IMG/VR virus record: IMGVR_UViG_3300036045_000514
Coordinates: 1-46,517 of that record
DNA from: a virus
Direction: 5' to 3' (one strand)
Length of the DNA: 46,517 bases
The notes under the pieces were generated by a model. The model made no database searches. It was not told where the DNA came from and saw nothing but the letters and a program-made list of their open reading frames with translations. The translations under genes were made by a program, and so were the position numbers. Shown here in pieces: positions 1-46,517 of this stretch; position 1 is the first letter of the stretch; each line of letters begins with the position of its first letter.

Positions 1-150
1 ATGATCACGTACAATCAATATTCCGATTTAGTCGAGGCAGAAGAGCATAATTTATCCGGATACGGTTGTGCTGCGTCGCGGCGGGCATCGCCTGCGGGTG
101 GTGGGTTAGCGAGCAAGGCGGAAAACCTCAAAAGTGGGGGGGGCAAATAC

Positions 151-179
151 TTGACAATATACGATAAATCGATTACACT
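151..179 (+). promoter_or_regulatory. Sigma70-type promoter P1 (TTGACA-N17-TACACT)
   Basis: A consensus -35 box TTGACA (151-156), a 17-base spacer and a -10 box TACACT (174-179) point toward the gene at 222. The same two hexamers with the same spacing recur at 25244-25272, the other rightward promoter of this genome. A run of eight G lies just upstream (136-143). The promoter is inferred from sequence only. Confidence 0.75.
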
Positions 180-187
180 GTATTTGT

Positions 188-225
188 AAGTCGAGTGACT
201 TGCATAGTTGCAATCGAGTGATTGC
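188..225 (+). other. Two tandem GAGT-loop hairpins in the P1 leader
   Basis: AAGTC-GAGT-GACTT (188-201) and GCAATC-GAGT-GATTGC (210-225) are two perfect short inverted repeats with the same GAGT loop, placed back to back in the expected 5' leader of the first gene. The second stem includes the probable TTG start codon (222-224). This suggests a binding site for a regulator on DNA or RNA, or control of initiation. The role is inference. Confidence 0.5.
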
Positions 226-548
226 AGAAAGATAATCTAATAATCGCTAACATTTCCTCCACTACCTTCTCCAAGTCTGACATCCAGTTCGTCTACGAAG
301 CGTTGCGGGATCGCGTCATTCACCCTGATGGCAAATTTGACAACGCTGGTCGCTGGTATCCCAGCGAAGCGGAAGATTGCGGCGTCAGCCGCGTCATTTG
401 CACCCCCTCGCGCGCCTACCCCTATTCCTACATGATCGCCTGCCGCACCCGCAAGCACGTTGCAAAACTTGCTGAGCAGTCTCCGGCGCTGTTTGAGCGT
501 CATCTGGCGGAAGCCTGCCGCCGTGCTGCTGAACGCAAGGCGTCCTAA
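222..548 (+). CDS. Hypothetical protein (108 aa)
   Basis: First rightward gene behind promoter P1. The start is an unusual TTG codon at 222: an in-frame stop (TGA, 219-221) lies directly before it and no ATG follows for about 70 codons. No clear Shine-Dalgarno precedes it, and the start codon sits inside a hairpin stem. The product has a polar N-terminus, a middle part with Trp, Tyr and one of its Cys residues, and a basic helical C-terminus ending in an Arg/Ala-rich stretch. I recognise no family. The 3' half resembles a small nucleic-acid-associated protein only in charge. It is followed by a GC-rich hairpin at 564-585 and then the gene at 662. Confidence 0.6.
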   Translation: MQKDNLIIANISSTTFSKSDIQFVYEALRDRVIHPDGKFDNAGRWYPSEAEDCGVSRVICTPSRAYPYSYMIACRTRKHVAKLAEQSPALFERHLAEACRRAAERKAS

Positions 549-563
549 TCTGTGGTCGTGCGA

Positions 564-585
564 GCGCGGCAGCGTGCTGCCGCGC
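564..585 (+). terminator. GC-rich hairpin after the first gene
   Basis: GCGCGGCAGC (564-573) and GCTGCCGCGC (576-585) are perfect inverted arms of 10 bases. No strong T-run follows, so it may be a weak terminator or an mRNA-stabilising stem rather than a full intrinsic terminator. Confidence 0.4.
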
Positions 586-661
586 TGCCACTGTTTGAGT
601 CGGTGGTAGGTGCGCGTGTGCGCATTTAGGCGTACAGGTTAAGTGACCGAAAAGGCAAACC

Positions 662-1540
662 ATGAACGTGCTAGTGAAATACAAAGTATCAGATGGTGTG
701 GTCAAGCAGCATTTCGTCAAAACGGGCGAAATCCTGCCAGTCGAGCATCAGTTCCAGATCGACGCCGCGCTGCCAGAGCTTCAACCGTTGCGCGAGGAAA
801 TGGAATTATATCACGCGCTGGGACGCGATGCGAGCCCGCGCCCCTACCTCGCGGGCTCGTACCGCCAGGAAGGACTTGGTGCGCCAAGTGCATTTGCGCC
901 TGTTGACGTTCACCCCGATCAGTTGCAAACGCAGCAGCAAAAAATCGATTTCCTGCTGGCTGACCTTGCCGAACGCCCGCGCCGACATCAGCAGCACCAG
1001 GCGTATCTTGAAAAGGAGGCGGCGTATCGCCGCAAAGCGACCGAAGACGTTTGGCGCCCGATCTACCGCGCCGCAATCACTGCGCTGAATAATGACGACT
1101 TGCCATATTCGATGTCCGAGCAGCCGAAATGGACGCCCGGTAGCGAACTCGCGCAGCTGCGCGATGAATATGAGGCGGCGAAAGCTGCGTACGATGCGCG
1201 CCAGGCGCAAGCCAAAGCGCAGTACGAAGCGGACATGAAGGTGTGGATCGATGCGCATGGCAGCGAACGCCTGCGCATGGCTTACCGACAAGGTTACAGC
1301 GTTACTCGCCTGTACGCAGAAGAACGCTCGGCGACAGAATACCCGGAATATTATCTAGATTACGATGACACCGCAGAATGGACAAATCGCGCTTCTCCAA
1401 GCCAAGCGGCGATGGAGGAGGCGGTGCGGGTGGGCGGGCGCGTCGTCTGGGTCAAGAACAGCGACGAAGAAAACGGGGAAGCTGTAGTGGTTCGTGGCTT
1501 TCTGCGTAAGTACAATCTGTTTAAGTTTTACGCCGAATAA
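662..1540 (+). CDS. Hypothetical protein (292 aa)
   Basis: ATG at 662 follows an AAAAGG ribosome binding site in the stretch AAAAGGCAAACC. The N-terminal 30 residues form a compact beta-rich start (MNVLVKYKV). The middle (about 95-215) is highly charged and helical, rich in Gln, Ala, Arg and Glu, and likely coiled coil. The C-terminus holds an acidic YLDYDD patch and ends in a small beta-rich segment (GGRVVWVKN) with aromatic residues. I recognise no family, and no membrane segment or signal is seen. It sits between two hairpins (564-585 and 1551-1566) in the rightward accessory region, probably transcribed from P1 with the gene before it. Confidence 0.75.
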   Translation: MNVLVKYKVSDGVVKQHFVKTGEILPVEHQFQIDAALPELQPLREEMELYHALGRDASPRPYLAGSYRQEGLGAPSAFAPVDVHPDQLQTQQQKIDFLLADLAERPRRHQQHQAYLEKEAAYRRKATEDVWRPIYRAAITALNNDDLPYSMSEQPKWTPGSELAQLRDEYEAAKAAYDARQAQAKAQYEADMKVWIDAHGSERLRMAYRQGYSVTRLYAEERSATEYPEYYLDYDDTAEWTNRASPSQAAMEEAVRVGGRVVWVKNSDEENGEAVVVRGFLRKYNLFKFYAE

Positions 1541-1550
1541 ATCAACGCGC

Positions 1551-1566
1551 CCCCGCAGTTGCGGGG
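1551..1566 (+). terminator. Hairpin after the 292-aa gene
   Basis: CCCCGC (1551-1556), loop AGTT, GCGGGG (1561-1566) lies 11 bases past the stop of the preceding gene. There is no T-tract. It is a probable weak terminator or mRNA-stabilising stem. Confidence 0.4.
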
Positions 1567-1584
1567 CGTCCAAACGGGGGGCGT

Positions 1585-1751
1585 ATGAATTGGTATGAAA
1601 TCGGCAAGTTCGCGGCATCATCGCGGCGCGCATGGGCGTTGAGCCAAGAATCATCAATGGAAGAGTGCACATAGCTCGGCTGCGCGGGATGAATTTCGCC
1701 CGCCGCCGCAAGCCACGTCAGTCACGCAAGCGCAGCGACACGAACGAATGA
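1585..1751 (+). CDS. Possible small gene in two frames (29 + 39 codons)
   Basis: ATG at 1585 follows a G-rich ribosome binding site and opens a 29-codon frame (MNWYEIGKFAA...) ending in TAG at 1672-1674. In another frame an ATG at 1632 opens 39 codons (MGVEPRIINGRVHIARL...) ending in TGA at 1749-1751, with a very basic C-terminus (ARRRKPRQSRKR). Joined near 1620 they would read as one protein of about 55 residues with a DNA-binding-like composition. It may be two overlapping tiny genes, a frameshifted small gene, or chance. Confidence is low. Confidence 0.3.
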
Positions 1752-1785
1752 CCGCCGCGCGTCGGTTACGCGCATAGAGCGATAA

Positions 1786-1815
1786 AGCGCCCGGCTCAGC
1801 GCTGAGCCGGGCGCT
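1786..1815. terminator. Perfect 30-bp palindrome between convergent genes
   Basis: The arms AGCGCCCGGCTCAGC (1786-1800) and GCTGAGCCGGGCGCT (1801-1815) are exact inverse complements. The element lies between the rightward region and the leftward gene at 1821, so it can serve as a bidirectional terminator. A short T-stretch (TTTAT) follows on the minus strand. Confidence 0.75.
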
Positions 1816-1820
1816 GCTTG

Positions 1821-2045
1821 TTATCCTTCACGCAAACGCCGAAGCTCTTCCGTCACGTCGTCAGGCACGCGCCGCCCACCCCACGTCGGGCGTTTCTCTA
1901 CAAGCATGTAACCCTGTTCTAATAAGTACGGGCGTAGTGCGTCTATCACAACTTGCGCACGCGCAATTCCATTCTGACCTGCAAGCGCGTCCACTGCCGC
2001 AAGTTCGTCAAGTGTCAACCGAATTTCCAGCCTGTGCGTTTGCAT
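1821..2045 (-). CDS. Ribbon-helix-helix-like small DNA-binding protein (74 aa)
   Basis: The N-terminal 40 residues show a strand with alternating residues (HRLEIRLTLDEL) followed by two helices (LAAVDALAGQNGIARAQVVIDALRPYL). This matches the ribbon-helix-helix pattern of small phage and plasmid repressors or antitoxins. The C-terminal 30 residues are polar and hold a Trp-Gly-Gly segment. ATG at 2045 is preferred over the TTG three bases upstream because of the GGGCGGGTG ribosome binding site. The gene is transcribed alone, leftward, from a promoter that shares its -35 region with the divergent rightward promoter. A role as autoregulator of that promoter pair is likely but inferred. Confidence 0.7.
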   Translation of the reverse strand: MQTHRLEIRLTLDELAAVDALAGQNGIARAQVVIDALRPYLLEQGYMLVEKRPTWGGRRVPDDVTEELRRLREG

Positions 2046-2081
2046 CAATCACCCGCCCTTCTATGTAACGATCTTATACCT

Positions 2082-2109
2082 ATTTTATATCACTTTTGTA
2101 GCTTGTCAA
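2082..2109 (-). promoter_or_regulatory. Leftward promoter for the RHH gene (TTGACA-N16-TAAAAT)
   Basis: On the minus strand TTGACA (2109-2104) and TAAAAT (2087-2082) are 16 bases apart, about 40 bases before the RHH start codon. Its -35 box overlaps that of the divergent rightward promoter. Confidence 0.6.
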
Positions 2110-2122
2110 ACTACGTAGCTTG
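2098..2122. promoter_or_regulatory. Putative operator: GTAGCTTG direct repeats plus CTACGTAG palindrome
   Basis: GTAGCTTG occurs at 2098-2105 and 2115-2122, starting 17 bases apart. CTACGTAG (2111-2118) overlaps the second copy. All lie within the overlapping divergent promoters beside the RHH gene, which fits operator half-sites. The assignment is inference. Confidence 0.5.
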
Positions 2123-2131
2123 AAATACAAT
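2103..2131 (+). promoter_or_regulatory. Rightward promoter (TTGTCA-N17-TACAAT)
   Basis: TTGTCA (2103-2108), 17 bases, TACAAT (2126-2131), pointing to the small gene at 2165, which has a strong AGGAGGT ribosome binding site. It is back to back with the leftward promoter. Confidence 0.65.
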
Positions 2132-2164
2132 GGGGTATATCGAGTGAGCAAACAGGAGGTGAAT

Positions 2165-2302
2165 ATGCCAACTCGAATGACACGTAATCAGCGGAAACAA
2201 GCGGGGTGGCTTGTCAAGCGTGGAATGGAGCGAGGTATCGCGATTGCAGTGGTCAGCGCGGTATCCCAGACCATGCGAGACAGCAAGCGCCGCAGCCGCT
2301 GA
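2165..2302 (+). CDS. Small basic protein (45 aa)
   Basis: The start at 2165 is chosen over an upstream in-frame ATG because an excellent AGGAGGT ribosome binding site lies just before it. The product begins MPTRMTRNQRKQAGWL, is strongly basic at both ends (TMRDSKRRSR at the C-terminus) and has a short hydrophobic centre (GIAIAVVSAVS) that could be one weak membrane or amphipathic helix. No family is recognised. It is driven by the TTGTCA/TACAAT promoter and followed by the structured leader of the next gene. Confidence 0.65.
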   Translation: MPTRMTRNQRKQAGWLVKRGMERGIAIAVVSAVSQTMRDSKRRSR

Positions 2303-2307
2303 TTACC

Positions 2308-2341
2308 CTACAGGACACAAATGTAGATTTGTGTCCTGTAG
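2308..2341 (+). other. Perfect 15-bp stem-loop in the 2303-2429 leader
   Basis: CTACAGGACACAAAT (2308-2322), loop GTAG, ATTTGTGTCCTGTAG (2327-2341). The arms match perfectly. It has no T-run after it, so a simple intrinsic terminator is unlikely. It is the first of three stems before the small membrane protein gene at 2430. Confidence 0.7.
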
Positions 2342-2360
2342 AGTGTGCAGCGGTAGTGCG

Positions 2361-2408
2361 CCAAATGCGAGGGCTTCCTGACGCGCATTTGGGGCAATAT
2401 CGCCCCAA
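2361..2408 (+). promoter_or_regulatory. Mutually exclusive stem pair (attenuator-like)
   Basis: CCAAATGCG (2361-2369) pairs with CGCATTTGG (2384-2392). TTGGGGC (2389-2395) pairs with GCCCCAA (2402-2408). The two stems share 2389-2392 and so cannot form fully at the same time. The ribosome binding site of the next gene (about 2418-2423) lies directly after. This resembles attenuation or translational control; function is inferred. Confidence 0.45.
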
Positions 2409-2429
2409 TAGACGTACAGGAGGAAAACC

Positions 2430-2657
2430 GTGAACGTCAACCTTAACAATCGATACTTTATTGCCTCGCTGGTTTGTTTTGCGCTGCTGACTGTTACCGC
2501 TGCACACACCGTCTGGATGAGTATCCAAGTCTGGATTGTGTCAGCACTATCAATGGAACTTGGTATGCTACACAGTCTCATCCTGCTCGCGGGTGTGACA
2601 TGCGCGTTTGTCGGAATACGCGCCAAAACAGCGATAGGAGCGAAAGTATCGAGGTAA
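2430..2657 (+). CDS. Small membrane protein (75 aa)
   Basis: GTG start at 2430 with a strong AGGAGG site seven bases upstream. Two clear hydrophobic helices are visible: residues about 9-28 (YFIASLVCFALLTVTAAHTV) and about 44-63 (ELGMLHSLILLAGVTCAFVG). A short, basic C-terminus follows (RAKTAIGAKVSR). The layout of two membrane spans and a basic tail is like that of small phage membrane proteins, including some holins and superinfection-exclusion proteins, but no family is recognised. The gene follows a long structured leader and ends inside the bidirectional terminator at 2656-2689. Confidence 0.75.
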   Translation: MNVNLNNRYFIASLVCFALLTVTAAHTVWMSIQVWIVSALSMELGMLHSLILLAGVTCAFVGIRAKTAIGAKVSR

Positions 2658-2689
2658 CAAAAAGAGCCGGACATCCGGCTCTTTTTGTT
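2656..2689. terminator. Bidirectional intrinsic terminator
   Basis: AACAAAAAGAGCCGG (2656-2670), loop ACAT, CCGGCTCTTTTTGTT (2675-2689). The stem is perfect, with an A-tract before and a T-tract after, so it works for both the rightward accessory genes and the leftward late operon that ends at 2720. Confidence 0.9.
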
Positions 2690-2698
2690 GGCTGTGCA

Positions 2699-2720
2699 AT
2701 TTTCCGCACGGACGGAAAAT
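2699..2720. repeat. TTCCG palindrome, copy 1
   Basis: ATTTTCCG (2699-2706) and CGGAAAAT (2713-2720) flank six bases. The 16-base core is 2702-2717. It is one of five dispersed sites sharing a TTCCG-N6-CGGAA pattern (others at 8748, 30755, 36911, 42673). This copy lies between the terminator and the stop codon of the holin-like gene. Confidence 0.7.
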
Positions 2721-3100
2721 CAGTTGATCGGTTCGGCGGCGGCTTCGTCTTCGTCTTCAACAAACGAGCTTTCAAGATCTTCCACGCGATCAAACAGGAT
2801 GTTTAATGATTCCCGCAGGCTTTCTAGCGCCACGTCATCCCATTTCGCAGGCGTTGCCTTTGCCTCTTCCATGCGCGCCGCAATGTAGCCATCCAACGCT
2901 TGCTTGCTGGCTTGAGCAAACGAACGCAGAATTTCTCCTAAGACTTCGTTGTCAACGCTTGTGCGCAGGGCGTCAACCGCGCGCAGCAGCACGGGGCGCA
3001 GCAACCAGATCGCCAGCGCAATTGCCACGAGTACAGCAATGCCAACATCAGCGTTGGTGAAAAACTGCCCGATCTCCCTCAGAATGTCGTTAATTTCCAT
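2720..3100 (-). CDS. Holin-like membrane protein (126 aa)
   Basis: The N-terminus has one strong membrane helix at about residues 19-38 (VGIAVLVAIALAIWLLRPVL). A long amphipathic and acidic helical region follows, ending in a very acidic tail (EDEDEAAAEPIN). The start overlaps the end of the endolysin candidate by 11 bases and has a GGGAGAG ribosome binding site. Position as the last gene of the late operon, right after a predicted peptidoglycan-cleaving enzyme, supports a lysis role such as holin or lysis accessory protein. Sequence alone does not prove it: a single membrane span with a cytoplasmic coiled region could also be a tail-associated or regulatory membrane protein. Confidence 0.6.
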   Translation of the reverse strand: MEINDILREIGQFFTNADVGIAVLVAIALAIWLLRPVLLRAVDALRTSVDNEVLGEILRSFAQASKQALDGYIAARMEEAKATPAKWDDVALESLRESLNILFDRVEDLESSFVEDEDEAAAEPIN

Positions 3101-4397
3101 TGTCGGTCTCTCCCTCTTTCGATACTGGCTCTAATTGACTGGCGAAACGCGAATCATCCAGACGGATATGCACGTCTCCGGCAAGCTCTCCAACGAGAAC
3201 GTTGATTGCGGCAAGCGTCGCTTTCATTGCCAGCTTGATACGCGCGGCGCGGTCTGGCTGCAACTTCGGGTGCGGCGGTATGTCAATGCGAATGAAAATG
3301 GCGAGCGGGTCTTCCGGCTGCGGTGGAACAGGCGTCGGCAATGGCACAATGGCTTCCCACGTAAATGGCAGGGCGGCATAGCCCACAACACTGCCCTTGC
3401 GCACCTTACGCCACACGAACCCGGCGGCGGCGTTGGAAAACGCGCTGACGTCCACAACGTCACCTACCACCAGATCGCCCAAGTCGGGGCTGGCGTTTGT
3501 CGGTTCTTGGCGGATGTTGCGGTGTGTGGCGCTTGGTGTATTGCCCACGCTGGTAATGCGCACGGAACGCATGTCACCCCACTCCGGCGGCGCAAGCCGT
3601 GCCGCCGCCATCTTGTTTTGTTCTATCAATTCATCCATAATCGGTATTTCTCCCTCAATGTTGAACGTGTTCCACCCGAATCCATCTCCATAACAGAATA
3701 TGCACGCACTCACTTTATCGCGCCTGTAATGCGCGCCAATGCTGCGCAGGACTTCGACATACTGCTTTGCCGTGATGTGCGCGTGCCAGCCGTCCCCCTG
3801 CCCGCCGCCGATGTCATACCCGCACTCCGTCATGACGATTTCGGGCAGTGGCTTGCCCAGCGCGGCAAACCGCTCCAGCCAAAAACGATAGCGCCCGATG
3901 AGCCAGCCAAACAGCGGATCGCCGCGTTTGGCATACTCGTGCAGTGTCAGCAGATCGGTAGCGCGCCAGCCTTTGATAAGCGTGTCAAACCCGCCTTGCT
4001 GAATTAAGTTTTCGTGCGGATTGCCCATTGCAAAATTAGGGAACGCAAGGCGCGCGTTCGGCATGAGCGTCCGCACATCTACAAGCCACTCGCTCAATCT
4101 CTTACAATCTGTAAGAGTATTGACGACAGGCTCATTTAGCACCTGTAGCACAATGCCATTCGCGACGTGGTACGCATGTTCCTGCACGAACTGCGCGGGC
4201 GTCATGGTTTCATGCAGGCGTGCGTCATCGGGGCGATACTGACGATAGATGACGCCATAACCAACGCTTCGCAATCGCAGTGCCAGCGCGTGATCATCCA
4301 TGACCAGCGTCCAGCGGGGTTTCAGGCGCGCCACGTCTGGCAGTATCCGCGCACTGTTCTTGCGTTGTGGCAGAATGTTAAAGCCAAAAACGCTCAC
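3090..4397 (-). CDS. Endolysin candidate: TIM-barrel glycoside hydrolase plus SH3-like domain
   Basis: This 435-residue protein has an N-terminal region of about 270 residues with a clan GH-A-like pattern: LQVLNEPVVN at about 84-93, where the Glu of NEP fits the acid/base, and IVMTECGYD at about 187-195, where the Glu fits the nucleophile. A bacterial SH3-like segment follows (about 300-355, VGDVVDVSAF...VWRKVRKGSVVGYAAL), which would bind the cell wall. The last 70 residues are charged and include a Pro-rich linker. The start is GTG at 4397, overlapping the upstream stop as GTGA. Position just before the holin-like gene supports cell-wall hydrolysis at lysis. Substrate specificity cannot be read; a virion-associated glycosidase is the alternative. 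Confidence 0.7.
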   Translation of the reverse strand: MSVFGFNILPQRKNSARILPDVARLKPRWTLVMDDHALALRLRSVGYGVIYRQYRPDDARLHETMTPAQFVQEHAYHVANGIVLQVLNEPVVNTLTDCKRLSEWLVDVRTLMPNARLAFPNFAMGNPHENLIQQGGFDTLIKGWRATDLLTLHEYAKRGDPLFGWLIGRYRFWLERFAALGKPLPEIVMTECGYDIGGGQGDGWHAHITAKQYVEVLRSIGAHYRRDKVSACIFCYGDGFGWNTFNIEGEIPIMDELIEQNKMAAARLAPPEWGDMRSVRITSVGNTPSATHRNIRQEPTNASPDLGDLVVGDVVDVSAFSNAAAGFVWRKVRKGSVVGYAALPFTWEAIVPLPTPVPPQPEDPLAIFIRIDIPPHPKLQPDRAARIKLAMKATLAAINVLVGELAGDVHIRLDDSRFASQLEPVSKEGETDNGN

Positions 4398-5023
4398 GGC
4401 ATGACCCCTTCTGCCACTGGCTGTTCGCTCGTGGAGTACTTATCCAGCCGCTCCCGAAGTTCGTCAACCTGGCGGCGTAAGACCGCAATTTCATTGCGGT
4501 CTTCAATGCGCTCTTCCTCCAACGCCTTGATACGCTTTTCAAGTGCTGTGCGCTGCGCTTTCAATGCGCGGTTTTCGATCAGCAGACCATCGCGCTCTTC
4601 GTTGGCAGCATCCCGCGCAGTGGTCAGGACAGCCACGCGCTCCCGAAGTTCGCCGATGTCCTTTTCCAGAAGCGTGACCCGCAAATGCTTCTCGTCTAGC
4701 AGCTTTTGCAGACCCTGAATGGCGGTTTGGTTATCGGCGATGGCATCCCGCAATTGGCGAATTTCAGCGCGCAAGCTGGCGTTTTGGTTCTCGGCACGGT
4801 CTGCGCGCAGTTCGGCTGCAGCAGCGCGGATGCCTGCCTCATTTGCGCGCCTTTCGAGGTCGTTAAGGCGTTCTTTGGTTTGCTCCAGTGTGAACGCTTG
4901 CGCTTTCGCCTCTTGCCTTGACTTTCTGCGCAAATGCTCAATCATGGCGTAACCGCCAGTGACCATCATGCCAAGTAAGGCGACAATCCCCAGCACAACC
5001 TCGTTTATGTATGCTTCTGGCAT
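4394..5023 (-). CDS. Membrane-anchored coiled-coil protein (209 aa)
   Basis: One membrane helix near the N-terminus (about residues 9-26, VVLGIVALLGMMVTGGYA) is followed by a basic patch (HLRRKSRQ) and then about 160 residues of heptad-rich, Glu/Arg/Leu-rich sequence that should form a long coiled coil. It lies between the secreted beta-helix gene and the endolysin candidate, inside the lysis end of the late operon. In phages of double-membrane hosts an inner spanin has this layout, but no outer lipoprotein partner is evident here, so spanin is only one option. A lysis regulator or tail-associated anchor are others. Confidence 0.65.
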   Translation of the reverse strand: MPEAYINEVVLGIVALLGMMVTGGYAMIEHLRRKSRQEAKAQAFTLEQTKERLNDLERRANEAGIRAAAAELRADRAENQNASLRAEIRQLRDAIADNQTAIQGLQKLLDEKHLRVTLLEKDIGELRERVAVLTTARDAANEERDGLLIENRALKAQRTALEKRIKALEEERIEDRNEIAVLRRQVDELRERLDKYSTSEQPVAEGVMP

Positions 5024-5050
5024 GATGGTGTCCTTAGATAGGTTACTAAA

Positions 5051-7876
5051 TCAGCAAGGAAACTGGGGCGTTGCGGTCAGAATGCCGTCCTGCCACTGCT
5101 CGCGAGCGTTGTTAATGTTCACCGCGCAAGCATTGGCGGTCAGAACGACGGGTACGCTTGTGGACACCGCCGCGCGCGCGGTTGCGGCTGCCACCTGCGC
5201 TCCTGCCAGATTTGCATTGGCAGTTGCAACCGCCGTGAGTTGTGTGAAGTATTGCGCGTCCAACGTGGCGATAATGGATTGTCGGCTGGCGGGCGCTATC
5301 GTAGGCAGCGTGGTCGCGGTTGGCAGTGGCGTCGGCGTAATCGTGGCGGTGAACGTCGGGCTGGGCGTAAACGTGTTTGTCGGCGTCGGCGTATTTGTCG
5401 GCGTATTGGTGGCGCTAATCGATGTGGTGTCAAGCTCAAACCAGTTGATGTTCGCCCAGTTTGTGTTGTCATTCGTGAGCCAGATCGTTTGCGTACCGCT
5501 GACAGAACCGTTACAAGTGCCAGTAAAGGTTGTGTAGGCGCTTGCCACAATGGAGAACGTACAGAACGCGGGACCGCCAGAGCTTCCGGTGCGCAGCGAG
5601 AACGTTCCCGAACCGCCGCCTTCTGCGCGCAGCCGTGCCGCCACCACGCCGCTTTCCAAGTTTATGCTGTTAAACGAAATCCAGCGTCCGCTGTTAAACT
5701 CGCCCACGATAGACCCGCCGCCAAGCGGGTCGGCAGACCCATAGATTGTAATCCCAGACGCCGCGTCTGTGTAAGTCTCTGCTTCATAGCGCGTGGTGGT
5801 GGTTGTACCGCTGGGCGTTGGGCTGGGCGTGAAGGTCGGGGTCTGCGTTCCTGTCAGAACGAAGTCCAGGTAATCAATGTCCGAATAGCCGTTCACGCTT
5901 TCTACACGCAGCACACGAGTGCCAGATGTCATGTAAACGCCCGTTACCGTCGTGGGCGCATAAACCGCCCAGTCGGTCTGCGCAACGACGTTAAAGATCG
6001 CCAGCGTGGTTGCACCGCTGTTGCTGGATAGGCGCACCTGGCGCGGGCGCGGCGCGGCTGCGTCTGCCTCAGAAGCCGACAGCGTGATGCTGTAATACCC
6101 CGTCGTTGCCACGTTGACGGTGTATTGCATCCAGTCGCCCGCAGCAAAATAGCCAACGGCATATCCAGCCGTGATTGGCTTGATGTCTACGCCCGTCGGA
6201 AAGCGATAGACATTACCGAAGGCGTTGAAGTCCGTTAACCCGTCTGCTTCAAAGAACCCTGCCGCGCCGCCGTCGAAATTCTCCATTTGCAACCGTCCCG
6301 GAACGGCGTGCGCAACGCCATTCGGGTATGGCTGCGATGGGTACGCTGTTGAGGTAGCCGTCGGTACGGGCGTGTTGGTCGTGGTGGCGTTCGTGGTCGG
6401 CGTCGGCGTATTCGTTGGCTGACCAGGCGGGCTGCCGAGATTTTCGGTCGAACCGCTGGCAATCGTATCGAAGTTGAAGGCTCGCCATTGCGTGAACGTC
6501 TGGAAGGCGTTTTGATGAAAGTACCATTGCCCACCCAGCGTTGGGACGTAGTAAGCGTTCCCCGCAATGGTCAGCGCTGTAATCCCGCTATCGCCGCTGT
6601 AATCGAACGTCGCAAACGCGAAGTCGCTATTGGACGCCAATTGCACAATATTGCCCGTGAATGTCCCGGATGTATTCTTGTACTCCGCCACACGTCCGCC
6701 GTCTTCCATCACGACGATCCCGCGTCCTGGCGAATTGGCGTTGACAATCATTGTTCGCCCGCCCGCCGTGAGCGATGTTCCGGGCAGGCAGTTCTGGAAA
6801 AAGTTGTTACTGACAGTCGTGTTGTTATCCGAGCTAATCAGCGCAAATTCTGCTCCAGACCACCCCGAACTGAAGCGCCCTGCGTCGTTCGGTGCGCTGG
6901 CAGGAAGCCCGCTTGCAACCGCGCGGGCGCAACGGGTTCGATTGTTGCGAATGATCGCGCCGTCCGACAATTCATGAACGATATTGAACCATGAATTGAA
7001 TTCCGACACATTGTTTTCGATAAGCGCGCTGTACCCCGTGCCAACGCCTTCATCACTCCACAAGCCGAGTGCCTGGTTCGCGGCGAAATAATTGTACGCC
7101 ACGATCACCTGATCGCCCGGTTGTGCGCTCAAGACATTACAGCGCTGCCCGCCCGTGCCTTGCACTGCATTGTTGAGAATTTTGAAGTGTCCATAGTAGC
7201 GCGCGTCATTAAACACAGCGCCCCACGCATTGTTAATGAAATCGTTGTTTGTAATCGTGGCTTGCGTCCCCTGATAGTAGAGGGATACATACCCGTTGCG
7301 AACGAAATCATTGTTGTCAATGATAATGCGCCTGTCTGTGAACAGCCCCGCCGCCGTTGCCGCTCGTGCGCATGACCAATTGGCGCGCGAAAAGATGACG
7401 CCCGCCACGTTGTCCTCGATGCGATTGTTGAGGATTTGCCAACCGCTGAAGGCGTCAATCGCTGCCTGGTTTTGACCGTAGGCATTGTTGGTGTAGTAAC
7501 GCCGGATGACAAAGCCATCGATGATCACACCCACGATTGCGCCTGGCTGCGCAACAGTGCCGAACTGAAAATCGTTTGAGAAAGCGTGTGTGGTTACGTT
7601 ATTGCCGTCCAGAATCGCCCCGTGCAGATTCTGGGAGGTAAAGCGGTCGCCGTTTTCGGGACGCACGCTAAATCCTGAGTACGTACCGTCGCTCAGACAG
7701 TACTCCGTTCCCGGCGGGTTGGCATTCAGCACGGCTGCCCAGTTTGAAGACGGACTGAGGCTAATTGCGCCCACCTGACAGCGCCCCACCTGCGCAATAA
7801 GGCGCTCCCCACCGAGCAAAGGCGATAGGATTAGTACCAGCGTGATCAGTCCAATGATGAGTATGCGCTTTTTCAT
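5051..7876 (-). CDS. Secreted right-handed beta-helix protein with CBM6-like modules and Thr/Pro linkers (941 aa)
   Basis: The N-terminus is a classical signal peptide (MKKRILIIGLITLVLILSPLL) with possible cleavage near residues 28-30. Residues about 40-470 show repeated N-N-x-[FI] turns (IDNNDF, ITNNDF, ILNNAV, IENNVS, IRNNRT) typical of right-handed beta-helix lyases and depolymerases. A PTNTPTPT-type linker follows, then a CBM6-like module (about 525-680, AGDWMQYTVNV, SDIDYLDFVL), a second linker, a second CBM6-like module (about 700-835, RYEAETYTDA, NINWFEL), a third linker and an Ala/Thr-rich helical tail. It is in the late operon directly after the tail-tip genes. Carbohydrate binding or cleavage is likely; a signal peptide on a tail-cluster protein is unusual. 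No catalytic residues can be assigned. Confidence 0.8.
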   Translation of the reverse strand: MKKRILIIGLITLVLILSPLLGGERLIAQVGRCQVGAISLSPSSNWAAVLNANPPGTEYCLSDGTYSGFSVRPENGDRFTSQNLHGAILDGNNVTTHAFSNDFQFGTVAQPGAIVGVIIDGFVIRRYYTNNAYGQNQAAIDAFSGWQILNNRIEDNVAGVIFSRANWSCARAATAAGLFTDRRIIIDNNDFVRNGYVSLYYQGTQATITNNDFINNAWGAVFNDARYYGHFKILNNAVQGTGGQRCNVLSAQPGDQVIVAYNYFAANQALGLWSDEGVGTGYSALIENNVSEFNSWFNIVHELSDGAIIRNNRTRCARAVASGLPASAPNDAGRFSSGWSGAEFALISSDNNTTVSNNFFQNCLPGTSLTAGGRTMIVNANSPGRGIVVMEDGGRVAEYKNTSGTFTGNIVQLASNSDFAFATFDYSGDSGITALTIAGNAYYVPTLGGQWYFHQNAFQTFTQWRAFNFDTIASGSTENLGSPPGQPTNTPTPTTNATTTNTPVPTATSTAYPSQPYPNGVAHAVPGRLQMENFDGGAAGFFEADGLTDFNAFGNVYRFPTGVDIKPITAGYAVGYFAAGDWMQYTVNVATTGYYSITLSASEADAAAPRPRQVRLSSNSGATTLAIFNVVAQTDWAVYAPTTVTGVYMTSGTRVLRVESVNGYSDIDYLDFVLTGTQTPTFTPSPTPSGTTTTTRYEAETYTDAASGITIYGSADPLGGGSIVGEFNSGRWISFNSINLESGVVAARLRAEGGGSGTFSLRTGSSGGPAFCTFSIVASAYTTFTGTCNGSVSGTQTIWLTNDNTNWANINWFELDTTSISATNTPTNTPTPTNTFTPSPTFTATITPTPLPTATTLPTIAPASRQSIIATLDAQYFTQLTAVATANANLAGAQVAAATARAAVSTSVPVVLTANACAVNINNAREQWQDGILTATPQFPC

Positions 7877-8406
7877 CCAAGTTCCCCCAACGTGCTTTCT
7901 TGTTCTCGGAGATATACGGCAACTTCCAGTTCACCATTGGCGCGCAGGCTAATCCGTCGCAAGGTGCTGAAACCGTCAATGTCCACAATGACGTGCGGCT
8001 GACGCCCCAAAAAGGGACGCCAGTTGACCAGATAGAACAATCGTGCGCGTGCGATTTCGTACTCCGCATTGACAGATGTGTAATGTTCCATTTGTGTGCT
8101 TTTGGCGGCGAGCAGATTGGCGCGCGTATTCAGAAACGGGATGATTTCGCGCGGGTAATCCCAGACGTTGGGCGGGAAGGTAATCGCCAATTGCTGCTCG
8201 GTCGGCGCTAGCGCAGCGAGCGCTGCGTTGCGTTCTGCCTTTATTGTTTCAAAGTCAACGACGGTGTTTGCCAATGCCTGCCAGTAGGTCTCTGGCGTCA
8301 TGTCGGTTATGGTCGGCGTGGAAGATGTCGCACCAGGTAAAACGTAGTCTACGCGATAGACGCCCGCCACGTTCGGGAAGACGCCGACCTCAATGTACTG
8401 GTTCAT
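7873..8406 (-). CDS. Hypothetical tail-region protein (177 aa)
   Basis: ATG at 8406 overlaps the stop of the upstream gene (ATGA), and its own stop overlaps the next start, so it is translated between two genes with signal peptides. The first 30 residues look beta-rich (YIEVGVFPNVAGVYRVDYVL). The centre (about 40-115) is helical and Ala-rich, with an FPPNVWDYPREIIPFL segment. The C-terminus is beta-rich. There is no signal peptide or membrane segment. No family is recognised. Position suggests a baseplate or tail-fibre accessory protein, or a partner of the secreted protein encoded next to it. Confidence 0.65.
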   Translation of the reverse strand: MNQYIEVGVFPNVAGVYRVDYVLPGATSSTPTITDMTPETYWQALANTVVDFETIKAERNAALAALAPTEQQLAITFPPNVWDYPREIIPFLNTRANLLAAKSTQMEHYTSVNAEYEIARARLFYLVNWRPFLGRQPHVIVDIDGFSTLRRISLRANGELEVAVYLREQESTLGELG

Positions 8407-8825
8407 GGTCTCCCCGCCAGACGAATGGGTTCAGACGGAATGACGCACGGCAGCGCGCCGACTTCGCATACTTGGTGCGGAGCGGCGTAGCTGGCGCTGG
8501 CTGGATTGATGACAATGCCGTATGTCCACTCGTCGTTATGCAGATCGTACAGATAACCGTAGACTGTGACCCGCAATGCCAGCGGTTCATCGCGCGTTCC
8601 CGCATTCACGATGAGTTCTGTCCCGACGGGCAGCAAGAACGGAAGACACTCCGAGTGCAGAATGGGGTTTAAGCCAAAGTCACACACCGGATCACACAAT
8701 GTCGGAATACCCAGAATGGTGTTTCCGTTCTCGATACAATCGGGATTTCCCGTCTGTGCGGAAATTTCGGCGGGCGCAGTGAACGCAAACAGCGCCAGCA
8801 ACGCCAGCGCAAACAAGATACGCAT
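8403..8825 (-). CDS. Small secreted Cys-rich protein (140 aa)
   Basis: The start at 8825 is chosen because AGGAG lies eight bases before it and it opens a clear signal peptide (MRILFALALLALFAFTAPA). A longer frame begins upstream but overlaps the tail hub gene. The mature part has six Cys residues in three clusters (NPDC; LCDPVCDF with SEC; VCEVGALPC), which fits disulfide bonding outside the cell. The middle is beta-rich (LRVTVYGYLYDLHNDEWTYG). No family is recognised. With the 941-residue protein it makes two exported products in the late tail cluster. One of the five TTCCG palindromes (8748-8763) lies in its signal-peptide coding part. Confidence 0.65.
   Translation of the reverse strand: MRILFALALLALFAFTAPAEISAQTGNPDCIENGNTILGIPTLCDPVCDFGLNPILHSECLPFLLPVGTELIVNAGTRDEPLALRVTVYGYLYDLHNDEWTYGIVINPASASYAAPHQVCEVGALPCVIPSEPIRLAGRP
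8748..8763. repeat. TTCCG palindrome, copy 2 (degenerate)
   Basis: TCCCGTCTGTGCGGAA matches the 16-base core of the other copies, with one change in the left arm. Outer bases extend the symmetry as ATTTCC...GGAAAT. It lies within the coding sequence of the small secreted protein. Confidence 0.45.
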
Positions 8826-8836
8826 GTGATTGTCTC

Positions 8837-10624
8837 CTAGTCGGGAAGAATGGCTTGCAGGACGCCCAACAGCGTGATGTTGCATTCAATCATGCCGTGC
8901 GTGGCGGCAAACGTCGTGATTGGTCGATTGGGAAATTCGGTGTTTATTGACTGCGCACCCGGCGGTATCTCGCACACAAATTCGATGACGTGTTCCCGTT
9001 GCCAGTTGTCACCATCCACGATGTATTCGCTAATGTCCAGTGTTTGCGTGACTTGCGAGGCTGGAAAGCTGGTTGCCCATTTTCCACCTAGCGCCGCCGT
9101 GCGGTCTACGCCATTGATAAAGACGCTGAGGTTGTACGGGTATTTGTCGTCAACCGTCACCTCCCATGAAAACGTGCCAAAGCCCTTCTCGTTCGCCACG
9201 TCTTCCTGCCCCGCCGCCGCCGTTGCAAACAGCGGAAACGTCCTGAATTGCACCTCTACGCGCAACAGGTTGAGGAAGAATTCATTGGCGCGAAACGTGA
9301 AGCGCGCTCGCTTGCTGTAGTTTGAGTTGAGTGGCGTTTCGCTGCGCACCGCGTCCTTTTGCGAAAATGTAACGGCGGTCATCGATGTGCTGGGCTTTAG
9401 CCCGCGCAATTGCACTGCCTCGACCGTGTTAATAATGCTGTCGACGGCGTCTTCAAGCGGGCGATCTATCGTGTCCATTTCGAGCGATACGGTAGGCGCT
9501 CCACTTGCTGAAAAGGTTTCGTTTACGCCGATCACGAACATATCCTGATTGATGCTCAGGTAGCGGTCTGGTTTGCCGTATTCGCTTTCCAGCATTCCGT
9601 TGTACGTCACGCGCACCTGATCGCCCGGTCGTATCGTTTGTGGGCATTTGCTCAGAGACGCGCGTACTGCGTAGGTGGGAAACGCATTCTTGCGCAGATA
9701 TGCACCCGCCGCCGCAAGCAGGCTGTTGGCGGCAATCGTTGCGGCGCTCACAGAATTGGATGTGGGCGCGATGTCCTGAAATTGCACCACCTTCTGCGCA
9801 AGCCCATACAGCCCGATGCTTGTCAGGTCTTCTAAAAGGTAGATGGGCTTGTTTATGACATTCAGGCTGCGGCGGCTGTAAAACGTTGTGGCATTTGCGC
9901 GGCGCAAGTCCAGCGCCGCCTCCCCCTCACCCGCGCCCAACGGGATGATGCTGTTGACGATGTCTTCGCTTTCGCGAATGAGCGCGATGCTGGTGATAAG
10001 TGCAATCTCGCGATTGTCCAGCAATTCCTGACGCCCGCTATCGACATTGGTAATCAGCAGGGGGATACGCTCGCCAAACGCGCCGATTTCCAAGACGCGC
10101 CCGGTGGTCATGCTGGTGCGCATATGCGCGTCAATGTTCCTGACCAGACCTTTGATTGCCTTAAAGACGCTCGCGCCGTCAAAGCGATCATCACGAATGA
10201 GCGACGCAAACTGACTGCTGATGTTGGCAGTCCAGCCGCCGGGTACAAGCGCGAGCAGCGCATTAACCTCAAACTGTACGGTTGTGTTGGCATATACGCG
10301 CGCCAGAAGCGTACTGATTCGATGTAGCTCGTGTAGTTCGTCAATGCATTCATAGCGCACGGTGCGGTTCGCCGTGTGCTGAATGCGCGTAATCGCGCCC
10401 GACACCAGCCGCCGCGAATAGCCGTTCTCGCTCACCCAAAATGTCACCGTGCGCTGGAATTGCAGAATAGCAACTGACTGCGTATCGCTAATCGGGATTT
10501 CAAACGAGAAAGACCCGATTTCATCCAAGCGGCGGCGTACCGAGAGCGAGATGGCGCTGTTGACCGTTCCGGCACCGACGCGGTAGCCAAGACCGTCAGC
10601 AACCTCTGCGTAAAGGCAAGGCAT
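8837..10624 (-). CDS. Tail hub / tail-associated protein, Gp37-like (595 aa)
   Basis: The N-terminal 400 residues match the pattern of the siphovirus ReqiPepy6 Gp37-like tail hub family: a start with RRRLDEIGSFSFEIP, then VSGAITRIQHTANRTVRYECIDELHEL, which is the typical change to a hub domain, and a later RPGDQVRVTYNG segment. The C-terminal 200 residues form a beta-rich extension (FGTFSWEVTVDDKYPYN) that may be a carbohydrate-binding or structural jelly roll. Place in the operon after tape measure and Dit-like genes agrees with the central hub at the tail tip. Family assignment is by remembered pattern and synteny. Confidence 0.75.
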   Translation of the reverse strand: MPCLYAEVADGLGYRVGAGTVNSAISLSVRRRLDEIGSFSFEIPISDTQSVAILQFQRTVTFWVSENGYSRRLVSGAITRIQHTANRTVRYECIDELHELHRISTLLARVYANTTVQFEVNALLALVPGGWTANISSQFASLIRDDRFDGASVFKAIKGLVRNIDAHMRTSMTTGRVLEIGAFGERIPLLITNVDSGRQELLDNREIALITSIALIRESEDIVNSIIPLGAGEGEAALDLRRANATTFYSRRSLNVINKPIYLLEDLTSIGLYGLAQKVVQFQDIAPTSNSVSAATIAANSLLAAAGAYLRKNAFPTYAVRASLSKCPQTIRPGDQVRVTYNGMLESEYGKPDRYLSINQDMFVIGVNETFSASGAPTVSLEMDTIDRPLEDAVDSIINTVEAVQLRGLKPSTSMTAVTFSQKDAVRSETPLNSNYSKRARFTFRANEFFLNLLRVEVQFRTFPLFATAAAGQEDVANEKGFGTFSWEVTVDDKYPYNLSVFINGVDRTAALGGKWATSFPASQVTQTLDISEYIVDGDNWQREHVIEFVCEIPPGAQSINTEFPNRPITTFAATHGMIECNITLLGVLQAILPD

Positions 10625-11590
10625 TTAGCACTCCACAACGGCGGAAATTCCCGCCTGGTACAAGCCCGACAATGCGCCATTGTCGCCATAAAACGTGACC
10701 GTTGCGCCGCTGGCAACTTCCAACAGATGGATCGCATTCCATCCGATGGGCATTAGCACGTTTACAGGAGCGTGCAACTGCACAACGCTTGAACCCGGTT
10801 GAGCGCCAGACGGCGCGCCCGTCGGTGCGGTTGTGGAATTCACGCCTATACCGATTGCGCCATGCACACCGCCTGTTGCGGTGGCGTATCCCGATCCGCG
10901 CACGATGCCAACCGACCCCGCATCACCAGTAATGGCGTTTACGCGCGCGGTGGGCGTGCCGCCGCCATTATATGCGCGCCAAGTGCCAGTGGCGTATGTC
11001 CAGCTATCGGCGGCTTCGGTCGCCACAATACCGCGATTTACACGGTTGAACTGATTCCAGAGAACTGAATTGCTGGCAACCTGCGCACACGTACCCAAAG
11101 AGGTCGTGCGAACAGTGCCAAGATACAGGTGGCTGCCTGGATTGGCAGTGCCAGCCATGCACCAAACACCATTTACGCGCGTCAAGGCAGTGGCGCGAGT
11201 CGTGCTGTTCGTCCATGCGATTGCGGTCAGCATCACCGTGCCATTGGTGTTCGCAGACGCGAATATGTCGACATTCGTGCCTGCTGCAATGCCACTCAGA
11301 GACACGGACGCCGTGCCGATACCGATTGGACGCCAGGCATTGATTGCGGTGTCCAACAGTACGACGTAGTTGCCTGAATATGCCACGAGGTAAACGAAGC
11401 CGCTGCTGATGTCCCCTGTCGCGATGGGTGACGCCGCCGACAGCGCCAGCCGCCCGCCCGACATACTCCCGATACCCGCCATGTACGCGATGCCCAACTC
11501 GGCGTCAAGACCGTCAAATGCGTTGCGCACGCTCATCGCGGTTGCAAATTGATTGGCGACAATCGATGAAACGTCAACAAATTTTGCCAT
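10625..11590 (-). CDS. Tail fibre / tip accessory protein (321 aa)
   Basis: The sequence is rich in Gly, Ala, Ser, Thr and Asn and almost free of Lys. It has short beta-strand-like repeats (SVSLSGIAAGTNVDIFASANTN) and a C-terminal part that looks like a virion surface beta-structure (GATVTFYGDNGALSGLYQ). The first 35 residues are helical (VANQFATAMSVRNAFDGLDAEL), as in proteins that attach to a baseplate. It sits between Dit-like and hub genes, where receptor-binding or upper-baseplate proteins are common. I cannot assign a family or receptor. Confidence 0.65.
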   Translation of the reverse strand: MAKFVDVSSIVANQFATAMSVRNAFDGLDAELGIAYMAGIGSMSGGRLALSAASPIATGDISSGFVYLVAYSGNYVVLLDTAINAWRPIGIGTASVSLSGIAAGTNVDIFASANTNGTVMLTAIAWTNSTTRATALTRVNGVWCMAGTANPGSHLYLGTVRTTSLGTCAQVASNSVLWNQFNRVNRGIVATEAADSWTYATGTWRAYNGGGTPTARVNAITGDAGSVGIVRGSGYATATGGVHGAIGIGVNSTTAPTGAPSGAQPGSSVVQLHAPVNVLMPIGWNAIHLLEVASGATVTFYGDNGALSGLYQAGISAVVEC

Positions 11591-11592
11591 GC

Positions 11593-11829
11593 CTAGTCTC
11601 CGTCGCCGCCCTGTTTGCGAGCGAATTCAAGCCCCGTGCGGTGCGCTTCAAGCAACACATCGATCAACGATTGGGTGTCTTCAAGGCTCAATTCAAAAGT
11701 GCTGGTCTCAAACGACTTTTCGCCATGCCACATGATTTTTGCGGCGATATAGGGCATTGCGCCTATGGGTTGGCGCGTCTCAATAATGAATAGCGCGTCC
11801 AACCTTTTCTTCGGTGCTGCGTTCTTCAT
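11593..11829 (-). CDS. Small tail-region protein (78 aa)
   Basis: ATG at 11829 is preferred because AAGGAG lies nine bases upstream; an earlier in-frame start overlaps the Dit-like gene. The N-terminus is basic (MKNAAPKKRL). A central MWHGEKSFETSTFELSLEDTQSLIDVLLEAH region suggests a beta-alpha fold, with a charged C-terminus (RKQGGDGD). No family is recognised. The position between the Dit-like protein and a tip protein suggests a small tail assembly or baseplate component. Confidence 0.6.
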   Translation of the reverse strand: MKNAAPKKRLDALFIIETRQPIGAMPYIAAKIMWHGEKSFETSTFELSLEDTQSLIDVLLEAHRTGLEFARKQGGDGD

Positions 11830-11849
11830 TGCATTGCACTCCTTGCTGT

Positions 11850-12713
11850 TTACACCCACGTATCCCAGTGTGTCGTGATTAGCGTGCCTGTTCCGGCGCT
11901 CAGAGAAACACGGAACGTATTGACGCCCAGCAACAGGCGTATCCAGTCGGGATGACTGTAATTCAGATAGATAAATTGGCTTGCGCCGTTGGCGCGCACG
12001 GTTTTGCCACGCGCGTCTATGCGCAGGTAGACCGATCGCGTAAGGATGTTCTGGAATGTGAGCGCTTCATATGCCACGCCGTTGACCATGCGCGCGATGG
12101 TGAACAGACACGAGGCGGGTATTTGCGCCTCCAGGACGGGCAGCGCGGGCGCGTTACCGCTGTTTGTGACAGTGAACGTTTGTGCCGTTGTGCTAATGGC
12201 GACTTCGGGTGACGATGTGGCGGGCTGCCATCGATAGCCGTCCCATGTCCCCTGATCCCAAATCAATCCCAGCGCCATCGATGGCGGAATGCTGTACCAG
12301 CGTGCATCAGGTGCATCGAAATTGAGCGTAAGTCGCTGGTGCAAGTCCGCCTGCCCGGACGTGTCTTCCGGCATATCTACGGCGGCAACGCTGGCGTGTG
12401 TCCAGCGTTCGGCGCGCAACGGATAATCAGTCGGGCGCACATACAGACGCCCCGCGCCCCACTGAGATAGCGCACGAATGCTATCCCGCAATGTGTCCAT
12501 ACCCGCGCGCGTCGGGCTGACGAGCGTAAACGACTGGCGTATGCGTCCAACGGGCGTTGGAGCAGGAGCAGCGCCATAAAGCGACACCCCGCCCGACATA
12601 CCTGCCGTGCGCACGATGTTCGACTGCACATCTGCAAAATTGCAGTCATACGCCGCAATCGTGGCGGGGAACGTGTAGGTTTGTCCGTTTGCCTCGAAAC
12701 GATTGAGTCTCAT
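11850..12713 (-). CDS. Distal tail protein, Dit-like (287 aa)
   Basis: It follows the tape measure gene with an ATGA overlap (12710-12713), the standard Dit position in siphoviruses. The protein is beta-rich throughout, starting with YTFPATIAAYDCNF. A segment of the type LRDSIRALSQWGAGRLYVRP is like the Dit N-terminal half. A C-terminal half with paired beta motifs (VYLRIDARGKTVRANG, FRVSLSAGTGTL) resembles a galectin-like lobe. It should form the ring joining the tail tube to the tip. Assignment rests mainly on order and fold-like pattern. Confidence 0.65.
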   Translation of the reverse strand: MRLNRFEANGQTYTFPATIAAYDCNFADVQSNIVRTAGMSGGVSLYGAAPAPTPVGRIRQSFTLVSPTRAGMDTLRDSIRALSQWGAGRLYVRPTDYPLRAERWTHASVAAVDMPEDTSGQADLHQRLTLNFDAPDARWYSIPPSMALGLIWDQGTWDGYRWQPATSSPEVAISTTAQTFTVTNSGNAPALPVLEAQIPASCLFTIARMVNGVAYEALTFQNILTRSVYLRIDARGKTVRANGASQFIYLNYSHPDWIRLLLGVNTFRVSLSAGTGTLITTHWDTWV

Positions 12714-15406
12714 CGCAATCCGTTCCCGCGCATACGCGCCTGTAGATGCTCTGAGAACGCATCGGCGGCGGCGCGCCCGCCCTCTGCGGTGTCGGCGTTG
12801 ATAACCAGCCCGTTAATGGTGATGCCAGCGCCGGAGTTCGGCACGAACATACCGTTAGTCTGTGGAACAAAGCGCTCTGGTTGCGCACCGCTGCCAATCA
12901 CGTATTCCTGACCCGCGTACCCGAAGCCGCCGCTATCGCGCATGGTGATCGGTCTGCGGGGCGGCGGTAGCGCTGCACCAAAGCCGCCATACTGGTTCGT
13001 TGATATACTCCCTGATGGTGCTATCGGTGCCGGAACAGGGGCGGGCGCAGGAATGTTGGGTACTTGAATGCCAACCATAGAGCCTAGCTGCCTCAGCATG
13101 TTCAGTGTGTTGCTTGCTTCCGTCGCAATGCGCACCACAAAGTCGATCACGGGTTGAATAAACGTCGTGATTGAGGAAAACGTATCGCGAAACCAATCAT
13201 AAATCGGCTGCACCAGCGGTTGCACCGTTGCCCACATGCCCGATAGCGCACCAACGAACCCGTCCCATATGCGCCGCGCTTCAGATGCGCTGCCTTGCAC
13301 GCCCGGCATAAATGTCTCTGTCCACCAGGTGTTGAAAATCTCTAGCAATGGCTGCGCAACAAGACCAATGCCTTCCAGCGCGTCGATAAACCCCTGAACC
13401 GCCGGGATGACTGTCTCGTTTACAAATCCAATGATACCCGGCAGTGCTTCAGTCGTGAACCAGTTGCGCAGGTTGTCGAGGTGCGGCTGTGCGTCGGTCC
13501 ACAGGTTGCCAATCTCAGTGCCAAGATCTTGGAAAAACGGAACGGCTTCATCGTTGATGAACGTCGTTATTCCAGGCAGCGCGCTTGTCGTGAACCAGTC
13601 GGCAAGCTGCGTTAAGCCCGGTTGCGCCCATGTCCACAGCCCTGCAATCGTGTTTGCGAACACAGCCAACACGGGCAGCACAGTGCCACTAATGAAGTTC
13701 TGGATCATCGGCAAGCCGTCAACCAAGAACCAGTTGCCGACCTGAAGCAGGTACGGCATAACCCACGCGATGGCACTCGAGATTGTGCCGAATGCCGTTT
13801 GCGCGATACCCGCAATCTGTGGCAGCGCGTCGGATATGAACCACGCGCCTAGCTGTTGCAACGCAGGGAGCACACTGGCGTTGATGAAATCGCCCACGCC
13901 GCTAAACGCCGATTGCAAATTAGCGATGATAGGCGTTAGCTCTGGGACACGAGTGGTAAGCGTGGTAAAGAGCGTATCAATACCACCTTCAATACCGCCC
14001 GTTGAAAAACCCGTCTGAAATGCGGTTGCCAGTTCTCCGAACAAATCCAGCACGGGTTGCACAGCATCGCGAATGCCCAGAAAGTTGGTCTGAAACGCCC
14101 AATAAAGCGCGCCAACGCCAGCGATGATTAGTCCCATGGGACCAGTCGCAATGGTGAGCGCCGTGCCAACGCCGCGAATCAGTGTTCCCACCAAGCCAAG
14201 CGTAGGACCAAGTGCCACAAGCGCACCCGCCAGTCCGACAATCTGCGATGTGATCGCCGGGTTCTGTTGCGCCCATATGCCGATCTGTTGCACCAGTGGC
14301 AACAGACGCCCCGTAAGCGCAGTCAGTGGCGGTAGCATTACACTGCCAATGGTAATGCCTATGTCCTGAATGCCGGATTGAAGTAACGCAAACTGATAGT
14401 TAACTGACTGCATTTGGGTCAGGCGCGTGCTATCGGTCAGCCCGTCAATGCCCTGCTCGAACTGTTGCTGAAATTCGGCAAACTGACCGCCCGTGAGCGC
14501 AGTGACACCGCGCATGGCTTCTAGCTGCCCAACCAGCGCCGGAATAGCCTCAGCGCCTTCCTGTTCTGCCAACGCCTGATACGCGCCCACCAGCCCCAGC
14601 GCCTCAATTGCAGCCTGTCCGCTGGTATAGCCCAGCCTCTCCAACGCATCCCTCATGCGCTGGTTGGGGTTCATGAGCGCAGACATCATGCCTGCAAGTT
14701 GGGTCGTGGCTTCGGAGGCGGTGTTCCCTTGCGTGGTCAGAAACGCGGCGGCAGCGCCCACGTCCTCAAACGAGATGCCCAGACTGTTAGCAAGCCCCGT
14801 GATTTGGGGTAGCGCGGCTGCGAACTGATCCATTGTGCCGACACCCATTCCCACGGCGCGGGTTAGGATGTCGCTGGCTCGTCCGGCTTCTAGCCCGCTA
14901 CTGGCGTAGCTATTCATGACTGAGATAAGCGCGCGGGTAGAGGCTGCAAGATCGGCGTTACCAGCCTCAGCAAGCGCTATCGCCTCTTCAAAAATGGCAA
15001 CGCGCTGCGTTGCGTCCGTGACACCGCCCACGATGTCATAGAACGCCGCCGATGCCTCAGCACCACCGAAACGGCTGGACGCCCCCACCTGCCGAATGAC
15101 CGCTTCCCACTCCGCCATTTGTTCGGCGCTCGCCTGCGTTACGGCTTGCACGTTCACCATGTTTTCATTAAACGTGGCAAATGCGCTTGCTGACTGTTGC
15201 AGCACGCCCGCAATGGGCAGTGTAGCAACGGTTAACCCCGCGCCGATGCTTTGCAGTGAGCCGCCAAACGATTGTAGCTGGCGGTTAATGCCCGCAAATC
15301 CCGACTCCATGATTCGCTGGGCATTGGCAACGTCTTGCTGCAAGCCGTCCGTCGAGAGGCGCACGGCAGCATATGTAGTTCCTAAGCTTGCGCCATCTGG
15401 AGACAT
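12710..15406 (-). CDS. Tail tape measure protein (898 aa)
   Basis: This is the longest gene after the beta-helix gene. The N-terminal region (about 40-400) follows the TP901 tape-measure pattern: AFATFNENMVNVQAVTQASAEQM, FGGAEASAAFYDIVGG, AAFLTTQGNTASEATTQLAGMM and ALMNPNQRMRDALERLG. Hydrophobic Gly/Ala-rich segments follow (about 380-440, IVGLAGALVALGPTLGLVG). The middle holds a repeating W-F-x-x-x-x-L-P-x-I pattern of about 46 residues (WFISDALPQI, WFLVDGLPMI, WFTTSALPGI, WFTTEALPGI), a repeat ladder consistent with a length ruler. It sets tail length and is ejected with DNA. Confidence 0.92.
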   Translation of the reverse strand: MSPDGASLGTTYAAVRLSTDGLQQDVANAQRIMESGFAGINRQLQSFGGSLQSIGAGLTVATLPIAGVLQQSASAFATFNENMVNVQAVTQASAEQMAEWEAVIRQVGASSRFGGAEASAAFYDIVGGVTDATQRVAIFEEAIALAEAGNADLAASTRALISVMNSYASSGLEAGRASDILTRAVGMGVGTMDQFAAALPQITGLANSLGISFEDVGAAAAFLTTQGNTASEATTQLAGMMSALMNPNQRMRDALERLGYTSGQAAIEALGLVGAYQALAEQEGAEAIPALVGQLEAMRGVTALTGGQFAEFQQQFEQGIDGLTDSTRLTQMQSVNYQFALLQSGIQDIGITIGSVMLPPLTALTGRLLPLVQQIGIWAQQNPAITSQIVGLAGALVALGPTLGLVGTLIRGVGTALTIATGPMGLIIAGVGALYWAFQTNFLGIRDAVQPVLDLFGELATAFQTGFSTGGIEGGIDTLFTTLTTRVPELTPIIANLQSAFSGVGDFINASVLPALQQLGAWFISDALPQIAGIAQTAFGTISSAIAWVMPYLLQVGNWFLVDGLPMIQNFISGTVLPVLAVFANTIAGLWTWAQPGLTQLADWFTTSALPGITTFINDEAVPFFQDLGTEIGNLWTDAQPHLDNLRNWFTTEALPGIIGFVNETVIPAVQGFIDALEGIGLVAQPLLEIFNTWWTETFMPGVQGSASEARRIWDGFVGALSGMWATVQPLVQPIYDWFRDTFSSITTFIQPVIDFVVRIATEASNTLNMLRQLGSMVGIQVPNIPAPAPVPAPIAPSGSISTNQYGGFGAALPPPRRPITMRDSGGFGYAGQEYVIGSGAQPERFVPQTNGMFVPNSGAGITINGLVINADTAEGGRAAADAFSEHLQARMRGNGLR

Positions 15407-15414
15407 GGGATTAC

Positions 15415-16105
15415 CTATTCGTCAGGGGGTGTGAAGGTGTCAAACGCGCCGAATGAGCCAAACGCGCCGCCCACCCCTAGCGCCTGCTCAAATGTGTATT
15501 TCGGTGTGGGGTTTTTTCCGCGCCCGGTGATTTCGGCAAGTTTCCTTTCAACATTGTTGCCAAAACTTACAACTGCTTCATCAAGCCAGTACGCTATCAG
15601 CGGGTGGCGTATCCTCAACAGGCGCGACGGGCGCTGGCTCAGGGTTTTTGCGGTTTGGTGCAGCGCGAATACCTGCTTTCGGTTTTTCGCGAAACGCAAC
15701 GGCGACTTGCGCTTCCTCCGGTGTGCAAAATTTTGCAACCCAGTTGCGGTGAAAGTCTGTGAGTTCCGAGAATGAGATTTCATTCTCGCCACAATCGCGC
15801 GGGTGCGCATCCACGACCACAGGGGAAATGATCGCTGCCTGGCACGCTGCCAGATTGACGCGACGCACATAGTCAATGTCTTCGCGCGTCAACTGGATAT
15901 TTGCGCGTGTAGCCAGTTCGTCTTCGTCTGCGCTCAACTGCGCAGCGATGATGTTCGGCGGCGGTGTCATGAGATTCAGCGTTGCCATCACGTCGCGCAA
16001 GTGGGCGCGATAGATGCGTACAGGGTTTTCGTCATCGCCAAACAGCCATGCGTCATAAATGCCTCGCCGGACTTTCTCAACACGCACCCCTAGAAATTCA
16101 TCCAT
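15415..16105 (-). CDS. Predicted gpGT frameshift product (+1, about 229 aa)
   Basis: A frame one base downstream of gpG stays open past the gpG stop and ends at 15415, nine bases before the tape measure start. It has no convincing start of its own in the conserved part. Its last 60 residues are chaperone-like (LIAYWLDEAVVSFG, VERKLAEITGRGKN, TFEQALGVGG). A ribosome shift of +1 (or -2) in the Pro-rich gpG tail would fuse them. The codon CCC followed by G at 15602-15604 is one candidate site, since a Pro tRNA could re-pair on CCG. Most siphoviruses use -1; +1 cases are known. The exact site is inference. Confidence 0.65.
15581..16105 (-). CDS. Tail assembly chaperone gpG-like (174 aa)
   Basis: It lies between the major tail protein and tape measure genes, the fixed position of tail assembly chaperones. 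The ATG at 16105 follows AGGGG. The product is acidic and helical in its first 140 residues, then Pro/Ala-rich at the C-terminus (EPAPVAPVEDTPPADSVLA), typical of a flexible end where a frameshift joins the next domain. Its frame overlaps a +1 open frame that continues to 15415. It binds the tape measure during tail assembly in related phages. Confidence 0.75.
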   Translation of the reverse strand: MDEFLGVRVEKVRRGIYDAWLFGDDENPVRIYRAHLRDVMATLNLMTPPPNIIAAQLSADEDELATRANIQLTREDIDYVRRVNLAACQAAIISPVVVDAHPRDCGENEISFSELTDFHRNWVAKFCTPEEAQVAVAFREKPKAGIRAAPNRKNPEPAPVAPVEDTPPADSVLA

Positions 16106-16114
16106 GCTGCACCC

Positions 16115-16699
16115 CTATGAGAAGAATCCGGTAAAGAACGTCGCGAAGGCGGCTGCATCGGCGGGAAACACGTATGTCCCTTGCGCGCGATCAATGCGCA
16201 TGACGCGCCCAATTGTCGGGTTGGCAGGCAGCGCTATGAAACTCATTTCGCCCGTGCTAAAGCGGTTTGCATCCCCGCCAATCATGGGTGTGCCTTGAAT
16301 TTGGCATTTAGGCGCGCCGATAATCTGACTTCCGCCGCCCGTTGTGGCAATCTGCGCAATGATGGCAAAATACGGGAATCCCGCGCCGCCTGCCACTTGC
16401 TGCTGCGTGCTGCTCTGGTTTGGAGGCGTACCCGTATCTGCCGCCCATGTACGACCAAACAGAATGGGTGAAGCCGCGATTTCTGCCGAGCCAACCGTAA
16501 GCTTGCCTTCCTTATGCGTCGGGATGGCGAGCGCCTCCGCCATCATGCCATAGGATGGCAGCATGTCGGTTTCAATGACATCGCTCACTTCAAGCCGCGT
16601 GAGGATGTTGATTGTTGCGGGCGTACCGTAAGTATTAGTCCCTGTCAGCGCCGCCACCGATACTTTGGTAACGTTATACGCTACAAGTGCGTAGGTCAT
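16115..16699 (-). CDS. Major tail protein (194 aa)
   Basis: ATG at 16699 is preferred (AAGGA eight bases before); an earlier frame start overlaps the upstream stop. The protein is beta-rich with tail-tube features: KVSVAALTGTNTYGTPATINILTRLEVSDVIETD, a central EGKLTVGSAEIAASPILFG strand pair and a C-terminal GEMSFIALPANPTIGRVMRI. It lies between the tail terminator and the chaperone genes, the usual order. It should polymerise into the tail tube. Confidence 0.75.
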   Translation of the reverse strand: MTYALVAYNVTKVSVAALTGTNTYGTPATINILTRLEVSDVIETDMLPSYGMMAEALAIPTHKEGKLTVGSAEIAASPILFGRTWAADTGTPPNQSSTQQQVAGGAGFPYFAIIAQIATTGGGSQIIGAPKCQIQGTPMIGGDANRFSTGEMSFIALPANPTIGRVMRIDRAQGTYVFPADAAAFATFFTGFFS

Positions 16700-16709
16700 G
16701 ATTGTTTCC

Positions 16710-17150
16710 TTATCTGATACTTGCCATCGAATAGCGTGCAAAGCGCATGGCGGCGCTTCCTATCTCATCTGCCATCAGATCGCGGCTCTCGAATACCAAC
16801 AGAAAGTGCGCAATCTGGCGATCATCTGCCGTGATGTATTTGTCGTGGAGCAGTAGCTGAATGCGGGCTAAGGCGCTTTCAATCGTTGCGTAACCAACAG
16901 ACTGATAGGCGTAAATCTCGACCATCGTGCGCAATTCGGCGTGTTCCCATGCTTCGCCCGCGCTGGACGCCGCAAACCGAATAATGGCATACGGTCTAAT
17001 CGTGACACCGTTGGCTTCCTTCGGTGCGCTGCTCATACCGCCGCCGTCTTGGGGCAATTCACTGGCGTCAAACACGCCGCCCGTCAAGAGCGCGCCAAGT
17101 GCAGCATCATTCTCCAGCAATGTGCGCAGTGCCGTGCGTATGGTTGCCAT
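16710..17150 (-). CDS. Tail terminator protein (146 aa)
   Basis: The pattern is an alpha-beta protein starting with a helix (IRTALRTLLENDAALGALLTGGVFDASEL) and with a middle strand pair (RPYAIIRFAAS, RTMVEIYAYQ) followed by a helix (IESALARIQLLL). This fits the minor tail/tail terminator fold that caps the tube next to the connector. It is located directly before the major tail protein gene and after an HK97 gp10-like gene, which supports the call. Confidence 0.7.
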   Translation of the reverse strand: MATIRTALRTLLENDAALGALLTGGVFDASELPQDGGGMSSAPKEANGVTIRPYAIIRFAASSAGEAWEHAELRTMVEIYAYQSVGYATIESALARIQLLLHDKYITADDRQIAHFLLVFESRDLMADEIGSAAMRFARYSMASIR

Positions 17151-17167
17151 GTTGTGCGTCCTGTGAG

Positions 17168-17521
17168 TTAGCCGAACTTGCGCGCCATCGCCGCGCGAAT
17201 GGTGGGAATAGTTGCCTGAATTGATTCCATCAGGATGGCATAACGCCCCGCGTGTTTGACTTCAAGCCAGATGCCATACGGGACGTTGTAAGCAATAATC
17301 AAGTCAACCGTGTTTTCGTTCACCTGACGAATCGTCGTTCCCAGCCCGCGCCGCGCATTCCCCGTGCGGTCTGTCCAGCGCGCGTTCTGTTTGGCATAGC
17401 CGGTCATTTGCGGCGCGATTTCTTCAGCAATGTCCACCAGCGCGCGGCGAATGTCACCGCCGAAATTGTCGATGTTGGCAATAATCGTTTCGCTGCCGAT
17501 CAGAGTGTTATATTGGCTCAT
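17168..17521 (-). CDS. HK97 gp10-like head-tail joining / neck protein (117 aa)
   Basis: Start at 17521 overlaps the upstream stop as ATGA. The sequence has the gp10-like order: a helix with LVDIAEEIAPQMTGYAKQNARWTDRTGNARRGLGTTI, then a strand pair (VDLIIAYNVPYGIWLEVKHAGRYAIL) and a closing helix. The motif of the type TGNAR with a following YG-x-x-LE is typical of this family. It should act at the head-tail junction or in tail completion. Neighbour genes agree. Confidence 0.75.
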   Translation of the reverse strand: MSQYNTLIGSETIIANIDNFGGDIRRALVDIAEEIAPQMTGYAKQNARWTDRTGNARRGLGTTIRQVNENTVDLIIAYNVPYGIWLEVKHAGRYAILMESIQATIPTIRAAMARKFG

Positions 17522-17883
17522 GACAACGCCTCGCACCGCGCTTGTATTTCACCCGGAAACACCGTAACAGCCACAACCCGCCATACCTTGCCATCAGCCG
17601 CAAAGCGATCTTCGCGCACGATGTCTGCGTCGGTCACGCCCGTAACGCCGCGAACACCGAATACTATCGCAATCTGCTGTGCGCTTTGCCCCGCGCCACC
17701 CTCTGTCGTGGATGGTTGTGTTGAGGCATATTCGATACGAAATTGTTGTACGGGACGGTCTGTGTCGTTGCGCACCAGCACGATCAGCGACGGCTTATCC
17801 AGGATGCGGGCGTAAGCCGCTGCTCCACGCGCCGATGTATCTACATGCCCACGCGCGCTAATCCAGCCCGGTAAAGTTGTCAT
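17518..17883 (-). CDS. Head closure / head-tail connector (121 aa)
   Basis: The start at 17883 (GGAG nine bases before) is favoured over a longer frame that would overlap the previous gene fully. The product is beta-rich (SLIVLVRNDTDRPVQQFRIEYAS, DREDRFAADG-type loops, VWRVVAVTVFPG), consistent with a small beta-barrel stopper such as HK97 gp7 or SPP1 gp16 types. The family is inferred from order: after the helical connector and before the gp10-like gene. Confidence 0.55.
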   Translation of the reverse strand: MTTLPGWISARGHVDTSARGAAAYARILDKPSLIVLVRNDTDRPVQQFRIEYASTQPSTTEGGAGQSAQQIAIVFGVRGVTGVTDADIVREDRFAADGKVWRVVAVTVFPGEIQARCEALS

Positions 17884-18232
17884 CAGCAAATACTCCCAGA
17901 TTGACCGTAGACACGACGATGGTGTTATCGCTGGTCTGCGCAGCCGCGTCTTTTTCCACGCCTTCAAAGTATTTGAGGGTGTCTTGAAGTGCCTTGCGAA
18001 TTTGAGACAGGCTTTCGCTGCTTTCGCCCGCTTTGTAATCGACCTGGCGCGCCGCCTCGATCATCATCTGCCGGAGTAGCAGCACTCGCACATGAGCATC
18101 GCGCGCCCGCGTGTTTGACGGATACTGCACTGTGGCGCGGTCAAATAACCGATCAATCGCAGTGTCGGTCAAGCTGCCTGGGGTATGCCCCGTGTCCGTG
18201 CGCAGGTCGATACGCTCTTGTGCGGTTGCCAT
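17858..18232 (-). CDS. Head-tail adaptor / connector (124 aa)
   Basis: It is helical and polar with the layout of phage adaptor proteins (gp6/gp15-like): an N-terminal helix, LTDTAIDRLFDRATVQYPSNTRARDAHVRVLLLRQMMIEAARQ, and a middle acidic loop with ESSESLSQIRKALQDTLKYFE. The C-terminus is an extended tail. It overlaps the next gene by 26 bases. Position after the head genes supports binding to the portal ring. Confidence 0.65.
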   Translation of the reverse strand: MATAQERIDLRTDTGHTPGSLTDTAIDRLFDRATVQYPSNTRARDAHVRVLLLRQMMIEAARQVDYKAGESSESLSQIRKALQDTLKYFEGVEKDAAAQTSDNTIVVSTVNLGVFADDNFTGLD

Positions 18233-18235
18233 ATG

Positions 18236-18481
18236 TTAATCCTCTGGATCGTCCTCTGGATCGTCGTCATCCGCGAACGTCCGCTCAACACCTTCGGCAA
18301 TCGCAGACATGAACCCCGCGATTGACTCCAGTTGACGCGCGCGCAGCATCATCGGGTCCTTATCGTTGCGCGGGAATTCAGGTGCAGGAACGTCGAACGC
18401 GCCCGCCAGCACATGAGAGGCGCTTTCCATCTCTGAGATCGCGCCTTCGATGCGAATGGCAATTGATACTTTGTCTGCCAT
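18236..18481 (-). CDS. Small acidic structural-region protein (81 aa)
   Basis: ATG at 18481 is chosen because an earlier start would overlap the upstream gene by 40 bases. The protein begins MADKVSIAIRIEGAISEME, has a central helix (LRARQLESIAGFMSAIAEGVE) and ends in a run of Asp/Glu/Pro (DDDDPEDDPED). No family is recognised. It lies between the TGN-repeat protein and the connector, so a head completion or assembly role is likely. Confidence 0.6.
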   Translation of the reverse strand: MADKVSIAIRIEGAISEMESASHVLAGAFDVPAPEFPRNDKDPMMLRARQLESIAGFMSAIAEGVERTFADDDDPEDDPED

Positions 18482-18486
18482 TGCTT

Positions 18487-19002
18487 TTAGCCTAACGTTA
18501 CGTTTACAAGCGATTGTGTGTACCACACGCCGCCGTGCGCGATGACCGTTAGCACACCACGCGCCGCGCCAAACGTCGCCACATCCGACGCAGTGCCGCC
18601 ATTATTGAAGCCGGGCGTTGTCTGTGTCACGGTATGTGCGAACGTAGTTGCGCCGACAATGTGCATGATCTTGCCGTCATCGGCGGGCGTGGCGGGCGCT
18701 GCCAGTGTCAGTGCCGCCGCGCTGCCTTTGGTGATAAAGACATAGCCCATTTTTGCAGTAATCGCGCCGTCGGCGTTTGCATCAACGCCCGTCAACTGCT
18801 CGCCGCCGATGTGTGTTCCGGTGACATTGCCCGTGACGTTACCCGTCAGGTTTCCTGTCACATTGCCTGTCACGTTACCCGTGACATCTCCTGTCAGGTT
18901 TCCTGTGACATTGCCCGTGACATTCCCGGTCAGGGGGGCAGTTAAACCCCCCGTTACGATCATCACTTTGGCGGTCAACTCACGAAAGAAGTTCTTTGCC
19001 AT
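18487..19002 (-). CDS. TGN-repeat head decoration / fibre-like protein (171 aa)
   Basis: ATG at 19002 has AAGG upstream; a longer frame would overlap the capsid gene. Residues about 24-63 are ten tandem four-residue units of the type [VL]TGN, encoded by 12-base repeats, predicted to form a stacked beta structure. Residues about 90-171 are a Gly/Ala/Thr-rich beta domain (AAALTLAAPATPADDGKIMHIVG, GVLTVIAHGGVWYTQSL) like the C-terminal domain of phage surface proteins. It follows the major capsid gene. A head fibre or decoration role is inference. Confidence 0.7.
   Translation of the reverse strand: MAKNFFRELTAKVMIVTGGLTAPLTGNVTGNVTGNLTGDVTGNVTGNVTGNLTGNVTGNVTGTHIGGEQLTGVDANADGAITAKMGYVFITKGSAAALTLAAPATPADDGKIMHIVGATTFAHTVTQTTPGFNNGGTASDVATFGAARGVLTVIAHGGVWYTQSLVNVTLG
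18817..18936. repeat. Ten 12-bp tandem repeats coding for [VL]TGN
   Basis: Ten degenerate copies of a 12-base unit, such as CCCGTGACATTG on the plus strand, encode the four-residue repeat of the head protein. Copies differ mostly at synonymous positions (GTGAC, GTCAC, GTCAG), which suggests purifying selection on the protein after expansion. Confidence 0.85.
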
Positions 19003-19013
19003 GTGCCACCGCC

Positions 19014-20111
19014 TTATGCGTAGATCGCCGGAACGGTGTACGAACCGCCCGTGCCGAGTTCCATCACAACGCCGTTCAGTCGGTTTGCAGCACCAAAGCC
19101 AAAACGGGCACGCCATTCGAGCGATTCAATGGGGTAGCGGTCGTCACGCAGGACTGTTGCCAGCCCGCGTGGCAATCCCGTTTCAGCAGGATCAACGCGC
19201 ATACGCAGCGGGCGTCCGGTTTCGGAATGGATGCCCAGCATGTAGTTTGTGGGAACTTGTCCAGTACTGCCAGCGCCCCATTCGGCAATCCATGCGCCCC
19301 TTTTGTGGCGACCAATGAAGCGCGCTGATGTCGGAATGGTGGGCAGCCCGTTCGGCGTGTCAGTCTGCGCACCAACCTCGATATAACGGTCTGGCAATTC
19401 GACAAAATCTGTCAGGGCGCGCACCTTTGCCGATTGATCAGAACTGATCAACACTACAATCGGCGATCCGCCACTTGGATAGCCAAAGTGTTCTTCCAGT
19501 TCGCTCACGATAGTCACAATCGGGTCGTTTGTATCGCTGATGGCGCTGGCAGCGTAATTGCTTTCCAGATAGTGGTTTTCGGTCGCCTCTGCGTCGGACC
19601 AGATGTTAGCCGGGTACAGCGCTGCATCACCATTGGCAAGCGGGCGAATGGTCAATGTGCCGTGCTTTGGGTCCTCAACCGTGCTGGCGTTGCTGTTGAA
19701 CAGTCGCTTGAGGATTTCAAAGCGCACGCGATTAGCGTACATGCTGACAATGCCCTTTATGTGTGCATCAAGTGCAGCGGGCGTCATGTACGCCGCTTCA
19801 ACGTCGGTCATGGCAACCTGTTCGCTGTAATCCGCAATCGGAAATGCCACGTCCCACGACCCACGCTGCGCCCGCGCCATGCCCCGCGTGCCATCGGCGC
19901 GCGGTTGCATCATACCGTTCATGGGAAGCTGGTAGCGCTCAGTGACAATTTCGGTCGTTTCATTGACGAACAAATCCATCGCGCCGCGCATGTCGTCGTT
20001 GGCGCGCGTGACATATTCCTGAATGGCGGTGTACAGCAAGCGCTGATCCGCCTGGCGCGCAAACTTATAGTCGCTGGAGTTTAAGCCAGCAAGCGCAAAG
20101 ATAGTAGACAT
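19014..20111 (-). CDS. Major capsid protein, HK97-fold (365 aa)
   Basis: Size and position (after the scaffold and decoration genes, before the connectors) match the major capsid protein. Visible blocks include a helical N-terminus (FARQADQRLLYTAIQEYVTRAN), a P-loop-like central part with FPIADYSEQVAMTDVEAAYM, a spine helix (LDAHIKGIVSMYANRVRFEILKRLF), and a C-terminal A-domain (PIVVLISSDQSAKVRALTDFVELPDRYIEVG, LGIHSETGRPLRMRVDP, RDDRYPIESLEWRARFGFG). The absence of an N-terminal protease-type propeptide and the separate scaffold gene suggest scaffold-assisted assembly. Confidence 0.88.
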   Translation of the reverse strand: MSTIFALAGLNSSDYKFARQADQRLLYTAIQEYVTRANDDMRGAMDLFVNETTEIVTERYQLPMNGMMQPRADGTRGMARAQRGSWDVAFPIADYSEQVAMTDVEAAYMTPAALDAHIKGIVSMYANRVRFEILKRLFNSNASTVEDPKHGTLTIRPLANGDAALYPANIWSDAEATENHYLESNYAASAISDTNDPIVTIVSELEEHFGYPSGGSPIVVLISSDQSAKVRALTDFVELPDRYIEVGAQTDTPNGLPTIPTSARFIGRHKRGAWIAEWGAGSTGQVPTNYMLGIHSETGRPLRMRVDPAETGLPRGLATVLRDDRYPIESLEWRARFGFGAANRLNGVVMELGTGGSYTVPAIYA

Positions 20112-20123
20112 TGGTTTATCCTT

Positions 20124-20537
20124 TTATGACCAGGCGCGCAGCCAGTCGAAATCAACGCGCAAGATTTTTGTGCCGTCCGGCGTTGCGAACACGCGCCCGC
20201 AAACGACATTCATCGTACCCGCTGACGTATCCAGCGCGCCCGCCGTGTCGCTCAAAAACACCTGAACGTCAGCGTTCAGTGACGACACAGTAAAGCCGCC
20301 GACCAAGCCCCGAACAAGCATCGGGACGGTTTGCCCCGCAGCGCCCGCAGCCAGCGCAATCCCGCGCGCCTGCTGCTTGCCCGCTACGTCCGCGTCCGCA
20401 ATCCCGAATTTACCAGTGGTTAGCTGGTACAAAACTTGACCTACCGTGACCGCTTCTGTCAGGGTCACGCCATATACCTCGTCTGTCTGAGGCTGCACGC
20501 GGCTTACGTTCGCGGCAACCAGTGCAATAACTGCCAT
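20124..20537 (-). CDS. Capsid decoration protein (137 aa)
   Basis: It is beta-rich and Gly/Ala/Val-rich, with the layout of small head-decoration or stabilising proteins: TLTEAVTVGQVLYQLTTGKFGIADADV, then GIALAAGAAGQTVPMLVRGLVGGF and a closing strand group. It lies between scaffold and major capsid genes, the usual position of gpD-like or DUF2190-like decoration proteins. The start is ATG at 20537. Confidence 0.7.
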   Translation of the reverse strand: MAVIALVAANVSRVQPQTDEVYGVTLTEAVTVGQVLYQLTTGKFGIADADVAGKQQARGIALAAGAAGQTVPMLVRGLVGGFTVSSLNADVQVFLSDTAGALDTSAGTMNVVCGRVFATPDGTKILRVDFDWLRAWS

Positions 20538-20546
20538 TTTCTGCTC

Positions 20547-21203
20547 CTAGAATCGAATGATGGGCTTGCTGCCTAGCACTTGTTCGGTGCGCTGTTTGTC
20601 GGTGGGTGATGAATGCTGATTCGACGGGCTGCCGGGCGCGCCCGCCTTGCCATACTGCGCTGGGCGCGCTTCCTTATGCCTGGCGATGAGCGTGTCAACT
20701 TTCTTGCTGTCTACCGCGCCGTCTTCGCCAATGCACGCCTCTAGTAGGTCCTTGGCATACGCGCCTGCCCACAGTGCGACATCTTCGGGATACGCCGCGC
20801 CCGCTTTGGACGCCGCTGCCTGAACGCTGTTATTCAAGCGCTCCCAGCGTCGCTCCTGCTCGACCGCTTGTAGGCGCGCCTCGTGTTCCTTCGCCTTACG
20901 CTCCGCCGCCTCAATAAGCGCTTTCGCCTTTTCGACTTCGCTCATTTCCGCTTCTCTGCGTTTGCGCGCGTCTTCAACCGCCGCCTTAAGTTCGTCGGGC
21001 TTCTCAAAGCCCAACTCTTTCAGCAGCGCGTTGATTGCGGACTTCCGCGCTTCCGTGCGAGCGTTCCCCACGAGTGCATTGACCTGATCTTGCGTTAGCG
21101 CGCCAGATGCACCCGCGTTTTCGCCAGCGGTAAGGCTATTGGTTTGCGCGCCGTCTCCGTTTCCCTCTACGGGTTCGGGGTCTAGCCATTTACGAATCAG
21201 CAT
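20547..21203 (-). CDS. Capsid scaffold protein (218 aa)
   Basis: Start at 21203 (GGAGAG eight bases before) is preferred to a much longer frame that would run through the intergenic stem-loop and the previous gene. The product is acidic/helical with LTQDQVNALVGNARTEARKSAINALLKELGF, then a long coiled coil (EVEKAKALIEAAERKAKEHEARLQAVEQER), as in GP20-type scaffold proteins. The C-terminus is basic (RHKEARPAQYGK, KPIIRF) and may bind the coat protein. Position between minor head and capsid genes agrees. Confidence 0.85.
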   Translation of the reverse strand: MLIRKWLDPEPVEGNGDGAQTNSLTAGENAGASGALTQDQVNALVGNARTEARKSAINALLKELGFEKPDELKAAVEDARKRREAEMSEVEKAKALIEAAERKAKEHEARLQAVEQERRWERLNNSVQAAASKAGAAYPEDVALWAGAYAKDLLEACIGEDGAVDSKKVDTLIARHKEARPAQYGKAGAPGSPSNQHSSPTDKQRTEQVLGSKPIIRF

Positions 21204-21255
21204 TCTTTTCTCTCCACTCCACAACACCCGCGCTTGACGGCGCGCGGTAAACCTT

Positions 21256-21297
21256 TGCCTGCACGGGACTTGCACCCATGTTTCCACTTGGCAGGCT
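21256..21297 (-). other. Nested stem structure, tRNA acceptor/T-arm-like
   Basis: On the minus strand GCCTGC pairs with GCAGGC (21296-21291 with 21262-21257), enclosing CATGGG and CCCGTG arms around a seven-base loop TGCAAGT. This imitates a tRNA T-arm (GGGTGCAAGTCCC), although position 55 of the loop is G rather than T, and no D-arm or anticodon arm exists. It lies between the minor head and scaffold genes. It could be a tRNA relic, a processing stem or a translation-tuning structure. Confidence 0.45.
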
Positions 21298-22036
21298 ATC
21301 CAAAAACAGCGACGCCCCCACGTATGCGCAGCGGCGACCATTCCGCCGCGCGCCGTTCGCAATCTACGCAATGCTCTGCACTGCCCAAGCGCCAGTAGCA
21401 ATCCCAGCCGCCCGGCACGCGCTGAATATCCCAGCGACACTTACAGCGCACCCTACAGCGCGTAGAACCGTCTCCAGGATAGGCAGGTAGCGTTAGCCCC
21501 ACGCGCCCCGTGATCGCGCGCCATGCAGTTGCACGCGCGGCTTCTGCATACAGTGTGGCGCGCTGTATCAGCGCATTCAGTGCCTGCGCAATACCGCCAG
21601 CCAGCCCCGTTGCCAGCCCCAACAGCAGCGCACGGACGGGCAGCGGCGTCCCAGTTTTGTCTTCCGTCGCCGCCGCCTGCTGTTCCCGCACCCGAAGCTC
21701 GTTTGCCCAGTTGGTCATGTACGCAGACTGTTCATCGATGGCATTTGCAAGGTCTTCCACGTCTTGCGCGTCCATTTCGTCCGGCGCGGCGTGCGCTTGC
21801 AAATAGACTGCCGTGTGCAGCGCAGCCAACGCTGCCAACATGCCCGTCAGCCAATCTTCAAGCGTGATACGCTCGTTCAAGTAGTCTTCGGATAATTTGC
21901 GCGCGCGGCTGACAAAGCGATTTTGAAGGCGACCAATTGCGTCATCCTCAAAGGGCGGCGGATCGCTGGCAAATCCCGTGAGCCGTCCCTCCGCTTCTGT
22001 GAACAGCGCTTGCAAGTCGTTAAACATCAGCGTCAT
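21296..22036 (-). CDS. Minor head protein / head morphogenesis, SPP1 gp7-like (246 aa)
   Basis: It follows the portal gene with a 17-base overlap. The C-terminal part shows the Cys/Trp-rich pattern of phage head morphogenesis proteins: GDGSTRCRVRCKCRWDI, then DCYWRLGSAEHCVDCERRAAEWSPL, which should bind a metal. The N-terminal 160 residues are helical, with a helix that looks hydrophobic (ALLLGLATGLAGGIAQALNAL). It probably enters the head and helps DNA ejection or assembly. Confidence 0.8.
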   Translation of the reverse strand: MTLMFNDLQALFTEAEGRLTGFASDPPPFEDDAIGRLQNRFVSRARKLSEDYLNERITLEDWLTGMLAALAALHTAVYLQAHAAPDEMDAQDVEDLANAIDEQSAYMTNWANELRVREQQAAATEDKTGTPLPVRALLLGLATGLAGGIAQALNALIQRATLYAEAARATAWRAITGRVGLTLPAYPGDGSTRCRVRCKCRWDIQRVPGGWDCYWRLGSAEHCVDCERRAAEWSPLRIRGGVAVFG

Positions 22037-23570
22037 CTTCCGGCGCGTTCAAATCACGCTGCGCCAGTGCCAGTGCGTTTGGCGGGATGCGTGTTTGTGG
22101 TTGCTCTTGCTGGGGCGCTTGCTGCGCGCCGTTAACTGGGTTTTGCTGCGCCGTCGACTGGGAGCGCAATACCTGCGCAATGTCATCGTCCGAGAATTCG
22201 AGTTCCCGCATCACCAGCCGCTTAATCGCGGGCGTCGTATTATTCAACCCCATAAGGATCGTGGTGCGCTCCGTCTTGGTGAGTGTTTCACCGATGATTT
22301 CGCGGCGCTTTGGCGTGATGTCAAAATCGCCCCGCTCATAGCCCAGCGCCGACAGCCCGCGCGCCTTCGGGTTCTCACGATATGCCATGATTGAGAGCGC
22401 CATCTGCAATGCGCGTACCAGCCCGTCATCAATTGCGCCCGCCGCCATTTCGATCCGCTGAATGGCGTCGCTGTACCCCGCACGCACACCGGGCGCGGTC
22501 AAAGCGCCACGCTCGCGAATCCGCTGGAGCGCCAGTTCTGGCATGTCGCGCTCAATCTCAATCAGCATGTCCTGTAGTTGTAGGCGCGCGTCCCCAAGTG
22601 AGAGTTTTGTCTCCAGCGGAATGAGGTCGGTCCCGGATGGCAGATTGATGACCGGGACTGAGTTTCGGTCGTCTTGCGTAATCTTGATGTCTTTACCCGC
22701 AGTGTTGACGCCCTTCAGGATGGGGTTTACCGTTTTGGCAACCTGCGTATTGAGAAGGGAGGCAAGGCTGTTAATCGCATCAACCTTACCAACCGAACTG
22801 TGATAGCTATTGACGCCCCAGAAATTGACGCCCGACGGCGCGAACGCAGCATGTACAACCGGGACAAACCCATACGGGTTCGCCCACTCGGTCAGCCCGT
22901 CTTCGGTGTAGGCGTGCGGCTTCTCGTCTTTAAACGTGCTGAATGTGTCTTTCGTGATCACTTCACGATAGACATATGCGCGTGATTTCGGGTCATCAGG
23001 GTCGTCAGTGCGCTCGTATTCGATGGTGATGGCTTTTACGTCGCCGACGGGCGACCATGTGACACTCTTTACCCACGTCGGGTTAAGCGCCTCTAATCGC
23101 ACCTTCTCGCGCTCGGTGTCATCCACAACCTTCAGGAACGCATCACCATAATTGACGACGTGCTGCGCATAGGCGTAGCGCTGTTCGCCAAAGCGAGACC
23201 ACATCAATACCCATTTCAGCGGTTCTAGTAGTGCGTCGTTATCGAATTGCAGCGGAATAGCACCGCTACGCAAGGTGGTGTAATCGATCTGCCCGCCGTA
23301 AATGTAGCCCGAAAACAGGTTTACTGAGCGCGAAACCGGGTTGTAAATCCCCCGCGTCCCCACGAAAAGCCGCTCTTGGGCAATGTGCGCGGCTGCCGAG
23401 CGGTTGATGTTGGCATAGGCGGTATTGTCGTAATAGGAGCGATACAACAGGTAGCGCGATACGCGGTCGCCGCGCGACCCGAAATCGCGCCCGTCATAAG
23501 GCGCGAGTGCCTCTGGGCGATACGAGATAAATGCGTTTATGCCCGCCATAATTCGCCCCAAGAATGACAC
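22020..23570 (-). CDS. Portal protein (516 aa)
   Basis: The start is GTG at 23570: GAGGG lies seven bases before and the terminase stop is 11 bases upstream. A longer frame reading into the terminase gene is unlikely. The N-terminus (GDRVSRYLLYRSYYDNTAYA) is followed by portal-like blocks (NPVSRSVNLFSGYIYGGQIDY, YGDAFLKVVDD, VVHAAFAPSGVNFWGVNSY) and a long helical crown (IERDMPELALQRI, GALTAPGVRAGYSDAIQRIEMAAGAID). The gp6/gp7 gene order points to an SPP1-type portal. It forms the dodecameric ring through which DNA passes. Confidence 0.9.
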   Translation of the reverse strand: MSFLGRIMAGINAFISYRPEALAPYDGRDFGSRGDRVSRYLLYRSYYDNTAYANINRSAAAHIAQERLFVGTRGIYNPVSRSVNLFSGYIYGGQIDYTTLRSGAIPLQFDNDALLEPLKWVLMWSRFGEQRYAYAQHVVNYGDAFLKVVDDTEREKVRLEALNPTWVKSVTWSPVGDVKAITIEYERTDDPDDPKSRAYVYREVITKDTFSTFKDEKPHAYTEDGLTEWANPYGFVPVVHAAFAPSGVNFWGVNSYHSSVGKVDAINSLASLLNTQVAKTVNPILKGVNTAGKDIKITQDDRNSVPVINLPSGTDLIPLETKLSLGDARLQLQDMLIEIERDMPELALQRIRERGALTAPGVRAGYSDAIQRIEMAAGAIDDGLVRALQMALSIMAYRENPKARGLSALGYERGDFDITPKRREIIGETLTKTERTTILMGLNNTTPAIKRLVMRELEFSDDDIAQVLRSQSTAQQNPVNGAQQAPQQEQPQTRIPPNALALAQRDLNAPEDDADV

Positions 23571-23580
23571 ATTGCTACCC

Positions 23581-24822
23581 TCACACGCCCAAATAATTGC
23601 CCAAGTCGGGCGCATAGCTGACCGATACGCCGCCCATGCACGCTTTCCACGCCAGCGCAAGCGCGATCACACAGTCATCATGCAGCCCTTCCGGTGCGCT
23701 GTATTGCGTGCGTCCGGAGGCGGTCGTCTTCGCCTCATACGCCATGAGTTCGCCGACGATGATCGGGTCGTTTAACACCGTGATTTCGTTGCGGTCAAAC
23801 GCCAGCACCAGGCTTTCAATTAGCGGCGGCTTGCTACTGGCGGTCGTCTCAAATGCGCTTATCGGAATACCGTCGTGTTGAAGCGCTTCAATGTTTGGGC
23901 TGCCGATGCTGTTACTTTCGGCATACCCATTCCGGCACTTCCATTTGTCAATCATCGCGCGTACCCGCCCGCGCTGGAGACTCCAATCGACCTGATTAAA
24001 GCGGTCGTAATCCACTACCGTGCGCGTTTCGCGATCCATCACCACCATAACGGTGTAATCGTTCTGGCGTCCCCAGTCCAGCCCGTAGACAAACTCGCCA
24101 TAATACGGCTGCTGACGTGGCGCGGTGCATCGCTCAGTGACATATCGGAATACCGCGCCCTCACCCTCCAGGAACTGCGCTAAAATCTCTTGCTGATAGG
24201 CGCTTTCGGTCATGTCGCTAATCAGCAGGTCAAGTGCCTGTTGTGTGATAAATGGGTTCGCGTGCGTCGTAAAACTCCACGCCTGCCAGATACCGCTGTC
24301 GTCTGCAATCGCGCGCTGGTACAGATTGAAAAACCAGTTGCGTCGCTTAGGTGTGGAGATGAACATTGCATCGCCATTGCTATCGGCAAGCATCGGCGCT
24401 CCGACTTCCTGCCACGCCGTCGGGTTGAGCCGTGCGCACTCGTCCAACACCAACAGGCTGACGTTATCGCCGCGCAAAGCATCAGCATCACTACCTGTTT
24501 TGACGCGAATTTCACCGTCTCCCAGCGCGATTATCCGCCGCGTTTCGTTCTTGTATGCAATGCCGTGATCGGTTAGCGGGCGCAACCATCCGCGAATGTA
24601 ACGCCAGAACACATCAGCCTGCTCCTGCGATGTACTGCTCAGAAGCGCGCGTTTGCCTGAAAGCAGGCATTGCGCCGCTGCGATGCTGGCGAGCGTGGTC
24701 TTGCCCACGCGCCGCCCCGCATTGATGACCTTGCGTTTGGCGGGCGATTGCAGGATTTCGGATTGCAGTGGATAGGGACGCGGCAGCTTAATCTTTAGTT
24801 CGTTTGGGCTGCTCGTCTGCAT
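23581..24822 (-). CDS. Terminase large subunit (413 aa)
   Basis: ATPase motifs are clear: Walker A NAGRRVGKTT at about 34-43, Walker B LLVLDECA at about 123-130, and a coupling motif FISTPKRRN. Nuclease residues follow as GLDWGRQND (first Asp), ESNSIG and HDDCVIALALAW (last Asp pair). The start is uncertain: ATG at 24822 is given, but a TTG at 24834 is possible; the two are similar in ribosome binding site strength. It overlaps the small subunit by 35 bases. It drives DNA packaging; the packaging type cannot be read. Confidence 0.95.
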   Translation of the reverse strand: MQTSSPNELKIKLPRPYPLQSEILQSPAKRKVINAGRRVGKTTLASIAAAQCLLSGKRALLSSTSQEQADVFWRYIRGWLRPLTDHGIAYKNETRRIIALGDGEIRVKTGSDADALRGDNVSLLVLDECARLNPTAWQEVGAPMLADSNGDAMFISTPKRRNWFFNLYQRAIADDSGIWQAWSFTTHANPFITQQALDLLISDMTESAYQQEILAQFLEGEGAVFRYVTERCTAPRQQPYYGEFVYGLDWGRQNDYTVMVVMDRETRTVVDYDRFNQVDWSLQRGRVRAMIDKWKCRNGYAESNSIGSPNIEALQHDGIPISAFETTASSKPPLIESLVLAFDRNEITVLNDPIIVGELMAYEAKTTASGRTQYSAPEGLHDDCVIALALAWKACMGGVSVSYAPDLGNYLGV

Positions 24823-25183
24823 ATTCCACCACAATCTTTAGCGGCGCGTTCGCATCGCCAGAATGTTCAACGGTAGTTCTGCCGTAGGCGCGTGGGTAAC
24901 GGCGCTCCAGCTTCCACGCAGCCGCCTGCCAGTTACCATCATTCGCGGCGCGTTCAATCTTTGCAAGCCAACCGATTGCCGCTGCGCCTTCCGCCTTTTG
25001 GAAATCATCAAAAAACGCAACAAACTCAGTGTCCGTACCCTTGTCGCCTTTGCCAATCCACTGGCGCAAAAGCTCGTAACTGATGCCGCCATAGGCTGCG
25101 GCAAGCTCATACGTTGCGCCAAGTTGAATGGCTTGCAAAATGCGCTGGCGCGCTTCCTGCGTAAATTTTGTCGGGCGCGCCAT
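24788..25183 (-). CDS. Terminase small subunit (131 aa)
   Basis: ATG at 25183 has AGGA eight bases upstream and is preferred to an earlier in-frame start. The N-terminus is an HTH of the small terminase type (MARPTKFTQEARQRILQAIQLGATYELAAAYGGISYELLRQWIGKG). The middle has a helix with AEGAAAIGWLAKIERAA, and the C-terminus a basic-acidic tail. The overlap with the large subunit is typical. It recognises the packaging site and directs the large subunit. Confidence 0.88.
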   Translation of the reverse strand: MARPTKFTQEARQRILQAIQLGATYELAAAYGGISYELLRQWIGKGDKGTDTEFVAFFDDFQKAEGAAAIGWLAKIERAANDGNWQAAAWKLERRYPRAYGRTTVEHSGDANAPLKIVVEYADEQPKRTKD

Positions 25184-25243
25184 GTCAAACATCCTGCGAT
25201 TGATTATGCGAACGGGTCGAACTTGTGGTTGGCATTTTAGTGC

Positions 25244-25272
25244 TTGACAAGTGTACTGAAATATAGTACACT
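25244..25272 (+). promoter_or_regulatory. Rightward promoter P2 with overlapping operator
   Basis: TTGACA (25244-25249), 17 bases, TACACT (25267-25272): the same boxes and spacing as the promoter at 151-179. The spacer and -10 box contain an inverted repeat AGTGTACT (25250-25257), seven bases, AGTACACT (25265-25272). Binding there would block RNA polymerase. It drives the three rightward genes from 25306. Confidence 0.8.
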
Positions 25273-25305
25273 GAAAGCATGATCAGGAATTAAGGAGACG
25301 AGCAA

Positions 25306-25629
25306 TTGAACAAGCTACCAATGGATACGTGGGGATCAAGGGTCACCATCAGCCGCTTCTATCATCGTGATTTGATTGTGTTTCGTGACATCCAAGACCG
25401 AACTGGCATCAAGACGCTCAATCGCCAGGTGGGCAATATCATTGCAGACCTGCGCAAGGCTGGTGAAAGCGACTTGGAAGCTGAGATCAAGACAAGCATC
25501 GCGCAATACAACGAGACGCTTGATCAGGAAAACGGTCGCGCATATGACAAGCGCGGATGGGAGATTGACGCGGTGACGGGTGCGCACGTTGACCCGGCAG
25601 ACTATTGGGAAAGCATGAGGCAGTACTAA
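25306..25629 (+). CDS. Hypothetical protein (107 aa)
   Basis: TTG start at 25306 with AAGGAG eight bases before; the ATG at 25321 is a weaker alternative. The product begins NKLPMDTWGSRVTISRFYHRD, then holds a helix pair (TLNRQVGNIIADLRKAGESDLEAEIKTSIAQYNETL) and ends in a polar Trp/Tyr-containing tail. No family is recognised. It is the first gene behind the operator-controlled promoter P2, a position often used by early regulators; this is inference. Confidence 0.7.
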   Translation: MNKLPMDTWGSRVTISRFYHRDLIVFRDIQDRTGIKTLNRQVGNIIADLRKAGESDLEAEIKTSIAQYNETLDQENGRAYDKRGWEIDAVTGAHVDPADYWESMRQY

Positions 25630-25980
25630 ATGCCTCGCGCTAACGATTATGATGTGTCCGACACTGGCGCTTTCGAGCGTCAGTGTCGCGTCTGTGCGAA
25701 GACGTTTCACACAGACAATCCGCGCGTTGTCTATTGTACTGCTGCGTGCAAGAAACGCGCCTCTAATGCAGCGCATTATGACCGTCATCGTGACGCATTG
25801 CTTGCCAAAGCTAAAGCGCAAAAGGCGGCACTTGCAACCGAGTTGGAAGAGTTGCGCGATTTCAAGCGCCAAGTGGAAGCCATTCGCATCGCTGGCGACC
25901 AGCGCATGGGTTCGTGGGCTGACCAATACGACCCTTACGACGAACAGGAAGCAAATGGCAACACGGGGGAAACGACATGA
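25630..25980 (+). CDS. Zinc-finger-like protein with coiled coil (116 aa)
   Basis: The start directly follows the previous stop. Residues about 19-42 hold CRVCAKTF and VVYCTAACKKRASNAAHYDRHRD, a CxxC...CxxxC zinc-ribbon or FLYWCH-like finger seen in small phage proteins. Residues about 50-90 are a coiled coil (KAKAQKAALATELEELRDFKRQVEAIR), and the C-terminus is acidic. It probably binds nucleic acid. Its stop overlaps the next start as ATGA, so the two are coupled. Confidence 0.75.
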   Translation: MPRANDYDVSDTGAFERQCRVCAKTFHTDNPRVVYCTAACKKRASNAAHYDRHRDALLAKAKAQKAALATELEELRDFKRQVEAIRIAGDQRMGSWADQYDPYDEQEANGNTGETT

Positions 25981-26903
25981 ACGAGACCGCCATTAATTGG
26001 ACAGAACTGACATGGAATCCTGTTTCGGGATGCGAGAAGGTCAGCGAAGGGTGCAAGCACTGCTACGCGCTCACGCTGGCAGAGCGCTATCGCGGAGGGG
26101 CTGCCTTCCCAAATGGCTTTGACTTGACCATTCGCCCTCACAAACTGCAAGAGCCTTACAAGCTCAAGCAGCCAAGCATCATCTTCGTGAACTCGATGAG
26201 CGATTTGTTTTGGGACAAAATCCCCGAAACTTATCGCGATCAGATTATCGAAGTCATGCGCAACACGCCCCAACACGTCTATCAGGTGTTGACAAAGCGC
26301 CCTGAAGCGATGCTCGAATACAGCAAGCGCAAACCGTTGCCCCCGAACTTTTGGGCTGGCACGACCATCGAAGCGGGGCGCACTGCCTATCGTGCAGACA
26401 TCATCCGGCGCATCGATGTTCCAATTCACTTTGTCAGCGCAGAACCACTGATTGGCGTGTGGGAGCGCCCCGACCTGGAAAACATCCAATGGATGATTAC
26501 GGGCGGCGAAAGCGGTATACACCTACAAGACCCCGAAACGTGTATGCGGCGCGGATTGGTTATGAAGGTGTTCGGCAAGTGGACACCGCGCCCAGATCGC
26601 AAGGATTGGGTGCGTGAAATTCGCGATGCATGTATTGCGAAAGGCACGCTGTTCTGGCATAAGCAATGGGGCGGACCCACGCCCCATAGCGCCGGGCGCG
26701 ATGTTGACGGACGAACATGGGATGAGCGCCCTATGCCAAGTGTGGCGATAGTCCCATTAGCGACAGTCGCTCCAGAATTGCAGCCACATAGCCCGGCTCA
26801 ATCTCCAATCCACAGCACTGGCTACGGAGGCGCTCGCAAACAACAAATGTTGTCCCCGAACCCGAAAACGGGTCAACTACCACTGTTTCCCGAAATGGCT
26901 TAA
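25977..26903 (+). CDS. Phage Gp37/Gp68 family (DUF5131) protein (308 aa)
   Basis: The N-terminus INWTELTWNPVSGCEKVSEGCKHCYA carries the three conserved Cys residues of the DUF5131/Gp37/Gp68 family, whose members are related to radical-SAM-like or metal-binding proteins of unknown role. Further family blocks are FVNSMSDLFWDKIP, VLTKRPEAM, GTTIE and FVSAEPLIG. GRDVDGRTWDERP is the usual end of the family. The last roughly 55 residues run past this point, antisense to the methyltransferase gene at 26731-27864, and lack family similarity. The longer end may be a lost stop codon or a drifted tail. Confidence 0.85.
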   Translation: MNETAINWTELTWNPVSGCEKVSEGCKHCYALTLAERYRGGAAFPNGFDLTIRPHKLQEPYKLKQPSIIFVNSMSDLFWDKIPETYRDQIIEVMRNTPQHVYQVLTKRPEAMLEYSKRKPLPPNFWAGTTIEAGRTAYRADIIRRIDVPIHFVSAEPLIGVWERPDLENIQWMITGGESGIHLQDPETCMRRGLVMKVFGKWTPRPDRKDWVREIRDACIAKGTLFWHKQWGGPTPHSAGRDVDGRTWDERPMPSVAIVPLATVAPELQPHSPAQSPIHSTGYGGARKQQMLSPNPKTGQLPLFPEMA

Positions 26904-27864
26904 TCAGCTTTTCAACCATGTCGATTGGCTTAGAAGTGTGGTGGTACACATCACCATACTTCCGCGTTGCACCCTCGACATTGTAAATGACTGACGAAAA
27001 GCCAATGCCGAAATTGAGTGGATAATCAGCAACCCAATAGACGACTTTGTGTTCGTAAAACAGCTTGTGTTTATTTCCCATCTGCGGGATAGAGGACAAT
27101 CCCAAAAGAACCCCCTCATGAAAAGAGGGCAGCCCACAAACTACATCTTTGATTTGATGCCCACCAGTGATGTATACCGCTGCCCGCGTGTCAAAAATTG
27201 CGCGCACTTTAGCAATCAGGGCGTCCTGGAAAAACGGATCGCAAAAAAACACATACTCATCACGTAGCCCCAAGCGATTTACATCGTCGGCGTTTGTGCT
27301 ATCTCCGCAAAGCAGGCGGTGTTCCCCGCCGTGCAAACTCGGAATAAGCCACAACTGACCGCGCTCGGTTTTCCATTTCTCTTGCAGTTCTTCGGCTTGG
27401 TCAACCTGCGCAGCGGGCGCATCCTTTGGCGTCTCGTCGGTATACAGCCCAACGCTTTCGCTTAACTCTGCAATCGCCGCCTGCAATGCTGCATCATCCG
27501 TGTTCACCTCTCGCAATAAAGCATCAAGATTATCGCGATCATATTCAGCCATGTATGTAATGAAGTCAAACGTCGCCAGCGCCAGCGCTTCCTCGTCCTC
27601 GCTGAGATCAACCTCCACGAACGGCACAGGGGCGTTGTCTCTCGCTAGTGCCTGCCAGACGCGCTCGTGACCGTCAATCATGTACCCCGTGCGGACATTC
27701 ACCACGACGGGCGCTATCCAGCCGAGAGTGTTCAGGCTGCCCTCTACTGCATCCCGCTGTTTCTGCGGGTGTTTGCGCGGGTTGCGCGGATTGGCGGTAA
27801 ATTGATCGGCGGGCTGCACGCCATAGCGCACAATGCGGTTCTGCCACTGCGAGGCATTTTCCAT
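26731..27864 (-). CDS. ParB-like / DNA methyltransferase fusion (377 aa)
   Basis: Start at 27864 has AAGGA five bases upstream. The N-terminal part (about 20-130) is ParB-like (NPRKHPQKQRDAVEGSLNTLGWIAPVVV, YMIDGHERVWQAL), as in phage ParB-methyltransferase proteins. The C-terminal part is an N4/N6 methyltransferase: HRLLCGDSTNADDV, YHHTSKPIDMVEKLI and VVVDPFSGSGTTFVV (SAM site, at the end as in beta-class order). The catalytic DPPY motif appears as DPFF (CDPFFQDAL), a change of its third residue. Activity is therefore uncertain. The gene overlaps the convergent gene by 173 bases. Confidence 0.85.
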   Translation of the reverse strand: MENASQWQNRIVRYGVQPADQFTANPRNPRKHPQKQRDAVEGSLNTLGWIAPVVVNVRTGYMIDGHERVWQALARDNAPVPFVEVDLSEDEEALALATFDFITYMAEYDRDNLDALLREVNTDDAALQAAIAELSESVGLYTDETPKDAPAAQVDQAEELQEKWKTERGQLWLIPSLHGGEHRLLCGDSTNADDVNRLGLRDEYVFFCDPFFQDALIAKVRAIFDTRAAVYITGGHQIKDVVCGLPSFHEGVLLGLSSIPQMGNKHKLFYEHKVVYWVADYPLNFGIGFSSVIYNVEGATRKYGDVYHHTSKPIDMVEKLIKPFRETVVVDPFSGSGTTFVVCERLRSQCCGLEIEPGYVAAILERLSLMGLSPHLA

Positions 27865-27908
27865 AAGAGTCCTTGTAAACAAAAATGCGAAAGTTTAAGT
27901 TCATGTAA

Positions 27909-28247
27909 TCAACTCACGCCTACAAGCTCAGTGACCGTAAACTGATACGCCTCAGACAGGTGGAGACCGTTCCCCAGTGAACTGTTGTATTGCGCCCGCA
28001 CAGTGAGTACGCGCTCCGCATCCAGTGCTTCTGTAAGCGCCAGATCGTCCCCCGTCAACACAATATTGACCGTTGACGCCAGCGGGCTAATTGCCACATT
28101 GGAGCGCGAATTGATGACCGAGCCGCGTGTGTCGGTCAGTGTCCAGTTGGCGCTGGTTGGCACAACCGCCGCGCCCGTGTGGTCTTTAAACGTCAGTGTC
28201 ACAACAAGCGTTGAGCGCTCGGTGGCACTCATCAGCCTAATTGCCAT
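27909..28247 (-). CDS. Hypothetical virion-type protein (112 aa)
   Basis: ATG at 28247 overlaps the end of the repeat gene and has a GGGGAG site. The product is a single beta-rich domain with Ig-like features (STLVVTLTFKDHTGAAVVPTSANWTLTDTRGSVIN, TVNIVLTGDDLALTEALDAERVLTVRAQYNS) and ends in YQFTVTELVGVS. It is the last gene of the 30716-27909 structural-like block, followed by the ParB-methyltransferase gene. A tail-fibre or capsid-surface role is inferred. Confidence 0.65.
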   Translation of the reverse strand: MAIRLMSATERSTLVVTLTFKDHTGAAVVPTSANWTLTDTRGSVINSRSNVAISPLASTVNIVLTGDDLALTEALDAERVLTVRAQYNSSLGNGLHLSEAYQFTVTELVGVS

Positions 28248-29352
28248 TACTTGCACTCCCCTCAATACGCGGGGCGTTTGCTGCGTGCGTAACCGTCAGG
28301 CGCGTGGCTACAACCGCAATCGCAGGCGCGGTCACATCGGCTTCTGCGGTGGGTTGTAGCCCCGCCGACGCAATGGAGGGCGCGCGAGCGCTCGCCGCAA
28401 TCGACATCAGCCCGTTTACCGGAATGGTCAAAAGCAGCGCGCCAACGCCGCCGCCTGGAGTAACGCCGCCCAGCAAAAGACCAAAATCGCCGGGCGCAAG
28501 GTTAATAGCGCCAACCGCCGATGCGGATGCAATGCCCGTGAGCGATAGGTTAGCGCCGCCTGGCACAAGCACGATGCTGCCAACGGCTGATGCGGATGCG
28601 ATCCCTGCAAGCGTGACCACAGCCGCGCTCGGCACAAGCGTAATGCTGCCCGTGCCACCCGCCGCGCCGACCCCCGCCAGCGTGACATTAACGCCGCTTG
28701 GCACAAGTGTGATACTGCTCGTACTACCGCTTGGCGTTACGCTGCTCAGAGAAAGGCTGACAGTACCCGCAGCAAGCGTAACGCTACCAACACCCCCGAC
28801 TGGAGCAATACCGCTCAGTGCCAGAGGTGTGGCTTCCGGCGCAATCGCGATGCTACCGATACCACCAGCCGCGCCGACGCCCGCCAGCGAAAGGCTGACA
28901 TCGCCTGGCGCGAGCGTAACATTGCCCGTGCTGCCCGCAACACCAACGCCCGTCAACGCGACATTGACATTGCCTGGCACAAGCGTGATGCTGCCTGTGC
29001 CGCCGCCCGGAGCAATACCGCCTAATGTCAGCGCCGATACTTCCGGCGCAAGCGTCATACTGCCAGCGCCACCCGTAGGCGCGACGCCTGACACCGAGAC
29101 GTTAACGCCGCCTAGCGCGAGCGTGATGCTACCAGCGGTGAATACGGGCGCGATTCCTGTGGGCGAGAGGCTAACGTCACCCGCCACAAGTGTCACGCTA
29201 CCGACCGCACCTGTGGGCGCAATCCCCGCCAGCGTGACATTGACATTGCCCGGCGCAATCGCGATGCTACCGACCGCACCCGAAGATGCAATGCTCGCGA
29301 GCGTTAGCTGCTGATCACTGGCGGCTTGATTAAAGAGTATCAGCAGGGACAT
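28237..29352 (-). CDS. Thirteen-repeat beta protein (371 aa)
   Basis: After a short start (MSLLILFNQAASDQQ) residues 16-314 consist of 13 tandem units of 23 residues with the pattern L-x-L-x-G-[IV]-A-P-x-G-x-[VT]-G-S-[IV]-x-L-x-P-G-x-V-x. Such Gly/Ser/Val repeats, found in phage fibre-like proteins, should fold as stacked beta strands. The last 55 residues are an Ala/Ile/Val-rich end (GLMSIAASARAPSIASAGLQ). Lys is absent and Arg is rare. It probably forms an extended surface structure. Confidence 0.75.
   Translation of the reverse strand: MSLLILFNQAASDQQLTLASIASSGAVGSIAIAPGNVNVTLAGIAPTGAVGSVTLVAGDVSLSPTGIAPVFTAGSITLALGGVNVSVSGVAPTGGAGSMTLAPEVSALTLGGIAPGGGTGSITLVPGNVNVALTGVGVAGSTGNVTLAPGDVSLSLAGVGAAGGIGSIAIAPEATPLALSGIAPVGGVGSVTLAAGTVSLSLSSVTPSGSTSSITLVPSGVNVTLAGVGAAGGTGSITLVPSAAVVTLAGIASASAVGSIVLVPGGANLSLTGIASASAVGAINLAPGDFGLLLGGVTPGGGVGALLLTIPVNGLMSIAASARAPSIASAGLQPTAEADVTAPAIAVVATRLTVTHAANAPRIEGSASNGN
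28411..29307. repeat. Thirteen 69-bp tandem repeats
   Basis: Thirteen consecutive 69-base units encode the 23-residue repeats of the protein above. Units vary (for example IAPTGAVGS, VGAAGGTGS, IASASAVGS), and some neighbours are more alike than distant ones, suggesting local duplication. The long antisense open frame here is a by-product of the repeats. Confidence 0.9.
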
Positions 29353-29354
29353 GA

Positions 29355-30308
29355 TTACCCGTAGTAGATGCTGCCTATGACCTCATTTGCACCGATGCCC
29401 GTTGTATCACTGGTGGCAGCGCCCGCCACAATTGTGTAGCTCAACCCCGTCGCGAACGATTGCCCGGCAGTCAGGTGAAGCTGCGCAATACCACCCGGCG
29501 GAATGGCGACGGTGTTGACCACGCCGCTGCCTGCCGTTGGGGTCCCACTGGTGTTGTGGAATTTGAGATAGCGCCACGACCCGCTGTTGTTTCCTATTGT
29601 CCAGCCGTACAGCCGTCCTGCGCTGGACTTGAAATTCACCTGATTGGTATCAGCAGTCGAGACGACATTACGCACCAGTTCAGCGTTGGTCGATGTGGTG
29701 CGAATGCCGGGCGAAACGTCGCCAAGCAGGTTTGTGCCAGCGCCAAGCACTGGGTTTCCGCTGATGCTCGTCGTCACCGTACCGTTGATACCGACCGTGC
29801 CGACCGTCCCAAGTGGCGCAAAGTCGCTGTACGAAGGCGCCAACGTCCACGCCTGCGTACCGCTGGTATACGCAGTCGAGCGCACGCGAAACTGGGTGCA
29901 GCCACTTACGCGGAAGAGATACCCTTCGACAGTGCTTGACTTGTTACCCGTAGTGTTGCCAATGGTGAACGCATCAAGACGCCCGCCATGCGGCGCAAAC
30001 CAGTTCGTGCCATCAACTGTCGCCTCAAACGTGACGTTAACGGTTGAGAAAGTGCCAGACATGACCGCGAGAATCGAGTTTGCGCCGTTGAGCGTCGCTG
30101 TTACGGTTTGACCGTTCCCGGTGATATTGCCCGTCGTGGGCGTGGGTGCGATGGTCTGCATTTGCACGGGGATTGGATTGGTCAGGCTGGCGTCAACCGC
30201 GCTGCCATCCACGCCCCACGCTGGCTTTACGCGCTGATACTGAGCGCCGCTGATGTCATCGCTCGCGATGACCTGCGATGCTCCAGGCAGTGTGACATTA
30301 TCGGGCAT
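29355..30308 (-). CDS. Virion surface-type protein (317 aa)
   Basis: The protein is rich in Thr, Ser, Gly and Asn. Recognisable phage structural blocks are VTFEATVDGTNWFAPHGGRLDAF and, near the C-terminus, NQVNFKSSAGRLYGW with a following YLKFHNTSGTPTAGSG and IPPGGIAQLHLTAGQSFATGLSY. These are common in phage tail/fibre-associated proteins of unknown function. The start is ATG at 30308, four bases past the preceding gene. It is probably part of a fibre complex with its neighbours. Confidence 0.7.
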   Translation of the reverse strand: MPDNVTLPGASQVIASDDISGAQYQRVKPAWGVDGSAVDASLTNPIPVQMQTIAPTPTTGNITGNGQTVTATLNGANSILAVMSGTFSTVNVTFEATVDGTNWFAPHGGRLDAFTIGNTTGNKSSTVEGYLFRVSGCTQFRVRSTAYTSGTQAWTLAPSYSDFAPLGTVGTVGINGTVTTSISGNPVLGAGTNLLGDVSPGIRTTSTNAELVRNVVSTADTNQVNFKSSAGRLYGWTIGNNSGSWRYLKFHNTSGTPTAGSGVVNTVAIPPGGIAQLHLTAGQSFATGLSYTIVAGAATSDTTGIGANEVIGSIYYG

Positions 30309-30311
30309 TGG

Positions 30312-30716
30312 CTATATCCCAAATATCTTATTGCTGCCGTTGTCAAATGTGATCGTGACGTTGCCGGAGTTTGGGATAAATGGCTGGGGCGTAATGTTAT
30401 CCACATACGCAATTAGGCGCGCAGTACCATCGCTACCCGTGTGCTGATAGACGATCACCGCCTCGACCGTCGCACCACTGACCCCGTTGATCGTGATGTC
30501 AGCCGCGTCAAAAACGCCGCTCGTCGTGGTTTTGCTTTGCAGCGCAGTAGACACCGCAATCCGCGCGCCAACTGCCACATCGCTTAGAAACTGATGTGAA
30601 GCGCTGTAGGTGTACGCACCCGTATCGACCAGGACGCAGCGAATATCATTGCTTTGAAGCGCAATTTCACCTTTCAAAAACGATTCTTTTGCCAGCGGAT
30701 AAAGCAAACTTGCCAT
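30312..30716 (-). CDS. Hypothetical virion-type protein (134 aa)
   Basis: First gene of the second structural block. The sequence starts MASLLYPLAKESFLKGEIALQSND and continues with VLVDTGAYTYSASHQFLSDVAVGARIA and a beta-rich rest ending in FIPNSGNVTITFDNGSNKIFGI. This pattern is frequent in hypothetical phage proteins encoded near tail fibres. Transcription probably starts at an extended -10 promoter around 30894 and passes through a structured leader. Confidence 0.7.
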   Translation of the reverse strand: MASLLYPLAKESFLKGEIALQSNDIRCVLVDTGAYTYSASHQFLSDVAVGARIAVSTALQSKTTTSGVFDAADITINGVSGATVEAVIVYQHTGSDGTARLIAYVDNITPQPFIPNSGNVTITFDNGSNKIFGI

Positions 30717-30754
30717 ACGCGCACCTCGTGCTGTCAGTCAGGGGATACAAAAAA

Positions 30755-30770
30755 TTCCGCATATGCGGAA
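30755..30770. repeat. TTCCG palindrome, copy 3 (perfect)
   Basis: TTCCGCATATGCGGAA is a perfect 16-base palindrome. On the minus strand it is followed at once by six T, so it also has the form of an intrinsic terminator or attenuator within the leader of the leftward structural block. Confidence 0.8.
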
Positions 30771-30800
30771 AATGTGAGAGTTTCAATCAGGGGGATTAAA

Positions 30801-30845
30801 GCCAGCGGTTGCGCTTTCGTGTGAAGCGCGCTGTAATCCGCTGGC
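30801..30845 (-). other. Two-part stem-loop in the leader
   Basis: GCCAGCGG (30801-30808) pairs with CCGCTGGC (30838-30845), enclosing GCGCTT (30811-30816) and AAGCGC (30823-30828). The internal loop is asymmetric. It lies in the 205-base gap before the leftward structural block. Confidence 0.6.
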
Positions 30846-30893
30846 AAAACATGGCGCGCCACGAGGCTCGCAACGCACTTCGTCCTACCATAT

Positions 30894-30902
30894 ATTATAC
30901 CA
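30894..30902 (-). promoter_or_regulatory. Extended -10 promoter (TGGTATAAT), leftward
   Basis: On the minus strand TGG-TATAAT (30902-30894) is a consensus extended -10 element. No strong -35 box is present 17 bases upstream. It would drive the genes from 30716 to 27909 and perhaps the ParB-methyltransferase gene. Confidence 0.5.
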
Positions 30903-30921
30903 TATGCCTCTATTACGAATA

Positions 30922-31761
30922 TTACGGCACGGTCTGGCGTTGACGCTTTCTGCGGCGCACGTCAATTTTGTCAGACTGATACCAGTTTCGCCATGTGCGC
31001 GGCTCATCATTGCGGCAATGGGAGCATGTATACCAGCGCCGCTTGCCTTGCTCGGTCATGCTCGTGAACATGCCCAGCGGGTAGCGCCCACCGCAACGAA
31101 TACAGCCCGGCAACAGCGCGGGGCGTTTTGTGCCAATGGCTACCGTAACAGCGAAATCGTCATCAAACGTGTACTCAACGGCAGGGTGCGCACCGCCGAC
31201 TTCCGGGTTGTGGCTGCCCGCGCGCAAAATATACGCAGCAAGCCGCTCTAGGTTGCCTGTTTCCCCGTAAGCGCGTAGCAGATGTGCGGCGCTTGCACGG
31301 CGTATGGCGAGGGTTTCGGTCGGGCGCGCGATCACATGCGCGCTACCATCGCAATCCACTTCGTTTGTGTCCCGTGCGCGTAAAGCGCGTTTGCTGGCGG
31401 CGATTTTGTCCCACATTGTCATGATATTGCATCTGGTGTTTTTCTGATTTGACTTGACCCTCTTGACCAAAAGCCCCAACCAGTAAAGAACCTGTTGGGC
31501 GAGCGCAAAATCATTAAATGGACCCTTGCGCCCCTCCCGAATGGCAATTAACCATTCGGCTATTTCGTCACCCGCAAATCCGTCTGTCGTCAAATCTGCT
31601 GCCGCTTCCACCAGCGCAGCAGCGACGGCATAGTCAATCAGACTACGCGCAATCGCGCGATGGATAGCTTGCACGCATTCATCATCAGTGCGACTATTAT
31701 CCGTCCACGCGCTGGTTTCTTCCGTAGCCACGCCGTCCTCATATTTGTAGTGTCTCACCAC
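30922..31761 (-). CDS. Zinc-ribbon protein of unknown function (279 aa)
   Basis: Last gene of the leftward replication operon. The N-terminal half is helical (AIARSLIDYAVAAALVEAAADL, PFNDFALAQQVLYWLGLLVKRVK). The C-terminal part holds GCIRCGGRYPLG and YTCSHC, two CxxC pairs about 30 residues apart, likely one zinc ribbon, followed by a basic end (VRRRKRQRQTVP). Nucleic-acid binding is likely. It overlaps the phosphoesterase gene by seven bases. No family is recognised. Confidence 0.7.
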   Translation of the reverse strand: MVRHYKYEDGVATEETSAWTDNSRTDDECVQAIHRAIARSLIDYAVAAALVEAAADLTTDGFAGDEIAEWLIAIREGRKGPFNDFALAQQVLYWLGLLVKRVKSNQKNTRCNIMTMWDKIAASKRALRARDTNEVDCDGSAHVIARPTETLAIRRASAAHLLRAYGETGNLERLAAYILRAGSHNPEVGGAHPAVEYTFDDDFAVTVAIGTKRPALLPGCIRCGGRYPLGMFTSMTEQGKRRWYTCSHCRNDEPRTWRNWYQSDKIDVRRRKRQRQTVP

Positions 31762-32843
31762 ACACGCCTCCCTTCTCTGTCCACTTCCAGCCGCGTGCTA
31801 CCCACAAAGCACACCATTCCACCCGCTTGGGTGACATGGTACGGGATGGGCTGAATATTCACAATCCAATCGTCCAGATACACATGCGCCATCGCGCTGC
31901 CATGTACCCAGTCAACCGCCCGATGCATTTCTGATTTGTACGCGGGCGGGTTGTTACCGCCAAAGCCGATATTGACAGACTGCACCAGCCGCCGCCGCCC
32001 GCCCGGCGGTTTTGTCATCTTTGTCCACAACCCATAACGGTGTGTGTGACCGAAGACAACGGACATCCCGTAGGCAAGGTCGGTTTCGAGCGTGCTTTTG
32101 CTGGCGTGTATGTTGGTGCGTTCACCGTGAATGATGTTCAGGTAGCCAATCTCTAAATCCTGAAGCCAGCCGTGCCACAACACGCGCCCCTCAGCGCGCA
32201 CCAGCGCAGCATAGGCGTCCTGGATTTCTTCGCCCATTTGAAACCACTCATCGCGCTTCCTGCGCACCCGGTCATCGTGGTTGCCACTGACATGGATGAT
32301 GGGTGCGGATGACACGTCCATCCGCGCGTCAATGTAGCGATAGTAGTCCGGGCGCGCCATGCGCAGCGCGCTGATAATTGGAACTGCTTTGTCTTTGGCG
32401 AAGTGGCTAATCGTTGGCAGATCAAAAATGTCGCCACCGTCAACGCGCAAGTCCGGCTGTACATGGCGCTCGGTTTCGATGTTCAACGCCAGCGCGCGAG
32501 GGTCATGGTCTGGAATATGCTGGTCACTGGCGATTGTCAGCACGGCAGGACGCCCCAACACACGTAATCCTGCGATCACGCTCGCGATTGCGTCTGCGTC
32601 GTCTTGGGTTTGTGGGAGCGCAACCGCGCGCTCGTGCCACGCCCGCACGTCGTGCTTTGGCTCACGGCGCTCGCGTGTACACGCCTGCTCAATGATGAGT
32701 CTGCGAAACCATTCTGACTTCAGGCGGCGGATTGTGTTGGGATTACCGCCCGTCGCTTTCACCAGCGCGGCGGTATCGATTACTCCGCTTTCGATCTGCG
32801 CCAGTATCTTTGCCTCGATACCCGTCCCCCGCTGGTGTGCCAT
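31755..32843 (-). CDS. Calcineurin-like metallophosphoesterase with N-terminal HTH (362 aa)
   Basis: The metal-binding blocks are in order: ASDQHIPDHD (about 105-114), GGDIFDLP (about 136-143), SGNHDDR (about 190), a His in IIHGERT and GHTHRYG (about 265). The first 60 residues resemble a helix-turn-helix (IDTAALVKATGGNPNTIRRLKSEWFRRLI), as in small terminase-like or sigma-like HTH regions. Phages of several groups encode such phosphoesterases, some acting on DNA or 2',3'-cyclic phosphates. The substrate is unknown here. Confidence 0.85.
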   Translation of the reverse strand: MAHQRGTGIEAKILAQIESGVIDTAALVKATGGNPNTIRRLKSEWFRRLIIEQACTRERREPKHDVRAWHERAVALPQTQDDADAIASVIAGLRVLGRPAVLTIASDQHIPDHDPRALALNIETERHVQPDLRVDGGDIFDLPTISHFAKDKAVPIISALRMARPDYYRYIDARMDVSSAPIIHVSGNHDDRVRRKRDEWFQMGEEIQDAYAALVRAEGRVLWHGWLQDLEIGYLNIIHGERTNIHASKSTLETDLAYGMSVVFGHTHRYGLWTKMTKPPGGRRRLVQSVNIGFGGNNPPAYKSEMHRAVDWVHGSAMAHVYLDDWIVNIQPIPYHVTQAGGMVCFVGSTRLEVDREGRRVW

Positions 32844-32852
32844 GTGCGTCTC

Positions 32853-33233
32853 CTACTGATTTTCGCCGCGCCTGCGGTTTCGGCGTTCAACGGGTGAAGC
32901 ACCGATAAACCGTCGTTTTATTGCCCTGATGATTTGATGCGCCATAATGTCTGCACGGCGGTAAAAGCGCATCGATTGCGCAAGGTGCGCAAATTCCGCC
33001 CGCATAAGGTCCGGGTCTGCAAGGTCGCTTTCGCTGATTTCAGGTGTCATCCTGACGTTAACGGGACCCATTGCTTCACAGAAGTTGTCTATGCTCGCCA
33101 CCAGTCCCCAGTCGGGATACCACGCCACATCGTCGGCGATCAGGTCTCTTTTGGCAAACTCCTCATTCCAGATGTTCTTAAGCGCCTCAGTGCGCTCGTC
33201 GCGTATCAATAGGTCATAGTTAATCGCCATCAT
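32853..33233 (-). CDS. Hypothetical protein (126 aa)
   Basis: An AGGAGG site stands directly before two adjacent ATG codons (33233 and 33230); the second has the better spacing. The product is helical and charged (LIRDERTEALKNIWNEEFAKRDLI), has a middle with YPDWGLVASIDNFCEAMGPVNVRM, and a basic C-terminus (RRFIGASPVERRNRRRGENQ). No family is recognised. It lies between SSB and the phosphoesterase. Confidence 0.65.
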   Translation of the reverse strand: MMAINYDLLIRDERTEALKNIWNEEFAKRDLIADDVAWYPDWGLVASIDNFCEAMGPVNVRMTPEISESDLADPDLMRAEFAHLAQSMRFYRRADIMAHQIIRAIKRRFIGASPVERRNRRRGENQ

Positions 33234-33238
33234 GCCTC

Positions 33239-33631
33239 CTAGAACGGCATTTCTGCCATGTCGTTTGAACCATTTGTGTCGAACGCGCCCGCGCCCTCTT
33301 GCGCGCGCCCGCCGATAAACTTGACCTCGCGCGCGGTCATGTCCAATGATGCTTGCGCGCCGCCATCATTGCCCGTGTACGCGCGTGCTTCCACCGTGCC
33401 GATGACCATCACCTGCGCGCCTTTCTTGATGTACTGGCTACAGACCTCAGCAAGCTCGCGCCACGCCGCTACCCGTACCCATGTTGTTTTCTCTTGGCGT
33501 GTTTCCCCGCGTCCGGTAACGGTGTTGACTGCCACGCTGAAATTGCACACTGGCGCGCCGCTTTGCAGATATTTCATTTCCGGCGCGCCGCCGACATTGC
33601 CGGCGATGATCAATTGCATGTAGCCACTCAT
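33239..33631 (-). CDS. ssb: Single-stranded DNA-binding protein
   Basis: The OB-fold signature is clear: MQLIIAGNVGGAPEMKYLQSGAPVCNFSVAVN, TTWVRVAAWRELAEVCSQYIKKGAQVMVIGTVEARAY and SLDMTAREVKFIGG. The C-terminus ends in an acidic tip (NDMAEMPF), the usual docking tail for partner proteins. ATG at 33631 is preferred over an upstream in-frame start that would overlap the previous gene. It protects single strands in replication with the primase and helicase encoded upstream in this operon. Confidence 0.92.
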   Translation of the reverse strand: MSGYMQLIIAGNVGGAPEMKYLQSGAPVCNFSVAVNTVTGRGETRQEKTTWVRVAAWRELAEVCSQYIKKGAQVMVIGTVEARAYTGNDGGAQASLDMTAREVKFIGGRAQEGAGAFDTNGSNDMAEMPF

Positions 33632-33650
33632 AACGCTTTTAGCTCCCCCT

Positions 33651-33974
33651 CTACCCATCGTTCAATATACTCGTGTGTTTATCGTCTCGCAACAGTTGCC
33701 AGTTGCCAGTGTCATCTTCCTGCCATTGCAGTGGGCTGTTGACAATCTCATCCGTCATCGCGACGACGATGCGAATGGGGTCGTTTGCGGTTTGGATTGC
33801 AGCCCGTTCCTGTTGCTCCTGAATGTGCCGACGTTCTCCCATGATGTCAGCGTACACAGCGGCTTTTGCGCGCTCAAGTGCGTCATCGCCCACGAACACG
33901 CCGCGCGCGTCCCTAAAGTTATTGTCCTCATCCATGAAACAACAGACTCGCATAACAATCCACGCATCCATCAT
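33651..33974 (-). CDS. Hypothetical protein (107 aa)
   Basis: The start at 33974 follows an AAGGAAG site; a second ATG comes next and a third at codon 14. The product is acidic, with a helix (DDALERAKAAVYADIMGERRHIQEQQERA) and a C-terminus with VVAMTDEIVNSPLQWQEDDTGNWQLLRDD. No family is recognised. A 110-base gap precedes it (33975-34084), where I see no gene; an AT-rich stretch might be a weak leftward promoter. Confidence 0.6.
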   Translation of the reverse strand: MMDAWIVMRVCCFMDEDNNFRDARGVFVGDDALERAKAAVYADIMGERRHIQEQQERAAIQTANDPIRIVVAMTDEIVNSPLQWQEDDTGNWQLLRDDKHTSILNDG

Positions 33975-34084
33975 GCACCGTCTTCCTTTCGCTCACACGT
34001 TCTTATACATACAGTGAATCACAGCTTGCGATCTGACACAAGCGGGGTAATCGTGGCATTGGTGTAAACGCAATGGTCACGACA

Positions 34085-34993
34085 TTAGCCGAACATTTCC
34101 ATCTGGCGCAACGCCGTTTCGCGCGGGCTGATATACACCGTCTCGGTGCGCGCCTGCATTCGCCGCGCCGCGCCGCGCCCGACGATACCCGTGCTTCGCG
34201 TTCTGCCCGCCACATGGCAAGCGGTCTTCCATTGCACTTTTTGCCAGCCCGCCTCAGCAAGCGGCGTGTAGACGGCGTGGTCGTAACACGACAGAACCGC
34301 CACGCCACGTATCTCCAGAAGCACACTTACAAGACGCGCGTGATAGGCGTCGTCAATTTCATGTGCGTATTCACCCCCAGCGCGCGTATCTACGGAATAC
34401 GGTGGGTCAATGTAGAACAGGGTCTGCGGGTCATCAAATGTCTGGATAAAGTCCAGCGCGTCGCGGTTCATGATTTGCACGCGCTGGAGACGTTCGTGAA
34501 TGGCTGGCAGCATATCCAGCGCACTTATCCACCTTGTGCAACTTTCTGCCATCCCGCGAGTTGACGCAGTGCGCGCCAAACCAATTGACGCACCAAAACG
34601 CCCGCCGAAACTTTGGCGCGCCACAACGTACCAGCGCCACACGCGCTCATGGCGCTCCGTCTGGGTGTGCCAATCGCGGCGGCACTCTTGATAGAGTTGC
34701 TCGGAATAAGGCAGCGTTGCGACCACGCGATAGAAACGCTCGAACGCCGCGTCATCGCGCAAGGTGGCAAAGAAATCATACAGCCCGCCGTCGATGTCGT
34801 TATGCGCCTCGACCGACACGGGCGCTTTTGCCATCAGGACAGACGCCCCGCCGCCAAACGGCTCGGCGTAGTGTTTGTGCGCGATGGCGTTCAGGATAGG
34901 TAGCAACTTGGCGGTCATATGCCCCTTGCCGCCGAACCAGCGTATCGGGCTGTGCAAGCGGCGCATGGTAGGTGCGTTTGAGGTGGTCGTCAT
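34085..34993 (-). CDS. dam: DNA adenine methyltransferase, D12 class (Dam-like)
   Basis: Motifs in order: RWFGGKGHMTAKLLPIL (SAM-binding start), HYAEPFGGGASVLM (motif I), HNDIDGGLYDFF and FYIDPPYSVDTR with the catalytic DPPY. The length of 302 residues is normal. The recognition region (about 95-170) includes WRWYVVARQSFGGRFG. It overlaps the membrane protein gene upstream by four bases. It should methylate N6 of adenine in a short site (GATC in many homologues), probably for protection against host restriction. The site here is unknown. Confidence 0.92.
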   Translation of the reverse strand: MTTTSNAPTMRRLHSPIRWFGGKGHMTAKLLPILNAIAHKHYAEPFGGGASVLMAKAPVSVEAHNDIDGGLYDFFATLRDDAAFERFYRVVATLPYSEQLYQECRRDWHTQTERHERVWRWYVVARQSFGGRFGASIGLARTASTRGMAESCTRWISALDMLPAIHERLQRVQIMNRDALDFIQTFDDPQTLFYIDPPYSVDTRAGGEYAHEIDDAYHARLVSVLLEIRGVAVLSCYDHAVYTPLAEAGWQKVQWKTACHVAGRTRSTGIVGRGAARRMQARTETVYISPRETALRQMEMFG

Positions 34994-36117
34994 GGTGAAA
35001 TCTCCGCTCCATTAAAAAGCGCGCCCGCCAGACTGCCGGGCGCAATCGCAATCGGCTGTTCCGTCTGCGTCTTGCGATGCGATTTCATATGTGCTGACAG
35101 TGCTGTGTTTGCCTGCTTGTATTCCGCTTTCGGCTGCGTCTTAAAATCGCAATGCGGGCAAACACCAACGTACCCCGCGTCGGTCTGCATAATCGCATTC
35201 GCAAGTTCACCCGTGAGCTTCCCCGCCTTGCGTCCGCTGGTGTGCGTTTGAGAACTGCGAACGGATACCGCGCGTGGCGCTGGCGCAATCGCAATAGGTT
35301 CGGGGGCGGGCTGCGTCTCCGTCACAACCTGCGATTGCGACACGGGATACCACTCCTCGGCGTTGCGTTCTCGCATCACCAGTGCGATCCAGTCTTCGCG
35401 CGTCAAGTCTCGTAACACCGCCGTGCTTCGCCTGTTCGCATTGCGAATCGCATCGCGCAACGTGTTTGCAAGCGTGCGCTCCCACTGCGGCTGTGCGTCG
35501 GCATTTTCAATCGCAATTGCGTAGACGGCAACAGCGTTTTTGTATTCGCGACGCGCTGCGAAATGCGTTTCCACTGCGTCCAGCATTTGCGACTTCAAAA
35601 CCCACGACGTAACAAGCACCAGCACGGGCGGTGCAAAGGTCTCCAGGAACGTAAACGGATTTTTGAACGCACTGTCAGCCGATGCGTACCAGTTGCCAAA
35701 CAACGCAATCGCAGTAGCAACGATTGCGCCCATCAGCAACAGTCGCTCCTGCGATTTCTTCTTTGCGTTTGTGGCAGCGGCAAGCGTGAAAATGACCTGA
35801 CCGATTTCAGCCATCAGCACAACGCACAGCGCTGCGACATGCGCGCTTGCCTCGTGCGAAATAGTGCTGCGAAACGTCGTCAACGCAACTGCGTGAATAC
35901 GCATCGCAGACGGAATAAACGCAGCCACGAGCATAATCATGCACAGTGCTGTAATCATGCGAGCCATCGCAGGTGGAATGGTTGCCTGCGTTTGCGATGT
36001 GTGGTCTTCCATCGCAGGCGGCTTGCCTGCGATGCGATTGCGCGCGGCGGCGTAGGCGTTGTCTCGCTGCTCAATCGTGAGCGCATTGATGCGTTCAAAC
36101 GCAGCGCTGGTATTCAT
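34990..36117 (-). CDS. Four-helix membrane protein with C-terminal C2H2 finger (375 aa)
   Basis: Start at 36117 overlaps the upstream stop as ATGA. Four hydrophobic segments lie at about residues 50-70, 88-108, 122-140 and 153-173 (for example ALCMIMLVAAFIPSAMRI, LLLMGAIVATAIALFGNW). Then comes a charged helical region (EWERTL-type, LTREDWIALVMRERN), a Pro/Ala linker (TETQPAPEPIAIAPAPRA) and a finger VGVCPHCDFKTQ...HMKSH near residues 325-352. The layout resembles 4TM plus DNA-binding proteins such as DUF2637, but the family is not recognised. It may anchor DNA or RNA at the membrane. Its coding DNA is rich in ATCGCA motifs. Confidence 0.75.
   Translation of the reverse strand: MNTSAAFERINALTIEQRDNAYAAARNRIAGKPPAMEDHTSQTQATIPPAMARMITALCMIMLVAAFIPSAMRIHAVALTTFRSTISHEASAHVAALCVVLMAEIGQVIFTLAAATNAKKKSQERLLLMGAIVATAIALFGNWYASADSAFKNPFTFLETFAPPVLVLVTSWVLKSQMLDAVETHFAARREYKNAVAVYAIAIENADAQPQWERTLANTLRDAIRNANRRSTAVLRDLTREDWIALVMRERNAEEWYPVSQSQVVTETQPAPEPIAIAPAPRAVSVRSSQTHTSGRKAGKLTGELANAIMQTDAGYVGVCPHCDFKTQPKAEYKQANTALSAHMKSHRKTQTEQPIAIAPGSLAGALFNGAEISP
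35041..36040. other. ATCGCA/TGCGAT motif cluster (possible origin)
   Basis: ATCGCA or TGCGAT occurs about 20 times within 1 kb (for example 35041, 35283, 35512, 35708, 35998, 36011), often in pairs, on both strands and in different reading frames. That is far above what base composition suggests. The stretch sits in the replication operon. Iteron-like origin function is inference. Confidence 0.4.
36010..36034. other. Perfect 10-bp hairpin inside the motif cluster
   Basis: CATCGCAGGC (36010-36019), loop GGCTT, GCCTGCGATG (36025-36034). A weaker related stem with CGCAGG and CCTGCG lies directly before it. The hairpin arms are built from the ATCGCA motif. It could be a nicking or unwinding structure, or a protein-binding site. 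Confidence 0.55.
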
Positions 36118-36344
36118 AGTGGCAAGTCCCCCCACATTTTGCCCAGTTGCCGATCTTCCAGCCATGCACGCCGCATGGGACTGTCTTCCGACGCCTGCCA
36201 TTCCACAAAGTAGATTTCCTTGCCGTCGTCACGCGGCGTATACCGCTGGCGTACAATGCCAACGGTAAACGTCGGCTGCTCGTTTGCTTCGATGGCGGTT
36301 TGCACATACACGCGCTCGCCCACCGAAAAATGGAAGTGCGTCAT
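36114..36344 (-). CDS. Small protein (76 aa)
   Basis: The start overlaps the ASCH gene stop (ATGA) and its own stop overlaps the membrane protein start (ATGA). The product resembles a small beta-barrel (FSVGERVYVQTAIEANEQPTFTVGIVRQRYT, YFVEWQASE), like KOW- or Tudor-type domains, and ends in a helix with DRQLGKMWGDLPL. No family is recognised. It may be an accessory to its coupled neighbours. Confidence 0.7.
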   Translation of the reverse strand: MTHFHFSVGERVYVQTAIEANEQPTFTVGIVRQRYTPRDDGKEIYFVEWQASEDSPMRRAWLEDRQLGKMWGDLPL

Positions 36345-36883
36345 GGCTGCACCGCCTCGAATGTCAATACCCATGCGTCATAACGCTCTGGCGGACGGTC
36401 ATTCAGATAGTCAATGACACTTTGGCGATCTGCAACTTCCCAGCCGCGCCCGCGCCATTGCGTAAACATCATATAGTGACCGTGCCATGCCTCAAATTTT
36501 CGCGACGGATCGTGTATATTGACCCACACCTTCAGAAATTCCATTTGATCCTCAAACCCCTCGCTGCGCGCATCTGCACGACTAATCATGCGCACGTCCT
36601 CACGACGGATGTCTAGCAGGCGAATGCGACCGACTGCTTTCATGCCTCGTCCGGGTTGTACAGAATACGTGTTCCCAACACGGTAAATGGTGCGCCACTT
36701 GCCACGCACATCATCAAAGCGTGTGACCGCCTTAACGCCCATTGGATAGGAAATCATTTCGCACGGGACGGTGTCCCCACCGTCCGCTTCTGGCAGCGCC
36801 AGCCGCCGCGTCTGCATTTTCAGGTCGCCAGTGTGCGGCGATGGCTCGAATATCCATTCGTGTGTGTGAGCGAATATCATCAT
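36341..36883 (-). CDS. ASCH/PUA-like domain protein (180 aa)
   Basis: The order of motifs matches phage ASCH-like proteins: KMQTRRLALPE (the conserved TRR entry), YRVGNTYSVQPGRGMKAVGRIRLLDIRREDVRMISRADARSEGFEDQMEFLKVWVNIHD, where the Gly-Arg-Ile and Ile-Ser-x-x-Asp-Ala-x-x-Glu-Gly-Phe pattern is typical. The C-terminus has an aromatic WVLTFEAVQP end. Such domains bind RNA or modified nucleotides. The start at 36883 overlaps the TGA (36882-36880) that ends the reconstructed methyltransferase. Confidence 0.8.
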   Translation of the reverse strand: MMIFAHTHEWIFEPSPHTGDLKMQTRRLALPEADGGDTVPCEMISYPMGVKAVTRFDDVRGKWRTIYRVGNTYSVQPGRGMKAVGRIRLLDIRREDVRMISRADARSEGFEDQMEFLKVWVNIHDPSRKFEAWHGHYMMFTQWRGRGWEVADRQSVIDYLNDRPPERYDAWVLTFEAVQP

Positions 36884-37905
36884 TCGTCCTTCCTGCCATT
36901 GCTGGCAATATTCCGCCCGTGCGGAAACTCTAGCCGCTGAAGCAACGCCGCCGCCGGAATCGCCGCCTGTTGAGGCACGACGCCGTTACCAAGTGCGTGA
37001 ATGCGCGCCTTTCGCTCCTGCGTATCGTCTCCGGCAAGAGTACGCGGCGGTTCGTCCTAGCGCTGGTATTCAGCACGTGGAAATCGATGCTGTAGAGCGA
37101 AGTCCATCCCGACGGCAATCCCATCAGGAGTTCGACCCATTCCGGGTTCAGCAGTCCGTAATGCAGATCGTTTAATGGTGGCGACTTGCGATTGCCCCAA
37201 CACGCATAGCCGCGTCGGTACATTTGCGCCGTCGGCGTCGGCAGCAGTTGCGCCACCTGCGACAGGCGCATTAAAGATGTTTTCCCCTCTGCATACTTGT
37301 GGCGATACGTCCCCGACTTTGTTTTCACGGAACTCAGAGAAGGCTTGCGCCCTGCAATGTCCGATGCTGTCGTCGTAGGCAGTATTGGACGCGGTGATAA
37401 AGACGCGCCTGCGGATGTGCGGCGCGCCCACGCTGGCGGCGCTGACAATTCCCCATTCGATATGCTGCCAGCGCGTGGCAAGCTGGTTGATGATGCGTTC
37501 AAAGGTGCGACCTCCGTCAATTGTTTGCAGCGCGGGTACGTTTTCCAGTAACACGCTGCGCGGTTGTAGCCAGTCCATTATTTCAAAAAACTTTGGAAAC
37601 AAATTGCGCTCATCCGCTTCCCCGCGCTGGCTGCCAGTGATCGAAAACGGCTGGCACGGCAACCCTGCGCACACAATGTCTACAGGCGCAAGCATCCCGC
37701 GCGCAATGTGGTTCATGTTCATGTGGTACACGCGCGGATGTCCGAATACATCACCGCGTGCGCGCAAGATAGCCGCGCAGTATGGCTCGTAATCCAGTTG
37801 CCACGCCACGCGCGCCGGAATACCGAGCCTGTACGCCGCCAGCAGAATACCAAGCTCCAGCCCGCCATAGCCGCTGCACAGCGAGCCAACAAGCAACGCG
37901 GGCAT
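36880..37905 (-). pseudogene. C5-cytosine DNA methyltransferase, reading frame disrupted
   Basis: From ATG 37905 the frame has SLCSGYGGLELG (motif I), GLPCQPFS (catalytic Cys), LLENVPA and HIRRRVFI. It then runs to TAG at 37057-37059. The next conserved blocks (LPTTTASD, LPTPTAQMY, LNPEWVELLMGLPSGWT at about 37152-37100) are in the +1 frame, while the last one (HALGNGVVPQQ, about 36999-36967) is back in the first frame, past the TAG, and ends with TGA at 36880-36882, which overlaps the next ATG. Two compensating shifts near 37385 and between 37100 and 37003 would restore a protein of about 340 residues. It may be a decayed gene, a sequence error or a recoded gene. Confidence 0.75.
36911..36926. 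repeat. TTCCG palindrome, copy 4
   Basis: TTCCGCCCGTGCGGAA: perfect six-base arms with a four-base centre. It lies at the 3' end of the disrupted methyltransferase, just upstream of the ASCH gene start. Confidence 0.7.
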
Positions 37906-37988
37906 CACCAGCACTCCCCGCTGCGCACACTGCGGCGCAGCCAGTCAAGCGCGTCATTCACGACAATTGTGTCCAGAGCAATCATCAT
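37905..37988 (-). CDS. Coupled microprotein (27 aa)
   Basis: ATG at 37988 overlaps the helicase stop, and its TGA (37907-37905) overlaps the methyltransferase ATG. The peptide is MMIALDTIVVNDALDWL plus a basic, Trp-ended C-terminus. Such double coupling in an operon full of ATGA links supports translation, either as a real microprotein or as a coupling peptide. Confidence 0.5.
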   Translation of the reverse strand: MMIALDTIVVNDALDWLRRSVRSGECW

Positions 37989-39463
37989 TGCGCCTCCAGT
38001 GCGTCCAGCATCGTATCCAACATCTCATCGTGCGCGGGCGTGGCGGTGCTGACAGTCATCACGTCAGGAAACTTGACGGTCTTACTGGGCAGGATTAAGC
38101 CACTGCCGTCATGGTACATAACGGTATTCCATCCCGTGCTGGCGGTATCGCGTCCGCGCTGGATTCGCACCTGCGAACGGTCGTTATAGAATTTGTCATC
38201 CATTTCAACCACGCCCCGTGTTTCAAGCAACGTGTCCACATCCGCTGCCAGCGCGCCGCCACCCTTGACCCCGCTTGCACCCATGTTGCCATTGCGAATA
38301 GATGTTTCATTCATTTGTGCCAGCAGCAAGACGGAAAGCGGTTGATCGCCCGACTGTCGCACCAATTCGCGTAACGCGCCCGACACAACCGTCTGCTGCA
38401 AATAGGGCTGATTTTGCAGCGCACGTTCAATCAGCAGCATATGATCGACCATGTACAGCCAGCCGCCGTACAAGTGTTGATCGCGCTTGATGCATTGCAC
38501 CACCGTTGAAATGCTGCCGCCGTGCAGACCGCCTTCGCGCGTCATGTCATAAAGCCGGATACGATCTTGCAGCGCCCGCCACTTGGACAGCCCCACCTCA
38601 ATCGCCTCGACTTTTTCCTTGCGCCATGTGCGATAGGATGCACGCGCATTCAATAGCTGCTTGGCGCTCATCCAGTAGAGTGGGTTGTTGGGCGTGTAGT
38701 CCCGCCGCGTGTAAAACAGGTGGTCAACCGCCAGCATCACCGTCATGATCGCGCCCATCTTCAGGCGCGAATTTTCGAGTGAGAGAATAGCCACGCTTTC
38801 GCCAGCACGAGCCGCGTTGAGTAGGATGTTGTACCCAAGCGTTGACTTGCGTGATTTATACGCGCCCGCCAGCCCGTAGAACGCGCCCTTTTCAATCCCG
38901 CCTGTCTCGGCGTCCAACCAATCGATCCCCGTTGATAGCAGTTTTTCCGGCGTTCCTTCCAGCCAATCGGTGATGTCTCCGGCTACCGCGTCGGCAGTTT
39001 CGCCCGCTGTTGCTGCGCTTTCGGTTGAGATATTCGAGACCACAGACCGCATGGCGTCCCCAACCGCCGCGCCTTGCTTGATCGCAACCGCGCCGCGCTC
39101 CAAGACGGTAATCGCCCGCGCCTTTGCCCCATATTCCTTGCATAGGCGGATCAGCGATGCGTAATCCATTCGGCGCATGTCATCAAACAGCACCGACAGG
39201 CTGTAATACCACGCCTGGTTCAGGTTGCTCATCCGCGTCATCACTGCGGGCGCGTTCACTTCGCGGCGCTCGCGATACAGATCAATGATCACTGCGTACA
39301 GGGTTGAGCATTGTCCGGGCGGCATATCGTCGGGCGTCAAACCATGCTCATAATACGTCTGGCGAAAGTAAGCATCGCGCTCGTCCACGTACCGTTCCAT
39401 CACCAGCGCCGACAGGATGTCCTCTGCGGCTGCCGTCCATGCCTCCATCGAATAGCCGCTCAT
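37985..39463 (-). CDS. DnaB-like replicative helicase (492 aa)
   Basis: The N-terminal 150 residues are helical, as in DnaB (AAEDILSALVMERYVDERDAYF, MTRMSNLNQAWYYSLSVLFDDM). The RecA-like core starts with STGIDWLDAETGGIEKGAFYGLAGAYKSRKSTLGYNILL: the P-loop here is GAYKSRKS, with Arg in place of the usual second Gly. Later blocks are VAILSLENS, GGWLYMVDHMLLIE (Walker B-like) and SVLLLAQMNET with a following GGGALAADVDTLLE. ATG at 39463 overlaps the upstream stop. It unwinds DNA with the primase and initiator encoded just before it. Confidence 0.85.
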   Translation of the reverse strand: MSGYSMEAWTAAAEDILSALVMERYVDERDAYFRQTYYEHGLTPDDMPPGQCSTLYAVIIDLYRERREVNAPAVMTRMSNLNQAWYYSLSVLFDDMRRMDYASLIRLCKEYGAKARAITVLERGAVAIKQGAAVGDAMRSVVSNISTESAATAGETADAVAGDITDWLEGTPEKLLSTGIDWLDAETGGIEKGAFYGLAGAYKSRKSTLGYNILLNAARAGESVAILSLENSRLKMGAIMTVMLAVDHLFYTRRDYTPNNPLYWMSAKQLLNARASYRTWRKEKVEAIEVGLSKWRALQDRIRLYDMTREGGLHGGSISTVVQCIKRDQHLYGGWLYMVDHMLLIERALQNQPYLQQTVVSGALRELVRQSGDQPLSVLLLAQMNETSIRNGNMGASGVKGGGALAADVDTLLETRGVVEMDDKFYNDRSQVRIQRGRDTASTGWNTVMYHDGSGLILPSKTVKFPDVMTVSTATPAHDEMLDTMLDALEAQ

Positions 39464-40386
39464 GTCGCACCGCCTTGCGCCATTGCATTGCGCGCCCGCA
39501 TTTGTTCCATCTGTTCGGCGCGCCGCCTTGCCTCACGCGCAAGCGCCTGCGCTCTCTCGGCAGGGTCAGCCACATCTGACGAAACAAGCAAGCCAGAAAG
39601 ACGATCTGGAAGCCACACGAATTGGAAGCCCGATCTTTGTTTCGCCACATATGCTGTGACCTGCGCAGCGGTAACGCCGTTTTTTTCGAGAATGTCCAGC
39701 GCTTCGATGTACCGACCCGCGTTGGTCTGTGTCACGACGATAGGAGGGAACACCGCCGCGCAATACGCCTTGTACAAGTCATGTTCCTGTACACATGCTT
39801 TGGCTTGCTGCGCAGGTGTTGGAGCAGGAGCAGCTTTGGTCTTACGCGGGGTACGCGGTTTACGCTGTGCGCAATGTGGTGAAGCACCACTACTCTGTGT
39901 AGTCTCTGTAGTAATCTCTGTATATGGAGCTTCCCCTTTGGTAGAGTTGGTTTTTACCCTTTGGGGAACATCGAAATTAACCTTTGGGGAAAATGAATTT
40001 TCCCCACCACTTACGGCATTCCACAGTTCGACAAACTTGTCATGCACAATGCGAACGTGTACAGTGGGTTCTCCGTTGAACTTATAAATGCGCTTTTCGA
40101 TAAGTCCGATGGATGCGAGCAGTTTGGCGGCGCGGTCAAACTGCTTGGGCGAAACGCGAGCGCGGTCCCACCATTGCTTGCGTCCACAGGCTATCCATTG
40201 CTCTCCGTCACGATGAATAACCAGTTTGTTTGTGCCACTTTTGGCGGGCAAATACCAGAATACAATCTCGCTCAGCACAAGCCCGGCAACCAAATCGCCA
40301 GCCATGTCTACGTATGTGCGCTTGAAATCAATGGTGTCGCGGGTTGTTTGTTCCCATTGCAGAAACATGTCAAATGTGGCACTCAT
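39460..40386 (-). CDS. Replication initiator / helicase loader-like protein (308 aa)
   Basis: Residues about 25-125 form a winged helix (MAGDLVAGLVLSEIVFWYLP, ACGRKQWWDRARVSPKQFDRAAKLLASIGLIEKRIYKFNG), as in phage replication initiators with N-terminal wHTH. The middle is a Thr/Pro/Lys-rich linker (RKPRTPRKTKAAPAPTPAQQ). The C-terminal 130 residues are helical with YIEALDILEKNGVTAAQVTAYV, like DnaD-type or DnaC-loading regions. Its place between primase and helicase supports the call. The exact family is inferred. Confidence 0.7.
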   Translation of the reverse strand: MSATFDMFLQWEQTTRDTIDFKRTYVDMAGDLVAGLVLSEIVFWYLPAKSGTNKLVIHRDGEQWIACGRKQWWDRARVSPKQFDRAAKLLASIGLIEKRIYKFNGEPTVHVRIVHDKFVELWNAVSGGENSFSPKVNFDVPQRVKTNSTKGEAPYTEITTETTQSSGASPHCAQRKPRTPRKTKAAPAPTPAQQAKACVQEHDLYKAYCAAVFPPIVVTQTNAGRYIEALDILEKNGVTAAQVTAYVAKQRSGFQFVWLPDRLSGLLVSSDVADPAERAQALAREARRRAEQMEQMRARNAMAQGGAT

Positions 40387-41471
40387 CGCTTCCCCCTCAG
40401 TTCCTTAATCCGGTCGCCCGCGCCCATGCGCAAGCCCATCGTGCCAGCCACGCGCGGCTGCGCAGGACGCCTGTAGGCGCTGGCAATCGTTCGCATCGCC
40501 TCGTCGTGCGTGAAGTCGTCTGCAATCACCGCCGCGCCCGCTTCCTGCTCGCACTGGTATTGCGGTAATCCAGCATCGTTGTAAGCGCAAGCCACCTTGA
40601 AAAGTGTGGCATTCCGGCTGCCAGACGGAGCGCCGCTTGCGAGAAACTCCTGCACCCATCGGGGCAGCGGGCTAGTCGCCTCTAGGGGAATGGCGCGTTG
40701 AATGCGTGGCGCTTCTGCGGGCATATGCGGGCGAAGCATCTTGAAGAGATCATCAAAGTGGTAGCGGCTGCCATAGCGTGCCGTGACCCGGCACGTTGCG
40801 CCGTTCCTACTTGGCTTGGTGTTTACGCTGTCAGGCAAGCGCAGAACGCGCGCCAATTCCGCGCTGTGCGTATCTGCTCCAGTCGCGTGCGCAAGCGCAT
40901 ATAAGGCGCGGTCAACGGCGTGGCGGTTTTCGTCTGTCACGAGCAGCGGCTCGTGGAAAAGCCAGTAGCCGTGCCAGCCGCCGCCGCTGTGAACAATAAT
41001 CGAGGGGGGAACAGGGATAGCCCACATCATGCCGATCATCGCGTCTTTGTCGGGATGATCGACTTCTGCCCATAGTCCCGGCAGCCAGCGCACATGCTGC
41101 TTCCCGCCGCGCGGCTGCATCGTGAATACTTCGCCCGTCTTTTTGTTCGTGCGTCTCTCAGGTGGGAGCGCTCGCGCGCGAATGCCGACGCCAAAGTAAA
41201 CGCCGTATCCGCGCTGGTTAAACGTGCGCAGCTTTTGCATCACGTCGTCAGCGCCCTCAGTGCCAAGTTCGTACCATAAAATGCGCGTTTTCGGGCGAAT
41301 GCCCAGCGCGTCGGGCGCAATGCACGTAAACTCAATCACGCCGTCCGGGATCGCGCCGTAAAGCGCGGTCAGGAACGGGAATGCCGTAATCGGATTGCAG
41401 TAATAGTCATCTTCGGTTAAGTCGGCGGAGTAGGCGTGATGTATGTATGTCTCGCGTGTGACATCGCTCAT
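40383..41471 (-). CDS. RepB-like DNA primase domain protein (362 aa)
   Basis: ATG at 41471 overlaps the stop of the small membrane gene upstream and has a GGGGG site. Primase-type blocks: GVYFGVGIRARA, VRWLPGLWAEVDHPDKDAM (acidic motif), IIVHSGGGWHGYWLF and ELARVLRLPDSVNTKPSRNG. This order matches the RepB-like primase family of phages and plasmids. The C-terminal 100 residues are a helical domain (NATLFKVACAYNDAGL), like the PriCT region. It should make primers for the adjacent helicase system. Confidence 0.85.
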   Translation of the reverse strand: MSDVTRETYIHHAYSADLTEDDYYCNPITAFPFLTALYGAIPDGVIEFTCIAPDALGIRPKTRILWYELGTEGADDVMQKLRTFNQRGYGVYFGVGIRARALPPERRTNKKTGEVFTMQPRGGKQHVRWLPGLWAEVDHPDKDAMIGMMWAIPVPPSIIVHSGGGWHGYWLFHEPLLVTDENRHAVDRALYALAHATGADTHSAELARVLRLPDSVNTKPSRNGATCRVTARYGSRYHFDDLFKMLRPHMPAEAPRIQRAIPLEATSPLPRWVQEFLASGAPSGSRNATLFKVACAYNDAGLPQYQCEQEAGAAVIADDFTHDEAMRTIASAYRRPAQPRVAGTMGLRMGAGDRIKELRGKR

Positions 41472-41605
41472 ATCAGCATCCCCCCGCCGCGCCGCCGCGA
41501 ACCGACAAACGTCATGACGCCGCCGACCAAGAATAACGAACCGAAACAGCATAGATAGGGCGCGCAAATGCCGATTGCCCATTCAACAACTGTGAGTTCG
41601 TTCAT
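41468..41605 (-). CDS. Small membrane protein (45 aa)
   Basis: It lies two bases after the upstream stop and its TGA overlaps the primase ATG (ATGA). The sequence begins MNELTVVEWAIGICAPY and has one hydrophobic span with Cys residues (YLCCFGSLFLVGGVMTFVG), followed by a basic SRRRGGG end. The architecture is one membrane helix with a positive C-terminus. No family is recognised. Confidence 0.6.
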   Translation of the reverse strand: MNELTVVEWAIGICAPYLCCFGSLFLVGGVMTFVGSRRRGGGMLI

Positions 41606-41607
41606 GC

Positions 41608-41895
41608 TTATGCCTTTCCGTCCATTTGCGCCGCGTGTCGGCAGTCCACTTTCTGCATCACCGTTTCGCGCCCCGCCACGTACTGCACTTCATAGCCAAG
41701 CATCTGGTAAAAGCGCACCAACTGCCCGCGCGTGCGCAGTCGTTTGGCGTGCCGATAACTGTTCGTGACCACCGTATCGCCCTCGTAATGCGCCACTTGC
41801 ATATGGCGGTCCCGAATGACGACGCGCTTAACGCCCGCTGGCAGCGGGTCAAAGCGCGATTTCTTTGCGCGCTTGTAGTTGCCTCGTGTGGTCAT
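41608..41895 (-). CDS. Small basic protein (95 aa)
   Basis: It begins MTTRGNYKRAKKSRFDPLPAG and has beta-like segments (VKRVVIRDRHMQVAHYEGDTVVTNS) and a helix (GQLVRFYQMLGYEV). The stop is two bases before the small membrane gene; its start overlaps the previous gene (ATGA). A nucleic-acid-binding role is suggested by charge only. Confidence 0.65.
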   Translation of the reverse strand: MTTRGNYKRAKKSRFDPLPAGVKRVVIRDRHMQVAHYEGDTVVTNSYRHAKRLRTRGQLVRFYQMLGYEVQYVAGRETVMQKVDCRHAAQMDGKA

Positions 41896-42170
41896 GGTAC
41901 GTACATCCAGCAGTCGCTTGGCAGCACGTCATTTGCCAGAAATTCGGCAACGTGGCGCGCCGCCAGTTCGCGCTCGCGCCAACTATATGAACGGCTGGCG
42001 CGGTATCCAAAGCGCACGATAAGCCCAGAGTGTGTGTACCGCGTCATCGTTGCACGTTGCAGGCGCGCATAGCCGCCCGCGTACAAGTTGCCCATTTGTG
42101 TGAGCGCGCGGCGCTCCAGGCAGGCAACGCTTTCATGCCATGCGGCGCGCGGTGTCGTTACGTGTGTCAT
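41892..42170 (-). CDS. Small protein (92 aa)
   Basis: It is coupled on both sides by ATGA overlaps. The sequence is rich in Arg, Ala and Tyr (LERRALTQMGNLYAGGYARLQRATMTRYTHSG) and has a helical C-terminus (WRERELAARHVAEFL) ending in DCWMYVP. No family is recognised. Confidence 0.65.
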   Translation of the reverse strand: MTHVTTPRAAWHESVACLERRALTQMGNLYAGGYARLQRATMTRYTHSGLIVRFGYRASRSYSWRERELAARHVAEFLANDVLPSDCWMYVP

Positions 42171-42382
42171 TTTTGTGCCTCGTTTTCGTTTGTTGGGAAC
42201 TCTTCACGCCAGTGATTCCGCGCCCATGCCACATCCTCTGCGTAGCAGTTGGCAATGCTTCCGTCTGGCATTTCCCACTGACAAGCGTGAAAACCCCCCT
42301 TGATAGGATTCCATGTGTAGTCTGTCCATTCGATGCCGCGCGATACAATTGCGCCGTTTTTGCGATTGACCTGTTTATTCAT
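42167..42382 (-). CDS. Truncated DUF5131-like protein (71 aa)
   Basis: The segment IEWTDYTWNPIKGGFHACQWEMPD...ANCYAED matches the N-terminus of the Gp37/Gp68 (DUF5131) family, also seen in the 308-residue protein at 25977. Here the protein ends after about 70 residues and the first conserved Cys (normally in GC) is replaced (GG). It may be a decayed second copy or a stand-alone metal-binding module. ATGA overlaps on both sides keep it in the operon. Confidence 0.7.
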   Translation of the reverse strand: MNKQVNRKNGAIVSRGIEWTDYTWNPIKGGFHACQWEMPDGSIANCYAEDVAWARNHWREEFPTNENEAQK

Positions 42383-42951
42383 GTGTTTGCCTCGTTATCT
42401 TCTAATTTCACAACCATCCGGTAGACCGCGCTCGCGTCCAGCGTGCCGTTGCGCAGCGCGTAAATCAGTTCTGCAAGCGTGCCGACCGCCTCTAGTGCAA
42501 TCGGCTTCCTGCTCGTTTTGCCTAGTGCCGAGCGCACTTCCAGGATGGTGCGCTCGCAAGTCCAGCCTTCCGCCGCCGCGCATTCCAGGAGCGCGATCCG
42601 CGCGCTCGGTCTGTCCAGCTTTGCAGCGTAGGCAAGGTGACTCCAGGAGAGCGACGGGAACGACTCGCGATATTCCGCATATGTGGAATATCTGTCACGC
42701 CACGCACTGACAACGGCACGGTATTCGTAGACCCGCCGCCATTCTTTTCCAACGTCCTGAGACCATTGCTTGATCGCGCCCATGCCATAATGTGTTTGCA
42801 CTTCCTGCGCTAACGCGCCTAATGCCCACCGCGAGCCGTCCCCCAGTTCAACGGCTTGCCGACCCATTTCAGCAAGCCGTTCCCAGTTGTCATCACGGGC
42901 TATTTCACCCGTTGCGGCCTCAACCCCACTCATCGATCGTTCCGTCTGCAT
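42379..42951 (-). CDS. Hypothetical protein (190 aa)
   Basis: Long helical protein: LAEMGRQAVELGDGSRWALGALAQEV, then WSQDVGKEWRRVYEYRAVVSAWRDRYST, YAEYRESFPSLSWSHLAYAAKLD, ARIALLECAAAEGWT, VRSALGK. The pattern of short helices and aromatic pairs resembles KorB- or HTH-type phage DNA-binding proteins, without a clear match. A later ATG at 42933 is an alternative start. The TTCCG palindrome at 42673-42688 is inside the gene. Confidence 0.65.
   Translation of the reverse strand: MQTERSMSGVEAATGEIARDDNWERLAEMGRQAVELGDGSRWALGALAQEVQTHYGMGAIKQWSQDVGKEWRRVYEYRAVVSAWRDRYSTYAEYRESFPSLSWSHLAYAAKLDRPSARIALLECAAAEGWTCERTILEVRSALGKTSRKPIALEAVGTLAELIYALRNGTLDASAVYRMVVKLEDNEANT
42673..42688. repeat. TTCCG palindrome, copy 5
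   Basis: TTCCGCATATGTGGAA, extended outward as GATATTCC and GGAATATC (42669-42692) with only the middle imperfect. It sits inside a coding sequence, which makes a terminator role unlikely for this copy. Confidence 0.7.
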
Positions 42952-43276
42952 ACGAAATGCGCAGTATCACGTCGGGATGGTGGTGTAGAAACAAGGCGCG
43001 CTTTAACTTGAAATCGACCGTCTCGACGCCCTTAAAGTCTTCTGCGATCTGCCTGCCGCCTTCCGTGTAGGTGAAGTCTACGCGCCATCTGATCGCGGAC
43101 ACCTTGCGCCCGTTGCGAGCGAACTTCGGTTGCAGTTCGTATTCGCGCTGGCGTTCTAGGTTTTCGATTGCGCCCGCGCGATTCAGCAGCTTTAGCTCGC
43201 ACCAGCGCGCGTATTCACCCCTACTGTCAAATGCGCCGTCTTCGGTCACAAGACGCTGCGCGCCATATTTGTTCAT
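42920..43276 (-). CDS. DUF1064 nuclease-like protein (118 aa)
   Basis: Start at 43276 overlaps the upstream stop (ATGA). The sequence has the DUF1064 pattern: NKYGAQRLVTEDGAFDSRGEYARWCELKLLNRAG near the N-terminus, then VDFTYTEGGRQIAEDFKG and FKLKRALFLHHHPDV. The Asp of VDFTY, the Glu of AEDFKG and the Lys fit a PD-(D/E)xK-type active site. Related phage proteins are thought to act in recombination or DNA branch cleavage. Confidence 0.8.
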   Translation of the reverse strand: MNKYGAQRLVTEDGAFDSRGEYARWCELKLLNRAGAIENLERQREYELQPKFARNGRKVSAIRWRVDFTYTEGGRQIAEDFKGVETVDFKLKRALFLHHHPDVILRISYADGTIDEWG

Positions 43277-43896
43277 TCCGCGCTCCTGCGTGCATTGCCG
43301 ACTTCGCTGCAAACGAGATCGATTTCAATACCGTCAAACGACGTGACAACGCCCATCAGGTCAATGCTCACGCCTTGAAGTTCTTCGCTGCCGTCGGGAT
43401 AAACACGCCAGTCCTCAGTGATCTGGAGCGCAATCGGGAATCGCCACACTTTGCCCGTATCATAGACAAGACCGTTTTCCGTGAAGCGGCGACCCATTGT
43501 GTCAATGGGTTCGCGCCGCCGCGCCAGTTCCAGCAGTTTATCGGCGCTTATCAAATCCTGGATTTCGCAACCTTCATCTGTAATAACCGTATCAATTGCA
43601 CTCCCGTGTCCCCACGTATCGCGCTCGCCAAACGCGGGGCGGAAGTCAATCTCCGTTACTTCCTTTAGAAAGAGGATGTGGTTAATGTCGGAAATCTCTG
43701 TGAGTGCAATCGCTTCCTCAAGGTCTTCCGTGCGCCACGTAAACGGCTGGTCATCAAACCACTTTTGTTCGACGATTGCGCCCGCCGCGTAGTGGTAAAT
43801 CGTTACGCTGGCAACCTCGATGCGCTTGCGCTGCTCTTCCTCAACAGTCTCCAGCGGAAGTTCACTCGCGTTCGTTGTGTCATTCATCTCGCTCAT
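43273..43896 (-). CDS. Hypothetical acidic protein (207 aa)
   Basis: Acidic protein with a Glu-rich N-terminus (LPLETVEEEQRKRIEVASVTIYHYAAG) and a mixed alpha-beta rest (FTWRTEDLEEAIALTEISDINHILFLKEVTEIDF, YDTGKVWRFPIALQITEDWRVYPDGSEE). No family is recognised. It is coupled on both sides (43893-43896 and 43273-43276). Confidence 0.65.
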   Translation of the reverse strand: MSEMNDTTNASELPLETVEEEQRKRIEVASVTIYHYAAGAIVEQKWFDDQPFTWRTEDLEEAIALTEISDINHILFLKEVTEIDFRPAFGERDTWGHGSAIDTVITDEGCEIQDLISADKLLELARRREPIDTMGRRFTENGLVYDTGKVWRFPIALQITEDWRVYPDGSEELQGVSIDLMGVVTSFDGIEIDLVCSEVGNARRSAE

Positions 43897-44069
43897 CGCA
43901 TCATCTCCATGTCCATCATTCGCTTCTCTGCCCGCTCGTATTCATCCCGTGCCACGTCCAACACAGCAGCGTGTTCGTCGCACGGGTACTCTGCCATCAG
44001 TTCCAGCGCGTAATCATAGGCGGCGCGCAATGTGTCCAGTTCATCCCGTTGTGTCCACTGGTCATTCAT
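43893..44069 (-). CDS. Small acidic helical protein (58 aa)
   Basis: ATG at 44069 follows GGGGTGGGCA, ten bases after the upstream stop; its TGA overlaps the next ATG. The sequence begins MNDQWTQRDELDTLRAAYDYALEL and continues as one amphipathic helix ending DEYERAEKRMMDMEMMR. The coupling supports a real gene. No family is recognised. Confidence 0.6.
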   Translation of the reverse strand: MNDQWTQRDELDTLRAAYDYALELMAEYPCDEHAAVLDVARDEYERAEKRMMDMEMMR

Positions 44070-44078
44070 TGCCCACCC

Positions 44079-44837
44079 CTACATCAGTGCCAGCGGGTCG
44101 GCTTGCGCAGCCAACGAAACGTGTTCCACGACATTAAATCCGCGCGCGTCACGCTTATATGTGATCTTCAGTGTTTGCAGAGGAATGTATGTCCCGTTTT
44201 GTGCCAGCGACTTGTAGAAATCGCTATCTTCAGCGTACACGCCTACAAGTACCTGTCGCGTCCAGGCAGTGGCTTTTATGCCGTCAATGGAGTGGAACTC
44301 GATAACCTTGCCCGCTTGCCCAACGCGCGGTTTCACCTCGATGCAATTGCAAATGAATTGCATCTCTGGAGCGTCCTCAATCGCGGGCGGATTGCCGTTC
44401 GTTGCTTTTGGCTTGCCGATCACGCCCTTACCGTTCGTGGCGGGCGCTTGCTGCTGTGCGGAGGGAGGGCGCGCAGGTGGGGTATTGCGCTGCGAAACAG
44501 GAGTATCTGCAAAATGATCGCCTTCGTCGTCGGCAAATTGTGTGCCGAACCCGGCATGACCCAACGCGCGCCCAATCGCGGCGGTTTCTGCCTTCTCGAT
44601 TTCGCGCCCACTCCATACCGCGCCCGCTTTGGCTTGCGCGCTGCCGTGTGCCGTTGCCAGTTGCGAACCGTCGTCAGTGTAGATAATCGCTCGCACGATT
44701 AGCGGGTCGGCGCTAACGATTTCCGTCTGCACATTGCCGTTGGGGTGGACATCGCGAAACCACGCAATGCGCCATTTCGTTTCCAGGTAATCCTTGCCTT
44801 TAAGCTGGATAATGTGTTTACTCGGATCAAATGTCAT
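44079..44837 (-). CDS. Rad52-like single-strand annealing candidate (252 aa)
   Basis: ATG at 44837 overlaps the upstream TGA (TGATG). The segment AAIGRALGHAGFGTQFADDE, preceded by GSAQAKAGAVWSGREIEKAET, is typical of phage single-strand annealing proteins related to the Rad52 superfamily. Then comes a linker rich in Pro/Gln (RNTPPARPPSAQQQ) and a C-terminal domain with FICNCIEVKPRVGQAGKVIEFH and TYIPLQTLKITYK, which looks OB-like. A role in phage recombination with SSB and the DUF1064 protein is plausible. Family is inferred from motif memory. Confidence 0.55.
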   Translation of the reverse strand: MTFDPSKHIIQLKGKDYLETKWRIAWFRDVHPNGNVQTEIVSADPLIVRAIIYTDDGSQLATAHGSAQAKAGAVWSGREIEKAETAAIGRALGHAGFGTQFADDEGDHFADTPVSQRNTPPARPPSAQQQAPATNGKGVIGKPKATNGNPPAIEDAPEMQFICNCIEVKPRVGQAGKVIEFHSIDGIKATAWTRQVLVGVYAEDSDFYKSLAQNGTYIPLQTLKITYKRDARGFNVVEHVSLAAQADPLALM

Positions 44838-45118
44838 CACGCACCCCACTTTCTTTCGTACTCTTCAATCGCATCGCTGATGACTTGTCTGTCCAGCTTG
44901 ACCGTAGCCGTTTCGGTGTCGTCTTCCTCCAGTGCGGGTTCTTCCAACGCCAGCGTGCGAAACGTCGCATCCGGCGCAACCATGTGCAGTTCTTCTCGTC
45001 CGTTGCGCATGACCAACAGCGAGCCGTCAAGTTGCCAGCGGTTAAACACGCCCGCGTGCGTAAATGCCACGCACATCGCCCGCAGGTCTGCCAGTGTGTT
45101 GTGAGTGCAAATAATCAC
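44837..45118 (-). CDS. Hypothetical protein (93 aa)
   Basis: It begins MIICTHNTLADLRAMCVAFTHAG, continues beta-rich (RWQLDGSLLVMRNGREELHMVA) and ends with an acidic helix (LEEDDTETATVKLDRQVISDAIEEYERKW). It overlaps the neighbours on both sides. No family is recognised; position in the recombination part suggests an accessory protein. Confidence 0.65.
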   Translation of the reverse strand: MIICTHNTLADLRAMCVAFTHAGVFNRWQLDGSLLVMRNGREELHMVAPDATFRTLALEEPALEEDDTETATVKLDRQVISDAIEEYERKWGA

Positions 45119-45510
45119 AATTGCGCCTCCTGGTTAAATTGCTGCACGGTGAACCCGCGCGGATCGGCGGGGCTGTACGTGTAGACCGTGACCGGAATGC
45201 CGCGCGCCCGTGCCTTTGCAATACTGTCAGCAGTCCCCGCGCTGGCGGCGTGGTGGAATGCGACCAGACGGTCGGCGGCGTCTACAATTTCCTGGTTGCG
45301 AATGAACCCCGCTGCGCGCCCGTACTGCTGCCAGTCAGGGCGCAACACGATCTGATGCAAACCGCGCATCGCTGCGTACATGACGGCAGCACTATCCACG
45401 CCCCTCGCGCCGCCACTGACAACCACCGCATGATCCGGCAAGGCATTTACAACGCGGTGCACATGCTCAAGCGCGGGGTAGTTGCGGCTACCAACGATTG
45501 CCACATTCAT
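45115..45510 (-). CDS. SLOG-domain protein, YspA/DprA-like (131 aa)
   Basis: The Rossmann-like SLOG pattern is clear: MNVAIVGSRNYP (start), VVVSGGARGVDSAAVMYA (nucleotide-binding loop), LRPDWQQYGRAAGFIRNQEIVDAADRLVAFH, SAGTADSIAKARARGIPV. These are the marks of the YspA/DUF2493-type single-domain SLOG proteins found in many phages. They probably bind or act on nucleotides or nucleotide signals. Length is typical. Confidence 0.88.
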   Translation of the reverse strand: MNVAIVGSRNYPALEHVHRVVNALPDHAVVVSGGARGVDSAAVMYAAMRGLHQIVLRPDWQQYGRAAGFIRNQEIVDAADRLVAFHHAASAGTADSIAKARARGIPVTVYTYSPADPRGFTVQQFNQEAQL

Positions 45511-46106
45511 ACCGCCTCACTTTTCGCGTCTGCCTGCGCAGCAAGGACATCCAACAAATCATCCATAATCGCGCTGCGCAGTGCTTCCCACGCCGCCCCA
45601 CGTTCGGCTTTATAGCGTTCCCACGCCGGAGCGACTTCGGCTTCATAGCGTTCCCACGCCGCCCCACGTTCGGCTTTATAGCGTTCCCACGCCGGAGCGA
45701 CTTCGGCTTCATAGCGTTCCCACGCCGGAGCGACTTCGGCTTTATAGCGTTCCAACGCCGGAGCGACTTCGGCTTTATAGCGTTCCAACGCCGGAGCGAC
45801 TTCGGCTTTATAGCGTTCCAACGCCGGAGCGACTTCGGCTTCATAGCGTTCCCACGCCGGAGCGACTTCGGCTTCATAGCGTTCCCACGCCGCCCCACGT
45901 TCGGCTTCATAGCGTTCCCACGCCGGATGGTCACTCAAAAACTTGTTCACCAACCACACGACATATCCACGATCCGCCTGCTCCAGTGCCGCGCGCGGCG
46001 TCGTGCCTTCCGGCAAACCACGCAGCCATTCCAGCGCCGAGTCACATGCGCCGTGCGCTTCCAGAACCTTGATTGCCCGCTCCAGTGTCAACTCGGTTGC
46101 GCTCAT
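45507..46106 (-). CDS. Eleven-residue repeat protein (199 aa)
   Basis: Start at 46106 overlaps the upstream stop (ATGA). Residues about 1-61 form a unique helical domain (LERAIKVLEAHGACDSALEWLRGLPEGTTPRAALEQADRG). Then ten tandem 11-residue units of the type AWERYEAEVAP alternate with AWERYKAERGA and ALERYKAEVAP. The end is a helical cap (EALRSAIMDDLLDVLAAQ). Such repeats are known from other phages as hypothetical helical proteins; an 11-residue period suits a right-handed coiled coil. Function is unknown. Confidence 0.8.
   Translation of the reverse strand: MSATELTLERAIKVLEAHGACDSALEWLRGLPEGTTPRAALEQADRGYVVWLVNKFLSDHPAWERYEAERGAAWERYEAEVAPAWERYEAEVAPALERYKAEVAPALERYKAEVAPALERYKAEVAPAWERYEAEVAPAWERYKAERGAAWERYEAEVAPAWERYKAERGAAWEALRSAIMDDLLDVLAAQADAKSEAV
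45594..45923. repeat. Ten 33-bp tandem repeats
   Basis: Ten exact-length 33-base units encode the repeats. Because 33 is a multiple of three, other frames stay open on both strands. Units fall into three near-identical variants arranged in blocks, suggesting recent duplication or slippage. Confidence 0.92.
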
Positions 46107-46300
46107 GCTGCCTCGCTTTCTGTGCGTGCGTTCTTTTGCGTGCTGCAACTTGCGCCGATGATCGCGTTCGGCGTATCATCAGTAGTAAGCGTTGTCATCG
46201 CTGCCAGCTTGTCTATTGCGTGCTGTAATCCGCTTGTGTTGCCAGCCAGCCACGCCGCCAGCAAGCGAACGCCGTTGTCCGTAGAGGGGTTAGTTGTCAT
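46103..46300 (-). CDS. Small protein (65 aa)
   Basis: It begins MTTNPSTDNGVRLLAAWLAGNTSGLQHAIDKLAAMTT and ends with a polar tail (CSTQKNARTESEAA). ATGA overlap with the following gene and an 11-base overlap with the preceding one. No family is recognised; it is helical in its first half. Confidence 0.6.
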   Translation of the reverse strand: MTTNPSTDNGVRLLAAWLAGNTSGLQHAIDKLAAMTTLTTDDTPNAIIGASCSTQKNARTESEAA

Positions 46301-46517
46301 GGAGCTTTACTTTCCATTGATCGCCCACGCGCTCAATTCCAAGCCGCTGAATGTGGTAGTACACCGCGCTCGGCATACATTCGATTTCATTCACGGCAAC
46401 ATCCCAAACGCTGCCGTATTCGTTCAATGCGTTTACAAGCGCCTCTGCCTCTGGCTTGCCTTGCGCATTGACCCATTCGTCAAACACGCTGTTACGTCCC
46501 GCCGTTCGTCTGTCCAT
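46290..46517 (-). CDS. Hypothetical HTH-like protein at the window edge (75 aa, possibly partial)
   Basis: The frame starts with ATG exactly at the last bases of the window, so its true start may lie outside. The product (FDEWVNAQGKPEAEALVNALNEYGSVWDVAVNEIECMPSAVYYHIQRLGIERVGDQWKVKL) resembles a winged helix-turn-helix: the helix around SAVYYHIQRLGI could be the recognition helix. It is the first visible gene of the long leftward operon, a place where an early regulator would be expected. Confidence 0.6.
   Translation of the reverse strand: MDRRTAGRNSVFDEWVNAQGKPEAEALVNALNEYGSVWDVAVNEIECMPSAVYYHIQRLGIERVGDQWKVKLHDN

Follow-up and report, generated by a model that had tools for sequence, protein, structure and literature searches.

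A nested gene pair, probably for a two-subunit C5-cytosine methyltransferase, with a TAG codon interrupting the large-subunit frame in a viral genome

The window analysed here, the whole 46,517-nucleotide stretch of the IMG/VR virus record IMGVR_UViG_3300036045_000514, carries on its minus strand a methyltransferase locus which we read, with a probability of roughly 0.88, as a nested overlapping gene pair for a two-subunit C5-cytosine methyltransferase, with a layout like that of M.EcoHK31I and with the gene of the large subunit (alpha) cut by one TAG. Nested arrangements of this kind are widespread and have been known before; the oddity of the window is the stop near the end of alpha. Since a continuous alpha frame is missing, we class the locus as an interrupted variant and not as a complete member of the family. 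What appeared to be a frame-shifted or recoded gene is replaced by a testable case of sense-strand dual coding.

Results

The locus had been assigned to the C5 methyltransferase family in an initial annotation made from the letters alone, and profile searches upheld this assignment. Pfam PF00145 matched frame 0 with E = 8e-32, the match ending after motif VIII, and DNA-methyltransferase families of PHROGs were found on both frames, phrog_116/363 on frame 0 and phrog_1008 (E=3e-11) on frame +1. Under the standard code the alpha gene (37057..37905, minus strand, as are all features of the locus) carries motif I (SLCSGYGGLE), motif IV (PCQPFS, 37659), motif VI (ENV) and motif VIII (RRRVFI, 37413-37396) in frame 0, which is open over 37914..37057 and encodes 285 aa. 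The start codon ATG 37905 is preceded by GGGGAG 8 nt upstream, and GTG 37908 and GTG 37914 are alternative starts. The in-frame TAG that had been reported ahead of the last motif is present at 37057..37059, between the stretch of alpha overlapping motif IX of the small subunit (beta) and motif X, so that alpha is not continuous from motif I to motif X. Beyond it, the remainder of the alpha frame (36880..37056) reads EPPRTLAGDDTQERKARIHALGNGVVPQQ and holds motif X (HALGNGVVPQQ, with LGN from 36993) in the large-subunit frame, collinear with the corresponding region of three related loci (L034, L015 and L008). The stop codon that closes this frame, TGA 36882-36880, shares bases with the next ATG (36883-36881) in an ATGA junction, as had been noted. 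Scored against frame 0, the alpha profile gave 179 bits with the TAG read through and 163 bits up to the TAG, and the text after the TAG scored 19.7 bits, where recodings preserving the frame +1 protein averaged -1.6 (P = 0.002). A structure model of alpha, in which the TAG was read as a residue for the purpose of the fold only, matched the large domain of M.HhaI; residues from about 182 to 286 were unstructured, and the helices of motif X were confident. The inputs to the structure models left out, in each of two cases, a row from a phage-collection locus.

The open stretch of frame +1 extends from 37577 to 36930. Both frames are open over 37057..37577 by open-frame reading and by recoding test, giving an overlap of about 520 bases up to the TAG. 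Nested in alpha in this frame is a putative beta gene (36930..37502), recognised by phrog_1008 and by a beta profile that scored 94 bits in the window, in frame +1 only. It covers the variable, or target-recognition, region with the blocks LPTTTASD (37382-37359) and LPTPTAQ (37244-37224), followed by the motif IX block LNPEWVELLMGLPSGWT at 37101..37151; in the alpha frame the same bases read EPGMGRTPDGIAVGMD. Thus a candidate small subunit carries motif IX in a frame that differs from that of the large subunit and overlaps it. We propose that beta starts at TTG 37502, which is preceded at a distance of 7 nt by a Shine-Dalgarno-like GGAGGT (37510..37515), the chance of an equally good site there being 0.067. 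The beta frame of the window opens later than in any sampled relative. The model of beta was of low confidence, matched no solved structure and was too poor to show a fold. The alternation of motif blocks between frame 0, frame +1 and frame 0 described in the initial annotation was borne out and lies beyond chance by the recoding tests. A sharp switch of frame near 37385, which had also been supposed, was not seen, as frame +1 is open well upstream of that point.

Within the window, a held-out beta profile scored 70.2 bits on frame +1 between motifs VIII and IX, as compared with a mean of 3.2 in recodings that preserved alpha, and from motif VIII to the TAG frame +1 scored 72 bits, as compared with at most 31 in 2000 recodings. 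When the 214 codons up to the end of beta were recoded with alpha preserved, frame +1 acquired a mean of 4.0 stops and was open in 0.5% of cases. The alpha text between motif VIII and the TAG was no better than the shadow forced by beta (P 0.4-0.6), and the beta text before motif VIII was weakly above the shadow forced by alpha (P about 0.13). The alpha text was likewise no better than the beta shadow in two intact loci with a longer spacer between motifs IX and X (L008 and L053). Dual coding in the window therefore rests on homology, on the open frames and on the two ends, and not on the overlapped text. The shadow-level alpha text and the weak beta text before motif VIII, together with the late opening of beta, the long branch of alpha and the poor beta model, were counted as points against the nested reading. 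The alpha-like EPGMGRTPDG of frame 0 was tried as stand-alone proof of dual coding in the window and was rejected, being forced by beta motif IX. An alpha text of the form EPGxGRVADG, common in nested loci, is partly a frame shadow of the beta motif IX LNPxWVEWLMG and may for that reason be mistaken for a separate alpha motif.

Alignment scans with alpha and beta were then used to survey 160 viral loci and 80 bacterial-genome loci. Where both motifs could be placed, motif IX stood in frame +1 and motif X in frame 0, with alpha open throughout, in 76 loci of the viral collections and phages, while 37 loci were single-chain, with IX and X in the frame of motifs I-VIII, and 6 were split in the manner of M.AquI; motif IX was never found in +2 among the surveyed loci with IX and X placed. 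Of the bacterial-genome loci, 68/80 had an open reading frame with PCQ and motif X around a motif IX in +1. By a uniform criterion, at least 147 loci besides the window are nested and intact (79 viral contigs, 66 bacterial-genome contigs and 2 named phages), and 87 of these are distinct. All of these counts are lower bounds, the regex classes missing loci such as 31 without a detected N-terminal part of alpha. The regex class alone gave 'no IX' for loci L010-L015, which by inspection have a nested beta with a variant motif IX; these are the best-scoring relatives of the window alpha, nested and intact, with alpha continuing to motif X. Alpha also continues to motif X in the L034 group, which is collinear with the window across the IX-X spacer.

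Three phages illustrate the arrangement. The methyltransferase gene of Paenibacillus phage Shelly (gp55) encloses, in frame +1, that of gp56, annotated as 'g55 internal gene'; ORF29 of coliphage K1ind2 likewise contains ORF28 in frame +1; and podovirus ctjLE16 has the nested layout too, with just one gene annotated. Most phage records examined name one gene at the locus, and the specificity subunit therefore often goes unrecorded. The homologues carry the +1 blocks, in the +1 frame, rather than lacking them. Recoding, which had been offered as a possible cause of the frame alternation, is not supported, given a layout that is intact in the family and whose inner gene has been annotated in Shelly and K1ind2. 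Sequence error, offered likewise, is not supported for the frame alternation either in view of this intact layout, and is still plausible for the single TAG.

Constraint on both frames was assessed in the family by two tests. In the recoding test, synonymous codons of 54 distinct nested loci were permuted with one protein kept and the other frame watched. Frame +1 was open in all of them (54/54), as compared with 2.1 expected when alpha was preserved, and so was frame 0 (54/54), as compared with 0.3 expected when beta was preserved. In the profile test, which covered 47 loci with profiles trained without the tested cluster, the alpha text between motifs VIII and X exceeded the beta shadow in 45/47 loci, and the beta text exceeded the alpha shadow in 47/47 between motifs VIII and IX and in 34/47 before motif VIII. 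The alpha frame was open from VIII to X in 47/47 loci against 3.8 expected, which argues for unbroken translation of alpha across the region of beta, something that a nested gene requires and a frameshifting one does not. Shine-Dalgarno sequences of at least 5 bases were found near the opening of the beta frame in 45/85 loci, against 18.7 (sd 3.9) expected.

A stop between motifs IX and X was found only in the window and in one other locus among about 155 comparable loci. This second interrupted alpha (L240:3035-3100), in a metagenome-assembled Acidobacteria genome, belongs to a nested pair and has a TGA just before motif X. Since both motif X and the reading frame downstream of the TAG are preserved in the window, the stop should be recent, an error, or read through. 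Most likely it arose by a recent nonsense change or reflects a sequence error, and alpha as read would be without motif X; either of these is a likelier origin of the TAG than recoding. Searches with two exact DNA patterns, taken from around the TAG and motif IX, yielded no near-identical contig in which the TAG could be checked.

The alternative that survives best, although it is an unlikely one, is a nested pair whose TAG is decoded as an amino acid, through suppression, readthrough or a changed code, giving a full-length alpha with motif X. It differs from our preferred reading solely in what the TAG does, and the preservation of motif X and of the frame up to the ATGA junction speaks in its favour. 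Against it, the TAG codon ends several well-supported genes, those for a single-stranded DNA-binding protein (SSB, 33239-33658, with a second stop two codons past its TAG), a head scaffold (20547-21440) and a phrog_644 protein (30312-30716), no tRNA gene, suppressors included, was found in the window by ARAGORN, and the comparable stop of the Acidobacteria locus is a TGA. TAG does end genes of this phage, and genome-wide recoding of TAG, which is unlikely because several genes end in TAG and the window has no tRNA gene, was rejected as a candidate on the same grounds. It is improbable, too, that the TAG is a real leaky stop, in which case a short alpha without motif X would be made along with a rare full-length alpha, and readthrough would set the amount of active alpha/beta methyltransferase. 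Five of 13 TAG-ended genes of the window (20547, 30312, 32853, 16115 and 44079) have an in-frame ATG within four codons, which is probably the one-in-three chance of close-packed genes.

The initial annotation had also considered two compensating indels, and a single-chain C5-methyltransferase gene carrying two such indels, or two assembly errors, would give the same order of blocks. Single-chain relatives do exist, namely the 37 loci above, and a tree of the N-terminal part of alpha places the window, on a long branch and with its position unsure, on the side with many single-chain loci. Yet L010-L015, which adjoin the window in this tree, are nested; the window and the nested loci have exactly the same frame relation, +1 and then 0, and in at least 147 of these loci the layout is intact and both frames are open; and the open stretch of frame +1 begins at 37577, well ahead of the supposed switch, while just 0.5% of recodings leave that frame open over the overlap. 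We therefore regard the indels as quite unlikely to have caused the frame alternation.

Still harder to sustain is a split in the manner of M.AquI, in which alpha would consist of motifs I-VIII alone and beta would be meant for the TRD, IX and X. Such splits do occur among the relatives (L002, L054, L065, L082, L104 and L150), but in all six alpha stops before IX, and IX and X lie together in frame +1, whereas the alpha of the window continues for 92 nt beyond the point where motif IX begins, and its motif X is in frame 0. The position of these six loci amid nested and fused relatives suggests that the nested, fused and split forms have changed into one another repeatedly. In Mycobacterium phage Jarcob, gp69/gp70 (L006:1201-2371) correspond to the single gene 76 of phage Rita (L004:1201-2370) with a frame change in mid-gene, which is either a real split or a sequence error.

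Programmed frameshifting, by +1 after motif VIII and by -1 before motif X to give one chain, would account for conserved blocks in the order 0, +1, 0, but it is the least credible of the alternatives, as inspection by eye revealed no slippery heptamer at either site, a shifting ribosome has no need of the alpha frame kept open between VIII and X throughout the family, and ribosome-binding sites are enriched at the beta starts.

Discussion

According to the nested reading, the product of frame 0 would be the AdoMet-binding and catalytic domain with motifs I-VIII, holding the catalytic cysteine and, in intact relatives, ending in motif X. Within alpha, a separate ribosome-binding site would start the translation of beta in frame +1, and beta would supply motif IX together with the variable (target-recognition) region. 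In intact members, the part of alpha that overlaps beta would form a linker of little structure leading to motif X. The two chains are predicted to assemble into one methyltransferase modifying the phage DNA. The usual role of phage methyltransferases is the protection of phage DNA from host restriction, and modification by this enzyme would presumably counter it as well.

The closest parallel is M.EcoHK31I, whose small-subunit gene reportedly lies within the large-subunit gene in a different frame. The likeness drawn here is one of motif layout: in both, the large-subunit frame has motifs I-VIII and X and the small subunit has IX, whereas the alpha of the window is cut by the TAG before X. 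PMC3404938, which cites Lee, Kam and Shaw 1995, describes M.EcoHK31I (YGGCCR) as a two-polypeptide C5-methyltransferase with motifs I-VIII and X in the large subunit and IX in the small one. The same source places the predicted TRD of M.EcoHK31I in the large subunit, in contrast to the constrained text of the variable region in beta here. The pairs gp55/gp56 of Shelly and ORF29/ORF28 of K1ind2 share with the window an internal gene in +1 and the same motif order; unlike that of the window, their alpha is uninterrupted, and the beta of the window has a shorter open N-terminal part. M.AquI is a two-chain C5-methyltransferase as well, with motifs IX and X in its small subunit (PMC3404938), whereas motif X of the window is in the alpha frame and not together with IX in one small-subunit frame. 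With M.HhaI and other single-chain enzymes of PF00145 the window shares the large-domain fold of alpha; in contrast to these, its motifs I-X do not stand in one open frame, and the alpha model is without a structured small (TRD) domain, this region being taken up by the overlap with beta.

The survey suggests that nested alpha/beta C5-methyltransferases are common in phages and bacteria. A literature search, with subscription papers outside its scope, found no paper describing nested or overlapping methyltransferase genes in phages. The loci assembled here are material on the mutual constraint between two overlapping frames, and the window adds to the nested family one interrupted member.

No close relative of the window phage was found by blastn in the phage collection, nor in scans of viral contigs with protein patterns of alpha, the frame +1 reading frame and the helicase. 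For the DnaB-like helicase that adjoins the methyltransferase locus (37985-39463), tblastn against the phage collection and a protein-pattern scan of viral contigs likewise found no relative, which indicates that the window phage is isolated in these collections. Two further methyltransferases are predicted in the window, one of the phrog_56 type (34085-34993) and one in which a ParB-like domain is joined to a methyltransferase (26731-27882).
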